Shown one piece after another: positions 1 to 64,000 of a stretch of DNA of 64,000 bases. The notes below the pieces were generated by a model, which searched no databases, was not told where the DNA came from, and saw only the letters and a list, made by a program, of their open reading frames with translations. The stretch comes from Sphingobium ummariense RL-3 (GTDB taxonomy: Bacteria > Pseudomonadota > Alphaproteobacteria > Sphingomonadales > Sphingomonadaceae). The translations under genes were made by a program, and so were the position numbers. The stretch lies in contig NZ_AUWY01000039.1 in NCBI RefSeq assembly GCF_000447205.1, positions 1-64,000 on the forward strand, given 5' to 3'. How positions within the stretch are numbered: the stretch's first letter is position 1; each line of letters begins with the position of its first letter.

Positions 1-547
1 GAGCAGAAAATCGCTCCGTTTGCGAGCAGACGCCGCTACGATTGCAAGCGCCTACAAGTAACGATCTCGAACAGCATGTCCTGCCGGTTCTGGATATGCT
101 CACTGCCGAGACCGGGGAGACGCTCACCTTCTATGTTCGGCGCGGTGACATTCGTCTTTGCGTGTTCCGCGTCAGTTCGCCCAGCAATTTGCGTCCAGCC
201 CGGAACGCAAAGGCCAATGGATAATTCGGCTTCGGCGCAGCTGCTCGGACTGATGGAGAACTGGACGGAGGAGCAGCCTGAACTTCCGCTCATCCCCATC
301 CATACGGCTGGCGTCACGACCCCACATGTCGCGTCCATCTCCGTGCCCATCATCGGACAGGGCGAGGGGCGCTCAGCATCTCCGGCCAGCAGGCCCCATG
401 GCCGTGGAACGCGGGCAGGAACTGGCGCTGACATGCCTTCGGGCTGGTCTCGATCTCTGTCGATCTCTGGGTGGCCACGCCGATGACATTTACCGGGTTC
501 CCATCGCGCTGGCGTTGCAGCAAGGGGCGCAGCGTTCTCGCTTATAG
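1..547 (+). pseudogene. Degenerate IclR-family regulator (5' end outside window)
   Basis: This is a decayed paralog of the intact IclR regulator at 12139-12876. Segments align in order: NDLEQHV and GDIRLCVFRVSSPSNLR in one frame, VQPGTQRPMD through TTPHVASISVPIIG in a second, GALSISG back in the first, and LRAGLDLCRSLGGHADDIYR in a third. There are therefore at least three frame breaks, near positions 194, 365 and 400. The first corresponds to loss of about 8 nt relative to the intact copy. Only the effector-binding domain lies in the window; the HTH part would be upstream of base 1. Without a continuous frame it should not give a working effector domain. It sits next to the MFS gene, at the opposite end of the catabolic cluster from its intact paralog. 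Confidence 0.8.
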
Positions 548-684
548 CTGGAAGGTCGCAGCCATCACCCAAGGAGCACACGGCCCGTCCTCTCCAGGAA
601 GCCATCCGAGAGATCCGCGCCAAAGTTCCGATCGCGCGCCTTGAAGGGCGATGCGCACGGTATCGTGCGGGCGCAGCATTATGC

Positions 685-1980
685 TCAGCCGCCGTAACTC
701 GCGCGCTGCGACGATTTTCCTACCATGATCACCGCAGCCGCGCTCGCCATCGTCAGAAATGCGAGCGGAAGAAGCGCCAGCACATAGCTGCCGGTGGCAT
801 CGTGGATCAGCCCGTAGACGTTCACCATCAACCCGCCGCCGATCAGGTTCGACGTGGCGTTGATGGCCGCGATGCCGGCCGCGGCCGTGCTGGCGGACAG
901 CCAGGTCGACGCCATGCTCCAGAACGGCCCCTTGAAGCAGTAGGCCCCAGCCAGCACGAATGTCAGCAGCAACACGGTAGGCGCAAGGCCTCCAACTGCA
1001 AACGTGCCGATCGTGCCGACCGCGATCAGCAGCAGCGGCAGTGCGGTGTGCCAGCGCCGCTCGCCAGTCTTGTCCGAATGGCGGCCCCAGAACACCATCG
1101 CCAGCGCGGCGACGCCATAGGGTACGGAATTGACGAAGCCGGTCTGAAGATCGGTGAGGCCGAAGGATTTGAGCAACTGCGGTTGCCACACGCCCAGCAC
1201 GCTGCCTGCCGCCGATGCGCCCGAGCAGGCGATGACCATGGCCCAGAAGGCGGGCGTGCGGATCAAGCGCCAGGCTGATCCGGTCACCAGCGGCTTGTCC
1301 TTGCCCTTGACCACCAGCGCCTCATTCAGCCATGCGCGCTCGTCCGCTTCGAGCCAGTGCGCCTTGTCCGGGCGGTCGGTGAGCACCTTGAGGCACGCGA
1401 AACCGAGTAGGATGGTCGGAATGCCCTCGCATATGAACAGCCACTGCCACCCGCGCAGTCCGCCGATACCGTCCATCGCCAGCAACAGGCCCGACAGCGG
1501 CGATCCGACAAAGCTCGACACCGGGATGGCGATCGCGAACAAGGCCAGCGTGCGCCCGCGATAGGCGGGGGGCATCCAGTAGGTGAGATACAGGATGACG
1601 CCGGGAAAGAACCCCGCCTCGGCTGCACCAAGCAGGAAGCGCATGACGTAGAAGCTGTGTGCGTTCCAGACGAACGCCATGCAGGTCGACACTAGGCCCC
1701 ATGTCACCATGATCCGCGCGATCCAGTAGCGCGCTCCGACCTTTTGCAGCATCAGGTTGCTGGGCACTTCCATGAGGAAGTAGGCAACGAAGAAGAGGCT
1801 GGCGCCGAAGCCGAACACTGTGCTGCTGAGGCCGAGATCGGCGTTCATCTGCAACGACGCCATGCCGACATTGGCACGGTCGATGAACGCCAGCAGATAG
1901 CAGAGCATCAGGAAGGGCAGTAGCCGCCATGTCACCTTCCGCATGGTCCGCATCTCAAGCGCGCTGGGGCTGCTCATCAT
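685..1980 (-). CDS. MFS transporter, ACS (anion:cation symporter)-like
   Basis: A 431-aa membrane protein with the hydrophobicity pattern of a 12-TM major facilitator. It begins MMSSPSALEMRTMRKVTWRLLPFLMLCYLLAFIDR in outline, and the LLAFIDRANVG segment is typical of the anion:cation symporter family, which imports organic anions such as tartrate, phthalate, hexuronates or galactarate. ACS members are usually 420-450 aa, so the length is normal. It is the last gene of the minus-strand run from the TonB receptor at 8402 and starts 57 bp after the dehydrogenase stop. It probably carries the cluster's substrate, or an intermediate, across the inner membrane. The substrate is inferred only as an organic acid. 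Confidence 0.85.
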   Translation of the reverse strand: MMSSPSALEMRTMRKVTWRLLPFLMLCYLLAFIDRANVGMASLQMNADLGLSSTVFGFGASLFFVAYFLMEVPSNLMLQKVGARYWIARIMVTWGLVSTCMAFVWNAHSFYVMRFLLGAAEAGFFPGVILYLTYWMPPAYRGRTLALFAIAIPVSSFVGSPLSGLLLAMDGIGGLRGWQWLFICEGIPTILLGFACLKVLTDRPDKAHWLEADERAWLNEALVVKGKDKPLVTGSAWRLIRTPAFWAMVIACSGASAAGSVLGVWQPQLLKSFGLTDLQTGFVNSVPYGVAALAMVFWGRHSDKTGERRWHTALPLLLIAVGTIGTFAVGGLAPTVLLLTFVLAGAYCFKGPFWSMASTWLSASTAAAGIAAINATSNLIGGGLMVNVYGLIHDATGSYVLALLPLAFLTMASAAAVIMVGKSSQRASYGG

Positions 1981-2037
1981 CGTCTCTCCTGCAACCCGTT
2001 CACTGCGGGCGCCTTGTGTTTGATCGTGTCGAAAGTT

Positions 2038-3018
2038 TCAGACGCGTGCCATGGCGGCGTTGACATGATTGCGGGGATTGAGCCGGCCGCTTTCAAGATA
2101 ATCGGCGATCTGCTCGACGCAGCTGATGCCGACGCGGACGCGCGCCTCCAGCGTGTTGGCGCCGACATGGGGACTGCCGACGACATTGTCGAACGCCCAG
2201 AGCGGGTGGTCGGCGCTCGTCGGCTCTTTGGAGAAGGTATCGAGGCCCGCTCCGCCGATCGTGCCGTCCTTCAGCGCATCCACCAACGCGGCCTCGTCAA
2301 TCAGCTCGCCACGCGCCGTATTGATGAGGATGGCGCCGCTCTTCATCCGCTTGAGCGCAGCCGCACCGATCAGCCCGCGATTCTCCGGGGTCAGCGGGCA
2401 ATGCAGGCTGACGATGTCGCTCGCTTCCAGCAGCGCGTCCACGCTGTCCACCGCCTCCGCGCCCGAGGGCAGCAGATCGGCCGAGATATAGGGGTCATAG
2501 ACCCGCACGGTCATGCCGAACGGAACCAACAGGGCAAGGAACGCCCGGCCGATCGCGCCGAGGCCGATCAGACCGATGGACTTGCCAGTCAGTTCGGTGC
2601 CGGCATAGGTCGCCTTGTCCCAATGGCCCGACCGAAGTCGGCGGTCGAGATAGGCCGTGGAACGGGCCACGCTCAGCAGCAAGGCCAGCGCCTGCTCGGC
2701 GACGGACTGAGCGTTGGCACCGCCAGCCACGACGACCGGGATGTCGTGCGCTGCCGCTGCGTCGAGATCGATGCCGTCGACGCCGACGCCGTGCTTGGCG
2801 ATGATGCGAAGACCGGGGATGCCACGCAACGCCTCGGCGGGAACCTTGCCCATGCGAATAATGAGCGCCTTCGCGTCGCACGCGGTGGCCTGAGCGATCA
2901 GTTCATCCGCCGATGGGTAGGGATCGCAGGACACCAGCGCGAGCCCACGCTCCTGCGCGATGGCGGTTGCCGCGGGTGAAATCTTGCCGCCAACGATCAG
3001 GGCGGTTGGGCTTCCCAT
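2038..3018 (-). CDS. D-isomer-specific 2-hydroxyacid dehydrogenase
   Basis: A 326-aa NAD-dependent D-2-hydroxyacid dehydrogenase of the phosphoglycerate dehydrogenase type. The Rossmann motif is in SIGLIGLGAIGRAF. The catalytic Arg lies in NTARGELIDEAALVDAL, and the catalytic His in GSPHVGANTLEA. Length matches single-domain members without an ACT domain, so a role in serine biosynthesis is unlikely and a catabolic role fits better. The enzyme would interconvert a 2-hydroxy acid and a 2-oxo acid, consistent with an RraA-type aldolase (which releases 2-oxo acids) in the same cluster. A shared 18-bp motif lies 71 bp upstream of the start, so it may head its own transcript with the MFS gene. Confidence 0.87.
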   Translation of the reverse strand: MGSPTALIVGGKISPAATAIAQERGLALVSCDPYPSADELIAQATACDAKALIIRMGKVPAEALRGIPGLRIIAKHGVGVDGIDLDAAAAHDIPVVVAGGANAQSVAEQALALLLSVARSTAYLDRRLRSGHWDKATYAGTELTGKSIGLIGLGAIGRAFLALLVPFGMTVRVYDPYISADLLPSGAEAVDSVDALLEASDIVSLHCPLTPENRGLIGAAALKRMKSGAILINTARGELIDEAALVDALKDGTIGGAGLDTFSKEPTSADHPLWAFDNVVGSPHVGANTLEARVRVGISCVEQIADYLESGRLNPRNHVNAAMARV

Positions 3019-3088
3019 TATTAGCTGTCCTCATCCTTCGCCACGATGGTCGGCAATCAAGTCATCCCTATCGCAACATCATAAAAAT

Positions 3089-3106
3089 GCAACGACGTTT
3101 CAAAAT
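3089..3106. promoter_or_regulatory. Shared 18-bp motif, copy 1
   Basis: GCAACGACGTTTCAAAAT lies upstream of the dehydrogenase gene. It is identical to 8471-8488 upstream of the TonB receptor gene, at nearly the same distance from each minus-strand start (71 and 69 bp). It contains the near-palindrome AACG-A-CGTT. It is probably a regulator binding site, possibly for the IclR protein encoded at 12139; the regulator assignment is inference. Confidence 0.5.
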
Positions 3107-3164
3107 GATGTTTTGCGTTTTCCCCGTCCCGCTAAGCGACCGTTGAATGCGCGGTCTCCAGGGT

Positions 3165-4247
3165 CTACTTCGCTGTCTGTTCGGATTGCTTGGGCGGCTG
3201 CCCGCTCAATACCGGGACAAAATTACCCGGCGCGGCTTTCGCCACCGCCTCGTCAATGTCGGCGCTGAGGCAGGCGCGCCATTCGCCGTCGTAGCGCACC
3301 ACGCCTTCGCGACCGACCACATAGGGGTTGGGATCGCCAGCCTTACGCTTTTGCAAGGCCGCAACTCTCACCAGTCCGTCGTCGCCGACCGTGTGGTTCG
3401 ACAGCACCACATCGGCCTGCATCAGATCTGTATAATCGGCGAAATGATTGAGCGAGCGGCGGAACTCCAGCAGCGATGCCACGTCGCGCGGCGACCCCTG
3501 ACCGCCGAAAAGAGACGCCATGTGCGGGACGCCCTTGTCTTTTACCGGGAAGAGCAGCGACACCGTGCCCGGCGTGTGGCCGGGGGTCAGCAGTACGGTC
3601 AGCGTCTGGCCGCCTAGCGTGATGGTCTGCCCGTCCGTCAGGTAGAAGTCGTCCGCGGCCTTGACGGGCAGCGTTCCCCATTTGACCTTCGCGGTCCAGT
3701 CCGCCTCGCTCATGGCGAGCTTCGCGCCCGATAGCGCCTTCAGATAGGCCGCGCCGCCGAAATGATCGAGGTGATTGTGGGTGAGGAGGATGATGCGGAT
3801 GCGCTTGGGATCGAGGCCTAGCGCCTGCATGTTCTTGACGATGACGTTCTTGGCGTCTTCTTCGGTCGTCAATGCGTCGAGCAGGATGATCCCGTCCTTC
3901 GTGTCGATCGCCCAGATATTATTCTCGGCAGTGCCGATCGAGTAGACCTTGTCGAACACCTCGACAGGCTTGGGCAGCGGGGCCTTCACCGGATTGCGCT
4001 CGCGCACCGCTTGGCAACGATAGAAAAGCGTGACGGGCCACAGCTTGCCGCCCGCCTCGGCGGCCATGTCGGCATAGGCGCGTGCACCGGGCGCGGTGTA
4101 TCCGCCCATCTTGCGCATCTCCTCGACATTATGGATTTCCGGTCGGCCTCCGTTGGGATTGGCCTCCGGCGCGGCCGTCTGGGCAATGGCGGGCGTCAGC
4201 GCGGTCGAAAGCGCCATCAGGGCGGAAATGGCAGAGTGGCAACGCAT
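3165..4247 (-). CDS. Exported metallo-beta-lactamase-fold hydrolase, subclass B3-like
   Basis: A 360-aa protein with an N-terminal signal peptide (MRCHSAISALMAL..., probable cleavage after AIAQT). The zinc site HNHLDH is at residues 157-162, with H157, H159, D161 and H162. A second ligand is in LTPGHTPGTVSLLF and a third probably in SNHTVGDD. The pattern resembles periplasmic subclass B3 enzymes. It has about 60 extra residues compared with typical B3 lactamases. Its place in a catabolic operon suggests hydrolysis of an ester, lactone or amide rather than antibiotic resistance, but beta-lactam hydrolysis cannot be excluded. It lies between the dehydrogenase and the small HTH-like gene. Confidence 0.8.
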   Translation of the reverse strand: MRCHSAISALMALSTALTPAIAQTAAPEANPNGGRPEIHNVEEMRKMGGYTAPGARAYADMAAEAGGKLWPVTLFYRCQAVRERNPVKAPLPKPVEVFDKVYSIGTAENNIWAIDTKDGIILLDALTTEEDAKNVIVKNMQALGLDPKRIRIILLTHNHLDHFGGAAYLKALSGAKLAMSEADWTAKVKWGTLPVKAADDFYLTDGQTITLGGQTLTVLLTPGHTPGTVSLLFPVKDKGVPHMASLFGGQGSPRDVASLLEFRRSLNHFADYTDLMQADVVLSNHTVGDDGLVRVAALQKRKAGDPNPYVVGREGVVRYDGEWRACLSADIDEAVAKAAPGNFVPVLSGQPPKQSEQTAK

Positions 4248-4270
4248 GGACTTTCTCCTTGCAGGAGGGA

Positions 4271-4519
4271 TTATCGACCTGGATGGCCTTCGATCATGGC
4301 GATGTGACTGACGCGATCCGTGATCCGCTGTGCCAGCGAACGACGCACAGGGTGGCCGGCGATCAGCTTGCGCCAGGTATTGTAGCTGATGCCGAACCGA
4401 TCATTGAGGGCCTCGTCGGTCCTGCCGGTCGCCAGCCGCTTCATCTGTTCTATGACCATGGGGTCGATGAAGGCCTGGCCGACCGGGGCTTGCCGGGAAT
4501 CGAGACTGTCGCTCATCAC
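4271..4519 (-). CDS. Small HTH-like protein, function unknown
   Basis: An 82-aa ORF starting 11 nt after the cyclase stop codon and ending 23 bp before the metallo-hydrolase start, all on the same strand, so it is probably co-transcribed. Residues 27-70 (MKRLATGRTDEALNDRFGIS, then YNTWRKLIAGHPVRRSLAQR) look like a helix-turn-helix: the segment EALNDRFGISYNTWRKL matches a helix, turn and recognition-helix pattern. No enzyme motif is present. It could be a local regulator. I do not recognise a named family. Confidence 0.6.
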   Translation of the reverse strand: MMSDSLDSRQAPVGQAFIDPMVIEQMKRLATGRTDEALNDRFGISYNTWRKLIAGHPVRRSLAQRITDRVSHIAMIEGHPGR

Positions 4520-4530
4520 GTCGCTTTGGT

Positions 4531-5550
4531 TCAGAAGGTTGCAATCGGGTTGACCGGCACGCCGGTGCCGGTCTTCACCCGGATCGGCGCCACGGTCAGC
4601 AGGAAGGTGTAGCGCTTCAGCCGTGCCGCCTCCTTCGACAGCGGCCCAAGATCCGTATTGTCGATCAGCGGCATGCCCAGAGCGACCAGCGCGAAATTAT
4701 GCACCGGTAGATAATCGTCGGGATTGTCGATCTTCGTGGTTTCTGGGAACGGCACGACGCTGAGCGCGGATTCGCTGCCCAGAAGCGCGATGTCCCGCTT
4801 TTTCAGCCAGGGGATGACCGACGCGTCGAGGCCGGCCGCCGACTTGGCGATGTCCCAAGCGCCCTTGTCTGCTTCCCGCTCCCAACGCCCAGTGCGGATG
4901 AAGACGGCGTCGCCTGGGCCGATCCTGACACCGGAGAATTTCTCCCACGCCTCCAGATCTTCGACATAGATGGGCGTGCCGGGCTCGAGATAGGGCACGC
5001 CCTTCAGCAAGGGCATGTCGACCAGCACGCCCCGGGTGAAGACCCCGTCGGCGAACGTGGCGATGCTGCCGCGCGACAGCCCCTTGTCCATCAGCAGATG
5101 CTCGCTCGCGGCGAAACCGTTATACATCTTGCCGTCGAACAGGTGATGGCCGAGCGCGTCGAAATGGGTGAGCGTGTAGCCATGGGCAGCGATGTTGAGC
5201 TGATCGGTCGATCCGCTCGGGCGCTTGGGCGGGCCGGACAGCATCTTCTGCTGCACGGGCGCCCGGCTCGGCGCCGCCTCGCCTTCGGGCGGCAGGAGGA
5301 CAGGCACGATCTCCCGCTCGAGCGACACGACGATTCCCTGCTTCACCAATGCAGCGGCCCGTTGCCGGACGGCGGGCGTGATGAGGTTCAGCGTCCCCTT
5401 TTGATCCTCCGCGCCCCACCGGCCCCAGTTGCTCTGGCTCTTCTTCCACTGATCCATCGTCGCCTGCGTGACGCTGTGGTCGGCGGCTCCCGCGACGGTC
5501 GCAACGCTCATCATTGCCAGGGCCAATATGGTCTTCGACATAGGCTTCAT
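4531..5550 (-). CDS. Exported cyclase-family hydrolase (kynurenine formamidase fold)
   Basis: A 339-aa protein with a signal peptide (MKPMSKTILALAMMSVATVAGAA). It carries the cyclase-family metal motif as THFDALGHH, with H129, D131 and H135/H136; the family consensus is HxGTHxDxPxH. A later segment, IALLGSESALSVVPFPE, corresponds to the conserved C-terminal part. Members of this family (PF04199) include kynurenine formamidase and isatin hydrolase and hydrolyse amide or lactam bonds using a divalent metal. Periplasmic location plus operon linkage to a TonB receptor suggests it acts on imported substrate before inner-membrane transport. It starts 14 nt after the receptor stop codon. Confidence 0.83.
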   Translation of the reverse strand: MKPMSKTILALAMMSVATVAGAADHSVTQATMDQWKKSQSNWGRWGAEDQKGTLNLITPAVRQRAAALVKQGIVVSLEREIVPVLLPPEGEAAPSRAPVQQKMLSGPPKRPSGSTDQLNIAAHGYTLTHFDALGHHLFDGKMYNGFAASEHLLMDKGLSRGSIATFADGVFTRGVLVDMPLLKGVPYLEPGTPIYVEDLEAWEKFSGVRIGPGDAVFIRTGRWEREADKGAWDIAKSAAGLDASVIPWLKKRDIALLGSESALSVVPFPETTKIDNPDDYLPVHNFALVALGMPLIDNTDLGPLSKEAARLKRYTFLLTVAPIRVKTGTGVPVNPIATF

Positions 5551-5564
5551 GATGCGATCCCTTT

Positions 5565-8402
5565 TCAGAAGCTGGCGCGGACGCCGAAGCGGAACATCCG
5601 CCCGGTGGTGTCGTAGAGGAAGGGGTTGGTCACGATCACCAGATTGCCTGCCAGCGGCGCAATCCTGGGATCGGTATTCAGGATGTTGCGGACGTTGAGG
5701 TAAATCTGCCCGGTGCGGCCCAGTTGCGGCAGGTTGTAGCTGATCTGCCCGTCCATGAACGCCTGCGCGCGCACGTCACGGAAACCCAGCTGCGCCGCCG
5801 AACGCGACTTGTCGTAGGTTCCGCTGCCAATATAGCGGCCGATCAGGGTCAGATTGAAGCGATCGAGCGTGTAGTCCAGCTGCCCCTGCGCGCGCCAGTG
5901 CGGCTGGCTGTCGACGATGGAGCCGGCTACGTCCAGCGTGGTCAGGCCGGGGGCCGAGGTGGTGAAATGATTCACCCGGTTGGCGACCGCGCGAAGGTTG
6001 AGCTGGCCCTTCCACCAGTCGAACATGCTGGCCATCGGCACCCGATAGGAGGCTTCGATGTCGATGCCGCTGGTCAGGAGGCGCGAATAGTTGATCGGCG
6101 ACGAGCGGAATGCCGTCAGGTTGCCGGCCGCGTCGCGGCTGCTGAGCGCGCAGAAATCGGCCGACCCAGCGAAGCACTGGTCGAGCGCGACCTGATCCGT
6201 CACCGTCGCGATCGCGCCGTCGATCTTGATCCGATAATAGTCGACCGAAAGCTGTAGCCCCTGCGCCCAGGACGGGCTGTAGACGCCGCCATAGGTCAGC
6301 GTGTTGGCGATTTCCGGTTTCAGATTGGGGTTGCCTGTCGTCAGGCTCGATATGTTCGATGCGATCACATTGTTACGGAAGGGATCGCGGACGGTCGAGA
6401 CATTCTGCCTGCCCTTCGAGAACAGCTCATTGAGGTTGGGCGCGCGGATGTCGCGCGACCGGGTGATGCGCAGCCGCAGGTCCTCTATGGGCTTGTAGGT
6501 GAGGCCGCCCTTCCAGGTCGTGACCGATCCGCTGGTGCTGTAGTGCGTCCGCCGCACCGCAGCGTTGGCTTCCAGCAGGCGCAGCATCGGAATGTCGTTC
6601 GCCAGCGGCACGACCGTTTCCGCATAGAACTCCCGGATGCTATAATCGCCCGACCACGGCTGCTGGTTGCCGATCTTGTAGCCGTTGAGCAGCGACAGTG
6701 CGTCAGACCGAACCCTCGCAGTTTCGCGCCGATATTCAGCGCCAATCGCCAGCGACACCGGGCCGGCCCAGGTCGAGAAGGGCTCACCCGACAGGTTGAG
6801 CGCCGCCGCCTGCTGCGTCGTGCGGATATAGGCCGGGCTTTCGCCGTTCACATAGGTGAGCGACGCGGCGGATGGGCTGCCCACGCCGAAGGGGTTGAAG
6901 GGGACGCAGCCATTACCCGGACTGGTGAGGGTCGAGCGACATACGATGCTGCCATCGGGCGCCCGTACCGCGTCCACCGCTTGGTTAAAATTGGCGATCT
7001 TGTTGGTCGTCTTGACGATGTTGGTATTGCGGTTCTGGCCCCACTGATAATAGCCGTCGAGCTTCCAATCGCCGATCTTGCCTTCGAAGCCGCCGACGAA
7101 CCGCGTGGTCTTGTTGAGATTGTCGGTGTGGGTCTTCCCATCCTCCAGGTCCCAACGGGTCATTGTGAGGCTGGTGACGCCCGACGCGATCATGCGGGCG
7201 CGGATGCTCTCGGGCAGATAGGCGTTGTCCTGGCGGATGGTGATGTAGGCGGTCTGCGCGGCGTTGCTGTTATGGACGTTCGGGCCGTTGATATAGTCCG
7301 AATGCACTTCACCATAGCTGCCCTCGCCAAACAGGGACCATTCTGGCGCGACGTCGAACGTCGCGCGGGCGTAGACGGACTTGCGCGTCAGCGGCCGGTT
7401 GATCTGCTGGATCGAGGCGTTGTCCACGCCCGAACCGCCCACCTGCGTGCCGGCCGTGGTCAGCGTGCCGAAGTCGAAGGTCTGGGGTACGCCGCCCGGG
7501 CCGAAGGTGATGCCGCGGAAGCTGGCGTTCGCGGCGGCCGTCCCGCCATTGCCGTTCAGGATGAGGCCGCCATAGCTCGTGACGAGGCGAACGTTGGGCG
7601 AGAGAATCTGGGTTGGATTTGCGACCGTCCCGTTACCGTTCGGGTTGGTGATGACCTGATAGCCGCTGCGCGCCCAGTCGCGCGCGTCGCCGCGAATGCC
7701 TTTATTCTCGAAATATTCGCCGCTGACGACCAGATGGCCCCGGCCGCCGGCAAATGCCGTGCCACCTGTCAGCGTGGCGACGAACTCGTGATTGTCGTCG
7801 TGAGAGGTGAGGCCATATTGCGCGCTGGCCTTCACGCCCTCGAAACGGCTGTTCAGGATGAAGTTGACCACGCCCGCGACCGCGTCCGATCCATAGGCGG
7901 CCGAAGCGCCGCCGGTGACGAGATCAACGCGTTCGATCAGGGCAGAAGGGATCAGGTTCGCATCGACGCTGCCGGTAATATTGGTTGAAACGAACCGCCG
8001 GCCATCGACAAGGGTTAGCGTCCTGGTCGCACCGAGGCCGCGCAGGTTGAGGAAGCTCTGGCCGCCGCCCGCACTGCCCGAATTGCGCTGCGTGCCGGAC
8101 GTGTTGGTAAGCGCCGGCAAAGTCCTGAGCGCTTCCGACACGGTGGATGGCGAGGACTTCGCCAGTTCGGTGCTGCTGAGCGCCGTGACGGGCGTAGGGG
8201 AGGTGAAGCCGGGACGGGAAACGCGCGAGCCGGTGACGACGATGTCAGCGGCGTTGGCTTCGGGCGCGTCAGCCGATTGCGCTACCGTAGTTTCATTCTG
8301 GGTCGGTTCAGCCGGCGACTGTGCCAGCACAGGGCTGCAAAAGCATATGGCGACTGCCCCCATGGCGGTGGTGGCGGCCAGAATGCGTCTCACGGCGATC
8401 AT
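5565..8402 (-). CDS. TonB-dependent outer-membrane receptor
   Basis: A 945-aa TonB-dependent receptor. It has a signal peptide to about residue 28 (ends SPVLAQ), then an acidic linker and the TonB-box-like DIVVTGSRVSRPGF. The plug domain includes FLNLRGLGATRTLTLVDGRR and the hallmark VDLVTGGASAAYGSDAVAGVVNF. The C-terminal beta-barrel ends in Phe, as barrels recognised by the BAM complex usually do. Length is normal for the sphingomonad family. It is the first gene of the minus-strand operon and imports an unknown ligand, plausibly the substrate of the adjacent hydrolases. It is clearly paralogous to the receptor at 8557-11394, which also has 945 residues. Confidence 0.95.
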   Translation of the reverse strand: MIAVRRILAATTAMGAVAICFCSPVLAQSPAEPTQNETTVAQSADAPEANAADIVVTGSRVSRPGFTSPTPVTALSSTELAKSSPSTVSEALRTLPALTNTSGTQRNSGSAGGGQSFLNLRGLGATRTLTLVDGRRFVSTNITGSVDANLIPSALIERVDLVTGGASAAYGSDAVAGVVNFILNSRFEGVKASAQYGLTSHDDNHEFVATLTGGTAFAGGRGHLVVSGEYFENKGIRGDARDWARSGYQVITNPNGNGTVANPTQILSPNVRLVTSYGGLILNGNGGTAAANASFRGITFGPGGVPQTFDFGTLTTAGTQVGGSGVDNASIQQINRPLTRKSVYARATFDVAPEWSLFGEGSYGEVHSDYINGPNVHNSNAAQTAYITIRQDNAYLPESIRARMIASGVTSLTMTRWDLEDGKTHTDNLNKTTRFVGGFEGKIGDWKLDGYYQWGQNRNTNIVKTTNKIANFNQAVDAVRAPDGSIVCRSTLTSPGNGCVPFNPFGVGSPSAASLTYVNGESPAYIRTTQQAAALNLSGEPFSTWAGPVSLAIGAEYRRETARVRSDALSLLNGYKIGNQQPWSGDYSIREFYAETVVPLANDIPMLRLLEANAAVRRTHYSTSGSVTTWKGGLTYKPIEDLRLRITRSRDIRAPNLNELFSKGRQNVSTVRDPFRNNVIASNISSLTTGNPNLKPEIANTLTYGGVYSPSWAQGLQLSVDYYRIKIDGAIATVTDQVALDQCFAGSADFCALSSRDAAGNLTAFRSSPINYSRLLTSGIDIEASYRVPMASMFDWWKGQLNLRAVANRVNHFTTSAPGLTTLDVAGSIVDSQPHWRAQGQLDYTLDRFNLTLIGRYIGSGTYDKSRSAAQLGFRDVRAQAFMDGQISYNLPQLGRTGQIYLNVRNILNTDPRIAPLAGNLVIVTNPFLYDTTGRMFRFGVRASF

Positions 8403-8470
8403 CAGTTTGTCTCCTCTCCGAGCGCTCGATTTCGAGTCGCGCTACCTTCCTAAGCGATTTGGAATAAAAC

Positions 8471-8488
8471 GCAACGACGTTTCAAAAT
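8471..8488. promoter_or_regulatory. Shared 18-bp motif, copy 2, between divergent TonB genes
   Basis: The 18-bp sequence is identical to 3089-3106 and lies 69 bp upstream of the minus-strand receptor start and 69 bp upstream of the plus-strand receptor start. Its central position in the 154-bp divergent intergenic region would let one regulator control both receptors. A candidate plus-strand promoter lies just beyond it (TTGCAA at 8493-8498, 16-nt spacer, TATGAG at 8515-8520). Confidence 0.5.
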
Positions 8489-8556
8489 ACTATTGCAATC
8501 AAAATTTCGAGGGCTATGAGAGCGGCAACGGCGAACGCCATCGGAGGAGAGGCTGA

Positions 8557-11394
8557 ATGAAACCCGCAATCATCGCGTCAAAAGGGGTCAAGGTTGCACT
8601 ATTGTGCACCGGAGCCTTCATCGGGATCGTACCCGCGGCCTATGGCCAGACCTCACCCGAACCTACCGTCGCCACCCCCTCTGACGAGGCTGCGCAAGCA
8701 GCGGCTGACGACGCAACACCGGCGCCTGAGGCGGCATCGAACGACATCGTGGTCACTGGCTCGCGAATCGGCCGCAGTGGCTTTACGACACCAACCCCCG
8801 TTACGGTCTTGAGTGCCGATCAACTCACCAAGGCGGCGCCTTCCACGATCGCCGACTCGTTGCGCACCCTGCCGGCACTGACCGCGACCAGCGGCCCGCA
8901 GCGCGCCAGCGGCACCCAGGGCGGCGGCCAGAGCTTCCTCAACCTGCGCAACCTGGGCGCGGTGCGTACGCTGACCCTGCTCGACGGCCGGCGCTTCGTG
9001 GCCGCCAGCCAGTTCGGTACGGTGGACGTCAACCTTCTGCCCGCCGGTCTCATCCAGCGCGTTGATGTGGTTACGGGCGGCGCTTCGGCGGCCTACGGAT
9101 CGGACGCTGTCGCAGGCGTGGTCAACTTCGTCCTCGACACCAAGTTCGAGGGGCTGAAAGGCGAGGTTTCCACCGGCATCGCCGATGAAGGCGACAATCA
9201 GGAACTGCGCGGCACATTGACCGGGGGCATCGCCCTCGCGGACAGCCGCCTGCGCCTGCTCGGCAGCGCCGAATATTATCGCAACAAGGGCATATTGGAG
9301 GGCGAGCGCGCCTGGGCGCGTCGCGGTTCGAACCTCATCAACGGCCCGGCCGGCGGTCCCGCGCTCATCGCGGCAGAGGATGTGCGTGCGATCGGCAGCT
9401 ATGGCGGCATGATCACAACGGGTAATGGCGGCACCGCAGCGCAGAACGCTCTGTTCCGCGCACTTCAGTTCGGACCGGGCGGGACGGTGCTGCCCTACAG
9501 CTACGGCTCATACAGCACGGCGACGCAGCAGATCGGCGGCGACGGCGTCAACACCGAACTGCTTCAGGAGATCAACCGCCCGCTCGAGCGCGCCGCCTTC
9601 TTCGGCCGCGCCGAATATGACCTGACCGATCAGTGGTCTGTCTTCGGCGAAGCGTCCTACGGCTGGAGCGACACGCGCTACTCCACCTCGACCAACCGCC
9701 ACCTCGCGACCAACCCGATCACCATCCGCCGCGACAATGCCTTCCTGCCGGCGCAACTGCGCACGCTGCTGGACGCCAATCCGCAGGTCACATCGCTCAC
9801 CATGCTGCGCTGGTCCATCGAGGGCGGGCTGGCCGACGTGGCCGTCGATACCAAGACCGACCGTTATGTCGCCGGCTTCAAGGGTGAGATTGGCGGGCTT
9901 AAAGTCAACGGCTATTACCAGCATGGCCGTACCCGCCAGCAGACCGACGTCATCAACAATGAAATCACGCCCAACTTCACCCGCGCGGTGGACGCTGTGG
10001 TCAATCCCGCCAATGGCCAGATCGTCTGCCGCTCAACGCTGACCAACCCGAATGACGGCTGCGCACCGTTCAATCCGTTCGGCGTGGGTTCGCCCTCTGC
10101 CGCGGCGCTCGCCTATACGCGCGGGGTCAGCCGCACCGACTCGGTTTTCAAGGAAGACGTCGCGGCGATCAATCTGTCCGGCACGCTTTTCGAAGGCTGG
10201 GCCGGGCCGATCTCGTTTGCCACAGGCGGGGAATATCGCAAGGAGCAGGCGCAGCTGGCCGTCGATCCGCTGTCGCAGGCCGGCGCGTTCCTCTTTGCCA
10301 ACCCGCAGCCCTGGGCCGGCAAATATGATGTGAAGGAAGGCTATATCGAAACGGTCATCCCGCTGCTCAAGGATCTGCCGTTTGCCCGCGAACTCGAATT
10401 CAACGGCGCAGTTCGCTACACCGACTATTCCACCAGCGGCGGCGTTACCACCTGGAAGGCGGGGCTGAGCTGGACCCCGGTCAGCTCGTTGCGGCTGCGT
10501 GCCACCCGCTCGCGCGACATCCGCGCGCCTAACCTCTCGGAACTTTTCACCAGCGGCCGCACCCAGTCGGCCACCGTGGTCGATCCGTTCAAGAATAATG
10601 TCCGTACGTCCGGCATCTTCATCACCACGACCGGCAACGCTGCCCTGCAACCGGAAAAGGCCGACACGCTCACGGTAGGCGCGGTCTATCAGCCGACATT
10701 CCTGCCGGGCTTCAGCATTTCGGCCGACTATTACGACATCAAGATCAACGACGCGATCGGCTCGCTTTCGGCGCAGCAGGGGGTGGACCAGTGCTTCGCC
10801 GGCAACCAGCTCGCCTGCGGCTTCATCACCCGCGATGCGGCCGGCAACATCTCGGCGTTGACCGCCTATCCGATCAACCTGTCCACGCTCGTTACCAACG
10901 GCGTCGACGTGGAGCTGAGCTATCGCGTGCCGTTCGCGGACACCACCAATTCGCTCTCGCTGCGCAGCATCATCTCCTATGTGGGCAAGCTGGCGACCAC
11001 TACGCCCGGATCACCTTCGATCGACCGGGCCGGTGAAGTCGGCATCAACTCCAACCCGCACTGGCGCGTCAATGCGCAGGCCGATTTCACACGCGGCAGC
11101 TTCAACTGGTTCAACCAGCTGCGGTTCATCGGTGGCGGGCGCTACGACAACACCAAGGGGCCGCAGGCGGTGAGCCTTCAGCACATCAAGCCGCAGGCCT
11201 ATTGGGACATGCGCTTCGCCTACCGGTTCGAGGATCTGGGCAAGGGCGCGGAGATGTATTTCAACGTCCAGAACGTCCTGAACCAGGAACCGCCCTATGC
11301 GCCGGGTGACGGCTCGATCGCGGTCGCGACGAACACCCAGCTCTACGACACGTTCGGCCGCGTCTACCGCGTCGGCTTCCGTTTCAAATTCTGA
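8557..11394 (+). CDS. TonB-dependent outer-membrane receptor (paralog)
   Basis: A 945-aa receptor divergent from the one at 5565-8402. The signal peptide ends near IVPAAYGQ. The TonB-box-like DIVVTGSRIGRSGF follows, then the plug (FLNLRNLGAVRTLTLLDGRR; VDVVTGGASAAYGSDAVAGVVNF) and a barrel ending VGFRFKF. The two receptors share long stretches, for example GCxPFNPFGVGSPSAA and TRSRDIRAPNL, and have the same length, which indicates duplication and divergence. The RBS GGAGGAGAG lies just upstream of the ATG. The gene is followed after 17 bp by the RraA-like gene and then the IclR gene, a likely plus-strand operon. Confidence 0.95.
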   Translation: MKPAIIASKGVKVALLCTGAFIGIVPAAYGQTSPEPTVATPSDEAAQAAADDATPAPEAASNDIVVTGSRIGRSGFTTPTPVTVLSADQLTKAAPSTIADSLRTLPALTATSGPQRASGTQGGGQSFLNLRNLGAVRTLTLLDGRRFVAASQFGTVDVNLLPAGLIQRVDVVTGGASAAYGSDAVAGVVNFVLDTKFEGLKGEVSTGIADEGDNQELRGTLTGGIALADSRLRLLGSAEYYRNKGILEGERAWARRGSNLINGPAGGPALIAAEDVRAIGSYGGMITTGNGGTAAQNALFRALQFGPGGTVLPYSYGSYSTATQQIGGDGVNTELLQEINRPLERAAFFGRAEYDLTDQWSVFGEASYGWSDTRYSTSTNRHLATNPITIRRDNAFLPAQLRTLLDANPQVTSLTMLRWSIEGGLADVAVDTKTDRYVAGFKGEIGGLKVNGYYQHGRTRQQTDVINNEITPNFTRAVDAVVNPANGQIVCRSTLTNPNDGCAPFNPFGVGSPSAAALAYTRGVSRTDSVFKEDVAAINLSGTLFEGWAGPISFATGGEYRKEQAQLAVDPLSQAGAFLFANPQPWAGKYDVKEGYIETVIPLLKDLPFARELEFNGAVRYTDYSTSGGVTTWKAGLSWTPVSSLRLRATRSRDIRAPNLSELFTSGRTQSATVVDPFKNNVRTSGIFITTTGNAALQPEKADTLTVGAVYQPTFLPGFSISADYYDIKINDAIGSLSAQQGVDQCFAGNQLACGFITRDAAGNISALTAYPINLSTLVTNGVDVELSYRVPFADTTNSLSLRSIISYVGKLATTTPGSPSIDRAGEVGINSNPHWRVNAQADFTRGSFNWFNQLRFIGGGRYDNTKGPQAVSLQHIKPQAYWDMRFAYRFEDLGKGAEMYFNVQNVLNQEPPYAPGDGSIAVATNTQLYDTFGRVYRVGFRFKF

Positions 11395-11411
11395 TCGCGA
11401 CTGGAGATATT

Positions 11412-12086
11412 ATGAGCATCGGTTTCCGCGTACTGCCCATCCAACGTCGCGTGCCCGCCGATCTGGTGAAGCGCGCGGCGGAATTGCCGGTCGCCAATGT
11501 AAGCGATGCCATGAACCGCATGTTCGCAGGGGGCGCGTCGCTCCGCCCGATGCACGGCGGCGGCATTCTTGCGGGGCCCGCCATTACTGTGAAGGCGCGA
11601 CCGGGCGACAATCTCATGCTGCACCGCGCACTTGACATTGCTGAGCCGGGCGACGTCATCGTGGTCGACGGAGGCGGCGACCTCACCAACGCGTTGATCG
11701 GCGAACTGATGGTCGCTTATGCGGAAAGCCGTGGCCTCGCCGGAATCGTGATCTTCGGCGCGATCCGTGACGCTTCGGCCATCCGCGCAGGCACGTTCCC
11801 GGTCTTTGCCGCCGGCATCACGCATCGTGGCCCCTACAAGGATGGCCCGGGCGAAGTGAACGTGCCGATTGCGATCGACGGCATGGTCGTCCACCCCGGC
11901 GACCTGATCCTGGGCGACGAAGATGGCCTGGTTGTAGTGGGCATCGACGAAGCGGAAGCCGTATACGCGAAGGCGGCAGCCAAGCACGCCGCCGAAACCG
12001 AGCAGATGGCCAAGATTCGCCGAGGCGAAAATCCCCGTGCGTGGGTCGCGGAAACTCTAAAGCGTCTGGGCTGCGAAGGGATTTGA
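11412..12086 (+). CDS. RraA / HMG-CHA aldolase family protein
   Basis: A 224-aa protein of the RraA-like fold, which includes 4-hydroxy-4-methyl-2-oxoglutarate/4-carboxy-4-hydroxy-2-oxoadipate aldolases and the RNase E regulator RraA. The glycine-rich GGGDLTNALIGELM (G87-M100) and FGAIRD (R119, D120) correspond to the substrate and metal-binding regions. Length is close to that of the known aldolases of aromatic meta-cleavage pathways. Linkage to a TonB receptor, hydroxyacid dehydrogenase and IclR gene favours an aldolase or decarboxylase role. The position before Gly-Ala-Ile-Arg is Phe where many aldolases have Asp, so the exact reaction is uncertain. Confidence 0.8.
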   Translation: MSIGFRVLPIQRRVPADLVKRAAELPVANVSDAMNRMFAGGASLRPMHGGGILAGPAITVKARPGDNLMLHRALDIAEPGDVIVVDGGGDLTNALIGELMVAYAESRGLAGIVIFGAIRDASAIRAGTFPVFAAGITHRGPYKDGPGEVNVPIAIDGMVVHPGDLILGDEDGLVVVGIDEAEAVYAKAAAKHAAETEQMAKIRRGENPRAWVAETLKRLGCEGI

Positions 12087-12138
12087 TAGCCTGATCCCTG
12101 CCTGTTCGCTACAGCAGTCGAAGTTTCAGAGGATTGCG

Positions 12139-12876
12139 ATGGCGACGGACTTCAAGGATCGACCGGCACTGGAAGGCGTGGCCGCTCTCGAAAGAGGGCT
12201 GCTGCTGCTGACGAGCTTTAAACAGGGCGACGGCGTTCTGGGTCTTGCCGAGCTCGCGGAGCGTACCGGCCTCGTCAAGAGTACCATCCTGCGCCTCGCC
12301 GTGTCGCTGGAGCGCTACAATCTGCTGGTCCGGATGCCGGACGGCCAATATCAGCTGGGCAGCGAAGTCGCTCGGCTCAATTCCATTTTCCGGGAAGGCA
12401 ACGACCTTGAAAAGCATGTCCAGCCCATCCTGGCGAAGCTCGCCTTTGAAACCGAGGAGACGGCGACCTTCTATGTGAGGCAGGGTGACGTGCGTCTGTG
12501 CCTGTTCCGGGTGAATTCGCCCAGCAACCTGCGGCTCGATGTCCAGCCCGGCACGCAGCGGCCGCTGGATGGTTCGGCATCGGCGCAGTTGCTGCTGTTG
12601 TTCGAGAACTGGCCGGACGTAAAGCCCGACCTGCCGCCTTTGCCGATCTATACGTCAGGCGTGACCACGCCCCATGTGGCGTCGCTCTCGGTGCCGGTGA
12701 TCGGCCATGGCGATCGGCTGGTGGGAGCGCTTAGCATCGCCGGACCCGAAGTGCGCCTGGCGGGTTCGCAAAAACGCCTCGCCCTCCCGCTGCTCCAAGC
12801 AGGGCTCAACCTGTGTCGTTCGCTTGGAGGTAATGCCGAAGCGATTTACCGAGTGCCGATCGCGCTAGCGACGTAG
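12139..12876 (+). CDS. IclR-family transcriptional regulator
   Basis: A 245-aa protein with the IclR layout. An N-terminal winged helix (LERGLLLLTSF... LGLAELAERTGLVKSTILRL, residues about 17-60) precedes an effector-binding domain ending in DLCRS-like NLCRSLGGNAEAIYRVPIA. The length is typical. It is the last gene of the plus-strand run and lies 52 bp after the RraA-like gene. It is probably the local regulator of the catabolic cluster. It is the intact counterpart of the decayed copy at 1-547. Confidence 0.9.
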   Translation: MATDFKDRPALEGVAALERGLLLLTSFKQGDGVLGLAELAERTGLVKSTILRLAVSLERYNLLVRMPDGQYQLGSEVARLNSIFREGNDLEKHVQPILAKLAFETEETATFYVRQGDVRLCLFRVNSPSNLRLDVQPGTQRPLDGSASAQLLLLFENWPDVKPDLPPLPIYTSGVTTPHVASLSVPVIGHGDRLVGALSIAGPEVRLAGSQKRLALPLLQAGLNLCRSLGGNAEAIYRVPIALAT

Positions 12877-13060
12877 GTTGGCGGACCAACGGCTGTTGGG
12901 ATACTGGATCGTCGCCGCCTGAATGAAGTGCATCGCCGACGCTCACCTGCGCAAACCTGACTGGCGCCCAATGGCCCCGTAACGCCCCTTGTCCGGGACG
13001 ACGAGTTATCCAATGCTCTCAGGCGGGGGCGCGCACCATCCGACGTGAAGAGACTGCCCT

Positions 13061-13276
13061 ATGAACAATCCCGATCGTATCATTCGACTGAAAACAGTTC
13101 CGGCCCGCATCGGGCTTTCCCGCACGACGCTATATCGTAAGATGGGCGAAGGCACCTTCCCGCGCTAGGTCAAGATCAGCATCCATGGCGCTGGCTGGCA
13201 TGAGTCCGCCGTGAATCGCTGGGTGGCCGATCCGGTCGGCTATCGCGACGATCAGACCGTGAGCCAGATGCAATGA
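13061..13276 (+). pseudogene. AlpA-like phage regulator interrupted by an in-frame TAG
   Basis: The frame from ATG 13061 reads MNNPDRIIRLKTVPARIGLS, then RTTLYRKMGEGTFPR, then TAG at about 13166, and continues as VKISIHGAGWHESAVNRW to TGA 13274-13276. RIGLSRTTLYRKMGEGTFPRxVK is the AlpA family HTH signature (prophage and integrative-element excision regulators), and the stop replaces one residue in the middle of it. The frame is otherwise intact on both sides and keeps the family length of about 70 aa. It therefore looks like a recent single-base inactivation, unless the amber codon is suppressed. Its terminal TGA overlaps the next ATG. Confidence 0.72.
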
Positions 13277-13464
13277 CCGCGCCTCCACCGCCTGATCTGA
13301 TCTGCGTCCGCGTTAATGACGCGGCACGCATGATCGGCGTCGGCCGCACCAAGCTCTACGCGCTGATTGCGGCGGGCGAAGTCGAGACGGTGAAGCTCGG
13401 CAAGGCCACCCGCATTACCACCGCTAGCCTGCATGACCTCATCCAGCGGCAATGCGAAGGCTGA
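13273..13464 (+). CDS. Small excisionase-type HTH protein
   Basis: A 63-aa protein starting at an ATG that overlaps the stop of the AlpA-like frame (ATGA). It contains CVRVNDAARMIGVGRTKLYA and TVKLGKATRITTASLHDLI, the usual pattern of the MerR-like 'excisionase family' helix-turn-helix proteins encoded beside integrases. Such proteins bind the attachment region or regulate the element. It looks intact, while its neighbours on both sides are broken. Confidence 0.65.
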   Translation: MTAPPPPDLICVRVNDAARMIGVGRTKLYALIAAGEVETVKLGKATRITTASLHDLIQRQCEG

Positions 13465-13515
13465 CGGGTTCGGGCGCCGTGGGGCCGGCGTCCGAACTGC
13501 TCTTTGCAGGCACCT

Positions 13516-13693
13516 TGTCCAGAAACGAAACGTCCGGCGCCGATCCCAAACCATAGTCGCGCCGCCTGCCGTCCTTCTGCATCCGCAGCACCCATGTCCG
13601 CGCGCCGCTGTCCTTGACAAACAGGCAAAGCCCTCGTCCATCGACCTGGCGACCGGGCTTTGCGTTCTTCACTTTCAATGCTGTCAGTGCCAC
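13516..13693 (-). pseudogene. 5' fragment of a tyrosine integrase (Arm-binding domain)
   Basis: On the minus strand, starting near GTG 13693, the frame reads VALTALKVKNAKPGRQVDGR and continues LCLFVKDSGARTWVLRMQKD and GRRRDYGLGSAPDVS. This is the N-terminal DUF4102 Arm-DNA-binding domain of a P4-type tyrosine integrase. Similarity stops near 13516, after about 60 residues; the frame then runs into unrelated sequence opposite the HTH gene. The catalytic domain with its R-H-R-Y residues is absent, so the fragment cannot recombine DNA. Together with the AlpA and HTH genes it marks a collapsed integrative element. Confidence 0.7.
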
Positions 13694-13774
13694 TGGTTCG
13701 GTTCCCTGGTCGGGAATGTTTGGGCCTATTCCCACATTTTCAGCGGGAAAATGGTCCCAAAATCGTTCCCACAT

Positions 13775-14192
13775 TTTGCGCCAAATTCAGGCAAGCCGCA
13801 ACGACAGACCACGAACATCTTACAAGACAAATCGCTGATTTTACAGTGTATTTAGGGCGCCTCGCATTGCCTGAGACAAAAGTTTTACACTCTTAGGAGT
13901 CGCCAGCTTTTCGCTCAGGCCGGTGCTGTTGCATGTCGCGTATTACCGCCACGCGGCACTCCTAAGCCCCCGGGCTCAAGGGAGTATTGCTGGTTGAACA
14001 ATGAAAGCGCCGTCGCTACGACCTTCCGGCCGGATGCCCCTTGAGACGATCGAGCAGATCGATGTCCTGAGGACCTGTCTGCGGCCGGTGGGAGGCGTTC
14101 TTGCGGGAAGGTGATGAGCCAGGCGGGGGCCGCGGGATTTCCCCCGATCGCGGGAATTCCGGGTCTCGAATGGGCATTTAGGCAGGGTTTCA
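13775..14192. other. 418-bp region without a recognised gene
   Basis: This stretch lies between the integrase remnant and the TPR gene. It is less GC-rich at its left end. I see no convincing ORF, tRNA or terminator. An ORF on the minus strand (13976-14227) has no recognisable features and is not accepted. The stretch may contain the outer end of the decayed integrative element. Confidence 0.5.
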
Positions 14193-15176
14193 GTGCAAAG
14201 CATGAAATTGGTAGATCCTGATTTCAACGTTCAGTTCGATGGAAAGAAATCCCGGCTCGCTCGGCTTGTTTCATCTCCTCTGGTTCGACTGGGAACGAGG
14301 AAGGCCCGTGCCGCGGCGCGGCGGAAGGATTGGTCGCGTGCCGTCCTGCTGTATCAACGCGTTCTGCGGCTGGCGCCCGACAGGGGCCGATTGTGGGTTC
14401 AGCTGGGCCACGCCTATGGCCAGCTCGGAGATGCCGAAGCCGCCCATGTCGCCTATCTCAACGCCACACAGGCCCAGCCGGATCTGGCGGCTGGCCATCG
14501 CCATCTCGGCTATGTGAGACGGAGCACGAGCCGGCACGAGGAGGGCATGCGTTCCCTCGCGCGCGCCCTGTTCCTCGATCCGGCGGATCTTGACGTGGCG
14601 GAATTGCTCCTGGCAGAGCACGGCGCGGCGGGAATGCAAGCGAGTCTCGCGAAAGCGGCCCTTGCGCATGCGGATGAGACGCGACCCACTCGGCGGCCGA
14701 TCGGCCTCCCCGCTTCATGGTTGAGGTCGCGGGCGAGGAAGGCTGCGCGCCGACAGGACTGGAAAGAGGCCGAACGGCTTTACGCTGCGCTTACGGAAAT
14801 TCGCGCTACCGATCCCGATGCCTTCCTGCAACTCGGCCATGCTCTCAACGAGCAGAACAAGCAGCAGGATGCGGAACTCGCCTATCGCCGCGCGATCGCC
14901 TGCGACCCCCTGTATGCCGATCCTTGGCTTCATCTGGGTTATGTGCTGACCGCACAGGGACAGGATGCTTCCGCACGCGAGGCATTCGCCGTCGTCTTGC
15001 GGCTTGCACCGGATCGCCTTGCCGCACACCCTTTGTTGTCGAGAGCCGAAAGGGCTGGGCCGGGCGCGGCGCCACCCGTTGAGAGCGTGCCTGGACTGGT
15101 GCTTCCGCCCGGACTGGGCGAGCGCGAAACGGCTATCTGGCTGCTTCTGGCCGCAAAAGTTCAAGGCAGGCATTGA
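14193..15176 (+). CDS. TPR-repeat protein
   Basis: A 327-aa protein with tetratricopeptide-like repeats: WSRAVLLYQRVLRLAPDRGR, LWVQLGHAYGQLGDAEAAHV and AYLNATQAQPDLAAGHRHLG in the first half, and a second set from about residue 190 (WKEAERLYAALTEIRATDPD, FLQLGHALNEQNKQQDAELA, DPWLHLGYVLTAQGQDASAR). No signal peptide is evident. The GTG at 14193 is preferred because AGGG lies 5 nt upstream; ATG 14202 is the alternative. The stop is 3 nt before the start of the giant glycosyltransferase, so the two are almost certainly co-translated. A scaffold or acceptor-binding role for the glycosyltransferase is inference. Confidence 0.82.
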   Translation: MQSMKLVDPDFNVQFDGKKSRLARLVSSPLVRLGTRKARAAARRKDWSRAVLLYQRVLRLAPDRGRLWVQLGHAYGQLGDAEAAHVAYLNATQAQPDLAAGHRHLGYVRRSTSRHEEGMRSLARALFLDPADLDVAELLLAEHGAAGMQASLAKAALAHADETRPTRRPIGLPASWLRSRARKAARRQDWKEAERLYAALTEIRATDPDAFLQLGHALNEQNKQQDAELAYRRAIACDPLYADPWLHLGYVLTAQGQDASAREAFAVVLRLAPDRLAAHPLLSRAERAGPGAAPPVESVPGLVLPPGLGERETAIWLLLAAKVQGRH

Positions 15177-15179
15177 TCA

Positions 15180-18100
15180 ATGCGCATCGTGATAGATTTG
15201 CAGCCCTGTCAGAACGGCAGCCGGCATCGCGGCATCGGTCGCTATTCGCTTTCCCTGGCAAAGGCGATGGTCGGGGCTGACCGGAACCACGACTATATCA
15301 TCGCGCTCAATCGGTCCTTTCCGGACTCCATCGATGTGGTGCGGCGGTCGTTCGACGGCTTGCTGCCGCCCAGCGCTTTCGTCACCTATTCCGTGCCGCC
15401 GATGGCGACCAGCGCTGATCCCCTCAATGCATGGCGCAATCGGGCTGCCGAACTGGTGCGCGCTCATTTTCTCGAAAGCCTCTCTCCCGATGTGGTTTTC
15501 ATTCCCAGCCTGTTCGAGGGATTCTGGGATGACACGGTCGTGTCCGTCGAAAAGGATGCCCCTTATCTGACGGCCGTCACCTTGCACGATCTGATACCGC
15601 TGGAAGATCCGGTGCGTTATCTGGGCGGCGAACAGGACCGGGCGGCTTATTTCCGGCGCCTGAACGATGCCCGGCGGGCCGATCTGTTGCTCGCCGTCTC
15701 GCGCTACGCCGCTGACGATGCGATCGTGCGGCTCGGCCTCCCCGCAAACCAGGTCGTGGTTGCTTATGGCGGGGTAGGCGAGGAATTCCGCGCACCGCGC
15801 AAGAACGCAGCCGAAAAGGCGGCCCTTCTGGCCAAATATGGCATCGAGCGTCCCTATGTCATGGCAGCTAGCCCTTTGGAACCGCGCAAGAATCTGGAAG
15901 GTCTGATCGCCGGCTTCGCGAGCATGGCCAAGGAGCTGCATCATACATACCAGCTTGCTCTGGCTGGAAAGATGGATGCTTACGCCCGGAAATATCTGGG
16001 CGATCTGGCTGAGGCCGAGGGCCTGCCGCCCGGCGCGGTCGTGTTTCCGGGTTTCGTCGCGGACGAAGACCTGCCGGCATTATACCATCACAGCCGCGTT
16101 TTCGCCTTCCCGTCATACAGCGAAGGGTTCGGCCTGCCGCTGCTGGAGGCGATGGCTTGCGGCGCGCCCGTCGTGGGATCGTCAAAAACCAGCATTCCCG
16201 AAGTCTTGGGACGGCGGGATCTGATGTGTGATCCCGCCAATGCGGTCGAGATCGGCCAGACGATCGAGCGCATCCTGACCCAGCCCGATCTGGAGCGGGA
16301 ACTGCGGGAATTCGGCCCTCGCCGTGCCGCGGAATTTTCATGGGCAAGGAGCGCGGCCACCGCCCTGGATGCGATCGAGGATCTGCATAGGCGGAAGACC
16401 TCCTTGGCGCATTCCCGCGCGAAGACTGCGACCATGGTGCAGGCAGGCAAGGGCAGTTTGGCCTTAGTCCTGGCGGCAGTGCCGCCCGAACACCGGCTGG
16501 CGGGCTTCAACAATGCGCTCGCGGCCGCCGTGGCGGATCGGTTCGATGTCACCATCATCACCGCCGGCGATGCGTCGATCAGCGATTGGCTGAAAGCGAA
16601 CTGCTCCATCAGACATGTCGACTGGTTCGACGCCCATGCAGACGATTTTCACGACATCCTGTACAGCACCGATTACATGGCCGACGCCGCCTTCCGTCGT
16701 CTCATGCGCCGTCATCCCGGCAGCTTGATACTGGCGGAGCGGCTATCGAACGCTCCAGCCGGCATGCTGACCGGCCGTCGGCTTTCCGATGGCGTGGAAC
16801 TGGCTGTGCTCGATGCGGCCGGGCTGGGCGGGTTGGTGCGTGCAGCGGCGGACGAATATACGCCAGCGCAGATGATCGATCTGCTCATGGAGGACATGGG
16901 AAGCCGCGCGGACGACCTGTATCTCGAAGCCGATTCCCGCATGACAAGGCATGCCGGTCGCGTCGGCATTCTGCCGATCGAAACTTCCCCTCGGGCGCGG
17001 GCAGCCTTTCTGCAAAGGATCGGTGTCGCTGATGGGCAGACCATCCTGGCGGCCATCGGGCAGGATGAAGACGCGGCGACGGCCCTGATCCAGAATTTCC
17101 GGATCGCCTTCGCCGGGCGGGATGAAAAGCCTGTGCTGGTGGTACATTGCGCCCGGCCAACATCATCCGACGCCGTCAAGGTCACCCGGCTGGTCTCCGA
17201 CATCATCAAGATCGAAGGCGACCTCGACAGCATCTATTGCGGCCTGTTGTCCAGCGCCGATATGCTGGTGGTGGACGAAAGGCTCCCGGATCCGATCAGG
17301 ACCAGGCTGCGCATCGACTTTCCCGATGAGCGCCTGCTCGCCGGCGGCGCTCTGGATCCCTCCTTTTTGGCGGAAATGTTTGTGGCCTTCGGTTGCCGCG
17401 GCGAGTCCGCCCGTCCCGATATCACCGGCTCGGCGAAGGTACGGGCCGTCGGTCTCGCGATAGCGGACGGCCTCGCCAGGCGGGCGCGGTCGACAGGTGA
17501 CGGTCTGATCAGGCAGTTCGTCGCCGGGTTGCCGGCGGAAGTACGGGGAAGGCGCCCCGACAGCAACGATCTGGCGAAAGTCGCGGAATGTCTCGCCCGC
17601 AACGAAGCCTCGGAACGGTCACCGCAAATCTATGTCGATCTGAGCGCCTTCGCGAAACCCAATCCCACCCACCGGATCGACCGGGTCACGCGGGACTGGC
17701 TGCAGGCCCTGTTCCGCGTGGCGGGCCCGGAAATTCGCGCGGTGTATGCCGATGGCGACAATTTTGTGGTGGCGAACCAGTTCGCATCGTACCTGTGTGG
17801 CGTCTCGACGAGCTGCCTCAAGGACCGAGTGCTCAAGCCTCGGCTGGGCGATCGCATCATCGGTTCCGACCTGTTCCATTCCTTCGCCAATGGCTCGTTT
17901 GAGGCGCTTGCGCGCGCGCGCAACGATGGGGTGGCGCTGGGCTACATCGTGATGGACGACTTTGCGTTCCAACGCGAAGCGCAGATCCGTCCCTTTGCCG
18001 CGGTCCTCAGGGCGTGGATGGAGGAAGCGAGCCTATCCAACCACGCGGTGTTTACGGGACTGCCACGCAGCAAGGCGGATATCCCGTTTGGGGCTGCATC

Positions 18101-20549
18101 CCAAGACCGCGTGCTGGCCCTGGCCGAAGCGGATATACCTCTCACCATTCTCAGCTGCCCCGACCTTCTGGGGGATACGGCAGCAAAGCAAGGCAAGGGA
18201 CGCGTTTCACCGCCCCTTTCGCAGGCGATCGCGGCTTGGCGCGCCGCAAGGCTGGCGCCGCCCGCTGCTGCCCGCATCGTCAATGCGGCGGACTTGGGGC
18301 ATGTCGTCGCAGGCCATATGCTGGGCAGCTACAGCCTCGCGATCATCAACCGCATGCTCGCAAAAACGCTGGAAGCCAGCTTTCCGGGCGGTACCCGCTA
18401 CATCCCGATCGAAACGGTGCCGATACGGCATACCGAAGGCGTGCCTGCAGAGGACAAGCCGCTGATGATCGAGCTGTCTGCGCGGGAGGCGCCTGACCAT
18501 GGCGACGAGGTGGTCATCAGTCACCATTACCCTGTCATCGTGCCCGAAGGGTCCTATCGGCTGACCATGGGGCTGTTCTTCTGGGAAGAAAGCGCGGTCC
18601 CCGATCACACGATCCAGTTGCTCGCGAAGAATTTCGACGCGATCATCTCGCCCGCGCGGACGGTGACGAACGCCCTCTTGGATTCAGGCCTGCCCATCCC
18701 GATCGCCACGATCGGCCAGCCGGTCGACATCGACCGCTATGTCGCACTCGCAAGTGCCCGCAAGCCGCGCGGCGCGACATTACGGTTCCTGCACGTCTCC
18801 TCCTGTTTCAAGCGCAAGGGCGTCGATGTGCTGCTCGAGGCGTGGGGCAGGGCCTTCACCTCCGCCGATCCGGTCCGTCTCGTAATCAAGACGTTCCCCA
18901 ACCCGCACAATGATGTGGAGGAGCAACTCGCCGGGCTGCAGGCCCGCTATCCCGACCTTGCGGAAATCGAGATCGTGAATCGGGATGTGGAGCAGGACGA
19001 GCTTTTGCAATTCTATGCCGACGCCGACGTGATGGTCCTGCCTTCGCGCGGGGAGGGGTATAATCTGCCGGCGCTGGAGGCGATGGCGTCCGGCCTTCCG
19101 CTGATCGTTACTGGGCATGGGGGGCAGCGTGATTTCTGCAGCGACCGCGAGGCCCGGCTGATCCGCTATCATTTTGCATCCTCGGAGAGCCATGTCAGCG
19201 GTCATCATTCCCTGTGGGTGGAGCCCGACGTCGACGATCTGGCCGCGGCATTGCGCGAGCAGGTCGATCCCACGAAGGCTGCGGTCATAGAGGAACGCCG
19301 CCAGCGCGCGCTGATCGCCGCGGCGCGGGAAAGCGACAAGACGGCATGGCTTCATCGCTACGCGGCGATGGTCGAAAGCCTGATCAGCGATGCCGATCAT
19401 GAGAAGCCGCGAGTGGCCTGGATCAGCACCTGGGGCGTCCAGTGCGGCATCGCGCAATATTCCCACTATCTGATCGACCATTTCTCGGAGGCTGCCCAGC
19501 GCAAGCTGACCGTGATCTGCGACCATCGCACCGATCCGCGCTTCAAGTCCGTCGCGAAGTTCGTGCCCGCCTGGCCGGTCCACAATGTTCCGAAGGTCGA
19601 CCAGATCCTGGATGCGGCGAACGCGGCCGATGTGGAGGCTATCGTCATCCAGCATCAGGACGGATTGCTCTCCTGGGACCAGCTTGGCCGTCTGGCCCAT
19701 GACGATCGTCTGGCTGGAAAGGCGAGCATCGTCATCCTGCACAATGCTGGGAACATGGTGCGGGCCAGTTCGGAGGAAGTGGCGACCCTGCTCGAAGGGC
19801 TCGGCCGGTTCAGCAGGGTGCTGGTCCACAATATCGCCGACATGAACTTCCTGATGTCGATGGGGCTGAAGCATAATGTTGGGCTTCTGCCGCACGGGGC
19901 CTTTGCCCGCGATCAGGCGCCCTGGCCGAAGCGCTTGGGTTCACAGGATGCACCGATCATCGGATGTCATGGCTTCTTCTTCCAGCACAAGGGGATAGAC
20001 AGGCTGATACGCGCGGCGGCCAAGCTGAAGAAAAAATGGCCAAATCTGAAACTGCGCCTGGTGAATGCCCGATTCCCCGGTGAAGGAAATGACGTCTATG
20101 TCCAGGAATGCAGGGCGCTGGCGAAATCGCTCGGCATCTTCGAAAGCATCGAATGGTATCAGGATTTCATGCCGATAGAGCAGATCAACGATCTGCTTGC
20201 GGGATGTGACATTATCGCGTTGCCCTATAGCGAGAGTTCCGACTCTGCCAGCGGTGCCGTTCGCGTCTCGCTCTCCAGCATGGTGCCACTCGTCGCGACG
20301 CGGGTGAAGATTTTCGCGGAACTGGGCGATGCCGCCGCTTGGGCGGACAATAATGATCCGGAGGTTCTGGCGGAGGTTATCGGATCGCTGCTGCGCAGTC
20401 CGGAAAAGCGGCGCACCGTGCAGGCGGCGATGCATGAATGGCTGAACGCCCATGACTGGACCCGTGTTGCCGGCATTCTGGAAGGCATGATCCAGGGTCT
20501 GGTGCAGGAAAAGCGGCTGCACTGGGACTATCGCCGCAACGAATTGTGA
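15180..20549 (+). CDS. Giant multi-domain glycosyltransferase (GT4-type units)
   Basis: A 1789-aa protein made of successive GT-B type units. Unit 1 (about 1-400) is a canonical GT4 enzyme: GSRHRGIGRYSLSLAKAM near the start and the EX7E motif SEGFGLPLLEAMACG at about 314-328. Residues about 425-750 look like a degenerate GT-B pair without an obvious EX7E. A third unit starts at about 817 (IYVDLSAFAKPNPTHRIDRV) and has a second EX7E, SRGEGYNLPALEAMASG, near 1289-1305. A fourth begins at about 1409 (PRVAWISTWGVQCGIAQYSH) and has PYSESSDSASGAVR in place of the classical motif. There are no membrane segments or signal peptide. It probably builds a surface or exopolysaccharide, or glycosylates a surface protein, using several linkages; the product is unknown. 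Confidence 0.85.
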   Translation: MRIVIDLQPCQNGSRHRGIGRYSLSLAKAMVGADRNHDYIIALNRSFPDSIDVVRRSFDGLLPPSAFVTYSVPPMATSADPLNAWRNRAAELVRAHFLESLSPDVVFIPSLFEGFWDDTVVSVEKDAPYLTAVTLHDLIPLEDPVRYLGGEQDRAAYFRRLNDARRADLLLAVSRYAADDAIVRLGLPANQVVVAYGGVGEEFRAPRKNAAEKAALLAKYGIERPYVMAASPLEPRKNLEGLIAGFASMAKELHHTYQLALAGKMDAYARKYLGDLAEAEGLPPGAVVFPGFVADEDLPALYHHSRVFAFPSYSEGFGLPLLEAMACGAPVVGSSKTSIPEVLGRRDLMCDPANAVEIGQTIERILTQPDLERELREFGPRRAAEFSWARSAATALDAIEDLHRRKTSLAHSRAKTATMVQAGKGSLALVLAAVPPEHRLAGFNNALAAAVADRFDVTIITAGDASISDWLKANCSIRHVDWFDAHADDFHDILYSTDYMADAAFRRLMRRHPGSLILAERLSNAPAGMLTGRRLSDGVELAVLDAAGLGGLVRAAADEYTPAQMIDLLMEDMGSRADDLYLEADSRMTRHAGRVGILPIETSPRARAAFLQRIGVADGQTILAAIGQDEDAATALIQNFRIAFAGRDEKPVLVVHCARPTSSDAVKVTRLVSDIIKIEGDLDSIYCGLLSSADMLVVDERLPDPIRTRLRIDFPDERLLAGGALDPSFLAEMFVAFGCRGESARPDITGSAKVRAVGLAIADGLARRARSTGDGLIRQFVAGLPAEVRGRRPDSNDLAKVAECLARNEASERSPQIYVDLSAFAKPNPTHRIDRVTRDWLQALFRVAGPEIRAVYADGDNFVVANQFASYLCGVSTSCLKDRVLKPRLGDRIIGSDLFHSFANGSFEALARARNDGVALGYIVMDDFAFQREAQIRPFAAVLRAWMEEASLSNHAVFTGLPRSKADIPFGAASQDRVLALAEADIPLTILSCPDLLGDTAAKQGKGRVSPPLSQAIAAWRAARLAPPAAARIVNAADLGHVVAGHMLGSYSLAIINRMLAKTLEASFPGGTRYIPIETVPIRHTEGVPAEDKPLMIELSAREAPDHGDEVVISHHYPVIVPEGSYRLTMGLFFWEESAVPDHTIQLLAKNFDAIISPARTVTNALLDSGLPIPIATIGQPVDIDRYVALASARKPRGATLRFLHVSSCFKRKGVDVLLEAWGRAFTSADPVRLVIKTFPNPHNDVEEQLAGLQARYPDLAEIEIVNRDVEQDELLQFYADADVMVLPSRGEGYNLPALEAMASGLPLIVTGHGGQRDFCSDREARLIRYHFASSESHVSGHHSLWVEPDVDDLAAALREQVDPTKAAVIEERRQRALIAAARESDKTAWLHRYAAMVESLISDADHEKPRVAWISTWGVQCGIAQYSHYLIDHFSEAAQRKLTVICDHRTDPRFKSVAKFVPAWPVHNVPKVDQILDAANAADVEAIVIQHQDGLLSWDQLGRLAHDDRLAGKASIVILHNAGNMVRASSEEVATLLEGLGRFSRVLVHNIADMNFLMSMGLKHNVGLLPHGAFARDQAPWPKRLGSQDAPIIGCHGFFFQHKGIDRLIRAAAKLKKKWPNLKLRLVNARFPGEGNDVYVQECRALAKSLGIFESIEWYQDFMPIEQINDLLAGCDIIALPYSESSDSASGAVRVSLSSMVPLVATRVKIFAELGDAAAWADNNDPEVLAEVIGSLLRSPEKRRTVQAAMHEWLNAHDWTRVAGILEGMIQGLVQEKRLHWDYRRNEL

Positions 20550-20599
20550 CGCGACAGGCGGTGCCGGTGGCGCGTCATGCGTCTCCGGCGCTGCCCCGC

Positions 20600-20878
20600 C
20601 TACCGCTCCACACCCTTCGCCTTTCCCCACGCCCGCGCCGCGGTGTAGCCCAGATAGCCGGTGCCGAACAGCGCATAGAGCGGCTCTGGCAGGGCGGCGA
20701 GATAGGCCTTCATGCCGGCGATGACCGCGCCCGCCCTCTCTGGTGCCGCGCCTGCGATCAGGCCCATGGGAATGGACCAGAGCAGCAGGGCGTACATGAC
20801 ATAGAGGAAGGCGGGGCGCGCCCGCCGGATCCAGGGATCGCTCTCTTTTCTCTCCTCGATCATTGCACCCTCAGCCAT
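20600..20878 (-). CDS. GTA-type holin (three-TM) protein
   Basis: A 92-aa protein with hydrophobic segments around ARPAFLYVMYALLLWSIPMG, a second around VIAGMKAYLAAL and a third around PLYALFGTGYLGYTAARAWG. The segment ESDPWIRRARPAFLYVMY matches my recollection of the 'holin of 3TMs, for gene-transfer release' family found in alphaproteobacterial gene transfer agents. Its start (ATG 20878; ATG 20863 is an alternative) overlaps the end of the upstream endolysin gene by 8 bp, so the two are translationally coupled. The predicted role is pore formation to let the muramidase reach the cell wall. Confidence 0.75.
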   Translation of the reverse strand: MAEGAMIEERKESDPWIRRARPAFLYVMYALLLWSIPMGLIAGAAPERAGAVIAGMKAYLAALPEPLYALFGTGYLGYTAARAWGKAKGVER

Positions 20879-21419
20879 TCTGCGCGATCCTGCTGGCGAG
20901 CCAGCCGTACAAAAACGCCTCGTTCGCCGGCCGGCTTTCCGCCAGCGCGATATAACGCTCGCCCTGCAGCGCCTCGATCGCCGCCAGCAGAACCGTTTCC
21001 CCTGCTGACCCGCGCAGCGCCAGAAAAGCGCCTAACGCCTGCAGCGTCCTAGCGCCGATCATCCGGTCGATCTTGAGGTCGGGATAGTCCTTCTGGTTGC
21101 GGTTGAGCGCGTTCAGTGCCCTTTGCAGGAAGCCGCTGGCCACGGACGTCCCCATGTTGACGCCGGTGTCGAACAGTTCGGCCGCGACGCGCGGCGCCTG
21201 CTCTGCGACGAAGGCGTAGCCCGGCTGCTCCCAGTAGAGCTTGCGGTAGATCTTCTCTGCAAAGGCGCGCGGCATCTGCCGCATGCCGCCGCCATAGCCA
21301 TTCTCGCGCGCCACAGCCTGGGTGATCCCCATGTTCGTGGGACCGCCGCGATCGGCCGGGTGATCACTGTAGCCGCCCTCGCGCGCGATGACGTCGCCGA
21401 TCAGCTCATGAATGTCCAT
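20871..21419 (-). CDS. Endolysin, glycoside hydrolase family 108 muramidase
   Basis: A 182-aa protein with the GH108 N-terminal signature EGGYSDHPADRGGPTNMGIT, in which Glu is the predicted catalytic residue (EGG motif). The family C-terminal peptidoglycan-binding part follows (AAELFDTGVNMGTSVASGFL, LNALNRNQKDYPDLKIDRMI). No signal peptide is seen, consistent with export through the adjacent holin. The RBS GGAGG lies 6 nt upstream of the ATG. In alphaproteobacterial gene transfer agents a GH108 enzyme and a 3-TM holin form a lysis pair encoded away from the capsid genes; no capsid genes occur in this window. Confidence 0.82.
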   Translation of the reverse strand: MDIHELIGDVIAREGGYSDHPADRGGPTNMGITQAVARENGYGGGMRQMPRAFAEKIYRKLYWEQPGYAFVAEQAPRVAAELFDTGVNMGTSVASGFLQRALNALNRNQKDYPDLKIDRMIGARTLQALGAFLALRGSAGETVLLAAIEALQGERYIALAESRPANEAFLYGWLASRIAQNG

Positions 21420-21554
21420 TCTTCACCTCCATGGTCAAGGAAGGCGAATCATTTATCCCATATGGTTCTTTGTAGGACAGGCGGAATTGATGCTCCCGCC
21501 TTGTGAACTGACATAATTTGCGGGGCTATTGGTATGCGACCGAGATTGTGCCAA

Positions 21555-21566
21555 ATCATATATGAT
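21555..21566. promoter_or_regulatory. 12-bp perfect palindrome in the divergent region
   Basis: ATCATATATGAT is a perfect palindrome in an AT-rich patch 46 bp upstream of the ThuA-like start and 136 bp upstream of the endolysin start. It resembles the short symmetric operators of GntR-type regulators, but the regulator is unknown. Confidence 0.35.
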
Positions 21567-21612
21567 ATTAATCGAGCAAGAGTCGCGGTCAGCGGCTCGC
21601 CAGGAGGGATGG

Positions 21613-22572
21613 GTGAAAGCAATCGCCATGACGGGGGCCCGCGGGGTCACGGATGCAATTTTGTCGGCGTGCTCGCGGCTTAGCACGCGGCGCTTCGGCA
21701 GCCGCGCTGCGCTTTCGGCGGTGATGCTGGCCTGCCTGGTGCCGGTGCAGGCCGGAACCGCGCCGTTGCCGCCCGTGAAGATTCTGCTCTTTGCCGGACC
21801 CAAGCAGCATGGTGCGCCGGGCCGTCACGAATATGAGAAGGACATGCGCGAATTGGCCTGGATGCTGGAGCATTCGGGCACGTCGCGCGAAGTGAAGACC
21901 GAAGTCTTCGTCGGGCAGAAGCCGCGCGACATGGCGGCACTGGAGACCGCCGACGCCATCGTCATCGACGGCAACGGCGACTGGCTGAAGCGCGAGACCG
22001 GCGCCCTCTTCCAACAATATGCGGAGACCGACGGCCTCAACTACAATGCGGAGACGACTGCGGCGCTTAAGGATTTCGATGCGCTGCTCAAGCGCAGGAA
22101 GACCGGGCTGGTCGTCTATCATTACACCATGTTCGTCGATAACCGGGCGGGGCGCATCTACCTGAACGACTGGCTGGGCGGCGCCTGGATCCCCTATATC
22201 TCGCACAATCCGGTCGATACCTGGGCGATCAAGCCGATCCCCGGCAAGCACCCGATCCTGCGTGGCGTCAAGCCATGGACCGCGCGCGAAGAGATGTATT
22301 CGCGCTATCTCCTGACCGACAATCCGGGGCGCACGCTGTTGCTGACGGCGAAGCCGTCCAAGGTAGAGGTCAACGGCACGGGCGGTCCGGTCGCCTGGGC
22401 CTATCAGCGGCCCGACGGCGGCCGCTCGGTCGTCTGGGGCGGCAACGACTTCCACGACAATATGCATCTCTATCCGCAACAGCGCCGCTTCCTGGTGAAC
22501 GGTGTCCTGTGGGCGGCCGGGGTGGATGTGCCGTCGCGCGGCGCCAACGACCAGATGCCGCCGGAATTCTGA
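21613..22572 (+). CDS. Exported ThuA-domain protein
   Basis: A 319-aa protein with an N-terminal hydrophobic export signal (SRAALSAVMLACLVPVQAGT) followed by a ThuA-like domain: VKILLFAGPKQHGAPGRHEY, an ADAIVIDGNGDW segment, and a C-terminal VAWAYQRPDGGRSVVWGGND. GTG 21613 is chosen because AGGAGGG lies 5 nt upstream; the open frame extends further 5' without an RBS. ThuA domains have a glutamine-amidotransferase-like fold and occur near sugar-derivative catabolic genes, but few have a proven reaction. It is followed after 72 bp by a signal-peptide-bearing RraA-family gene, suggesting a shared periplasmic pathway. Confidence 0.8.
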   Translation: MKAIAMTGARGVTDAILSACSRLSTRRFGSRAALSAVMLACLVPVQAGTAPLPPVKILLFAGPKQHGAPGRHEYEKDMRELAWMLEHSGTSREVKTEVFVGQKPRDMAALETADAIVIDGNGDWLKRETGALFQQYAETDGLNYNAETTAALKDFDALLKRRKTGLVVYHYTMFVDNRAGRIYLNDWLGGAWIPYISHNPVDTWAIKPIPGKHPILRGVKPWTAREEMYSRYLLTDNPGRTLLLTAKPSKVEVNGTGGPVAWAYQRPDGGRSVVWGGNDFHDNMHLYPQQRRFLVNGVLWAAGVDVPSRGANDQMPPEF

Positions 22573-22644
22573 ACAGCAGGGACTTCCGGGGGGATGGCCC
22601 GCGTCGGCTTCGAAACGCACCAAATGACGGGGAGTAAATGAACC

Positions 22645-23631
22645 ATGCGACTTGACTGGCGGCTCCGGGGCGCTGCCCTTGCCCTCGCAGCGGCTGTTCT
22701 GCCGCAGCCAGCGCTGGCCAATGACGGCTTCTTCTCGCGCGAGCAGGTGATCCGCTACACGCCGGCCTGGACCGGCGAGCGCTTCCCCGACGGCAGGCCC
22801 AAGGTGTCGGACGACATCCTGGAGCGGATGCGGGAGGTCACGCTGGAAGAGGCCTGGGCGACGTTGCGCACCGCCGGCTTCAACCATCAATATGAGGATG
22901 GCTGGCTGTCGATCTTCCCCGACAAGGTGCTGGTCGGCCGGGCCCTGACATCGCAATGGCTGCCGGGTCGGCCCGACATCCAGACCGTGCTGGAAAAGCA
23001 GGGTGTCGCCGACAAGCGGCAGGGCGCGATGAATGCCTGGCCGGTCGACATGCTGCAGAAGGGCGACGTCTATGTCAGCGACCATTTCGGGCTGAAGCAG
23101 GATGGGCCGTCAATCGGCGACAATGTCGGCAACGCCATCTATGCCCGCAGTGGCAACGGCGTCGTCTATGACGGCGCGGTCCGCGACATCAATGGCCTCA
23201 AGGAGCTGCCGAACTTCGTGTCCTTCGTCCGCTCCTACGATCCGTCGCACCATTTCGGCGCGATGGCGACCGGGGCCCGGCTCAATTCGACGATGGTCGG
23301 CATCAATGGCCCGATCCGCATCGGCAAGGCGACCGCCATGCCCGGCGACGTGGTGCTGGGCCGCGACGGCGGCGTGCTGTTCATTCCGCCGCAGCTGGCC
23401 GAGAAGGTGGTGAAGCTGTCGGAAAATACCCGGCTGCGCGACATGTTCGGCCATATGCGCCTGCGCGAGGGCAAATATACCGCCGGCCAGATCGACACCA
23501 GGTGGACCGACGCGATCGAGGCGGACTTCTTCACCTGGCTGCAGGCCAACCAGAACAACCTTCCCGTGAAGCCCGAGGCCGTCAAGCAGATCATACGCGA
23601 TCATGAAGCGGGAATCCCCTATGAAGGGTGA
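22645..23631 (+). CDS. Exported RraA-family protein
   Basis: A 328-aa protein whose first 26 residues form a signal peptide (LALAAAVLPQPALA). The rest is an RraA/HMG-aldolase-like domain with GDNVGNAIYARS (158-169) and VVYDGAVRD (R180, D181), the motif that holds substrate and metal in the aldolases. About 60 residues precede the core domain and a C-terminal extension of about 60 follows it. RraA proteins are normally cytoplasmic and about 160-230 aa, so a periplasmic and longer version is unusual. It lies between the ThuA-like gene and the NTF2-like gene. Confidence 0.8.
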   Translation: MRLDWRLRGAALALAAAVLPQPALANDGFFSREQVIRYTPAWTGERFPDGRPKVSDDILERMREVTLEEAWATLRTAGFNHQYEDGWLSIFPDKVLVGRALTSQWLPGRPDIQTVLEKQGVADKRQGAMNAWPVDMLQKGDVYVSDHFGLKQDGPSIGDNVGNAIYARSGNGVVYDGAVRDINGLKELPNFVSFVRSYDPSHHFGAMATGARLNSTMVGINGPIRIGKATAMPGDVVLGRDGGVLFIPPQLAEKVVKLSENTRLRDMFGHMRLREGKYTAGQIDTRWTDAIEADFFTWLQANQNNLPVKPEAVKQIIRDHEAGIPYEG

Positions 23632-23677
23632 CATGAGCGACGCGCACCGAACCCAATTTTCAAGAGAGGACAAACGC

Positions 23678-24115
23678 ATGAAATTCCGCCTTGCCACCGC
23701 CGCTGCCGTGATGACCCTGGGCCTCGCCGGCACCGCCTATGCCGCCACCCCGGCGGAAGTGGTCGCCCGCCATGTCGAGAGCATGAAGGTCGGCAAGCTG
23801 CAGCCGATCATGGACGATTATTCCGCTGACACCGTCGTCGTGACGCCCGAAGGGCTGGTCGCCGGCCAGATGCCCGCCAAGGGCCCCGGCATCTATTCGG
23901 GCCAGGCCCAGGCGCAGCGCGTCTTCGCCACCCTGACCGACAAGGATCATCATGCCGGCATCAAGGCGATGGAAACCACGATCGAGCCCGCCGGCCCCGA
24001 CAGCGCGATCCTGCACTGGGTCCAGTTCAAGGGCCAGCCGCAGCAGGTGTCGGGCAAGGACGTGTTCATCGTCCGCAAGGACAAGATCGTGTTCCAGGCG
24101 ATATTCGTAGACTGA
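23678..24115 (+). CDS. Exported NTF2-like (SnoaL-fold) protein
   Basis: A 145-aa protein starting at ATG 23678, with GAGAGGA 8 nt upstream. It has a signal peptide MKFRLATAAAVMTLGLAGTAYA and a single NTF2-like domain (EVVARHVESMKVGKLQPIMDDY, GKDVFIVRKDKIVFQAIFVD). Such cone-shaped domains bind small hydrophobic ligands or act as isomerases and hydrolases. The gene begins 46 bp after the exported RraA-like gene, so it probably belongs to the same transcript. The ligand is unknown. Confidence 0.8.
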   Translation: MKFRLATAAAVMTLGLAGTAYAATPAEVVARHVESMKVGKLQPIMDDYSADTVVVTPEGLVAGQMPAKGPGIYSGQAQAQRVFATLTDKDHHAGIKAMETTIEPAGPDSAILHWVQFKGQPQQVSGKDVFIVRKDKIVFQAIFVD

Positions 24116-24358
24116 TATCGTACGGGCGGGGAGCGTTACGGCTCCCGGTGTGTGACATAAACAGGCCGCCGTTTCCTGCGCTGGCGGGAAGTGGCGGCTT
24201 TCTTTTGTGGCGGGCGCTGGAGCGGTGGGTGCCCTGCCGCAGAAGGGGAGATCGAGGAAGCCGCTATCCAATATGGTTATGTGCGGGCCGAAGGCAGATG
24301 CGCTTGCCTTGGTTCGACGCGCCCATTATCCCGCCCGGGAAGAGCCTCGGGGGCAGGG

Positions 24359-25819
24359 ATGAAGCAGGGAGTAGCACGCATGGCGCTGCTGGCGGGGGCG
24401 CTGGCAATGATTTCGGCCTGTGGCGGGGGCGGTGACAGTTCCGGCAGTGCGGGTCCGACGCCCACGCCAACGCCAACACCGACTCCTACACCCCCCGCGA
24501 GTTGTTCGCTGCGCTCTCGGCAGGATTGGGCGGCTGCGACGCTCCGGGAATGGTATCTCTTTCCCGAAACCTTGCCCGCGTCGCTTGATCCCACGCCCTA
24601 TGCCAGCGTGGATGCCTATGTCGATGCGCTGACCGAAGGGGCGAGGGCGCAGCGGCGGGACCGTTATTTCACCTATCTCACCTCCATCAAGGAGGAGGAT
24701 GCCTATTATGAGGATGGCGCGAGCGTCGGGTTCGGCCTGCGGTTCGCGACGGACTCCTCGCAGACCCGACTGTTCGTCATAGAATCGTTCGAAAATGGTC
24801 CCGGCCTTGCTGCCGGCGTCGACCGGGGCGCGGAGATCGTGGCGATCGGCACGGGCATGTCCGACCTTCGCTCGGTGTCTTCGCTGGCCGCCTCGGGCGG
24901 GATCGATGCGGTGGTGGACGCGATGGGGCCGGACACGTCGGGCACCACGCGGATGCTGCGCGTCTCGGATGCCAGCGGCATTCGCAACGTGTCGGTGACG
25001 AAGCGGGATTTCGATCTGACGCCGGTTTCCGACCGCTATGGCGCCCGCGTCATCGAGGATGGTGGGCGGCGCATCGGCTATGTGAACCTGCGCACCTTCA
25101 TCACGCCGGCCGAAAAGCCTCTGCGCGATGCGTTCGCGAACTTCCGGGCGCAGGGCGTGACCGACGTCATCCTGGACCTGCGCTATAATGGTGGCGGCCT
25201 GCTTTCGACCGCGAAGCTGCTCGGCAACCTGCTGGGCGGGGATCGTGCCGGCACCGATCTGTTCGCGCGCGTCACCTATCGCCCGGAAAAGAGCGCGCAG
25301 AACGAGCCCGCCTATTTCGCGCCGCAGCCGGAGTCGGTGAAGCCCATGCGCATCGCCTTCATCGGCAGCGGCGGGACGGCTTCGGCGAGCGAACTCGTCA
25401 TCAACGCCTTCATTCCCTATCTCGACACGCGCGCCGCGCTGATCGGCGCCAACACCTATGGCAAGCCGGTGGGGCAGATCGCCGTCGACCGCCCCGCATG
25501 CGACGATCGCCTGCGGGTGGTGGCCTTCGCCACCCAGAACAGCGCCGGCAATGCCGACTATTATGACGGGCTCGCGTCCAGCGTGAAGGCGAGCTGCCAG
25601 TCATCCGATGACATCAGCTACCCGCTGGGCGATCCGCGCGAGGCGTCGATTCGGCAGGCGCTGGACTTCATCGCGGGACGCAGCTGCACGCCCATCGCCG
25701 GGGCGACGGCAAGCACCTTTGCGAAGAAAGCTGCCTCCGCTCCGGCCACGGATCGCCGCGAACTGCTGACGCCCAAACGGCCCACGCCCGCGCAGCGTGA
25801 GGTGCCGGGGTTGTTCTGA
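24359..25819 (+). CDS. S41-family peptidase, lipoprotein
   Basis: A 486-aa lipoprotein. The signal sequence ends in the lipobox ISAC (Cys21), followed by a glycine/serine run and a short Pro-Thr repeat (PTPTPTPTPTPTPP). A degenerate PDZ-like region (about residues 120-210) and an S41 tail-specific protease domain follow. The catalytic Ser is in GSGGTASASELV and the Lys in NTYGKPVGQ. ATG 24359 is chosen because the lipobox then falls at the expected distance; the open frame extends 5' without signal features. It is expected to be a membrane-anchored periplasmic protease. The gene starts 244 bp downstream of the NTF2-like gene, so it may be a separate unit. Confidence 0.85.
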   Translation: MKQGVARMALLAGALAMISACGGGGDSSGSAGPTPTPTPTPTPTPPASCSLRSRQDWAAATLREWYLFPETLPASLDPTPYASVDAYVDALTEGARAQRRDRYFTYLTSIKEEDAYYEDGASVGFGLRFATDSSQTRLFVIESFENGPGLAAGVDRGAEIVAIGTGMSDLRSVSSLAASGGIDAVVDAMGPDTSGTTRMLRVSDASGIRNVSVTKRDFDLTPVSDRYGARVIEDGGRRIGYVNLRTFITPAEKPLRDAFANFRAQGVTDVILDLRYNGGGLLSTAKLLGNLLGGDRAGTDLFARVTYRPEKSAQNEPAYFAPQPESVKPMRIAFIGSGGTASASELVINAFIPYLDTRAALIGANTYGKPVGQIAVDRPACDDRLRVVAFATQNSAGNADYYDGLASSVKASCQSSDDISYPLGDPREASIRQALDFIAGRSCTPIAGATASTFAKKAASAPATDRRELLTPKRPTPAQREVPGLF

Positions 25820-25893
25820 GGTCGCGTGGGAGGCTACGCGCACGAACGCCCGCCGATCGCGATGACACTGCGGACGCTGTTCGGCTGAAGGAA

Positions 25894-26430
25894 TTAAGGA
25901 TTATCGTTCAATCTCGAGCGCGCGGTGACCGCGTATGCAGTTAGACAAGGTTCAGTCTCGCTCTCGCTAAAGGCAGCAAAGCCGAATCTGGTTCTGCTGG
26001 GGATGAAACGATCGTTGTAGAACGACCAAACGGCTCGCCTGCTCCCTTCGAAAGTCTTTCGGCTCTGCAGATTGTCGGTTGCCACCTCCAACGCGAAGTT
26101 CGCCGTTTGACCCTGGCAGACGCCCTTGAATTTGCGATCCCAGGCTATTCTTTTCGATTTCTCCAAGTCCCATTCTTCGATCGACTTGACGAGCTTCAGA
26201 GAAGCTCGGCCCCCGTTGCACTCAACTGCGAAGATGCAGGCGTTGTTGCCGGGCGCACGGTTCGCGATGTACCATTTTGCGGATTCGAGGAGCTTGTCTT
26301 TCGAAAGATGCGACCAGCTTTGGTAGCGCATCCACCACCGGATTGGCCCAGCCCACAACAATAATATCGCGATTGGGAAGGCAAGAGCCAGCACACAACC
26401 CTGTCGCCTGTTCAATCGCATGTACGCCAA
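25894..26430 (-). CDS. Hypothetical membrane-anchored protein
   Basis: A 178-aa ORF with one N-terminal membrane segment (VLALAFPIAILLLWAGPIRWW) and an extracytoplasmic domain holding several cysteines (NNACIFAVECNGG, FKGVCQGQTA, EPCLTAY). I do not recognise a family. Base composition is visibly lower in GC than its neighbours. It lies about 210 bp beyond the 3' end of the tRNA-Pro gene, a common place for horizontally acquired DNA. The start could be ATG 26430 or the internal ATG three codons later (MRLNRRQG). Confidence 0.55.
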   Translation of the reverse strand: MAYMRLNRRQGCVLALAFPIAILLLWAGPIRWWMRYQSWSHLSKDKLLESAKWYIANRAPGNNACIFAVECNGGRASLKLVKSIEEWDLEKSKRIAWDRKFKGVCQGQTANFALEVATDNLQSRKTFEGSRRAVWSFYNDRFIPSRTRFGFAAFSESETEPCLTAYAVTARSRLNDNP

Positions 26431-26639
26431 GAAACATGCAAGTTATCGCTAATCAAGGAGAACGGGCTACCACTGACTGATAGCCCAACATAGCGGCCGA
26501 GACCTCAGCACATCTAATGGTGGGGCGCTGCTATGACGCCGGCCTTTCGGGGTGGACCCGATATCTCTTACACGGCCAAAGCTGCAGCGGGTAAGGCTTT
26601 CCTCGCGAAGGAGGTAGTGATCGTTAATGCCGGTAATTT

Positions 26640-26716
26640 TGGTCGGGACGAGAGGATTCGAACCTCCGACCCCCACACCCCCAGTGTGATGCGCTACCAG
26701 GCTGCGCTACGTCCCG
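26640..26716 (-). tRNA. tRNA-Pro (anticodon GGG)
   Basis: A 77-nt cloverleaf on the minus strand with the acceptor stem CGGGACG/CGTCCCG, D-arm GCGCAGCCTGGTAGCGC, anticodon stem TCACA/TGTGG, loop CTGGGGG (anticodon GGG), T-arm GGAGGTTCGAATCCTC, discriminator A and an encoded CCA at 26640-26642. It reads CCC and CCU codons. Confidence 0.95.
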
Positions 26717-26728
26717 ACCGGAGGGCGG

Positions 26729-26757
26729 CACATAGAAGCCAATCGGAAAACATGCAA
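26729..26757 (-). promoter_or_regulatory. Probable tRNA-Pro promoter
   Basis: On the minus strand, TTGCAT (26752-26757), a 17-nt spacer and TATGTG (26729-26734) end 12 nt before the tRNA 5' end, which places transcription initiation a few bases before the tRNA. Confidence 0.55.
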
Positions 26758-26903
26758 GGGATTCGACACGGCCCTTTTCGCGCCTCGCCGCGATCCCTAT
26801 TCATGTTGCCTCGCAAGCCCCATCTGTGTTAGCCGCGCGCCCTTGATCCATGGGTGCCCAGCGCAGCCCGTGACCGACAAGAGAACAAGGCGAAAGTCCC
26901 ACC

Positions 26904-27239
26904 ATGTTCATAACCCCAGCCTTTGCCCAGACCGCGGGCGGGCAAGCCTCCGGCGCCGGGATCATCGTCCAGATGCTCCCCCTCGTCCTCATCTTCGTGG
27001 TCTTCTACTTCCTTCTCATCCGCCCCCAGCAGAAGCGGATGAAGGATCACAAGACCAAGATCGACGCCGTCAAGAAGGGCGACCAGGTCGTCACCGGCGG
27101 CGGGCTGGTCGGCAAGGTCGTGCGCGTCGACGACATCTATGTCGATGTCGAGCTGGCGCCGGGCATGAAGGTGAAGGCGGTGAAGTCCACCCTGACCGAC
27201 GTGATCGACCCGGCCACCGCCAAGCCTGCGAACGACTGA
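26904..27239 (+). CDS. yajC: Preprotein translocase subunit YajC
   Basis: A 111-aa single-pass membrane protein with the YajC pattern: a short N-terminus, one hydrophobic helix (VQMLPLVLIFVVFYFLLIRP), then the QQKRMKDHK basic stretch and a small soluble domain (KKGDQVVTGGGLVGKVVRVD). YajC associates with SecDF in the holotranslocon. The gene directly precedes secD and secF with a 7-bp gap, the usual alphaproteobacterial order. Confidence 0.95.
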   Translation: MFITPAFAQTAGGQASGAGIIVQMLPLVLIFVVFYFLLIRPQQKRMKDHKTKIDAVKKGDQVVTGGGLVGKVVRVDDIYVDVELAPGMKVKAVKSTLTDVIDPATAKPAND

Positions 27240-27246
27240 TCCGCCG

Positions 27247-28848
27247 ATGCTGAATTTTTCGCGCTGGGCCGTCGTCGGGATCCTGCTGCCGCTTGTGGTC
27301 GGCATCCTCTGCGCCGTCCCCAGCTTCCTGCCCGACAGCGTGGTGACGCAGCTCCCGCGCTCGATGCAGACCCGCGTCAACCTGGGCCTCGACCTGTCGG
27401 GCGGCAGCCATTTGCTGCTCGAAGCCTCGACCCAGGACGTCGCGAAGCAGCGCCTCGCCAATATGGAGGAGCAGGTCCGCACCGAGCTGCGCCGTGGCCA
27501 GCCCCGCATCGCGATCGGCGACATCTCCAGCCGTGACGGGAAGCTCAGCTTCATGGTGCGCGAGCCGTCGCAGGTCGACGCGGCGGTGGAGCGCATCCGT
27601 CCGCTGACGCAGGGCGCGGGCCTTACCGGGCAGCGCGACTTCAATGTCGAGGTGGTGAACAGCTCCACCATCGTCATCACGCCGACCAACGCGGGCATCG
27701 ACAATGCGGTCAAGAGCGCGATGCAGGTCGCGACCGAGGTCATCCGCAAGCGCATCGACGAGATGGGCACGCGCGAGCCGACCATCCAGCAGCAGGGCGA
27801 CAATCGCATCGTCGTGCAGGTTCCGGGCCTGCAGAATCCCAAGGCGCTGAAGGACCTGCTCCGCCAGACCGCGAAGCTGGAATTCAAGCTGGTCGACACG
27901 ACCGCAAACCCGGCCGAAGTGGCGCAGGGCCGCGCCCCGGTCGGCAGCGAGGTGCTGCCCTATCCCGACAATCCGTCGGGCGTGCCGATGATCGCCGTCA
28001 AGCGGCAGGTCATGGTGTCCGGCGAGGAACTGGCCGACGCGCAGCAGGGCTATGACCAGCGCACCAACGCGCCGGTCGTCAACATCCGCTTCAACGGCGC
28101 GGGCGGCCGCAAGTTCGGCCAGGTGACGTCGCAGAACGTCAACCGCCCCTTCGCCATGATCCTCGATGGCCGGGTGCTGTCCGCCCCGAATATCAACGAG
28201 CCGATCCTGGGTGGCAGCGCGCAGATCAGCGGCAACTTCACCGTGGAGACCGCCAACCAGCTCGCCATCGCGCTGCGGTCGGGCAATCTTCCGGTCGATC
28301 TGACCGTGGTGGAGGAACGCACCGTCGGGCCGCAGCTGGGCGCCGACTCGATCCGCGCGGGCCTCGTCGCCTCGCTGGTCGCGGTGGTCGCGGTCGCGGT
28401 CTTCATGTTCGCCAGCTACGGCCGCTTCGGCATGTATGCGAACCTGGCCGTCGCCATCAACGTGCTGGTGATCCTGGGCGTGATGGGCATATTGGGCGCG
28501 ACCCTGACCCTGCCCGGCATCGCCGGCTTCGTGCTGACGATCGGCACCGCGGTCGACGCCAACGTCCTCATCTACGAGCGCATCCGCGAGGAGCGGCGGC
28601 GCGGCCGGGGCGTCGTCCAGGCGATCGAGCATGGCTACAAGGAAGCGAGCCGCACGATCTTCGAGGCGAACGTCACCCACGCCATCGCCGGCGGCATCAT
28701 GCTCGCGCTCGGTTCCGGGCCGGTCAAGGGCTTCGCCATCGTGCTGCTGATCGGTATCGCGACCAGCGTGTTCACCGCCGTCACCTTCACGCGGCTTCTC
28801 GTCTCGCGCTGGGTTCGCGCCAAGCGCCCAACCGAGATCGTCATCTGA
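27247..28848 (+). CDS. secD: Protein translocase subunit SecD
   Basis: A 533-aa inner-membrane protein with an N-terminal helix, the large periplasmic domain (NLGLDLSGGSHLLLEA, the D1 motif) and a C-terminal six-TM RND-type bundle (IGTAVDANVLIYERIREE, the conserved D4 motif). With SecF it uses the proton gradient to pull secreted proteins through SecYEG. The length is shorter than the 615 aa of E. coli, normal for alphaproteobacteria. It lies 7 bp after yajC and 20 bp before secF. Confidence 0.96.
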   Translation: MLNFSRWAVVGILLPLVVGILCAVPSFLPDSVVTQLPRSMQTRVNLGLDLSGGSHLLLEASTQDVAKQRLANMEEQVRTELRRGQPRIAIGDISSRDGKLSFMVREPSQVDAAVERIRPLTQGAGLTGQRDFNVEVVNSSTIVITPTNAGIDNAVKSAMQVATEVIRKRIDEMGTREPTIQQQGDNRIVVQVPGLQNPKALKDLLRQTAKLEFKLVDTTANPAEVAQGRAPVGSEVLPYPDNPSGVPMIAVKRQVMVSGEELADAQQGYDQRTNAPVVNIRFNGAGGRKFGQVTSQNVNRPFAMILDGRVLSAPNINEPILGGSAQISGNFTVETANQLAIALRSGNLPVDLTVVEERTVGPQLGADSIRAGLVASLVAVVAVAVFMFASYGRFGMYANLAVAINVLVILGVMGILGATLTLPGIAGFVLTIGTAVDANVLIYERIREERRRGRGVVQAIEHGYKEASRTIFEANVTHAIAGGIMLALGSGPVKGFAIVLLIGIATSVFTAVTFTRLLVSRWVRAKRPTEIVI

Positions 28849-28868
28849 GCGGGCGGGAGAGACAATCC

Positions 28869-29855
28869 ATGAAACTGCTCAAACTCGTCCCCGACAACAC
28901 CAATATCGGCTTCGTGAAGCTGCGCCACTGGGCGTTCGGGCTCACGGCGCTGCTGACCGTGCTCGCCGTCGGCGCGACCTTCTACAAGGGACTCAATCTG
29001 GGCGTCGATTTCGTCGGCGGCCTGATGATCGAGGCGAAGTTCCAGCAACCGCCGCAAATGGACAAGGTCCGCACCGTGGTCGACCGGCTCGGCGTGGGCG
29101 ACGGCTCGCTCCAGCAATTCGGCGATCCCAGGACGGTGCAGATCCGCCTGCCGCTGCCCGAACAGGGCGGAGCGGGTGCGGCGAATGCCATCGTGGAAAA
29201 GGCGCGTCGGGCGATGACGGCGGAATTTCCCGGCGTCGCCTTCTCCCGCTATGATACGGTGTCGGGCAAGGTTTCCGGCGAGCTGATCCAGAACGGCATA
29301 TTGGCGGTCATGCTGGCCGTCGTCGGCATCGCGATCTTCTCCTGGTTCCGGTACGAATGGCAGTTCGGCGTGTCGACCTTCGTCGCGATCATGCACGACG
29401 TGCTCATGACGCTGGGCTTCTTCGCGATCACCCAGCTGGAATTCGACCTTAACATCGTGGCGGCGGTGCTGACGATCGTGGGCTATTCGATCAACGACAA
29501 GATGGTGATCGACGACCGCATCCGCGAAAATATGCGCAAATACCGCAAGATGGACATGAAGTCGCTGATCGACCTGTCGGTCAATGAAACGCTGCCGCGC
29601 ACCGTCATGACATCGGTCACCGTGCTGCTGGCGCTGGGCGCGCTGCTGCTGCTGGGCGGCCATGTGCTGCGCGGCTTCACGGCGGCGATGATGCTGGGCA
29701 TCGTCGTCGGCACCTATTCGTCGGTCTATGTGTCGTCGTCGCTGCTGATCACGCTGGGGCTGACTCCACAGACGTCGGAGAAGAAGGCGAGCAAGGGGGG
29801 CGGCCTCGCTGCCCAGGCGGAGCGCATGGGGCCGCGCGACGGAGCGCAGCCCTGA
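28869..29855 (+). CDS. secF: Protein translocase subunit SecF
   Basis: A 328-aa partner of SecD with six predicted TM helices. It contains GLNLGVDFVGGLMIE near the first periplasmic loop and the conserved VGYSINDKMVIDDRIREN segment in the membrane bundle. It forms the SecDF proton-driven motor. The stop codon TGA (29853-29855) overlaps the likely CTG start of the next gene. Confidence 0.96.
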   Translation: MKLLKLVPDNTNIGFVKLRHWAFGLTALLTVLAVGATFYKGLNLGVDFVGGLMIEAKFQQPPQMDKVRTVVDRLGVGDGSLQQFGDPRTVQIRLPLPEQGGAGAANAIVEKARRAMTAEFPGVAFSRYDTVSGKVSGELIQNGILAVMLAVVGIAIFSWFRYEWQFGVSTFVAIMHDVLMTLGFFAITQLEFDLNIVAAVLTIVGYSINDKMVIDDRIRENMRKYRKMDMKSLIDLSVNETLPRTVMTSVTVLLALGALLLLGGHVLRGFTAAMMLGIVVGTYSSVYVSSSLLITLGLTPQTSEKKASKGGGLAAQAERMGPRDGAQP

Positions 29856-30250
29856 CCGATCCCCGCACCGGGATCGAGCTGCGCCGCGACGACAGCGGGC
29901 AGGGGCCGATCGTCACCGGCTTCCAGGGGCGCGGCTTCCGCGTCCGCGATGACGTCTTTCCCACGGGGCTGCTGCTCAGTCCCGTGCGGGCGCTGGCATG
30001 GCAGGACGCGCCGGAGGTCGGTGCGCTGACCCTGGCGGCATTCGGCGACCTGTTCGACCTCGATCCCCGGCCCGAATTCCTGCTGCTCGGCACCGGCGCC
30101 GGCCTGCGGCAGCCGCCGCGCCCGCTGGTGCGGGAGCTGGAGGCGATGGGCATCGGCGTGGAGGCGATGGACAGCCGCGCCGCCGCGCGCGCCTGGGGCG
30201 TGCTGCGCGCCGAGGAACGCTGGATCGTTGCGGCCCTGCTGCCGCTCTGA
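29852..30250 (+). CDS. Mth938-like domain protein with probable CTG start
   Basis: A 132-aa protein of the Mth938/NDUFAF3-like fold. Conserved family sequence (IELRRDDSGQGPIVTGFQGR, GFRVRDDVFPTGLLL) begins upstream of the first standard start codon in the frame (GTG 29984), so that GTG would delete the fold's first third. The only plausible start is CTG 29852, which overlaps the secF TGA and has GGAG at 29841-29844, 7 nt away. The secF-Mth938 linkage is, to my knowledge, common in alphaproteobacteria. The molecular function is unknown; a link to membrane complex assembly is suggested by the eukaryotic homolog. Confidence 0.72.
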   Translation: MTDPRTGIELRRDDSGQGPIVTGFQGRGFRVRDDVFPTGLLLSPVRALAWQDAPEVGALTLAAFGDLFDLDPRPEFLLLGTGAGLRQPPRPLVRELEAMGIGVEAMDSRAAARAWGVLRAEERWIVAALLPL

Positions 30251-30345
30251 CCCCTCCGCTTGCACATCCCGGTCGATCCGCCTAAGCATGGGACCAAGTT
30301 CCGTGCCCGCGATCGGGAACGGAGAGATAAGAGCGAGACACGGCC

Positions 30346-31464
30346 ATGGTGCAGCACAGCCGCCCATCGCCGCAGAGTTCCGGTTCCGCCGGCCGCGTCC
30401 GGGCCAAGCAGGCCCGATCCGGTCCCGGTGATGGGAGCAAGGCTGCGGCCATACCTCCCCCGTCAAAGGAACGGGGCTTTTCCGTCCAGCACCTGCGCGG
30501 CCGCCGCGCCTATGCGGCCATTGATCTCGGCACCAACAACTGCCGCCTGCTGATCGCCAAGCCCTCGGCGGACGGTTTCATCGTCGTCGATGCTTTCTCC
30601 CGCATCGTCCGGCTGGGCGAGGGGCTGGCCGCGACCGGACGGATCAGCGACGCCGCCATCGAGCGCGCCATATCCGCCCTGTCGGTCTGCGCCGACAAGC
30701 TGCGCCGCCGCCACGTCACGCTGGCGCGTTCTGTCGCGACCGAGGCGTGCCGCCGCGCCGCCAACGGCGCCGAGTTCATCCAGCGCGTCTATCGCGAAAC
30801 CGGCATCGCGCTCGACATCATCAGCGCCCAGGAAGAAGCGCGCCTCGCCGTGCTCGGCTGCCACGCGCTGCTGGAGCCGGGCGAGGGCCCGGCCCTCATC
30901 TTCGACATCGGCGGCGGATCGACCGAGTTGGTGCTGGTCGATGCGAACGGCGAGGATGCGCCGCGCATCGTCGATTGGGTCAGTGCACCCTGGGGTGTCG
31001 TGTCCCTGACCGAGAGCGAGCCCTTCGACCATGGCGACCCGGCCGAGCGGCTGGCCGCCTATGGCCGAATGCGGGCACGCGTCGCCGAGGCCTTCGCCCC
31101 GCTCGCGCGCCGCCTGCCGCGCGAGGAGAGCGGCATCCGCCTGCTGGGCACCTCCGGCACGGTGACGACGCTCGCCAGCCTCCATCTCGACCTGCCGCGC
31201 TACGACCGGCAGGCGATCGACGGCCTGATCGTGCCCGCATCCTCCATGCGTGCGATCTCCGCCCGCCTTTCCACCATGGCATTGGCGGAACGGCAGCAGC
31301 TTCCCTGCATCGGCACGGAGCGCGCGGACCTGGTGGTGGCGGGCTGCGCGATCCTCGAATCGATCCTCGACATCTGGCCGGCGGAGCGGCTGGGCATCGC
31401 CGACCGCGGCATCCGCGAAGGCATATTGCGCGGCCTGATGGATCGCGACGGAGGATTGATGTGA
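30346..31464 (+). CDS. Ppx/GppA-family phosphatase
   Basis: A 372-aa ASKHA-fold enzyme: the phosphate-1 motif is YAAIDLGTNNCRLLIAKP (residues about 57-74), the second is FDIGGGSTELVLV, and a later LLGTSGTVTT carries the adenosine-type loop. Family members hydrolyse polyphosphate or the 5' phosphate of pppGpp. The protein is shorter than E. coli Ppx and lacks the C-terminal domains, as in other alphaproteobacterial versions. An arginine/serine-rich tail of about 55 residues precedes the domain, so the true start may be downstream. It is translationally coupled to rlmE (GTGA overlap). Confidence 0.88.
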   Translation: MVQHSRPSPQSSGSAGRVRAKQARSGPGDGSKAAAIPPPSKERGFSVQHLRGRRAYAAIDLGTNNCRLLIAKPSADGFIVVDAFSRIVRLGEGLAATGRISDAAIERAISALSVCADKLRRRHVTLARSVATEACRRAANGAEFIQRVYRETGIALDIISAQEEARLAVLGCHALLEPGEGPALIFDIGGGSTELVLVDANGEDAPRIVDWVSAPWGVVSLTESEPFDHGDPAERLAAYGRMRARVAEAFAPLARRLPREESGIRLLGTSGTVTTLASLHLDLPRYDRQAIDGLIVPASSMRAISARLSTMALAERQQLPCIGTERADLVVAGCAILESILDIWPAERLGIADRGIREGILRGLMDRDGGLM

Positions 31465-32135
31465 GGGGCGCCGGCCCCGGCAAGGTCCGGGTCAAGACCG
31501 CGAAGGGGCGTACGGCCCAGTCCGCCCGTTGGCTGGAGCGTCAGCTGAACGACCCCTATGTCCGCCGCGCCAGGGCGGAGGGCTGGCGCAGCCGCGCCGC
31601 CTTCAAGCTGATCGAGCTGGACGAGAAGTTCCATTTCCTGCGCGGCGTGCGTGCCGTGGTCGACCTCGGCGTCGCGCCGGGCGGCTGGGCGCAGGTGGTG
31701 CGCAAGCAGTGCCCGAAGGCGAAGGTTGTCGGCATCGACCTGCTGCCCACCGATCCGATCCCCGGCGTTACCCTGTTTCAGATGGACTTCATGGACGACA
31801 AGGCGCCCGACCTGCTGCGCGAGGCATTGGGTGACACGCCCGACCTGGTCATTTCCGACATGGCGGCAAACACGGTCGGCCACGCGCAGACCGACCATCT
31901 GCGTACCATGGGGCTGGTAGAGGCGGCCGCGCAGTTCGCGGTGGAAAATCTGCGCAAGGGCGGCACCTTCGTCGCCAAGGTCTTCGCCGGCGGCACCGAT
32001 GCGGACCTGCTGGCGGTGCTGAAGCAGCACTTCACGACGATCAAGCACGCCAAGCCCCCGGCCAGCCGCAAGGGCAGCGTCGAGTGGTATGTGGTTGCGC
32101 AGGGATTCAAGGGGCGGCCGGACGAAGGGGAGTAG
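31461..32135 (+). CDS. rlmE: 23S rRNA 2'-O-methyltransferase RlmE (FtsJ)
   Basis: A 224-aa methyltransferase: the SAM motif is VVDLGVAPGGWAQVV, with the FtsJ catalytic tetrad residues in RSRAAFKLIELDEKF (Lys), DLVISDMAANTVGHAQTDH (Asp) and GTFVAKVF (Lys), and Glu near the C-terminus (SVEWYVVA). It methylates the 2'-OH of U2552 in the A loop of 23S rRNA. The start is GTG 31461, overlapping the ppx stop, with GGAGG 6 nt upstream. Confidence 0.94.
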   Translation: MRGAGPGKVRVKTAKGRTAQSARWLERQLNDPYVRRARAEGWRSRAAFKLIELDEKFHFLRGVRAVVDLGVAPGGWAQVVRKQCPKAKVVGIDLLPTDPIPGVTLFQMDFMDDKAPDLLREALGDTPDLVISDMAANTVGHAQTDHLRTMGLVEAAAQFAVENLRKGGTFVAKVFAGGTDADLLAVLKQHFTTIKHAKPPASRKGSVEWYVVAQGFKGRPDEGE

Positions 32136-32164
32136 GCGTCCGGGGCCGGGAGCAGGGGGAAGCG

Positions 32165-32902
32165 TTGGTTTCGACGGTCGCGACGGTCGCCTATCTCGGG
32201 CTGGAGGCCCGCGGGGTCGAGGTGCAGTGCCAGCTGGTGCCGGGACTGCCCAATTTCATCGTCGTCGGCCTGCCCGACAAGGCGGTGGCGGAAAGCCGCG
32301 AGCGGGTACGCAACGCGATCGCCGCGATCGGCCTGTCGCTGCCGCCCAAGCGCATCACAGTCAACCTGTCGCCCGCCGACCTGCCCAAGGAAGGATCGCA
32401 TTTCGACCTGCCGATCGCGCTGGCGTTGCTGGGCGCGATGGGGGTGGTCGATGCCGAAACGCTGGCCGGCTATGTCGTTGTCGGCGAACTGGGACTCGAC
32501 GGCCGGATCGCCCCGACGCCGGGCGTGCTGCTCGCCGCGCTCCACGCCGGGGAGCGGGAGATGGGGCTGGTCTGCCCCGTCGCGCAGGGGGCGGAGGCCG
32601 CCTGGGCGGGGCAGGTGGAGGTCGTGGCGGCGCCCGACCTGCTAGCCCTGCTCAATCACTTCAAGGGGACCGCCGCGCTCTCGCCGCCGCAGCCGGGCAC
32701 GGTCGAGGCACCTCCGCGCTTTGCCGACCTGCGCCAGGTGAAGGGGCAGGAGAGCGCCAAGCGAGCACTGGAGATCGCCGCGGCGGGCGGCCACAACCTG
32801 CTGATGGTCGGCCCGCCCGGCGCGGGCAAGTCGCTGATGGCGAGCTGCCTGCCCGGCATCCTCCCTGAACTGACACCGGCGGAGGCCTTCGGCATTATGT
32901 AG
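32165..32902 (+). pseudogene. comM: comM (yifB) 5' fragment, interrupted by IS
   Basis: The N-terminal half of a ComM/YifB AAA+ helicase (magnesium-chelatase-like, used in branch migration during natural transformation). It begins at TTG 32165 (MVSTVATVAYLGLEARG) and includes the Walker A motif GPPGAGKSLMASCLPG. The native sequence stops at 32889 in TPAEA; the insertion then adds four residues and TAG at 32900-32902, giving a 245-aa truncated product. Joining 32889 to 37244 gives an uninterrupted 502-codon protein, close to the roughly 500 aa of the family. The fragment lacks Walker B and the C-terminal domain, so ATPase function is lost. Confidence 0.93.
32882..32889. repeat. Target-site duplication, left copy (GAGGCCTT)
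   Basis: The 8-bp GAGGCCTT immediately outside the left inverted repeat is identical to 37236-37243 outside the right repeat. An 8-bp duplication is the length reported for IS1595-family transposition. Confidence 0.93.
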
Positions 32903-32913
32903 CAAACGCACCA
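32890..32913 (+). repeat. Left terminal inverted repeat
   Basis: The left end, beginning CGGCATTATGTAGC and ending CGCACCA (24 bp), is the exact reverse complement of 37212-37235. After two mismatches the match continues for five bases (GCGAT), so the imperfect repeat may be about 31 bp long. Confidence 0.95.
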
Positions 32914-32957
32914 GCGCGATGATGGATGTCACCGCACGCGGTGTGTAATGTCATCAT

Positions 32958-33392
32958 ATGACAGACTATATGGTAACAGGGCTGGTGAAGCGCCGCGCCG
33001 CGCTTGCTGGTGACATGAAACGCGCACAAGAGGCGCTGTCTCAGATGGCGCGCGATCTTGAGACGTTGGACGCGGCTATCAAGCTTGTGGCTCCTGATTT
33101 GGAGATAGAGGCCATAGCGCCCAAGTTCACCAAGCCGCCCGAGGATTGGTCGCGCAGGGGCGAAATGAGCCGCCAAGTGCTGTCCATCCTCCGCACTTCC
33201 ACAAAGCCTCTCACAGCTCGCGAGATCGCCTCTAGGATGATCGTAGATCGTGGGTTGGCGGCAACGCCTAAGCTGGTGAACCTGATGACTAGGCGCGTTT
33301 CTACCTGCCTACGCGATCGACGCGAGCAAGGGCTTGTGCGTAACCCGGATGCGCGGGCCGGGGTTTGGATGGAGTGGGAGGTGGTGCGGTGA
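32958..33392 (+). CDS. IS passenger: predicted coiled-coil and winged-helix protein
   Basis: A 144-aa protein whose N-terminal 50 residues look like an amphipathic coiled coil (LVKRRAALAGDMKRAQEALS, MARDLETLDAAIKLV). Its C-terminal half resembles a winged helix for DNA binding (LSILRTSTKPLTAREIASRM, LVNLMTRRVSTCLRDRREQG). It lies 45 bp inside the left inverted repeat, facing inward. I do not recognise a named family. No good RBS is visible at ATG 32958, and the internal ATG 32970 is an alternative. It may regulate the passenger genes. Confidence 0.62.
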   Translation: MTDYMVTGLVKRRAALAGDMKRAQEALSQMARDLETLDAAIKLVAPDLEIEAIAPKFTKPPEDWSRRGEMSRQVLSILRTSTKPLTAREIASRMIVDRGLAATPKLVNLMTRRVSTCLRDRREQGLVRNPDARAGVWMEWEVVR

Positions 33393-33628
33393 TGTTGCGG
33401 CGAAACAGCGATACTTAAAGAAATCCTTATATAACAAAGCCTTTAACTGCGCCATATTGGCAACAGCGGGAGGCGTGTTCTTCGTATGTTTCTACTATTT
33501 GTTCAGATTCATGACTCGACAGGGGGCCTATCGCTCGCTTAGCTACCTGCGACGGTCCGCCGTCTTTCTTCTGCCAGAAGCCCTGTAGCTGCCCTGATAG
33601 GGCGCGGGGCGCATGGGGCGTCCCGGAG

Positions 33629-33646
33629 CCCGGGGCTTTTACCCCG
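33629..33646. other. Small hairpin upstream of candidate 37-aa ORF
   Basis: CCGGGG-CTTTTA-CCCCGG is a 6-bp perfect stem with a 6-nt loop ending 7 nt before the AGGAGA RBS of the ORF at 33666. It lacks a T-tract, so it is not a clear terminator. It could influence translation of the downstream ORF. Confidence 0.35.
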
Positions 33647-33665
33647 GACCCACAGGAGAAAGTCG

Positions 33666-33779
33666 ATGCGTGTATCGTGCGCGTGGCCGAAAGCTGTGTC
33701 AGTAATCAATTACTGGCGCTTTCGGTTCGGCAAGTGGGAGCATGTGTGCTCTCATTGCCGGTCTTATCCGACCCGCTAG
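33666..33779 (+). CDS. Candidate 37-aa CxxC microprotein (IS passenger)
   Basis: A short ORF beginning ATG 33666 with a good RBS (AGGAGA at 33653-33658, 7 nt spacing) and ending TAG 33777-33779. It starts MRVSCAWPKAVSVINYW and ends HVCSHCRSYPTR, containing a CxxC pair that could be half of a zinc site. It is too short for confident homology. A strong RBS plus location in an otherwise empty passenger region are the only support. Confidence 0.3.
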   Translation: MRVSCAWPKAVSVINYWRFRFGKWEHVCSHCRSYPTR

Positions 33780-33914
33780 TCCCGGGTTAGGATAGCCAGA
33801 CCACCTTGCGGCGGGCCGTCACCCTTAGACTCCCGAACGGATGAAATTGCAACCGCCCTTTATGCGAGCCTGCATAATTTTTGAAGGGCGCTGCGCCGCT
33901 TCCTTCGCCAAGGT

Positions 33915-34013
33915 TCAGATAAGGAAGCCGCCCCACAGCAGGAAGCCGAACACCCATAGGGGTATCCATACCCAAAGGCTGTTCGTGCGCCAGTTCCAGA
34001 GACGTTTCAGCAT
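33915..34013 (-). CDS. Candidate 32-aa Trp/Leu-rich membrane peptide (IS passenger)
   Basis: On the minus strand, ATG at 34011-34013 opens a 32-codon frame closed by TGA. The product starts MLKRLWNWRTNSLWVWIP and continues with a hydrophobic run (LWVFGFLLWGGFLI) to the C-terminus. It has a basic N-terminus, one membrane span and seven Trp residues. No clear Shine-Dalgarno sequence is visible, so expression is uncertain. Its shape resembles small membrane proteins and type I toxin peptides, which is suggestive only. Confidence 0.35.
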   Translation of the reverse strand: MLKRLWNWRTNSLWVWIPLWVFGFLLWGGFLI

Positions 34014-34331
34014 GGGGATGATGTAGCAAGTTGGGTGGCGGAATGGGAGCGGGTGACGGGTAGTAGAGCTTCTAGGGAAACTCTTGCCAAAGCCGAGACA
34101 ATGGCTTTAAGCGCCTCCTTGCGATCGGCTCCGCCGATACCAATTTAGGAACCGTGCCAACGTTATCGCGTTGACCAGATGCAAACCACCGAGTAGGCTC
34201 ATGAACGTAATCAGCGATGCCGCTAAACATCACTGTTTGCGATATTTGATCATTAATGCGCCGTGAACGAATATCGAACGGTTTGTTAATGAGAGGCAGC
34301 TTACTTTCTGGGGGAAGAAAAGGAGATGCAT

Positions 34332-34361
34332 ATGACACTTGAAGGTTTTGGTGGACACTAA
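34332..34361 (+). CDS. Candidate 9-aa leader ORF upstream of the DUF4760-like gene
   Basis: ATG 34332 with a strong RBS (AAGGAGA, 5 nt spacing) encodes MTLEGFGGH followed by TAA. A perfect-stem intrinsic terminator starts 27 nt after the stop and lies just before the DUF4760-like start. The arrangement resembles a leader peptide/attenuator, or a truncated gene with its terminator. Confidence 0.35.
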   Translation: MTLEGFGGH

Positions 34362-34387
34362 GCCAACAACTTTGCCAGAATGGACAG

Positions 34388-34421
34388 CGCCCCGCCATTA
34401 AGTTGGCGGGGCGTTTTGTTT
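34388..34421 (+). terminator. Intrinsic terminator upstream of the DUF4760-like gene
   Basis: A perfect 10-bp stem, CGCCCCGCCA (34388-34397) with TGGCGGGGCG (34404-34413), loop TTAAGT, followed by TTTTGTTT. It ends 9 nt before the next start codon, so read-through control of that gene is possible. Confidence 0.8.
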
Positions 34422-34430
34422 GGAGGGGCT

Positions 34431-35030
34431 ATGGACACGTTGGGGGCGTGGATCGCGCATGCTTGGGCTTGGATGGCAGCGAATGCCGATCCGGTGCAGG
34501 CAGTTTGCGTACTGGCGGGCACCGTTGCCGCATTCTTGGTTATTGCCCACGCAGGGCTTATTAGTCGCCGAGAGGCCACAATAGCGATGGTAAACGCCCA
34601 GTTCGGCGAAGAGGGTGCAAAGTATCAAGACTTTAAAAATACCATGCAATTGATTGAAGCTAATGGCAACAACATTGCAGATTATGCCAAAGAAGACCCA
34701 GACGAGAAGCCGATTTACGATATAATCCTCAGGCAGGTAAATCGGTACGAGTTGATAGCTCTTGGCATTCGCCAAGGAGTATTCAATGAAAAATTCTACA
34801 AAATGTGGTTTTTTTCTCAGGTTATGAGGGATTACGAAAAATTGTCGCCTTTTATCAATGAAACAAGGCAGGTATTCGACAATCAAGCATATTTTTGTGA
34901 GTTTGAATCACTTGCAAAGCGGTGGGACCGAAAGAGGCATCCAGTCAAACATCCACCCAAATGGAAGATTGCTTATTGGGTGATGACTGGGAAATTTACC
35001 AAAGCGTTGCAGGCACTTAACGCTCGCTGA
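34431..35030 (+). CDS. DUF4760-like membrane protein (IS passenger)
   Basis: A 199-aa protein starting at ATG 34431 with GGAGGGG just upstream. One N-terminal TM helix (VQAVCVLAGTVAAFLVIAHAGL) is followed by a helical cytoplasmic domain containing ILRQVNRYELIALGIRQGVF and EKFYKMWFFSQVMRDYEKLS, features I associate with DUF4760. The function of DUF4760 is unknown; it is often found in mobile elements and near defence genes. It sits between the intrinsic terminator at 34388 and the convergent transposase gene. Confidence 0.68.
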   Translation: MDTLGAWIAHAWAWMAANADPVQAVCVLAGTVAAFLVIAHAGLISRREATIAMVNAQFGEEGAKYQDFKNTMQLIEANGNNIADYAKEDPDEKPIYDIILRQVNRYELIALGIRQGVFNEKFYKMWFFSQVMRDYEKLSPFINETRQVFDNQAYFCEFESLAKRWDRKRHPVKHPPKWKIAYWVMTGKFTKALQALNAR

Positions 35031-35079
35031 GCTAGGCTCGCAGGTAAAACAACCGCTTTGATGAGCAGCGCGCCATTCC

Positions 35080-36036
35080 TTATCTGGTCTTTTGCCAATA
35101 GCCTTTCCACTGGCGACTGACCCGCGAAGCCATCGCCGCCGCCGTCACCATCGCAGCCTGCCCACCGTTCGCCACGCGACGGTTATCCTCGCGCCATGAA
35201 GCTTCACCAGCATAGGCGTAGAGGTAGGGGCCAGCGATATGGTGGTGCGTTCCGACTTCCATGCGACGCAGGCGAGAGAAGTAGCTTTCGGCCTGATTGG
35301 TGCAGACGCCCTTGTCCATGAACGCGACGGAGTGATTGACGCGCTTGGTTTCCCAGCCAGCGTGAAGCGCATCCCAGCCCGCGCCTTCGTCGGCGCAGAT
35401 CGTGGCGAGGGTGCCGACATGATCGCGGACGTAGGGAACGGCATCGCCCTCATTCTTGACGACGAAGGGGAGCGACTTGCCGTTGCGCTCGCGCATGATG
35501 ACGACGCACTGGCGCTTGCCGGTGAGGTTCATCTTGAGGCGGCGATCCTTGCGATCCTCCTTGCGGTTTTCCGGCTTGCTGTATCCGCCGAAATAAGCGC
35601 CGTCGATTTCGACCGTGCCGTCCAGCTGGCGACCAGCCATTTCCTTGGCCATCGCCTCGCGCAGCTTGTGGGTGAGAACGAACGCAGTCTTATACTGGCA
35701 ATCCAGATCGCGGCTGAGCTGGAGCGAGGAAACGCCCTTGGCACCGTTCACGAAGATGACGATCGCGGCCAGCAGGTCGGTGAAGCTCATCTTGCGCGAG
35801 GCGAAGATCGTACCGCTCGTCACCGAAAACTGGTGATGGCAGGCAACGCACTTGAACTTGCGGCGCGAGGTGATGTTGTAGGTTTCGACGCAGCCGCAGC
35901 GCGGGCAAACCGCCTCGCCCTCGGTTTCCGGCCAGCGCATTTCGCAGAAGGTCCGGTAAGCCTTGTCCTCACCCATGGAGAAAACAGCCTTGAGGCTGAT
36001 CGTGCGGGCCTGGGCAGAGAGAAGAAAGTGCTGCAT
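35080..36036 (-). CDS. IS1595-family (ISXO2-like) transposase
   Basis: A 318-aa transposase from ATG 36036. An N-terminal zinc ribbon (CPRCGCVETY ... FKCVACHHQFSVTSG) precedes the ISXO2-like catalytic domain: TVEIDGAYFGGYSKP (first Asp), ICADEGAGWDALHAGW (second Asp) and FMDKGVCTNQAESYFSRLRR (Asn and Glu of the DDN/E motif). The frame is uninterrupted and of usual length. A near-consensus promoter lies just upstream (36065-36093). The predicted activity is cut-and-paste or replicative movement of the 4.3-kb element through its 24-bp ends. Confidence 0.95.
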   Translation of the reverse strand: MQHFLLSAQARTISLKAVFSMGEDKAYRTFCEMRWPETEGEAVCPRCGCVETYNITSRRKFKCVACHHQFSVTSGTIFASRKMSFTDLLAAIVIFVNGAKGVSSLQLSRDLDCQYKTAFVLTHKLREAMAKEMAGRQLDGTVEIDGAYFGGYSKPENRKEDRKDRRLKMNLTGKRQCVVIMRERNGKSLPFVVKNEGDAVPYVRDHVGTLATICADEGAGWDALHAGWETKRVNHSVAFMDKGVCTNQAESYFSRLRRMEVGTHHHIAGPYLYAYAGEASWREDNRRVANGGQAAMVTAAAMASRVSRQWKGYWQKTR

Positions 36037-36054
36037 GTCATCGTATCCGTTGCT

Positions 36055-36067
36055 TATGCATCGCATA
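36055..36067. promoter_or_regulatory. Palindrome over the transposase -10/start region
   Basis: TATGC-ATC-GCATA has 5-bp arms and overlaps the -10 end and presumed start point of the transposase promoter. It shares the ATGCATC core with the larger palindrome at 36111-36129, so one repressor may bind both. Confidence 0.45.
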
Positions 36068-36093
36068 TAATGACATCTGCGCACTGTTGTCAA
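36065..36093 (-). promoter_or_regulatory. Transposase promoter (near-consensus)
   Basis: On the minus strand, TTGACA (36088-36093), a 17-nt spacer and TTATAT (36065-36070) lie about 30 bp upstream of the transposase ATG. The -35 box overlaps that of the opposing promoter at 36087. Confidence 0.8.
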
Positions 36094-36115
36094 TGGCAAA
36101 CGTATCGAATATGAT
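36087..36115 (+). promoter_or_regulatory. DUF6471-like gene promoter
   Basis: TTGTCA (36087-36092), a 17-nt spacer and TATGAT (36110-36115) face the DUF6471-like gene. The -35 hexamer shares bases with the opposing transposase -35, so the two promoters probably compete. Confidence 0.7.
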
Positions 36116-36129
36116 GCATCTAGCATCAT
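36111..36129. promoter_or_regulatory. Operator-like palindrome over the DUF6471 -10
   Basis: ATGATGC-ATCTA-GCATCAT has 7-bp perfect arms and covers the -10 box and start region of the plus-strand promoter. It is a likely repressor site. Confidence 0.6.
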
Positions 36130-36142
36130 TGGAGATACGCGC

Positions 36143-36370
36143 GTGCCAAAGTCGCAGAAGGATTGGGAAGATCAGGTAAAGGGGATGATCAAGGCGGAGC
36201 TAAAGCGCCGTGGGTTGTCCTATGCCGACCTGGTGGGGAAGCTGGCCGACATAGGCGTTATGGACTCTGAGCCGAATATCAGGAACAAGCTGAGCCGGGG
36301 AAAATTTACAGCGGTGTTTCTGGTCCAATGTCTAGAAGCTATCGGGGCGAATGTCGTTTCAATCCAATAG
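36143..36370 (+). CDS. DUF6471-like small HTH protein
   Basis: A 75-aa protein starting at GTG 36143 (GGAGA upstream). It contains WEDQVKGMIKAELKRRGLSY, ADLVGKLADIGVMDSEPNIR and NKLSRGKFTAVFLVQCLEAI, an XRE-like helical pattern in which NIRNKLSRGKF would be the recognition region. I associate this with DUF6471 proteins encoded beside IS1595 transposases. It is divergent from the transposase with a shared promoter region and a palindrome over its own promoter, so it may regulate transposition; this is inferred. Its last 12 bp overlap the convergent two-TM gene. Confidence 0.7.
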   Translation: MPKSQKDWEDQVKGMIKAELKRRGLSYADLVGKLADIGVMDSEPNIRNKLSRGKFTAVFLVQCLEAIGANVVSIQ

Positions 36371-37108
36371 ATGTTGGAATATAAAACTATCTCTGCGGCT
36401 CAACACGACCTTGTCGGCAAATTGAACGTGTTGACCAATACTTGGTATAACCGTAGAGAAATTGAGTTTTACATATCTGAAATCTATTACGACTCTTTCC
36501 CCCGACTTAAACGCTAGATTTGATATGCTGTCCATCTTATCTCCAACCGACTGGAATAGGGTGACCCAGCATCCATTTCCTGGGATGATTTTATCTAAAT
36601 ACTCCATCTTTTCCACTATGGGGTTTGGCATCGAAAATGTGTTCATGTCATTGTTTTCTCCGGTCAACACCAGAAAGGGACAGCCAGAAACTCCTCTGAA
36701 AAATAGTACCTCCGTACCTCCATTATAAAGCCAAATCCTAACCTTAAATCCGTTATCGTTTAACATATTTGCAGCATCGAGATCGGTTTGCCCAACCCAT
36801 ACTGATGCAGGGCGGGGCTTGGGGAGCTTTATTCCTGTCCGTAAACTTGAAATTCGCGCTCCGATATTGTCCCAGTACGCGAAGATCAGGGCGCCGGTTA
36901 TAAATCCAAGCCCGAATGAACTTGGTACATACGACACCAGCCAATGAACCCAGTCCATCACCTTACCCCCATCAATGAGGGCGGTGTCGAGCTTACCCTT
37001 CTCGGCGGCCTTTTCGATGTTGAGATTCCAAACGGGTTGAACAACTCCTGTCCACACCACGTAGGCGACGACAGCGGCCCATGCCGTAGGCTTTCGCTTG
37101 ATCTGCAT
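36359..37108 (-). CDS. Two-TM protein of unknown function (IS passenger)
   Basis: A protein of about 249 aa from ATG 37108 (MQIKRKPTAWAAVVAYVV); the frame opens further 5' at 37195 but that extension is Cys/Arg-rich and unlikely. Two membrane helices (AAVVAYVVWTGVVQPVW; FGLGFITGALIFAYWDNIGA) flank a short loop, followed by a soluble beta-rich C-terminal domain (FKVRIWLYNGGTEVLFFRGV, GERVVIDFRYVKLNFSTVIP). I do not recognise a family. It lies at the right end of the element and reads inward, convergent with the DUF6471-like gene. Confidence 0.6.
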   Translation of the reverse strand: MQIKRKPTAWAAVVAYVVWTGVVQPVWNLNIEKAAEKGKLDTALIDGGKVMDWVHWLVSYVPSSFGLGFITGALIFAYWDNIGARISSLRTGIKLPKPRPASVWVGQTDLDAANMLNDNGFKVRIWLYNGGTEVLFFRGVSGCPFLVLTGENNDMNTFSMPNPIVEKMEYLDKIIPGNGCWVTLFQSVGDKMDSISNLAFKSGERVVIDFRYVKLNFSTVIPSIGQHVQFADKVVLSRRDSFIFQHLLD

Positions 37109-37211
37109 CCGTAATTCATAGCGTGTCTCGCCCCCAATTCGGAAGCGGCACTTGCAACATAACCATATGCGATATTTTTGACATTGCGGGCGCATACGCC
37201 CGTAATCGCCT

Positions 37212-37235
37212 TGGTGCGTTTGCTACATAATGCCG
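37212..37235 (-). repeat. Right terminal inverted repeat
   Basis: The 24-bp right end is the exact reverse complement of 32890-32913. It contains an ATG (37230) in frame with the comM 3' part, so a C-terminal ComM fragment could be translated from within the repeat. Confidence 0.95.
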
Positions 37236-37243
37236 GAGGCCTT
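37236..37243. repeat. Target-site duplication, right copy (GAGGCCTT)
   Basis: Identical to 32882-32889 and directly adjoining the right inverted repeat. Removing one copy with the element restores the comM frame. Confidence 0.93.
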
Positions 37244-38027
37244 GGAGACATCCATGGTCGCGAGCGTCGCCGGCACGCTGGAAGGCGGCCGGATCAGCCG
37301 GGCCAGGCCCTTCCGGGCGCCGCACCACAGCGCGTCCATGGCGGCGCTGGTCGGTGGCGGGCTACGCGCACGGCCGGGCGAGGTCAGCATGGCGCATCTG
37401 GGTGTGCTGTTCCTCGACGAACTGCCGGAATTCCAGCGGGCCGTGCTCGATTCGCTGCGCCAGCCGCTGGAAACCGGCACGGTCACGGTGGCGCGGGCCA
37501 ACGCCCATGTGACCTTCCCCGCCCGGGTGCAGCTGATCGCGGCGATGAACCCGTGCCGCTGCGGCCATCTCGGCGACCCTGGGCTCGCTTGCGCCCGCGC
37601 GCCGCGCTGCGCGGCGGACTATCAGGCGAAGCTCTCGGGTCCATTGCTCGACCGCGTCGACCTGCATGTCGAGGTGCAGGCGGTGACCGCCGCCGACCTT
37701 GTTCTGCCCCCTCCGGCGGAGGGATCGGCCGAGGTTGCCGCCCGCGTCGCCGCCGCTCGCGCGGTCCAGACCGCGCGATATGCGGGCACGGTCACGCGCA
37801 CCAATGCGGAAGTGGATGGCGAGCAACTGGAGGTAGCGGCGGCCCTCGACGAGGCCGGGCGCCAGCTCCTGGCGCAGGCGGCTGCGGCGATGAAGCTCTC
37901 CGCCCGCGGCTATACGCGTGTCCTGCGCGTGGCGCGGACCATCGCCGATCTGGCGGGCGCGGAAAGGGTCGGGCGCGTCCATGTGGCCGAAGCGCTCAGC
38001 TATCGGCGCAGGCCGCCGGTGAACTGA
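37244..38027 (+). pseudogene. comM: comM (yifB) 3' fragment
   Basis: The C-terminal half of ComM/YifB. It resumes at ETSMVASVAGTLEGGRISRA, directly in frame with the TPAEA left by the 5' fragment. It contains the Walker B motif LGVLFLDELPEF, the sensor region ARVQLIAAMNPCRCG with the family zinc-like cysteines (CRCG...CARAPRCAADY), and a C-terminal helical domain (RGYTRVLRVARTIADLAGAE). Separated from Walker A by the insertion, it cannot form the ATPase alone, although ATG 37230 inside the right repeat could start a 265-aa product. Confidence 0.93.
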
Positions 38028-38042
38028 GGCCGGCCGCCGGGC

Positions 38043-38462
38043 TCAGGCGGCGCTGTCGTTGGCGATCAGCTTCAGCTCCGCCCCATGGGTATCCTTGTGG
38101 GCGAAGCGGCCGTCGATCCGGCCGCCGGGCTCGATCGAAATGCGCTCGTAATGCACGTCGCCTGTGATCCGGGCGGTGCTTTCGACCACCAGTTCCTCGG
38201 CAGTGATCGATCCTTCGACCGTGCCGGCGAGCCGCGCCGTCCGGGCCGTCACATGGCCGGCGATCCGGCTGTCCGGCCCCTGTACCAGCGCGGCGCAGGC
38301 GATGTCCCCGTCGACCGAGCCGTCGATGTGCAGATCGACGCTGGCGGCGACATTGCCGGTGATGGTGACATCCCCGCCGATCAGCGAGAAGGGCGTGTTC
38401 TTAGCCCCGGTTGCCGACGTCGGCGAAGCGGGCCTTGGCGAGTTGCTGGACTTGGAGAACAT
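38043..38462 (-). CDS. Bactofilin-family cytoskeletal protein
   Basis: A 139-aa bactofilin with the beta-helix core: FSLIGGDVTITGNVAASVDL, HIDGSVDGDIACAALVQGPD and SRIAGHVTARTARLAGTVEG. A Ser/Pro-rich N-terminus and a polar C-terminal tail flank the core, as in other bactofilins. These polymers localise cell-wall enzymes. The gene overlaps the 3' end of the M23 peptidase gene by 62 bp in another frame, so the pair is tightly coupled; bactofilin and M23 genes are a known conserved pair. Confidence 0.93.
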   Translation of the reverse strand: MFSKSSNSPRPASPTSATGAKNTPFSLIGGDVTITGNVAASVDLHIDGSVDGDIACAALVQGPDSRIAGHVTARTARLAGTVEGSITAEELVVESTARITGDVHYERISIEPGGRIDGRFAHKDTHGAELKLIANDSAA

Positions 38463-39585
38463 CTTGGCGGGCCTCCAGGAAGCGGCGGGGGTTGATGGGC
38501 TGGTCGTTGAGCCGCACTTCGAAATGCAGATGAGTGCCGGTCGAACGGCCGGTCGATCCCATGCGGCCGATAGTATCGCCGCGCGCGACCTCCTGCCCCA
38601 CGCGGCTCGCGAAGCCGGAAAGATGGGCGTAGCGGGTCATCATCCCGTTGCCGTGCACGACCTCGACGACATTGCCATAGCCCTGACGCTGGCCGACATA
38701 GGTGACACGGCCGCGCGCAGCGGCCAGGATGGGCTGGCCATAGCGACCGGGAAAGTCGATGCCCGCATGGAAGGCGGGGCGGCCGTTGAACGGGTCGCGG
38801 CGATAGCCGTAGGAGCTGGTTTCCATCGGCGCGTCGGTCGGCCGGCCGGACGGGATGGCGACCAGGCTGCGCTCCAGGAACTCCATGCGGGTGAGCGCGT
38901 CGGCGAGCTCCTCGAGTTCGGGCGTCAACGCGTCCTTCTCGCCCTGCCAGGGCACGAAGGGGCCGCCCTGCGCCCGGGCGGCGTTGCGGAAAAGCTGATC
39001 GGGATTGAGGCCGAAGCTGCGGATCGCTGCTGCTGCCTTGTCGGCGCGGCGATCGACCGCGGCCGTCATCATCATCGCGAAACGCCGCTGCCGGTCCGCC
39101 AGGCGAATAAGCGGAGCCGCCTCGGGCGCCAGGCTGATCTTGTCCTTGCCTTCCGGCTTGCCCTCTTCCTCGCCGACCAGATCCTTGCCGGTCGCTGCGC
39201 GGCCGTCGCCGAAATGGGTGCGATAGAGCCCGTCCATGAAATCCTGCCGGGCTTCCAGGTCATGGGCCAGGCTGTCCACCGACTTGCGGTAGTCGGCCAC
39301 TTTGCTGGCGGTGCTGGCTACCGCCTTGCCCTGCGCCGTGAGGACCGCCCGGTCGTGGGCCACGGCGGCGCTTTCCCAAGCCATGGCCAGCGTCACGCCT
39401 GCCCAGCCGAGCAGCGCCGTCGACAGGACGCCGATCGACACCATCTGCGCGCGCCGCGAAATGCGGACAAATTTCACCTGACCGCCGCTGCGGAGGAATA
39501 TCTCCCGCTCCGGGCACAAGGCAGCAAGCCTCTGCCGAAGGGTTACGATCCCCTTCCCATACTTCCGATTCAATTGCGACCCCAC
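38401..39585 (-). CDS. M23-family (LytM) endopeptidase, membrane-anchored
   Basis: A 394-aa protein with an N-terminal membrane helix (MVSIGVLSTALLGWAGVTLA), a long helical periplasmic region, and a C-terminal M23 domain with the zinc ligands in HAGIDFPGRYGQPI (His and Asp) and GTHLHFEVRLN (HxH). All catalytic ligands are present, so it should be an active peptidoglycan DD-endopeptidase. Its last 62 bp overlap the bactofilin gene, suggesting that the bactofilin positions this enzyme. Confidence 0.92.
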   Translation of the reverse strand: MGSQLNRKYGKGIVTLRQRLAALCPEREIFLRSGGQVKFVRISRRAQMVSIGVLSTALLGWAGVTLAMAWESAAVAHDRAVLTAQGKAVASTASKVADYRKSVDSLAHDLEARQDFMDGLYRTHFGDGRAATGKDLVGEEEGKPEGKDKISLAPEAAPLIRLADRQRRFAMMMTAAVDRRADKAAAAIRSFGLNPDQLFRNAARAQGGPFVPWQGEKDALTPELEELADALTRMEFLERSLVAIPSGRPTDAPMETSSYGYRRDPFNGRPAFHAGIDFPGRYGQPILAAARGRVTYVGQRQGYGNVVEVVHGNGMMTRYAHLSGFASRVGQEVARGDTIGRMGSTGRSTGTHLHFEVRLNDQPINPRRFLEARQDVLQVQQLAKARFADVGNRG

Positions 39586-39729
39586 CCGCTTTGGAGCTCT
39601 TTAAGAGAGTCGCGCCGGTAGCAAAACTCGGTCTCTCGCGCGAATCTGTCGTTGCGCACTCGTGACGAGTCGAGGTGAAGGCGCGACGAAACGAGTTTCA
39701 GATAAATCGGTTCCCGCCGGCAGAAAATT

Positions 39730-41985
39730 TTACTGCCCTGTTGCGGAGATGCCACGCCCTAGCAGCGGCTGCACCTCTTCGAACGGGATCGCGGGCCCGA
39801 AATGAAAGCCCTGACCGTAGTGGCAGCCCCCGGTGCGCAGATAGTCGATCTGCTGCTGATTTTCGACGCCCTCCGCAACGGTCCGAATTCCCAGGCTATA
39901 GGCCAGGTTCAGCACGGCCCGGACGATCGCGGCATCCTCCGGGTCGGTCTCCAGGTCGCGCACGAAGCCGCGGTCGATCTTGATGATATCGATCGGGAAT
40001 TGCTTGAGGTGCGAGAGCGACGCGTAGCCGGTGCCGAAATCGTCGAGCGCGATCGAAATGTCCTCGTCGCTCAGTACCCGCAGCGCATGGGCCACCCGTT
40101 CGCTGTTGCGGCCCATGAAGACCGATTCGGTCACCTCGACCTCGATCATCGAGGGCGGTAGATCTGCCTCCCGCAGGCGCTCCAGCAGTCGCTCGGCGAA
40201 CCCCTCCTCGTTGAGGTCGGCGTCGGACACGTTGAACGCGATCTGACCCACGTCGATGCCCTCCATGCGCCATGCCAGGCAGTCGCGGATGACGCAGTCG
40301 ATCATCCGCTGGGTAATCGCCGGCCCCAGTTCCGGATGCTCGAAGGCTGCCTTGATGTCACCGGGCATGACGAGGCTGCCGTCCCGAGTGCGGCAACGGA
40401 AGAGCGCCTCGAATCCCACGACCGCACCGCTCTCCAACGACACCTTGGGCTGGTACCAGGGACAGGGCTCCTCCTCCGCCAGGATGTGGCGCGCGCGGTC
40501 CAGCATCGCGCTCTCCTGCTGCCAGCTGTCCAGCAGCGCGGAGTGGAAGACCGTAGCCCGCCCGCGTCCGCTGTTCTTGGCGTGATAGAGGGCGATGTCG
40601 GCATGCTTGACGAGCGCTGTCCCGTCTCTGCCATGGGCCGGGAACAACGCTGCGCCGATGCTGACGCGGCAGTCGAGCGGCCGTCCGCGATAGGACAGCG
40701 GGGCGTGCAGAAGGTGCGTCAGCCGCGACAGGATCGGCGGCAGGTCGTCGGCACTGCGCAGGGCGGGCAGCAACACGGCGAATTCGTCCCCACCCATCCG
40801 TGCGGCCAGGTCGCCCGGGCGCAGGGCATGCTGCAGGCGCTCGGCCACGGCAGCGAGCAGCGCATCCCCGGCGTCATGCCCGGCCGTGTCGTTCACCCGT
40901 TTGAAATCGTCGAGGTCGATCAGAAGGATGGCGAAGTGGCCGGTAGCGGCTTTCGCGAGCCGGGTCAGCGATTCCAGAAAATGCGATCTGTTGCCCAGGC
41001 CCGTCAGCGGGTCCGACATCGCCAGCCGTTCCAGATGCTGCTCGGCGATCTTGCGGTCGGTGATATCGACGGCGCTGGTCATGAAACAGGCTTCGCCGTC
41101 GATCACGATCTCGCGCGAAGACAGCAATATGTCGCGCATGCTCCCGTCGCCCCGGCGCAGCCGGCATTCGAAATTATCGAGCGCCTTGCCCCGTTCGAGT
41201 TGCGCGAACAGCGCATCCCGGGCGGACAGATCCTCATATGTCTGCGCGACATTGGTGAGCGTGCTGTTGCTCCCGGCGGCATAGGCTTCCGCCGCGGCCC
41301 GGTTCAGCCGGATGACCGACCCGTCCCGCCGCGTTACCAGCAGTGGCAGCGGCACCGCCATGAACATGCGCTCTAGCGCGTCGCGCGCCGCCTCGGCTTC
41401 CTTGCCCGACGTCCACTCCTTGCGCTGGAGCCGATTGGTCCGCGCGACCGCGATCCACATTCCGCAGTGCAGGATCAGCAGGGCCAGGATCATGCCGGAC
41501 AGAGTCGGCGCAAGCGGCGCTCGCCACAGATAGCCGATCAGCAGGATGACGCCGCAACCCAGGCCACCGCCGACATTGCCGCGGAAGCTGGTGGGCACGA
41601 CCAGATAGAAGACGGTCGGCAGCAGTACCAGCACGAAGATAGCAATGTCGCTGCGGGACGAGACGAGGAAGGCGACGCCTATGGCCGTGACCGCCTGCCA
41701 GGCGAAGCAGATCCGCTCGACCGCCCTGAAGCTTGTCATATGGCGGCAGAAGGGAAGGCAGGCGAGCGACCAGAGGATGACCGCGACCCGCGCGGGCACG
41801 GCGACCCAGAAATGGGGGGTCCCGGCAAAGCGCCAGTCGCTGAACAGGAAGAGTGCGTTGAGCACGACCGACAGGATGAAGATCAGCCGCGCCTGACGGC
41901 GCGAATCGCCCAGCCGGTCCGCTTGGAAACGCGCTTCCTTCGCGCGGTCGCGAAATTCGCCCGTGATGGGTGATAGAGGGGTCAC
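39730..41985 (-). CDS. Membrane PAS-GGDEF-EAL c-di-GMP protein
   Basis: A 751-aa protein with about six N-terminal TM helices (residues 30-185), a PAS domain (about 205-320), a GGDEF domain with DPLTGLGNR and intact GGDEF at 398-402, and an EAL domain starting at about 490. RPGD five residues before GGDEF forms an RxxD inhibitory site. The EAL residues are retained: GFEALFR (526-528), EVTESVF, DDFGTGYASL, KIDRGFV and TVAEGVE. Both cyclase and phosphodiesterase activities are therefore possible. The membrane part may be a sensor. It is divergent from rpsL across a 350-bp region and probably forms its own unit. Confidence 0.93.
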   Translation of the reverse strand: MTPLSPITGEFRDRAKEARFQADRLGDSRRQARLIFILSVVLNALFLFSDWRFAGTPHFWVAVPARVAVILWSLACLPFCRHMTSFRAVERICFAWQAVTAIGVAFLVSSRSDIAIFVLVLLPTVFYLVVPTSFRGNVGGGLGCGVILLIGYLWRAPLAPTLSGMILALLILHCGMWIAVARTNRLQRKEWTSGKEAEAARDALERMFMAVPLPLLVTRRDGSVIRLNRAAAEAYAAGSNSTLTNVAQTYEDLSARDALFAQLERGKALDNFECRLRRGDGSMRDILLSSREIVIDGEACFMTSAVDITDRKIAEQHLERLAMSDPLTGLGNRSHFLESLTRLAKAATGHFAILLIDLDDFKRVNDTAGHDAGDALLAAVAERLQHALRPGDLAARMGGDEFAVLLPALRSADDLPPILSRLTHLLHAPLSYRGRPLDCRVSIGAALFPAHGRDGTALVKHADIALYHAKNSGRGRATVFHSALLDSWQQESAMLDRARHILAEEEPCPWYQPKVSLESGAVVGFEALFRCRTRDGSLVMPGDIKAAFEHPELGPAITQRMIDCVIRDCLAWRMEGIDVGQIAFNVSDADLNEEGFAERLLERLREADLPPSMIEVEVTESVFMGRNSERVAHALRVLSDEDISIALDDFGTGYASLSHLKQFPIDIIKIDRGFVRDLETDPEDAAIVRAVLNLAYSLGIRTVAEGVENQQQIDYLRTGGCHYGQGFHFGPAIPFEEVQPLLGRGISATGQ

Positions 41986-42335
41986 TGACTGTCCAAACCG
42001 GCGCCTTGCCCGGTGCGCCTGAATTAGCCGGTTAACCTTGTCAAATTCCTAAGAGCGGGCTGACGGCGCCCGCGCGGGAGGGGAGCGGGGCCATTGCTTG
42101 ACCCGGAAGCCTGCGGTCGCTATAGGCCCGCGCTGCCCAGCGGCCTGCGGTTGCGAGATTCGTCTTTCCATCGACGACATGCCGGGTGAACACAGAGCTG
42201 AACATTGCCGGGTGCTCTTGCGGCTCCAGGGGGTCTATTGCCCTCGGGGCCTTTGCCGTTTCGGGGCGACACGCCTCCGGGCGGCACGGAACGCGGGAAT
42301 GCCAAGGTAAAGTAACTGAAAAGGTGAAGGGCTTC
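41986..42335. other. 350-bp divergent region upstream of rpsL
   Basis: This region contains the strong rpsL promoter (42098-42126) and a leader of about 200 nt before the S12 start. I see no credible coding sequence: the ORFs here are in-frame extensions or antisense reading of the str leader. The left part includes the start region of the GGDEF-EAL gene. Confidence 0.6.
42098..42126 (+). promoter_or_regulatory. Probable str operon (rpsL) promoter
   Basis: TTGACC (42098-42103), a 17-nt spacer and TATAGG (42121-42126) give near-consensus sigma-70 geometry. The implied leader of roughly 200 nt precedes the rpsL start at 42336. Confidence 0.7.
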
Positions 42336-42707
42336 ATGCCAACGATCAACCAGCTGGTCCGCAAGGGCCGCGAACTGCAGAAGACCAAGTCGAAGGTCCC
42401 TGCGATGGAGGCGAACCCGCAGAAGCGCGGCGTTTGCACCCGCGTCTATACGACGACCCCGAAGAAGCCGAACTCGGCGCTCCGCAAGGTGGCGAAGGTG
42501 CGTCTGGTCAACCAGCGCGAAGTCATCACCTACATTCCCGGTGAAGGCCACAACCTTCAGGAGCACAGCGTCGTGCTGATCCGCGGCGGCCGCGTGCGCG
42601 ACCTTCCCGGTGTGCGCTATCACGTGCTGCGCGGCGTTCTGGATACCCAGGGCGTCAAGGACCGTAAGCAGAGCCGTTCGAAGTACGGCGCGAAGCGTCC
42701 GAAGTAA
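42336..42707 (+). CDS. rpsL: 30S ribosomal protein S12
   Basis: A 123-aa S12 starting [20 protein letters not shown] at ATG 42336; the open frame extends 5' but lacks S12 similarity. It contains [18 protein letters not shown] and [17 protein letters not shown]. The position equivalent to E. coli Lys88 is Arg ([11 protein letters not shown]), whereas Lys43 is kept; the Lys88-to-Arg change is a classical streptomycin-resistance substitution. It is the first gene of the str operon and 15 bp upstream of rpsG. Confidence 0.97.
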
Positions 42708-42722
42708 GGGAGACACAGAACC

Positions 42723-43193
42723 ATGTCACGTCGTCGTCGCCCCGAAAAGCGCGTCATCCTGCCCGATCCCAAGTTCGGTGATGTCGTGCTGTCGAAGTTC
42801 ATGAACAGCATCATGCAGGACGGCAAGAAGGCCGTCGCCGAGTCCATCGTGTACGGTGCTCTCGACACTGTCGAGGCACGGTCCAAGAAGGACCCGATCC
42901 AGATGTTCCACGATGCGCTGAACAATGTGAAGCCGGGCATCGAGGTCCGCAGCCGCCGCGTCGGCGGTGCGACCTACCAGGTCCCCGTCGAGGTGCGCCC
43001 GGAGCGCGCCCAGGCGCTGGCCATCCGCTGGCTGATCACCGCTTCGCGCAACCGCAGCGAGACCACGATGGCCGCGCGGCTGTCGGGCGAACTGCTGGAC
43101 GCGGCCAACAACCGCGGCAATGCGGTCAAGAAGCGCGAAGACACGCACCGCATGGCGGAAGCGAACCGCGCCTTCTCGCATTACCGTTGGTAA
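42723..43193 (+). CDS. rpsG: 30S ribosomal protein S7
   Basis: A 156-aa S7, usual length, starting [20 protein letters not shown]. It nucleates assembly of the 30S head and contacts the tRNA exit site. It contains [20 protein letters not shown], the 16S rRNA-binding region, and the C-terminal [15 protein letters not shown]. In other bacteria S7 represses the str operon through the rpsL-rpsG intercistronic RNA; here that spacer is only 15 bp, so the site would differ. Confidence 0.97.
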
Positions 43194-43204
43194 GCACTAT
43201 ATAG

Positions 43205-43236
43205 GAAGGCGGGCGCCGGCACCGGTGCCCGCCTTC
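43205..43236 (+). other. Strong hairpin between rpsG and fusA
   Basis: GAAGGCGGGC (43205-43214) pairs with GCCCGCCTTC (43227-43236), with a small inner hairpin. It is followed by TTGC, so the T-tract is poor. It may partly terminate transcription or protect the upstream mRNA in the 170-bp gap. Confidence 0.5.
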
Positions 43237-43363
43237 TTGCAACAGCCCGCTGAATTCCGGTCCGTTCGCCAAGGGTCCCTACCCATGGCGGGCGCTTTGG
43301 TTTAGGGGCCGCACGCAAGACCCGAATCCCCAACCGCCGGCGCACCGGCAACGGAGAACTACC

Positions 43364-45436
<2,073 letters not shown>

Positions 45437-45569
45437 AGAATCCGCTGATCGGCCCGGGAAACCGGGTCGGTTAGGGCTGGCATTCTGCAAATTTGCTGCT
45501 ATGGACGCGCCTTCGCAAGGCGCGGCCGAGCGGTCAAACCACACGGATTTGATTAGAAGGTAGGATAAA

Positions 45570-46760
<1,191 letters not shown>

Positions 46761-46771
46761 TATAGGACCGC

Positions 46772-46811
46772 AGCGGCGCGAATCGCCTGATTCGCGCCGC
46801 TCGGAATTTTT
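46772..46811 (+). terminator. Intrinsic terminator after tuf
   Basis: A perfect 12-bp stem, AGCGGCGCGAAT (46772-46783) with ATTCGCGCCGCT (46790-46801), loop CGCCTG. It is followed after 5 nt by TTTTT (46807-46811). It lies between tuf and rpsJ and should end most str-operon transcripts. Confidence 0.8.
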
Positions 46812-46904
46812 GCCGCCTCGGATCGTCTTTCTCCGGCTCGAATGAGCTAGAAGGGCAGTAGCGGGGCGGTTTTGTTTTTGGCTCTTTCGCATCGGTACAG
46901 GAAT

Positions 46905-47213
46905 ATGGACAGCAACATCCGCATTCGCCTCAAGGCGTTCGATCATCGCGTGCTCGACCAGGCGACCGGCGACATCGCCGACACCGCCCGCCGCACGGGC
47001 GCTCTCATCCGCGGTCCCATTCCCCTTCCGACGCGCATTGAGAAGTTCACGGTCAACCGTGGCCCGCACATCGACAAGAAGTCGCGCGAGCAGTTCGAGG
47101 TCCGCACCTACAAGCGTATGCTTGACATTGTGCAGCCCACGCCGCAGACGGTCGACGCGCTGATGAAGCTGGATCTGGCTGCCGGCGTGAACGTGGAAAT
47201 CAAGCTGGCCTGA
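46905..47213 (+). CDS. rpsJ: 30S ribosomal protein S10
   Basis: A 102-aa S10 starting [20 protein letters not shown]. It contains [20 protein letters not shown] and the loop [17 protein letters not shown]. It is part of the 30S head and, as NusE, of the antitermination complex with NusB. The ATG 46905 is chosen from the S10 N-terminus; the frame upstream is non-conserved. It is the first gene of the S10 operon. A structured leader with a terminator-like hairpin separates it from rplC. Confidence 0.96.
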
Positions 47214-47355
47214 TCGCCGGCAAGTTCCTGCCAACCGCAAGGAGGGTGGGGTATCGGGCATTCCGCCTATGGTGGAGGCTCAAACGACACAAGGGATACC
47301 GCACGGCCGCTCCGGTGAACCGGTTCGGGTCGTGGTCCTGGTCCCCCGTCGCCTT

Positions 47356-47367
47356 CCCCGAGAGGGG
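47356..47367 (+). other. GNRA-capped hairpin in the rplC leader
   Basis: CCCC-GAGA-GGGG forms a short stem with a GNRA tetraloop, 45 nt before the terminator-like hairpin at 47412. The two may form a structured regulatory RNA. Confidence 0.4.
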
Positions 47368-47411
47368 TCGGCATCCAACCCTGACGGGGTGATCGCTATA
47401 TTCGGGTTGGG

Positions 47412-47441
47412 CCGCGAAGGAGAAATCCTGCGCGGTTTTTT
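47412..47441 (+). terminator. Terminator-like hairpin between rpsJ and rplC
   Basis: CCGCGAAGGA (47412-47421) pairs with TCCTGCGCGG (47426-47435) with one A-G mismatch, around a GAAA tetraloop, followed directly by TTTTTT (47436-47441). It lies inside the S10 operon, 50 bp before rplC, where an operon-internal terminator is unexpected. Attenuation is the likely role. Confidence 0.75.
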
Positions 47442-47490
47442 CGTTGGATACGCCCGCTGCTACGGTGGGCCTCTATGGGAGTAATCGGTG

Positions 47491-48246
47491 ATGCGCACAG
47501 GCGTGATCGCTAAGAAAGTCGGGATGACCCGTCTGTTCCAGGAGGACGGACGTCATATTCCCGTTACGGTTCTCGCCCTCGAGGGCAATCAGGTCGTCGC
47601 CCGCAAGGACGTCTCGTCGGATGGCTATGTCGCTGTCCAGCTCGGCGCGGGTGTTGCGAAGGTCAAGAATGTCGCCAAGCCGCAGCGCGGCCACTTCGCC
47701 AAGGCGGAAGTGGAGCCGAAGGCGCGCCTGGTCGAATTCCGCGTCGCCGAGGATGCGCTTCTCGATGTCGGCGCCGAGATCGCGGCCGACCATTTCATCG
47801 CCGGCCAGCTGGTCGACGTGGCGGGCCATACCCAGGGTAAGGGTTTCGCCGGCGCCATGAAGCGCTGGGGTTTCGGCGGTATGCGCGCCACCCACGGCGT
47901 GTCGATCAGCCACCGCGCCCACGGTTCGACTGGTAACCGCCAGGATCCGGGTCGCGTCTTCAAGAACAAGAAGATGGCTGGCCACATGGGTGACCGCGAG
48001 CGGACCCAGCAGAATCTCGAGATCGTCCGCACGGACGTCGAGCGCGGCCTGCTGTTCGTCAAGGGCAGCGTCCCGGGCGCCAAGGGCACCTGGCTGACCG
48101 TCTGCGACGCCGTCAAGGTCAAGCGTCCCGCTGACGCGCCCTATCCGGCGAGCCTGAAGCAGGCCGCCAACAGCAACACCGCTGCGGCAGAGACGCCGGC
48201 CGAAGAGGCTGCCGCTCCCGAAGCGACCGAAGGCCAGGAGGGCTAA
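47491..48246 (+). CDS. rplC: 50S ribosomal protein L3
   Basis: A 251-aa L3 starting [20 protein letters not shown] at ATG 47491; an in-frame GTG three bases earlier is also possible, and the RBS GGGAG lies 6-9 nt upstream of them. The core includes [20 protein letters not shown] and [13 protein letters not shown]. It ends in an Ala/Glu-rich tail of about 25 residues ([19 protein letters not shown]) absent from the 209-aa E. coli protein. L3 initiates 50S assembly. It is followed by rplD after 3 bp. Confidence 0.96.
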
Positions 48247-48249
48247 GAA

Positions 48250-48873
48250 GTGAAGGTCAACGTACAGACCCTCGACGCGCAGAGCGCCGGCGAGCTGGAG
48301 CTGAACGACGCCGTGTTCGGCGTCGAGCCCCGCGCCGACATCCTGCACCGCGTCGTCACCTGGCAGCTCGAGAAGCGCCGCGCACCCGCGCGGGCGACCC
48401 GCGAGCGTTCCGACGTCGCCCGTACCGGCAAGAAGTTCGGTCGCCAGAAGGGCGGCGGCACCGCCCGTCACGGCGACCGCAAGGCGCCCGTGTTCATCGG
48501 CGGTGGTAAGGCGCACGGCGCCCGCGCCCGCGACTTCGGCCACGACCTCAACAAGAAGGTGCGTGCGCTGGGCCTGAAGATGGCGCTTTCGTCGAAGGCC
48601 AAGGACGGCTCGCTGATCGTGCTCGACAGCTTCGACGTGGCGGATGGCAAGACCAAGAACCTGGTCGCGAACCTCGCCAAGCTGAACCTCAGCAAGGCGC
48701 TGTTCATCGACGGCGACGCGGTGAACGTCAGTTTCGCAAAGGCTTCGGCCAACATCGTGGGTGTCAACCTGCTGCCCGCCGTCGGTGCCAATGTGTACGA
48801 CATTCTGAAGGCCGACTCGCTGGTGCTCACCCGCGCCGCGGTCGAGAAGCTGGAGGCCCGTTTCCATGGCTAA
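48250..48873 (+). CDS. rplD: 50S ribosomal protein L4
   Basis: A 207-aa L4 with GTG start. It contains the exit-tunnel loop region [20 protein letters not shown] and the C-terminal [10 protein letters not shown]4 represses the S10 operon in gammaproteobacteria by binding its leader, so it is the natural candidate to act on the structured RNA upstream of rplC here. Its last 8 bp overlap rplW. Confidence 0.96.
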
Positions 48874-49180
48874 GAAGCAAGCCGCGACCGTGGACAACCG
48901 TCATTACGACGTCGTTGTCGCGCCGGTCATCACCGAGAAGTCGACCCTTCTCTCCGAGAACAACGCCGTGGTCTTCAAGGTCGCGAACGAAGCGTCGAAG
49001 CCGGAGATCAAGGCCGCTGTCGAGGCCCTGTTCAACGTGAACGTGGTGAGCGTCAACACGCTGGTCACCAAGGGCAAGACGAAGAAGTGGAAGGGCAAGC
49101 CCTACACCCGCTCGGACGTCAAGAAGGCGATCGTCCGCCTGGCCGATGGTCAGTCGATCGACGTCACCACCGGTATTTGA
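48866..49180 (+). CDS. rplW: 50S ribosomal protein L23
   Basis: A 104-aa L23 with [20 protein letters not shown] and [20 protein letters not shown]. It sits at the tunnel exit and docks SRP and trigger factor. The start overlaps rplD by 8 bp and the stop is 10 bp before rplB, consistent with S10-operon coupling. Confidence 0.96.
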
Positions 49181-49190
49181 GGCAGGATAA

Positions 49191-50027
49191 ATGGCACTCA
49201 AGCACTATAACCCGACGAGCCCGGCCCAGCGCGGCCTGATCCTCGTCGACAAGTCGAGCCTGCACAAAGGCAAGCCTGTCAAGGCGCTGACCGAGGGCAA
49301 GCGCAAGACCGGTGGTCGCAACAACAAGGGCCATGTGACCTCGCGCGGCATCGCCGGCGGCCACAAGCAGCGCTATCGCATCATCGACTTCAAGCGTCGC
49401 CTGTGGGACGTCGAAGGCACGGTCGAGCGTCTGGAATATGACCCCAACCGCACCGCCTTCATCGCGCTGGTCAACTATGCCGATGGCACCCAGGCCTATA
49501 TCCTGGCGCCGCAGCGCCTGGCCCCCGGCGACAAGGTCGTTTCGGGCCGGAAGACCGACGTGAAGCCGGGCAATGCGATGGAGCTGGGCCAGATGCCGGT
49601 CGGCACCATCATCCACAACATCGAGATGAAGCCGGGCAAGGGTGGTCAGCTCTGCCGTTCGGCTGGCACCTATGCCCAGCTCGTCGGTCGCGATCGCGGC
49701 ATGGTGATGGTCCGCCTGTCTTCGGGTGAGCAGCGCTACATCCGTTCGGACTGCATGGGCACCATCGGCGCCGTGTCGAACCCCGACAACGCCAACACCA
49801 ACCTCGCCAAGGCCGGCCGTAACCGCTGGCTGGGCAAGCGCCCGCTGACGCGCGGCGTGGCGAAGAACCCGGTCGATCACCCGCATGGCGGTGGTGAAGG
49901 CCGGACCTCGGGCGGCCGGCATCCGGTCACGCCGTGGGGCAAGCCGACCAAGGGTGCGCGCACCCGCCACAACAAGGCGACGGACAAGTTCATCATCCGT
50001 AGCCGCCACGCGAAGAAGAAGAGGTAA
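49191..50027 (+). CDS. rplB: 50S ribosomal protein L2
   Basis: A 278-aa L2 starting [20 protein letters not shown]. It includes the conserved peptidyl-transferase-proximal segment [20 protein letters not shown], with the invariant His, and the C-terminus RSRHAKKKR. It is essential for subunit association and peptidyl transfer. It lies 5 bp before rpsS. Confidence 0.97.
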
Positions 50028-50032
50028 GCGAG

Positions 50033-50311
50033 ATGGCTCGTTCCGTCTGGAAAGGTCCGTTCGTGGACCTCAGCCTTCTGAAGAAGGCGGAAGCCGCGCA
50101 GGATGCCAATGGCCGCAGCGGCCCGATCAAGACCTGGTCGCGCCGCTCCACCATCCTGCCGCAGTTCGTCGGCCTGACGTTCAACGTCTATAATGGCCGC
50201 AAGCATGTTCCGGTCTCCGTGAACGAGGATATGGTGGGTCACAAGCTCGGCGAGTTCGCCCCGACCCGCTACTTCCCCGGCCACGCCGCCGACAAGAAGG
50301 GTAAGCGCTGA
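50033..50311 (+). CDS. rpsS: 30S ribosomal protein S19
   Basis: A 92-aa S19 ([20 protein letters not shown]), including [20 protein letters not shown] and [11 protein letters not shown]. It binds S13 and the 16S head. The stop overlaps the rplV start by one base (TGATG), so translation is coupled. Confidence 0.97.
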
Positions 50312-50697
50312 TGTCGAAGCCCAAGGCTCCCCGTCGCGTCGCCGACAATGAGGCTCTGGCCGTCGGCACGCAGATCCGCGGTTCGGCCCAGAAGCTGAAC
50401 CTGGTGGCGACGCTGATCCGCGGCCGCAAGGTCGAGGACGCGCTGAACATTCTCGCCTTCTCGAAGAAGGCGATGGCGGTCGACGTGCGCAAGGTGCTGG
50501 CTTCGGCCATCGCCAATGCGGAAAACAACCACAATCTGGACGTCGACGCTCTGGTCGTCGCGGAAGCATCGGTGGGCAAGAGCTTCACCATGAAGCGCTT
50601 CCACGCCCGTGGCCGCGGCAAGTCGACCCGGATCCTGAAGCCCTTCAGCCGCGTGCGCATTGTCGTGCGTGAGGCTGGCGAAGAGGCGGAGGCGTAA
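50311..50697 (+). CDS. rplV: 50S ribosomal protein L22
   Basis: A 128-aa L22 with the tunnel-lining beta-hairpin near [20 protein letters not shown]. It is longer than the 110 aa of E. coli owing to a short N-terminal extension ([17 protein letters not shown]). The hairpin is the site of macrolide-related mutations in other bacteria. It is followed by rpsC after 4 bp. Confidence 0.96.
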
Positions 50698-50701
50698 GAC
50701 T

Positions 50702-51397
50702 ATGGGTCACAAGAGCAATCCGATCGGTCTGCGCCTGCAGATCAACCGCACCTGGGACAGCCGCTGGTTCGCGGAAGGCCAGGACTATGGCCGGCTGCTG
50801 CTGGAGGATCTGAAGATCCGCCAGTACATCATGAAGAACCTGCCGCAGGCCGCGATCTCCAAGGTCGTGATCGAGCGTCCGGCCAAGTTGTGCCGCGTGT
50901 CGATCTATGCCGCCCGTCCGGGTGTCATCATCGGCAAGAAGGGCGCGGACATCGAGAAGCTGCGCAAGAAGCTTGGGCAGTTCACCTCGTCCGACGTGTC
51001 GCTGAACATCGTCGAGATCCGCAAGCCGGAAATCGATTCGAAGCTCGTCGCGCAGGGCATCGCCGACCAGCTGGAGCGCCGCGTGGCTTTCCGCCGGGCG
51101 ATGAAGCGCGCGGTTCAGTCGGCCCTGCGCCTGGGTGCCGAGGGCATCAAGATCACCTGCGGCGGCCGTCTGGGCGGCGCAGAGATCGCGCGTGTCGAAT
51201 GGTATCGCGAAGGCCGCGTTCCGCTGCACACGCTGCGCGCGAACGTCGATTATGCGGAGGCCGAGGCCCACACCGCCTATGGCGTCTGCGGCATCAAGGT
51301 CTGGATCTTCAAGGGTGAGATCCTGGGCCACGATCCGATGGCCACCGACCGGCTGATGCTGGAGGCTCAGACCTCCGGCGTGCGCCCGGCGCGCTGA
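50702..51397 (+). CDS. rpsC: 30S ribosomal protein S3
   Basis: A 231-aa S3 from ATG 50702 ([20 protein letters not shown]). The KH domain is [20 protein letters not shown] with the GxxG loop, and the C-terminal domain has the [17 protein letters not shown] segment. S3 lines the mRNA entry channel and has helicase activity. It precedes rplP by 21 bp. Confidence 0.97.
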
Positions 51398-51418
51398 GAA
51401 TAAGGTAGGTATAGCGTC

Positions 51419-51850
51419 ATGCTGCAACCGAAGAAGATGAAGTTCCGCAAGGCCTTCAAGGGCCGGATCAAGGGCGATGCGAAGGGCGGCACCGCGCTGA
51501 ACTTCGGCGCCTATGGTCTCAAGGCTCTGGAGCCCGAGCGGATCACCGCGCGCCAGATCGAGGCGGCCCGCCGCGCGATCCAGCGCCACCTGCGCCGTCA
51601 GGGCCGTCTGTGGATCCGCGTATTCCCCGACGTTCCGGTGTCGAAGAAGCCGGCGGAAGTCCGTCAGGGCAAGGGCAAGGGTTCGGTCGAATATTGGGCG
51701 GCCCGCGTCGCTCCTGGCCGCATCCTGTTCGAGCTGGACGGCGTACCCGGCCCGCTCGCAGCAGAGGCATTCTCGCGCGCCGCGATGAAGCTGCCCGTCA
51801 AGACCAAGGTTGTCGCTCGCCTCGGCGACACCTCCCACCTGGAGGGTTAA
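51419..51850 (+). CDS. rplP: 50S ribosomal protein L16
   Basis: A 143-aa L16 ([20 protein letters not shown]), with the A-site region [20 protein letters not shown] and [20 protein letters not shown]. Slightly longer than E. coli. It contacts tRNA at the A site. Stop and rpmC start are 3 bp apart. Confidence 0.96.
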
Positions 51851-51853
51851 GCC

Positions 51854-52054
51854 GTGGCGAATGTAGCCGACCTCAAGACCAAGACCGACGACGAGCTGTC
51901 GACCGAGCTCAACAACCTGAAGCGTGAGCAGTTCAACCTGCGCTTCCAGGCCGCCACCAACCAGCTGGAAAAGCCCAGCCGGGTGAGGGAAGTCCGCCGG
52001 TCGATCGCGCAGATCAAGACGCTGCAGGGCGAACGCGCCCGCGCGGCGAAGTAA
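51854..52054 (+). CDS. rpmC: 50S ribosomal protein L29
   Basis: A 66-aa L29 starting at GTG 51854 ([20 protein letters not shown]) with the conserved [20 protein letters not shown]. It lies near the tunnel exit beside L23. Followed by rpsQ after 16 bp. Confidence 0.95.
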
Positions 52055-52070
52055 GAGAAGGAAACACACG

Positions 52071-52334
52071 ATGCCCAAGCGCGTGCTGACGGGAACGGTG
52101 GTTTCCGACAAGACCGACAAGACGGTGGTCGTTCGCGTGGAGCGCAAGGTGAAGCACCCGCTCTACGGCAAGATCATCCGCCGTTCGAAGAAATATCATG
52201 CCCATGACGAGGGCAACGCCTACAAGGAAGGCGAGACGGTCCGCATCGAGGAGACCGCCCCGATTTCCAAGCTCAAGACCTGGAAGGTCATTGAGCGGGT
52301 GGACACGCACAAGTCGCCCGAACAGGCGGCCTGA
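52071..52334 (+). CDS. rpsQ: 30S ribosomal protein S17
   Basis: An 87-aa S17 ([20 protein letters not shown]), with the OB-fold stretch [20 protein letters not shown] and [17 protein letters not shown]. It binds 16S rRNA helices early in assembly. It is the last gene of the S10 operon; a 165-bp gap with the palindrome GACCCCCGGGGTC at 52349-52361 separates it from rplN. Confidence 0.96.
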
Positions 52335-52499
52335 AGCCAGTCACCGACCCCCGGGGTCGAAATTCGAACGCGGGGCTGGCCTTTTCGTGAAGAAGGGGCT
52401 ACAGGCCCGCGCTTCGTGTTTCGAATCTTTCCGGGTCGACCACGAAATTCGGAACCGCCGGGATCGTCCCGGTAGGCCAAATGAGAAGGAACCGGATCC

Positions 52500-52868
52500 A
52501 TGATCCAGATGCAAACCAATCTTGACGTCGCCGACAACAGCGGCGCCAAGCGCGTCCAGTGCATCAAGGTGCTGGGCGGATCGAAGCGCCGCTTCGCTGG
52601 CGTGGGCGACATCATCGTCGTCTCGATCAAGGAAGCGCAGCCGCGCGGCAAGGTGAAGAAGGGTGACGTGCATCGCGCCGTTATCGTGCGCACCGCCAAG
52701 GACATCCGTCGCGCCGACGGTTCGGTGATCCGCTTCGACGGCAACGCCGCCGTGCTGATCAACAAGAACCAGGAGCCGATCGGCACCCGTATCTTTGGCC
52801 CGGTCGTCCGTGAGCTGCGTGCGAAGCAGCACATGAAGATCATCAGCCTTGCTCCCGAGGTGCTGTAA
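52500..52868 (+). CDS. rplN: 50S ribosomal protein L14
   Basis: A 122-aa L14 ([20 protein letters not shown]), with [20 protein letters not shown] and [18 protein letters not shown]. It bridges the subunits and binds the RsfS silencing factor. It is the first gene of the spc operon. The stop overlaps the rplX start (TAATG). Confidence 0.97.
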
Positions 52869-53179
52869 TGAGCGCTGCCAAGATCAAGAAGGGCGACAAG
52901 GTCGTCGTCCTGGCCGGCAAGGACAAGGGCCGTACCGGCGCCGTCCTTCAGGTGATGCCGAAGGAGGACAAGGTGCTCGTCGAGGGCATCAACGTCCACG
53001 CGCGTCACCGCAAGCCCGACCAGTCGAACCCGCAGGGTGGCATCGACCGCAAGCCGGCGCCGCTGCACATTTCGAACGTCGCTGTCGCCGACAAGGACGG
53101 CAAGCCGACCCGCGTCCGTTTCGAGGACCGCGACGGCAAGAAGGTCCGTGTCGCCGTCAAGTCCGGTGAGGTGCTGTAA
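52868..53179 (+). CDS. rplX: 50S ribosomal protein L24
   Basis: A 103-aa L24 with the KOW motif [20 protein letters not shown] and [20 protein letters not shown]. It is an assembly initiator at the tunnel exit. It overlaps rplN and rplE by single bases (TAATG at each end), so the three are coupled. Confidence 0.96.
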
Positions 53180-53751
53180 TGGCCGACAAGTATATCCCGC
53201 GCTCGAAGGCGCTCTATGACGAGAGCATCGCCAAGGCGATGACCGAGAAGTTCGGTTACAAGAACGTCATGGAAGTGCCCAAGATCGAGAAGATCACGCT
53301 CAACATGGGCGTGGGCGAAGCCACCCAGGACAAGAAGAAGGTCACGTCGGCCGCCGAGGAAATGGAACTGATCGCGGGCCAGAAGCCCGTCATCACCAAG
53401 GCGAAGAAGTCGATCGCGCAGTTCAAGCTGCGCGAGGGCATGCCGATCGGTACCAAGGTCACGCTGCGCCGTGAGCGCATGTACGAGTTCCTGGATCGCC
53501 TGATCAACATCGCTCTGCCCCGCGTGCGCGACTTCCGTGGTCTCAACCCGAAGAGCTTCGACGGCCGTGGCAACTATGCCTTCGGCATCAAGGAGCAGAT
53601 CATCTTCCCGGAGATCAACTATGACCGCATCGACAAGGTGCGCGGCATGGACATCATCGTGACCACCACGGCGAAGACGGACGATGAAGCGCGCGAACTG
53701 CTGCGCCTCTTCGGCTTCCCCTTCCCGCTCGAAGAGAAGCAGGCGGCCTGA
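53179..53751 (+). CDS. rplE: 50S ribosomal protein L5
   Basis: A 190-aa L5 with [40 protein letters not shown] and the 5S-binding [20 protein letters not shown]. It anchors 5S rRNA and contacts the P-site tRNA. About 10 residues longer than E. coli. It starts one base inside rplX and ends 65 bp before rpsN. Confidence 0.97.
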
Positions 53752-53816
53752 GACCCTTCAGGGAATCTGGCCCCGCTTCTCTCCCAACGCTTTAGCTAAG
53801 GAAGAGAACTTAAGTC

Positions 53817-54122
53817 ATGGCGAAACTGAGTTCGATCAACAAGAACGAGCGCCGCAAGAAGCTGGTGAAGAAATATGCCGGCCGCTATGCGAAGCTCAAG
53901 GCGATCGCGAACGACAAGACGGCGGACGATACCGACCGCCTGATCGCGCGCCTGAAGATGGCGGAAGTCCCCCGCAACGGCAACCCGACCCGCGTGCGCA
54001 ACCGCTGCGAGCTGACGGGCCGCCCCCGGGCTTACTACCGCAAATTCCGTCTCTGCCGCGTGCAGCTGCGCGATCTGGCCAACAAGGGCCTGATCCCCGG
54101 CGTCACGAAGTCGAGCTGGTAA
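53817..54122 (+). CDS. rpsN: 30S ribosomal protein S14
   Basis: A 101-aa S14 ([20 protein letters not shown]), containing [20 protein letters not shown]. It is the long, zinc-independent (C-) form: the paired CxxC sites of the zinc form are missing. It lies in the 30S head and ends 12 bp before rpsH. Confidence 0.96.
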
Positions 54123-54134
54123 GGATATCACACG

Positions 54135-54530
54135 ATGGCATTGACCGATCCCTTGGGTGATATGCTCACCCGCATCCGCAACGGCCAGCAGGCGAAGAAG
54201 GACAGCGTGGTTTCCCCCGCGTCCAAGCTGCGGGCTCGTGTGCTCGACGTGCTCCAGCGCGAAGGCTATATCCGCGGCTATTCCGAGGAAGCCCTCGGCA
54301 AGCATGCGGGCCTTCGCATCGAGCTGAAATATTTCGAGGGCCAGCCCGCGATCAAGCATCTGGCTCGCGTGTCGAAGCCCGGTCGCCGCGTCTATTCGGG
54401 TTCCAAGGAACTGCCGGTGGTGCGCAATGGCCTGGGCATCACCATTGTCTCGACGCCCAAGGGTGTTCTGTCCGACGCGGAAGCGCGGGAGCAGAATGTC
54501 GGCGGCGAAGTGCTGGCGGAGGTGTTCTGA
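54135..54530 (+). CDS. rpsH: 30S ribosomal protein S8
   Basis: A 131-aa S8 ([20 protein letters not shown]), with [20 protein letters not shown] and the C-terminal [11 protein letters not shown]. It binds 16S rRNA helix 21 and in E. coli is the translational repressor of the spc operon at the rplE site. The stop overlaps the rplF start (TGATG). Confidence 0.97.
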
Positions 54531-55063
54531 TGAGCCGCACCGGAAAGAAGCCGGTCACCGTCCCGTCGGGCGTGACCGCGTCCATCGCTGACGGTCAGCT
54601 GTCGGTGAAGGGGCCCAAGGGCACCCTCGCCATTCCGCTGGCCGACGAAGTGACGTACAGCATCGAGGACGGCACGATCGCCGTGAAGCCTGCCAATGAC
54701 GGCAAGCGCGCCCGTGCGTTCTGGGGCATGCAGCGCACGCTGATCCAGAACCTGATCACCGGCGTGACCGAGGGCTTCTCGAAGAAGCTGCTGATCACCG
54801 GCGTCGGCTATCGTGCGAATGCCCAGGGCAAGACCCTGAAGCTGCAGCTCGGCTACAGCCACGACGTCGACTATGCGGTGCCGGAAGGCATCGAGATCAA
54901 GACCCCGGATAACACCACGGTCGAGATCAGCGGCATCGACAAGCAGAAGGTCGGCCAGGTCGCCGCCGAAATCCGCCGCTGGCGCAAGCCTGAGCCCTAT
55001 AAGGGCAAGGGCATCAAGTACGCCGGCGAGTTCATCTTCCGCAAGGAAGGAAAGAAGAAGTAA
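54530..55063 (+). CDS. rplF: 50S ribosomal protein L6
   Basis: A 177-aa L6 ([20 protein letters not shown]) of standard length, with [20 protein letters not shown] and [20 protein letters not shown]. It lies near the factor-binding site. It starts one base inside rpsH and ends 1 bp before the rplR start. Confidence 0.97.
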
Positions 55064-55064
55064 G

Positions 55065-55418
55065 ATGGCGAAGCTTTCCCTCTTCGAGCGGCGTCGTCGC
55101 CGCGTTCGCACCGCGCTCAAGGCGCGTTCGGGTGACAAGCCCCGTCTCAGCGTCCATCGCTCGGGCCGGCACATCTATGCCCAGGTCATCGACGACGCGG
55201 CGGGCAAGACCGTCGCCGCCGCCTCGACCCTGGACAAGGACGTGCGTGGCAAGACCGGTGCCACGTCCGAAGCCGCCGCCGAAGTCGGCAAGCGCGTCGC
55301 TGCTGCGGCGACCGCTGCCGGCGTCACCAAGGTCGTTTTCGACCGTGGTGGCTTCCTGTTCCATGGCCGCGTCAAGGCGCTGGCCGATGCCGCCCGCGAA
55401 GGCGGGCTGGAGTTCTGA
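55065..55418 (+). CDS. rplR: 50S ribosomal protein L18
   Basis: A 117-aa L18 starting at ATG 55065 ([20 protein letters not shown]), with [20 protein letters not shown] and [20 protein letters not shown]. It binds 5S rRNA with L5. The open frame extends upstream into rplF without conservation. It ends 2 bp before rpsE. Confidence 0.96.
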
Positions 55419-55420
55419 TC

Positions 55421-56146
55421 ATGGCTGACGAAAACGAAATCCAGGCCCAGCCGGGCGCTCCCGCCGCCGTCGAAGGCGGCGAGGCTCAGACCGAAGGGCG
55501 TGGTCCCGGCCGTGGTCGTGGCAACCGTGGCGGTGGCGATCGCAACCGTGGCGAGCGTGGCGGCCGTGGCCGTCGCGACGACCGTCGCGGCAACCGCGAC
55601 GAGGAGCAGGGCGAAGAACTGATCGAGAAGCTGGTCCACATCAACCGCGTCTCGAAGACCGTCAAGGGCGGCAAGCGCTTCGGCTTCGCTGCGCTGGTCG
55701 TGGTCGGCGACGGCAAGGGTCGTGCGGGCTTCGGCCATGGCAAGGCCCGCGAAGTGCCCGAGGCGATCAGCAAGGCGACCGCTTCAGCCAAGAAGGCGAT
55801 GGTCCGCATTCCGCTGAAGGAAGGCCGCACGTTGCATCACGATGGCCTTGGCCATTTCGGCGCCGGCAAGGTGACCGTGCGCTCGGCTCCGGCCGGTACG
55901 GGCATCATCGCGGGCGGCCCGATGCGCGCCGTGTTCGAGAGCCTGGGCGTGGCGGACGTCGTCACCAAGTCCAACGGCACGTCGAACCCCTATAACATGA
56001 TCCGGGCGACCTTCGAGGCGCTGGGCGAGCAGACCAGCCCCAAGTCGGTGGCGCAGCGTCGCGGCAAGAAGGTTGCCGACCTGCTCCGTCGCGGCGGTGC
56101 CGCTCCGGAAGTCGCCCAGGCCGACGCCGAAGCGATTGTGGAGTAA
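55421..56146 (+). CDS. rpsE: 30S ribosomal protein S5 with RG-rich N-terminal extension
   Basis: A 241-aa S5. The conserved domain starts at about residue 65 ([40 protein letters not shown]) and is normal. The first 64 residues are extra, with an acidic start ([20 protein letters not shown]) and a Gly/Arg-rich stretch made of [13 protein letters not shown] and similar units. E. coli S5 is 167 aa. The extension reads as one frame with rplR and rpmD in close spacing and ATG 55421 2 bp after rplR, so it is likely translated. S5 acts in decoding fidelity; the role of the tail is unknown, possibly RNA contact. Confidence 0.95.
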
Positions 56147-56152
56147 GACATC

Positions 56153-56329
56153 ATGGCGAAGATCAAGATCAAGCAGATCGGTTCGCCGATCCGCCGCCCG
56201 GCCGACCAGAAGAAGATTCTGATCGGTCTCGGCCTCGGCAAGATGCACCGCGTGGTGGAGCTGGAAGACACCGCGGAAGTCCGCGGCGCGATCAAGAAGC
56301 TGCCGCACATGGTGGAAGTGGTCGAGTAA
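56153..56329 (+). CDS. rpmD: 50S ribosomal protein L30
   Basis: A 58-aa L30: it starts [20 protein letters not shown] and continues [20 protein letters not shown], ending LPHMVEVVE. Length and motifs are typical of bacterial L30. It begins 6 bp after rpsE. The stop is at 56327-56329, followed by the repeat at 56338. Confidence 0.95.
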
Positions 56330-56337
56330 TATCCGTC

Positions 56338-56425
56338 ATCCCAGCTCACGCTGGGATCTCAGACCGCCGGGCTCGCCCTTGATAGGGTGCGCCCGGCCTC
56401 ACGAGGCCCCAGCTCTCGCTGGGGC
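56338..56425. repeat. Three-hairpin repeat-like structure between rpmD and rplO
   Basis: Two 8-bp stems with 4-nt loops (ATCCCAGC-TCAC-GCTGGGAT at 56338-56357; GCCCCAGC-TCTC-GCTGGGGC at 56406-56425) flank a larger cruciform (GCCGGGC at 56366-56372 with GCCCGGC at 56391-56397, inner CCCT-TGAT-AGGG). The outer hairpins share the CCCAGC/GCTGGG core. It resembles REP/BIME-type palindromic elements. Confidence 0.65.
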
Positions 56426-56484
56426 TGCGGCCCTGCCCATTGGACCGGGCCTTGCGCGACAAAAGCGAAAGCGAGTGCACGAAC

Positions 56485-57009
56485 ATGACGAAGCTTAACG
56501 AACTCAATGACAATGCCGGTGCCCGCAAGGGCCGGATGCGCGTTGGCCGTGGTATCGGCTCGGGCAAGGGCAAGACCGCCGGTCGCGGCCAGAAGGGCGC
56601 GAAGGCGCGTTCGGGCGTCAGCATCAACGGCTTCGAGGGTGGCCAGATGCCGCTCCACATGCGCCTGCCGAAGCGCGGCTTCAACAACATCTTTGCCAAG
56701 GATTTCGCGATCGTGAACCTGGGCGAGGTGCAGAAGGCAGTCGACAGCGGCAAGCTGGACGCCAACGCCACCATCGACCATGCGGCGCTCAAGGCCGCCA
56801 GCCTCGCCCGTGGCGGCAAGGACGGCGTTCGCCTGCTGGGCAAGGGCGAATTGACCGCCAAGCTGAACTTCCTGGTCGCAGGCGCGTCGAAGGGCGCGAT
56901 CGAAGCGGTCGAGAAGACCGGTGGCAAGGTCGACGTGATCGCCGTGGTCCCGGCCGCCGAGAAGGCCGCCGCGAAGAAGGGCAGCGCCAAGGCCGCCAAG
57001 AAGGCCTGA
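56485..57009 (+). CDS. rplO: 50S ribosomal protein L15
   Basis: A 174-aa L15 from ATG 56485 ([20 protein letters not shown]), with [20 protein letters not shown] and [20 protein letters not shown]. It has a Lys/Ala-rich C-terminal tail ([16 protein letters not shown]) that makes it about 30 residues longer than E. coli. It binds 23S rRNA late in assembly. It is followed by a 189-bp spacer before secY. Confidence 0.96.
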
Positions 57010-57031
57010 GCCGCTTTCGAAGGCTTGCAAC

Positions 57032-57069
57032 CATGGCCCCGCTGCCCGATATGGGCGGACGGGGCCATG
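57032..57069. other. Perfect nested hairpin between rplO and secY
   Basis: CATGGCCCCG (57032-57041) pairs with CGGGGCCATG (57060-57069), enclosing GCCC-GATAT-GGGC (57044-57056). No T-tract follows, so it may be an RNA stability or regulatory structure rather than a terminator. Confidence 0.5.
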
Positions 57070-57198
57070 CTTATCGGGGGACGCTGTTTGTCGCATGGCG
57101 GCAAATCCCGGTTCGACAGCGCCCCGGGGCCCCGCTAAGGGGTGAGCAATTCCCCGGAAGACCCGCTTTCCGGGCAAGAGTGTTTGAAGGGCAGCCAC

Positions 57199-58563
57199 AT
57201 GGCATCGAGAGCCGACCAGCTCGCATCCAATCTCAGCCTCGCGAAGTTCAGCCAGGCGACCGATCTCAAGAAGCGTCTCTGGTTCACGCTGGGCGCGTTG
57301 ATCGTCTTCCGCTTCCTCAGCTTTGTGCCGCTGCCGGGTGTCGATCCGACCGCCCTGTCGCAGCTATACAGCCAGACGAATGGCGGCATTCTCGACATCT
57401 TCAACACCTTCTCGGGGGGCTCGCTGTCGCGCATGAGCCTGATCGCGCTCGGCGTGATGCCCTATATCACCGCGTCGATCGTGGTGCAGCTCGCCGCCTC
57501 CCTTTCGCCCCAGCTCGCGGCGATCAAGAAGGAAGGCGAGAGCGGGCGCAAGAAGCTCAATCAATATACCCGTTACGGCACGGTCGGCCTCACCGCGGTG
57601 CAGGGCTATTTTATCGCCGTCGGACTTGAAGGCTTCGGTGCGCAGCAGGGAATGCAGGCGGTCATCGAGCCCGGCCTGCTGTTCCGCCTGACCGCCGTTA
57701 TCTCGCTGATCGGCGGCACCATGTTCCTGATGTGGCTGGGTGAGCAGATCACCTCGCGCGGCATCGGTAACGGCACCTCGCTCATCATCATGGCGGGCAT
57801 TGTCGCTCAGTTGCCCGTGACGCTCGCCAATCTGCTGAAGTCCGGCAGCACCGGCGCCATTTCCGGCCTGCTGATCGCGGTGGTCGCCGTCGGCCTGCTG
57901 GGCCTGATCGCCTTCATCTGCTTCATGGAGCGGGCGCAGCGCCGCGTGCTGATCCAGTATCCCAAGCGCCAGACGCGCCAGGGCATCATGCAGGCCGACC
58001 GCAGCCACCTGCCGCTGAAGGTCAACACCGCCGGCGTGATCCCGCCGATCTTCGCCAGCTCGCTGCTGCTGCTGCCGCTCACGATCTCGCAATTCGCCGG
58101 CCAGACCGTGGCTGGCGAGAGCCGGCTCGGCGACTTCGTGCTGACGCTCAACCAGTATTTGTCGCACGGCAGCCCGGTCTATATGGCGCTCTATGGCCTC
58201 GGCATCGTGTTCTTCTGCTTCTTCTACACCGCCGTGGTGTTCAATCCGGAAGAGACGGCCGATAACCTCAAGCGCAATGGTGGCTTCATTCCCGGCATCC
58301 GTCCGGGCAAGAACACCGAGAATTATCTCGATTATGTGCTGACGCGCATTACGGTGATCGGCGCGGCCTATCTGGCGTTCATCTGCCTGGTGCCGGAATT
58401 CGCGATCGCCCGGGCCGGCATTCCCTTCTACCTTGGTGGGACTAGCCTGCTGATCGTCGTCAATGTTACGGTCGACACCGTGACGCAGATCCAGAGCCAC
58501 CTTCTCGCCCATCAATATGGCGACCTCATTAAAAAGGCCAAGCTCAAGGGGCGACTGCGCTGA
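57199..58563 (+). CDS. secY: Preprotein translocase subunit SecY
   Basis: A 454-aa channel protein with 10 TM helices. ATG 57199 gives the normal SecY N-terminus (MASRADQLASNLSLAKFSQA, then TDLKKRLWFTLGALIVFRF). It contains the plug-region FNTFSGGSLSRMSLIALGVM and the cytoplasmic loop QRRVLIQYPKRQTRQGIMQA. It forms the SecYEG pore through which SecA or ribosome-bound proteins pass, and SecDF at 27247-29855 acts on it. In the same transcription unit as rplO and adk. Confidence 0.96.
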   Translation: MASRADQLASNLSLAKFSQATDLKKRLWFTLGALIVFRFLSFVPLPGVDPTALSQLYSQTNGGILDIFNTFSGGSLSRMSLIALGVMPYITASIVVQLAASLSPQLAAIKKEGESGRKKLNQYTRYGTVGLTAVQGYFIAVGLEGFGAQQGMQAVIEPGLLFRLTAVISLIGGTMFLMWLGEQITSRGIGNGTSLIIMAGIVAQLPVTLANLLKSGSTGAISGLLIAVVAVGLLGLIAFICFMERAQRRVLIQYPKRQTRQGIMQADRSHLPLKVNTAGVIPPIFASSLLLLPLTISQFAGQTVAGESRLGDFVLTLNQYLSHGSPVYMALYGLGIVFFCFFYTAVVFNPEETADNLKRNGGFIPGIRPGKNTENYLDYVLTRITVIGAAYLAFICLVPEFAIARAGIPFYLGGTSLLIVVNVTVDTVTQIQSHLLAHQYGDLIKKAKLKGRLR

Positions 58564-58606
58564 CGAAGCGCCGGCCGAGCGCAAACAACAGGGGAGAATG
58601 CGCGCG

Positions 58607-59263
58607 ATGAATATCATTCTGCTTGGCCCTCCGGGGGCGGGGAAGGGCACGCAGGCGACGCGGCTGGTGGAAAGCCGGGGCATGGTCCAGCTCTCCACGG
58701 GCGACATGCTGCGCGCCGCGGTGAAGGCGGCAACACCCGTCGGGCTCAAGGCCAAGGCGGTGATGGAAGCGGGCGAGCTGGTGTCGGACGAGATCGTGTC
58801 GGGCATCATCGGCGAGGCGCTGGACGGCCTGGCGCCGGAGACCGGCGTGATCTTCGACGGCTATCCGCGGACCGAGGCGCAGGCCCATTCGCTCGACGCC
58901 ATCCTGTCGGACCGTGGCCGCACGCTCGATCATGTGATCGAGCTGGAAGTGGATGAGGACGCGCTGGTCGAGCGCATCACCGGCCGTTTCACCTGCGCGA
59001 CCTGCGGCGCGGGCTATCATGACAAGTTCAAGCTGCCCAAGGTCGAGGGCGAGTGCGACAAGTGCCACGGGCACGAATTCAAGCGCCGGCCCGACGACAA
59101 TGAGGAGACAGTGCGCACCCGCATGGCCGAATATCGCGCCAAGACCGCGCCGATCCTGCCGATCTACGAAGCGCGCGGCATCGTATCCCGCGTTGACGGC
59201 ATGGCCGACATGGATGAGGTGACGACCGCCATCGCCGCCATCTTGGACGGCGCCGCGGCCTGA
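58607..59263 (+). CDS. adk: Adenylate kinase with zinc-type LID
   Basis: A 218-aa adenylate kinase from ATG 58607: the P-loop is MNIILLGPPGAGKGTQATRL and the AMP-binding segment is FDGYPRTEAQAHSLDAILSD. The LID holds two CxxC pairs (CATCGAGYH; CDKCHGHEF), the zinc-binding form rather than the zinc-free Enterobacteria form. The open frame upstream (from 58517) is not conserved. It is 43 bp after secY. In many relatives adk is followed by rpsM-rpsK-rpoA-rplQ, but not here. Confidence 0.96.
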   Translation: MNIILLGPPGAGKGTQATRLVESRGMVQLSTGDMLRAAVKAATPVGLKAKAVMEAGELVSDEIVSGIIGEALDGLAPETGVIFDGYPRTEAQAHSLDAILSDRGRTLDHVIELEVDEDALVERITGRFTCATCGAGYHDKFKLPKVEGECDKCHGHEFKRRPDDNEETVRTRMAEYRAKTAPILPIYEARGIVSRVDGMADMDEVTTAIAAILDGAAA

Positions 59264-59295
59264 GCTATTCTCGCCCCCGGACAAGGGGGTGAAAC

Positions 59296-59853
59296 ATGAG
59301 GCGCGCAATCCTGTTCCTGGCATCGCTCGGCGCAGTAGTGCCGCTGCCTTCGCGGGCTGCCGTCACGGCCAACGGCGACAATGGCTTCGTGATCGAAAGC
59401 GGTGTGGACATCCCAGCGGATGCGGCCAGCGTCTATGCGCTGATAGCCGATCCGGCACGCTGGTGGAGCGGCGCCCACACCTATAGCGGGTCGGCCGCCA
59501 ATCTGCGGATCGATCCCCGGGCGGGTGGCTGTTTCTGCGAAACCCTGCCTGCCGTGGGCGGCAAGGCGGCCGGCAGTATAGAGCATGGCCGCGTGATCTA
59601 TGCGGTGCCTGGCCAGGCACTGCGGATCGGCGGCGCGCTGGGGCCGCTCCAGACCGAGGGCGTCGTCGGCACGCTGGATCTTGCCATAAAGCCCGCGGAC
59701 AAGGGTGTGCATGTCACGCTGACCTATGTGGTGGGCGGCTATATGCGCATGGCGCCGGACAAGCTCGCGCCGTTGGTCGATCAGGTCCTTTCCGAGCAGC
59801 TGTCGCGATTGAAACAGGCAGCGGAAAAGAGCGGGCAAAGAAAAGAGGGTTAA
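59296..59853 (+). CDS. Exported SRPBCC-family protein
   Basis: A 185-aa protein with a signal peptide (MRRAILFLASLGAVVPLPSRAA). The rest is a START/SRPBCC (AHSA1-like) domain: VYALIADPARWWSGAHTYSG near its start, then CFCETLPAVGGKAAGSIEHG and VVGTLDLAIKPADKGVHVTL. Such domains bind hydrophobic ligands. The ligand is unknown. It starts 32 bp after adk but is not a usual member of that operon. Confidence 0.75.
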   Translation: MRRAILFLASLGAVVPLPSRAAVTANGDNGFVIESGVDIPADAASVYALIADPARWWSGAHTYSGSAANLRIDPRAGGCFCETLPAVGGKAAGSIEHGRVIYAVPGQALRIGGALGPLQTEGVVGTLDLAIKPADKGVHVTLTYVVGGYMRMAPDKLAPLVDQVLSEQLSRLKQAAEKSGQRKEG

Positions 59854-59914
59854 GCGGGCGCGATTAACCACGAAATTAACGGATTCGTTTCTGCATCATT
59901 GCTATGCATCAACG

Positions 59915-60946
59915 ATGTCGGGTGCATCGCGAACACGGTTGACGGAGCTGGACGCCCTGCGCGGCATCGGCGCCCTGTGCGTGCTGGTGTTCCACTATTC
60001 GACCCGCTTTCACGAGCTGTTCCCCCAGGCATCGCATGTGCCCTTCAGCTTCCCTGGAGGCAATTACCGCGTGCTGCTGTTCTTCACCATTTCAGGCTTT
60101 GCGATCTTCTTCACGCTCGACCGGATCCGTTCGGTCGCGGATTTCGTCGTCAACCGCTTCGCGCGGCTGTATCCCGCCTATCTGGTGGCGATGCTGCTGA
60201 CGCTCTCGATCGAATATGTGGCCCATGCCTGGCAGTTGCTGGTGGGACCTGCCGCGATCCTCGCGAACCTCACCATGTTGCAGGGCTTCGCCTTCCTGCC
60301 GGAGGTGGACGGCGCCTACTGGACGCTGACGGTCGAGATAGCCTTCTATTTCTGCATGATCGCGCTTTGGAAATTCGCGGGACTGCGGCGGCTGGAGCCC
60401 GTTCTGGCCGCGTGGCTGGCGCTGCGGTGGCTCTACTGGGCATGGCCCGACATGCCGGAGCGTATCATCATGCTCTTCGTGCTGCGCTATACGCCCTTCT
60501 TCGTCATCGGCATGCTCAGCTATCGCGTCTGGAGCGGGCAGCGGACGTGGCGGCAGCAGGCGCCCTATGCGGCTCTGGCGCTGCTTTCCATCGCGACGAT
60601 GGAGACGTGGGACGTGACGGTGGTGGGCTGGCTGCTGCTGGCGACCTTTGCCGCGCTCATCGCCGGGCGGTTGCGGTTTATCGCGCTCCGCCCGCTCGTG
60701 TGGCTGGGCGGGATCAGCTATTCCTTCTATCTGATCCACCAGCATGTGGGCTTCGTCATCATGCTGAACGTCGCCAAGGCCGGCTACAGCCCCTGGCTCG
60801 GCTTCTTCGCTGCCTTCGCCGTGGCGTTGCTGCTCGGCACGCTGATCAACCGGCTGGTCGAGCAGCCGGCCGGAGGAGCGATCCTGAACTGGTGGAAAAG
60901 GCGGCAGGCGCAGCGGGCTACGCTCGTGGCGCCCGCGCAGGCCTGA
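59915..60946 (+). CDS. Membrane acyltransferase (acyltransferase 3 family)
   Basis: A 343-aa polytopic protein starting MSGASRTRLTELDALRGIGA. The family active-site region LRGIGALCVLVFHYS and the RFARLYPAYLVAM and YWTLTVEIAFYF segments match the acyltransferase-3 (OafA/YrhL) family. It has about 10 TM helices. Such enzymes acylate extracellular polysaccharides, lipid A or sugars, possibly the glycan made by the 15180 protein. The acceptor is unknown. Confidence 0.88.
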   Translation: MSGASRTRLTELDALRGIGALCVLVFHYSTRFHELFPQASHVPFSFPGGNYRVLLFFTISGFAIFFTLDRIRSVADFVVNRFARLYPAYLVAMLLTLSIEYVAHAWQLLVGPAAILANLTMLQGFAFLPEVDGAYWTLTVEIAFYFCMIALWKFAGLRRLEPVLAAWLALRWLYWAWPDMPERIIMLFVLRYTPFFVIGMLSYRVWSGQRTWRQQAPYAALALLSIATMETWDVTVVGWLLLATFAALIAGRLRFIALRPLVWLGGISYSFYLIHQHVGFVIMLNVAKAGYSPWLGFFAAFAVALLLGTLINRLVEQPAGGAILNWWKRRQAQRATLVAPAQA

Positions 60947-60986
60947 GGAAGAGGGGGCACCGGTCCCGGCGCCCCTTTCCCATCCG

Positions 60987-61757
60987 CTACTTGGCCTGGG
61001 GTGCGGCCGCGGCTGCATCCTCGGGCAGGCCGCCCAACTGGGTCACCAGCTTGGTATAGGCGTCGAGATAGGCGAGAACGATCACCTGGCCGATCTCCGT
61101 ATTCTGGTATCCGCCGCCACCGGCCGCGGCGAAGCCGCCCCACCAGCCTGCGCCGCCGCCGCCGCCGAAGGACAGGTCGGACTTGCGGGCATAGCCCTCG
61201 GTCAGCGCCTCCTCCTCTGTGGTGCGAGCGTTGACCACGGACAGCGTCACATTGGCCTCGCTCTTCTTGATGCTGATGCCGCCGGCAATGGCGCCGAAGG
61301 TCGACCGGCCCAGGAAGCCGCCCAGCGCGCCGCCCAGGCTGTTGCCGCCGCTGTTGCGGTTGGACGACACGATGTCAGGTTGCAGGAAATAGTCAGCCGC
61401 CTTCACCTGCCCCTTGCCCAGGTTCGAGCCTTCCTGAAGCTCACCGGAATCGGCCATGGCGCGTTCCATATTGCGGCTGGCCATGGCGCGGCCGCGATTG
61501 ACCAGGCCGAAGCATCCCGACTGCTGGACAAAAACCCGAAGGATCGCTTCCGGGCTGCCCAGGTTGAACTCGCGCCACCACTGGTTATCGGGTTCGACGA
61601 TGGCGACGGTGCCCAGGCGACGGGTGCAATGCGGGATTTCCGCCGTCCGTTTCGCCTGCTGCTGCCGGGCGGAGGAGCCCTTCTCGGCGGCGGTGGCCGG
61701 CGCGAGGGTCAAGGCCATGCCCGCGGCCGCGGCCGCGAATTTCGTAAAAAGCTGCAT
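60987..61757 (-). CDS. CsgG/HfaB-family curli or holdfast-like lipoprotein
   Basis: A 256-aa protein starting MQLFTKFAAAAAGMALTLAP at ATG 61757, with an upstream ATG (61769) possible. A signal peptide (cleavage after ATA) precedes a domain with LGTVAIVEPDNQWWREFNLG and LRVFVQQSGCFGLVNRGRAM, matching the CsgG/HfaB pattern. A Gly-rich run (SFGGGGGAGWWGGFAAAGGG) is inserted near residue 215. CsgG forms an outer-membrane secretion pore, and HfaB anchors the Caulobacter holdfast. No Cys lipobox is obvious, so the lipoprotein nature is uncertain. Confidence 0.65.
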   Translation of the reverse strand: MQLFTKFAAAAAGMALTLAPATAAEKGSSARQQQAKRTAEIPHCTRRLGTVAIVEPDNQWWREFNLGSPEAILRVFVQQSGCFGLVNRGRAMASRNMERAMADSGELQEGSNLGKGQVKAADYFLQPDIVSSNRNSGGNSLGGALGGFLGRSTFGAIAGGISIKKSEANVTLSVVNARTTEEEALTEGYARKSDLSFGGGGGAGWWGGFAAAGGGGYQNTEIGQVIVLAYLDAYTKLVTQLGGLPEDAAAAAPQAK

Positions 61758-61934
61758 TGTGACGTGCATCCCTGTTAGTTGCCGAAGATTGTCTTTTGTT
61801 CTTGTGCAACCCGACCGTGATATTCGCATATCACATCGGCAGGACGCTTCAAAGCAGCACAAACCGTATCGCCGCCCCTCCTTGCCGCTTTTCCCCCTGC
61901 TGACAGTGCCGGAAACTGCTGCTAGGGCGCGGCA

Positions 61935-63735
<1,801 letters not shown>

Positions 63736-63740
<5 letters not shown>

Positions 63741-63757
63741 GGCCTTCCGGCCTCAGC
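63736..63757. terminator. Possible bidirectional terminator after lepA
   Basis: GCTGAGGCC (63736-63744) pairs with GGCCTCAGC (63749-63757) around TTCC; T-rich sequence (TTTCGTTTCC) follows on the plus strand. It separates lepA from the convergent fumarylacetoacetate hydrolase-family gene. Confidence 0.5.
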
Positions 63758-63777
63758 GCTTTCGTTTCCGTACCGGT

Positions 63778-64000
63778 TCAGCCCCCGATCAGAAGCTGTT
63801 CCTGCACGCCGAGGCCGTCGATCCCCAGCCGCATGCGCTGGCCGGTGCGCAGGAAAATCGGCGTGGGCTTCATGCCCAAGCCGACACCCGCCGGCGTACC
63901 CGTGGAGATCACGTCGCCGGGATGCAGCGTGATGAAGGTGCTGACATAGCTGATAAGCGTAGCGATATCGAAGATCATGTTCCGCGAATTGCCGTCCTGC
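63778..64000 (-). CDS. Fumarylacetoacetate hydrolase-family protein, C-terminal part
   Basis: The 3' end of a gene running off the window on the minus strand. The visible part reads DGNSRNMIFDIATLISYVST then FITLHPGDVISTGTPAGVGL and ends near EQLLIGG. The DVISTGTPAGVGLGMKP motif and the Ile-Ser-Tyr pattern match the C-terminal half of FAH-family hydrolases, which cleave or decarboxylate beta-diketo acids. The N-terminal half and the start are outside the window. The family suggests aromatic catabolism, possibly related to the first catabolic cluster. Confidence 0.88.
   Translation of the reverse strand, partial: QDGNSRNMIFDIATLISYVSTFITLHPGDVISTGTPAGVGLGMKPTPIFLRTGQRMRLGIDGLGVQEQLLIGG

Follow-up and report, generated by a model that had tools for sequence, protein, structure and literature searches.

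A conserved pseudoknotted RNA between rpsJ and rplC of Sphingomonadaceae, a candidate ribosomal-protein leader

The rpsJ-rplC spacer and its RNA structure

The window, a stretch of 64,000 nucleotides from Sphingobium ummariense RL-3 (contig NZ_AUWY01000039.1), carries the S10 operon on its forward strand. The spacer between rpsJ and rplC spans 277 nt, compared to at most 21 nt for the other gaps of the operon up to rpsQ. The names of rplC and the genes that follow it are presumed from their position and from known families. The features at the locus are listed below.

46772..46811, forward: intrinsic terminator after tuf, a 13-pair hairpin (46772-46801) with a tail ending in T5 (consensus scan)
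46881..46897, forward: boxA-like site GCTCTTTCGCATCGGTA, 24 nt before the rpsJ ATG, a candidate NusB-S10 (NusE) site (comparison of loci)
46905..47213, forward: rpsJ, encoding S10/NusE (ORF, translation)
47214..47490, forward: whole rpsJ-rplC spacer bearing the leader element (sequence, ORFs, comparison of spacers)
47293..47296, forward: 5' strand of P1, GGGA, followed by UACC; its partner is 47342-47345 (covariation)
47342..47345, forward: 3' strand of P1, UCCC (covariation)
47344..47350, forward: 5' strand of P2, CCCCGTC, the tested part being CCGTC at 47346-47350 (96.1% of cells paired)
47351..47372, forward: GAGA-capped hairpin inside P2 (sequence)
47375..47381, forward: 5' strand of the pseudoknot, CCAACCC, in the junction (covariation)
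47383..47389, forward: 3' strand of P2, GACGGGG (U-A/C-G/A-U changes at columns 71/123)
47404..47410, forward: 3' strand of the pseudoknot, GGGTTGG, adjoining the terminator (covariation)
47412..47441, forward: intrinsic terminator hairpin and U6 (sequence, dG, shuffles, relatives)
47443..47449, forward: GTTGGAT after the U-tract, which could re-pair with ATCCAAC of the junction (comparison of loci)
47452..47475, forward: hairpin GCCCGC..GTGGGC ending in GCCTCTA (comparison of loci)
47477..47481, forward: Shine-Dalgarno sequence of rplC, GGGAG (sequence)
47491..48246, forward: rplC, encoding L3, with its ATG at 47491, followed by rplD (L4), rplW and rplB (ORF)

Folded as a single sequence, the spacer has only a mild advantage in stability over its shuffles (z -1.97; 6/200 as good). 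As folding energy alone would not suffice, the case for structure rests on comparison. Out of 122 cores, 80 non-redundant ones were aligned by sequence alone, omitting 42 that were at least 85% alike to those kept. The structure tested has 29 pairs and comprises P1, Pa, P2 with its extension, Pb and the pseudoknot. In this alignment 86.8% of cells pair, against 80.1 in shuffles, with 183 double-change cells against 59.8 +/- 7.1, and none of 500 shuffles was as high on any of the five measures. Sliding the structure along the alignment lowered pairing to 33-50%; this control is biased towards the structure, which was derived from the same sequences, and relatedness can raise scores above those of shuffles.

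Taken singly, the pseudoknot and P1 still stand out on paired cells, double-change cells and covariation score. The pseudoknot has 95.6% of its cells paired and 22 double-change cells (6.3 +/- 2.0 shuffled), and P1 has 95.3% and 15 (1.6 shuffled). The weaker measures are pairs with a double change, for which 350/500 shuffles were as high for the pseudoknot and 28/500 for P1, and further pair types, with 33/500 and 173/500, respectively. P1 and the extended P2 have 2 nt in common. RNAalifold recovered only 6 nested pairs from the sequence alignment, in which the register shifts in one hairpin; the program cannot draw pseudoknots. The cores had been chosen by the word AUACC, so its invariance in the 80-row alignment is no evidence. 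In spacers chosen by the boxA-like site alone, the stretch is found in 111 of 112 among the matches listed, and the exception (L248), which has no ATACC word, keeps the rest of the element by eye.

The element is flanked downstream by a hairpin beside the rplC Shine-Dalgarno sequence. All 122 spacers have GCCT[CA]T[AG] at this place, and all five stem pairs form in 113 of the 122, against a mean of 34 when strands are swapped between loci. The CCUCU of this hairpin could also pair with the Shine-Dalgarno sequence itself.

Altogether, comparison of the loci shows a conserved, lineage-specific, pseudoknotted RNA before rplC in every locus examined, with its structure supported by covariation as in known ribosomal-protein leaders. 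The worry voiced in the preliminary description of this DNA, namely that the spacer might lack structural conservation, is dispelled, as its structure is strongly conserved. The same description had reported a GAGA-capped hairpin upstream of a terminator, which is indeed read as CCCC-GAGA-GGGG at 47356-47367 (extended by GCC..GGC, 47351-47372); it is variable in sequence across the family, and 68.4% of its cells are paired in an alignment that is poor at this place. The wording "inside the S10 operon leader" has to be amended, as the site lies between rpsJ and rplC and not before S10, and the span given, 47356-47441, leaves out most of the conserved element.

A small ORF at 47269-47484 was rejected as a leader peptide, since the spacer lengths (223-333 nt) vary out of frame. 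The upstream half of the spacer (~47217-47292; CCCTGC..GCAGGGTATCGG..GCTCAAACGACACAAGG) is strongly conserved in L001-L029 of the window's genus, and this conservation is missing in L030, L033, L034 and, by eye, in other genera.

Distribution of the element and of a boxA-like site before rpsJ

Similarity search with a 290-nt stretch gave matches in 35 of 61 genomes, including 34 of the 37 in the window's genus (Sphingobium); the 35th, in another genus (G045), is a 20-base match only. Thirty of the spacers so obtained, with lengths of 223-333 nt, can be aligned over nearly their whole extent, L030 being the exception in its first half. Of 196 genomes of the order queried with L3, 177 yielded an rplC. 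The resulting 143 Sphingomonadaceae spacers comprise 36 of the window's genus, of which 30 came from the 290-nt search, 3 from the L3 search and 3 were added last, and 107 from all other Sphingomonadaceae genomes with a match, 26 of these being loci of the L3 search. Among the 36 genomes of the genus, 33 were first met by similarity to the spacer and 3 through L3 alone or together with it. Another three genomes of the genus (G013, G026 and G029), in which L3 was not found, stand outside the counts; L031 was dropped as the same place as L001, and L062 had a 4-nt gap and a short rplC match that was later lost.

The element is present in 138 of the 143 Sphingomonadaceae spacers, that is, in 122 and then in 16 of 16 added loci, the latter entering presence counts only and not covariation counts. 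The five exceptions (L075, L092, L097, L111 and L115) have spacers of 37-97 nt and belong to four early-branching genera. In other families, 11 spacers from 11 genomes of seven families are all 4-6 nt long. A fusA tree of 30 genomes places all 21 element-bearing genomes tested on one side of a branch with support 98/93. The five element-less Sphingomonadaceae spacers all keep a GCCTCTG word before rplC and most of them, by eye, a hairpin; these are possibly forerunners or remnants of the leader.

All 138 elements lie upstream of a ribosomal-protein gene, though the spacers were gathered there, so place-independent support for the position comes from covariance-model searches. The covariance model built on the core found a single copy in the own genome. 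In the class, under strict filters, it found matches in 5 of 385 genomes, all five Sphingomonadaceae, one per genome and each at its rpsJ-rplC spacer; none of the 20 listed among the 380 genomes without a match is a member of the Sphingomonadaceae. These searches bear on a metabolite riboswitch or thermosensor, an idea for which the conserved pseudoknot and conserved loop nucleotides would supply a suitable ligand pocket. We regard it as very improbable, given the single copy in the own genome and the position before rplC in every locus examined; these loci had, however, been collected through rpsJ/rplC or the boxA-like site, so that other places could have come to light in the covariance-model searches alone.

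The nearly invariant boxA-like site directly before rpsJ was missed in the preliminary description. Its word GCTCTTT precedes rpsJ in 58 of 59 loci and then in 63 of 79 further ones, and the loci of the latter set without it number 16, all accounted for by the 11 of other families together with the five Sphingomonadaceae without the element. It is therefore found in 121 of 122 element-bearing loci and in none of the 16 element-less ones; with the 16 added loci, all of which have both, the total is 137/138. Information content is high over ~20 columns, compared to 0.01-0.38 bits in the 37 columns before, the 7-mer GCTCTTT itself being the selection rule for this profile. In the own genome, with rRNA leader stretches masked, GCTCTTTNNCATNGGTA was matched only at 46881-46897. 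The reverse test gave at least 120 named contigs with the longer 18-mer. In 8 of the 120 listed, rpsJ or rplC was missing from the stretch examined; the other 112 have both genes, 111 of them with ATACC.

The preliminary description had also considered control by S10, which is NusE. The boxA-like site directly before rpsJ gives this part circumstantial support, and NusB is encoded in the own genome. The gammaproteobacterial boxA consensus GYTCTTTAANA is, however, not matched beyond GCTCTTT, which is followed mostly by CGCA rather than AANA. The inspected stretches before the 23S genes of the own genome are either masked or show no such motif. As far as can be seen, the boxA-like site and the pseudoknot both arose on one branch. 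Their co-occurrence hence counts as one event and is no statistical proof of coupling, for which it is suggestive.

Upstream, the strong terminator at 46772..46811 separates tuf from rpsJ. The tuf-rpsJ gap is 96-681 nt (median 170) in 94 element-bearing loci and 40-68 nt in 9 loci of other families. It is 66-213 nt in the five element-less Sphingomonadaceae loci, and since it is widened in four of these five (96-213 nt), gap width by itself is no marker of the system. At 46812-46879 lies another hairpin, GCCGCC..GGGCGG-TTTTGTTTTT, with a T-run ending beside the boxA-like site; in many relatives, similar hairpins of unrelated sequence are seen by eye ahead of the site. A score of 120 of 121 loci for a boxB-like hairpin upstream of the site came from a test too loose for G+C-rich DNA and was not counted. 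The 18-mer also occurs in four records labelled Parvularculaceae, uncultured bacterium, Pseudothioclava and Flavobacterium (L186, L187, L269 and L279). Three of these loci have no rpsJ/rplC match, and L186, which has rpsJ at the contig end, is possibly a misbinned sphingomonad contig.

A predicted intrinsic terminator in Sphingobium spacers

The preliminary description was accurate in reporting a GAAA-capped hairpin with six Ts between rpsJ and rplC, which is read directly at 47412-47441. It consists of CCGCG (47412-47416), A, AGGA (47418-47421), the GAAA cap, TCCT (47426-47429), G, CGCGG (47431-47435) and TTTTTT (47436-47441), with a dG of -13.7 kcal/mol and a stem of 5+4 pairs broken by one A.G mismatch. 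A G+C-rich hairpin followed immediately by a U run is the make-up of an intrinsic terminator, though a simple consensus terminator scan did not list 47412-47441. Only 1 of 2000 dinucleotide shuffles of the spacer contained a hairpin with a dG under -12 kcal/mol and six or more T behind it.

A hairpin and U-tract lie at the same place in all 36 spacers examined of the window's genus. Across the family, 39 of 138 element-bearing spacers have a terminator behind the pseudoknot strand, and the other 99 fail the terminator test. The first 122 spacers include 36 with a terminator, namely 33/33 of the window's genus, one genome of g31 and two of g33, whereas the 16 added loci have it in 3/3 of the genus and 0/13 others. 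The count depends on the rule, in that one rule gives 36/122 with L036 and without L100, and the other 36/122 with L100 and without L036; L036, a g23 genome, has a similar hairpin with only four T. Of the 112 spacers in the named set, which was collected with the boxA-like pattern, 21 pass the terminator test among the matches listed, one of which (L283) is a false call inside another hairpin. The named terminator-bearing records include, among the matches listed, 15 of 17 Sphingobium with a readable spacer, in addition to Sphingomonas horti, S. formosensis, S. laterariae, S. quercus and Novosphingobium sp. Chol11, a record that shares its contig with a genome of the window's genus. The two Sphingobium records that fail are S. 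boeckii, which has none, and S. sufflavum, which has a hairpin with TTTTG.

The terminator is thus an addition and the variable part of the system, its hairpin sequence differing among lineages. As 99 of the 138 element-bearing spacers fail the terminator test, the conserved function must sit in the pseudoknot and the hairpin before rplC. Given this distribution, we think it unlikely that NusB-S10 mainly governs the system, with free S10 on the boxA-like site causing readthrough into rplC so that the leader would sense S10 and not L4, or, in a variant, with rpsJ translation stopped and coupling at the spacer thereby changed. Such control would fit a boxA-like site 24 nt before rpsJ that accompanies the element in nearly every locus and shares its branch of origin, as well as the identity of S10 with NusE; but readthrough cannot be the shared purpose where most spacers have no terminator by our test, and the boxA consensus is inexactly matched.

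The short U-tract, the broken stem and the lineage-to-lineage differences of the hairpin would instead suit a fixed, unregulated partial terminator combined with a processing or insulation element, which would set only the ratio of S10 to the proteins from L3 onward. This, too, appears improbable to us: such a device has no need for a covarying pseudoknot that is kept where the terminator is absent, nor for the AUACC stretch that nearly all boxA-selected spacers retain among the matches listed.

With a conserved intrinsic terminator standing ahead of essential genes, regulated attenuation is the most sensible interpretation, and the feedback attenuator of the preliminary description is partly supported in this sense, although most element-bearing spacers fail the terminator test. 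That description had named a strong promoter directly upstream of rplC as the finding that would count against attenuation; within the spacer there is no sigma-70-like consensus match, in a scan that may miss alphaproteobacterial promoters.

Among 33 loci of the window's genus, 32 would allow seven pairs between the junction and the GTTGGAT behind the U-tract, and GTTGG recurs after the U-tract in 34 of 36 terminator-bearing loci and, in the named set, in 18 of 21 among the matches listed. A general switch, in which GTTGGAT replaces GGGTTGG, was rejected, as no junction-GTTGG pairing is seen by eye in the terminator-bearing L036, L211 and L242; only at the level of the genus might GTTGG substitute for the first pseudoknot strand. 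No RNA antiterminator overlapping the terminator arms was recognised by eye.

A putative leader compared to known systems

The S10 operon is a textbook case of feedback by ribosomal proteins, and its leader in E. coli brings about L4-mediated attenuation as well as translational control. Searches with all Rfam 15 families gave no match in the spacer at gathering level or with E up to 5, the one listed match being a below-cut-off microRNA model at the tuf terminator, and the spacers of five relatives gave no relevant match with E up to 0.5. Mimicry of rRNA found no support either: the 9-mers and 10-mers that recur among the leaders are all missing from the visible 23S locus (1452/5622 bases masked), and of shorter words 4/40 8-mers, near chance, and 19/55 7-mers, at or somewhat above chance by a rough estimate, were found. 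The control by L4 suggested in the preliminary description draws no support from the Rfam and 9-mer searches.

We consider the spacer somewhat more probably than otherwise to be an uncatalogued cis-acting ribosomal-protein leader that separately controls the operon from rplC onward, with the pseudoknot as its core, L4 as its likely ligand and rpsJ controlled through the boxA-like site. In the core, as comparison of the loci shows, P2 encloses a hairpin and the junction strand, which pairs with a strand downstream to form the pseudoknot; the core is flanked by the short covarying P1 and by the hairpin ending in GCCTCTR beside the rplC Shine-Dalgarno sequence. An excess operon product, most likely L4, would bind the pseudoknot. 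In Sphingobium, where the pseudoknot strand adjoins the terminator, the bound fold would favour termination before rplC, and we infer that the pseudoknot may change termination in this way. In spacers without a terminator, the same fold would limit access of ribosomes to the rplC start. By analogy, attenuation would probably operate where the terminator exists and control of rplC translation elsewhere. L4 is named first as the ligand because in E. coli it is known to regulate this operon, as stated in the available part of PMC10931766.

The rpsJ gene would be under its own control, with NusB-S10 reading the boxA-like site at its ribosome-binding region, which is plausible by analogy with suhB, whose translation is repressed by boxA according to the available part of PMC5725501. 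The operon would thereby be split into an S10 loop and a loop from L3 and L4 onward. More tentatively, and with considerable doubt, S10 might repress or tune its own gene via NusB and boxA in most Sphingomonadaceae while the pseudoknotted leader restarts control from L3 and L4 onward, and terminator readthrough in Sphingobium, governed by both the leader ligand and a boxA-loaded polymerase, might join the two and set the balance between S10 and the other proteins.

Like the E. coli S10 leader, which is controlled by L4 (PMC10931766, available part), the element includes an attenuator in the S10 operon, could act on both transcription and translation, and has L4 encoded downstream. However, the E. 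coli leader lies before rpsJ, whereas the sphingomonad leader is pseudoknotted, has no match to an Rfam leader family and lies after rpsJ, which thus escapes it. That the same L4 leader has been moved behind rpsJ is therefore extremely unlikely in spite of the shared operon and the attenuator before rplC-rplD. Homology is largely refuted by the missing Rfam match, the different position and the pseudoknot, which leave L4 a candidate ligand.

Among the ribosomal leaders of Eckert and Weinberg 2020 (PMC7247131), as far as the available text goes, the alphaproteobacterial L2 motif is likewise a structured RNA that precedes genes for large-subunit proteins in the same cluster, but it starts at rplB as the first gene rather than at rplC; no bacterial rplC leader is listed there, and the only rplC leader in the table is archaeal (Archaeoglobi). 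Putative boxA sequences with the consensus GYTCTTTAANA precede rpsJ in three gammaproteobacterial genera (PMC5725501, available part), similarly less than 50 nt from the start of rpsJ (NusE). The sphingomonad site differs in its class, in reading GCTCTTTCGCA and not GYTCTTTAANA, and in having a second leader after rpsJ. The rpsJ motif RLC-47-1 is also a ribosomal leader candidate at rpsJ; it belongs to Peptostreptococcaceae and lies 5' of rpsJ, and the available part of PMC11109978 mentions no rplC element with it. The element is unmentioned in the available parts of PMC2704228, PMC2965389, PMC11109978, PMC8632094, PMC7566282 and PMC5770649, the fifth of which indicates that Term-seq exists for Zymomonas mobilis. 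Searches of the wider open-licence literature showed no description of it, though they would not reveal a motif placed in a supplement, and the accessible parts offer little on S10-operon control in Alphaproteobacteria. The leader is thus a candidate found in no database or paper searched.

S10/NusE is a ribosomal protein and an antitermination factor at once, and the combination of a leader after rpsJ and a boxA-like site ahead of it gives a testable argument that this protein has been removed from the common feedback loop. If the two circuits are joined in Sphingobium, the supply of an antitermination factor would set S10 against the other operon proteins. The locus also yields a putative genus-wide attenuator, a candidate for a new Rfam family and a new pseudoknot for studies of RNA-protein recognition. 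Besides the rpsJ-rplC spacer, the S10/spc cluster has one more large gap, 165 nt between rpsQ and rplN (52335-52499), which may hold another leader.
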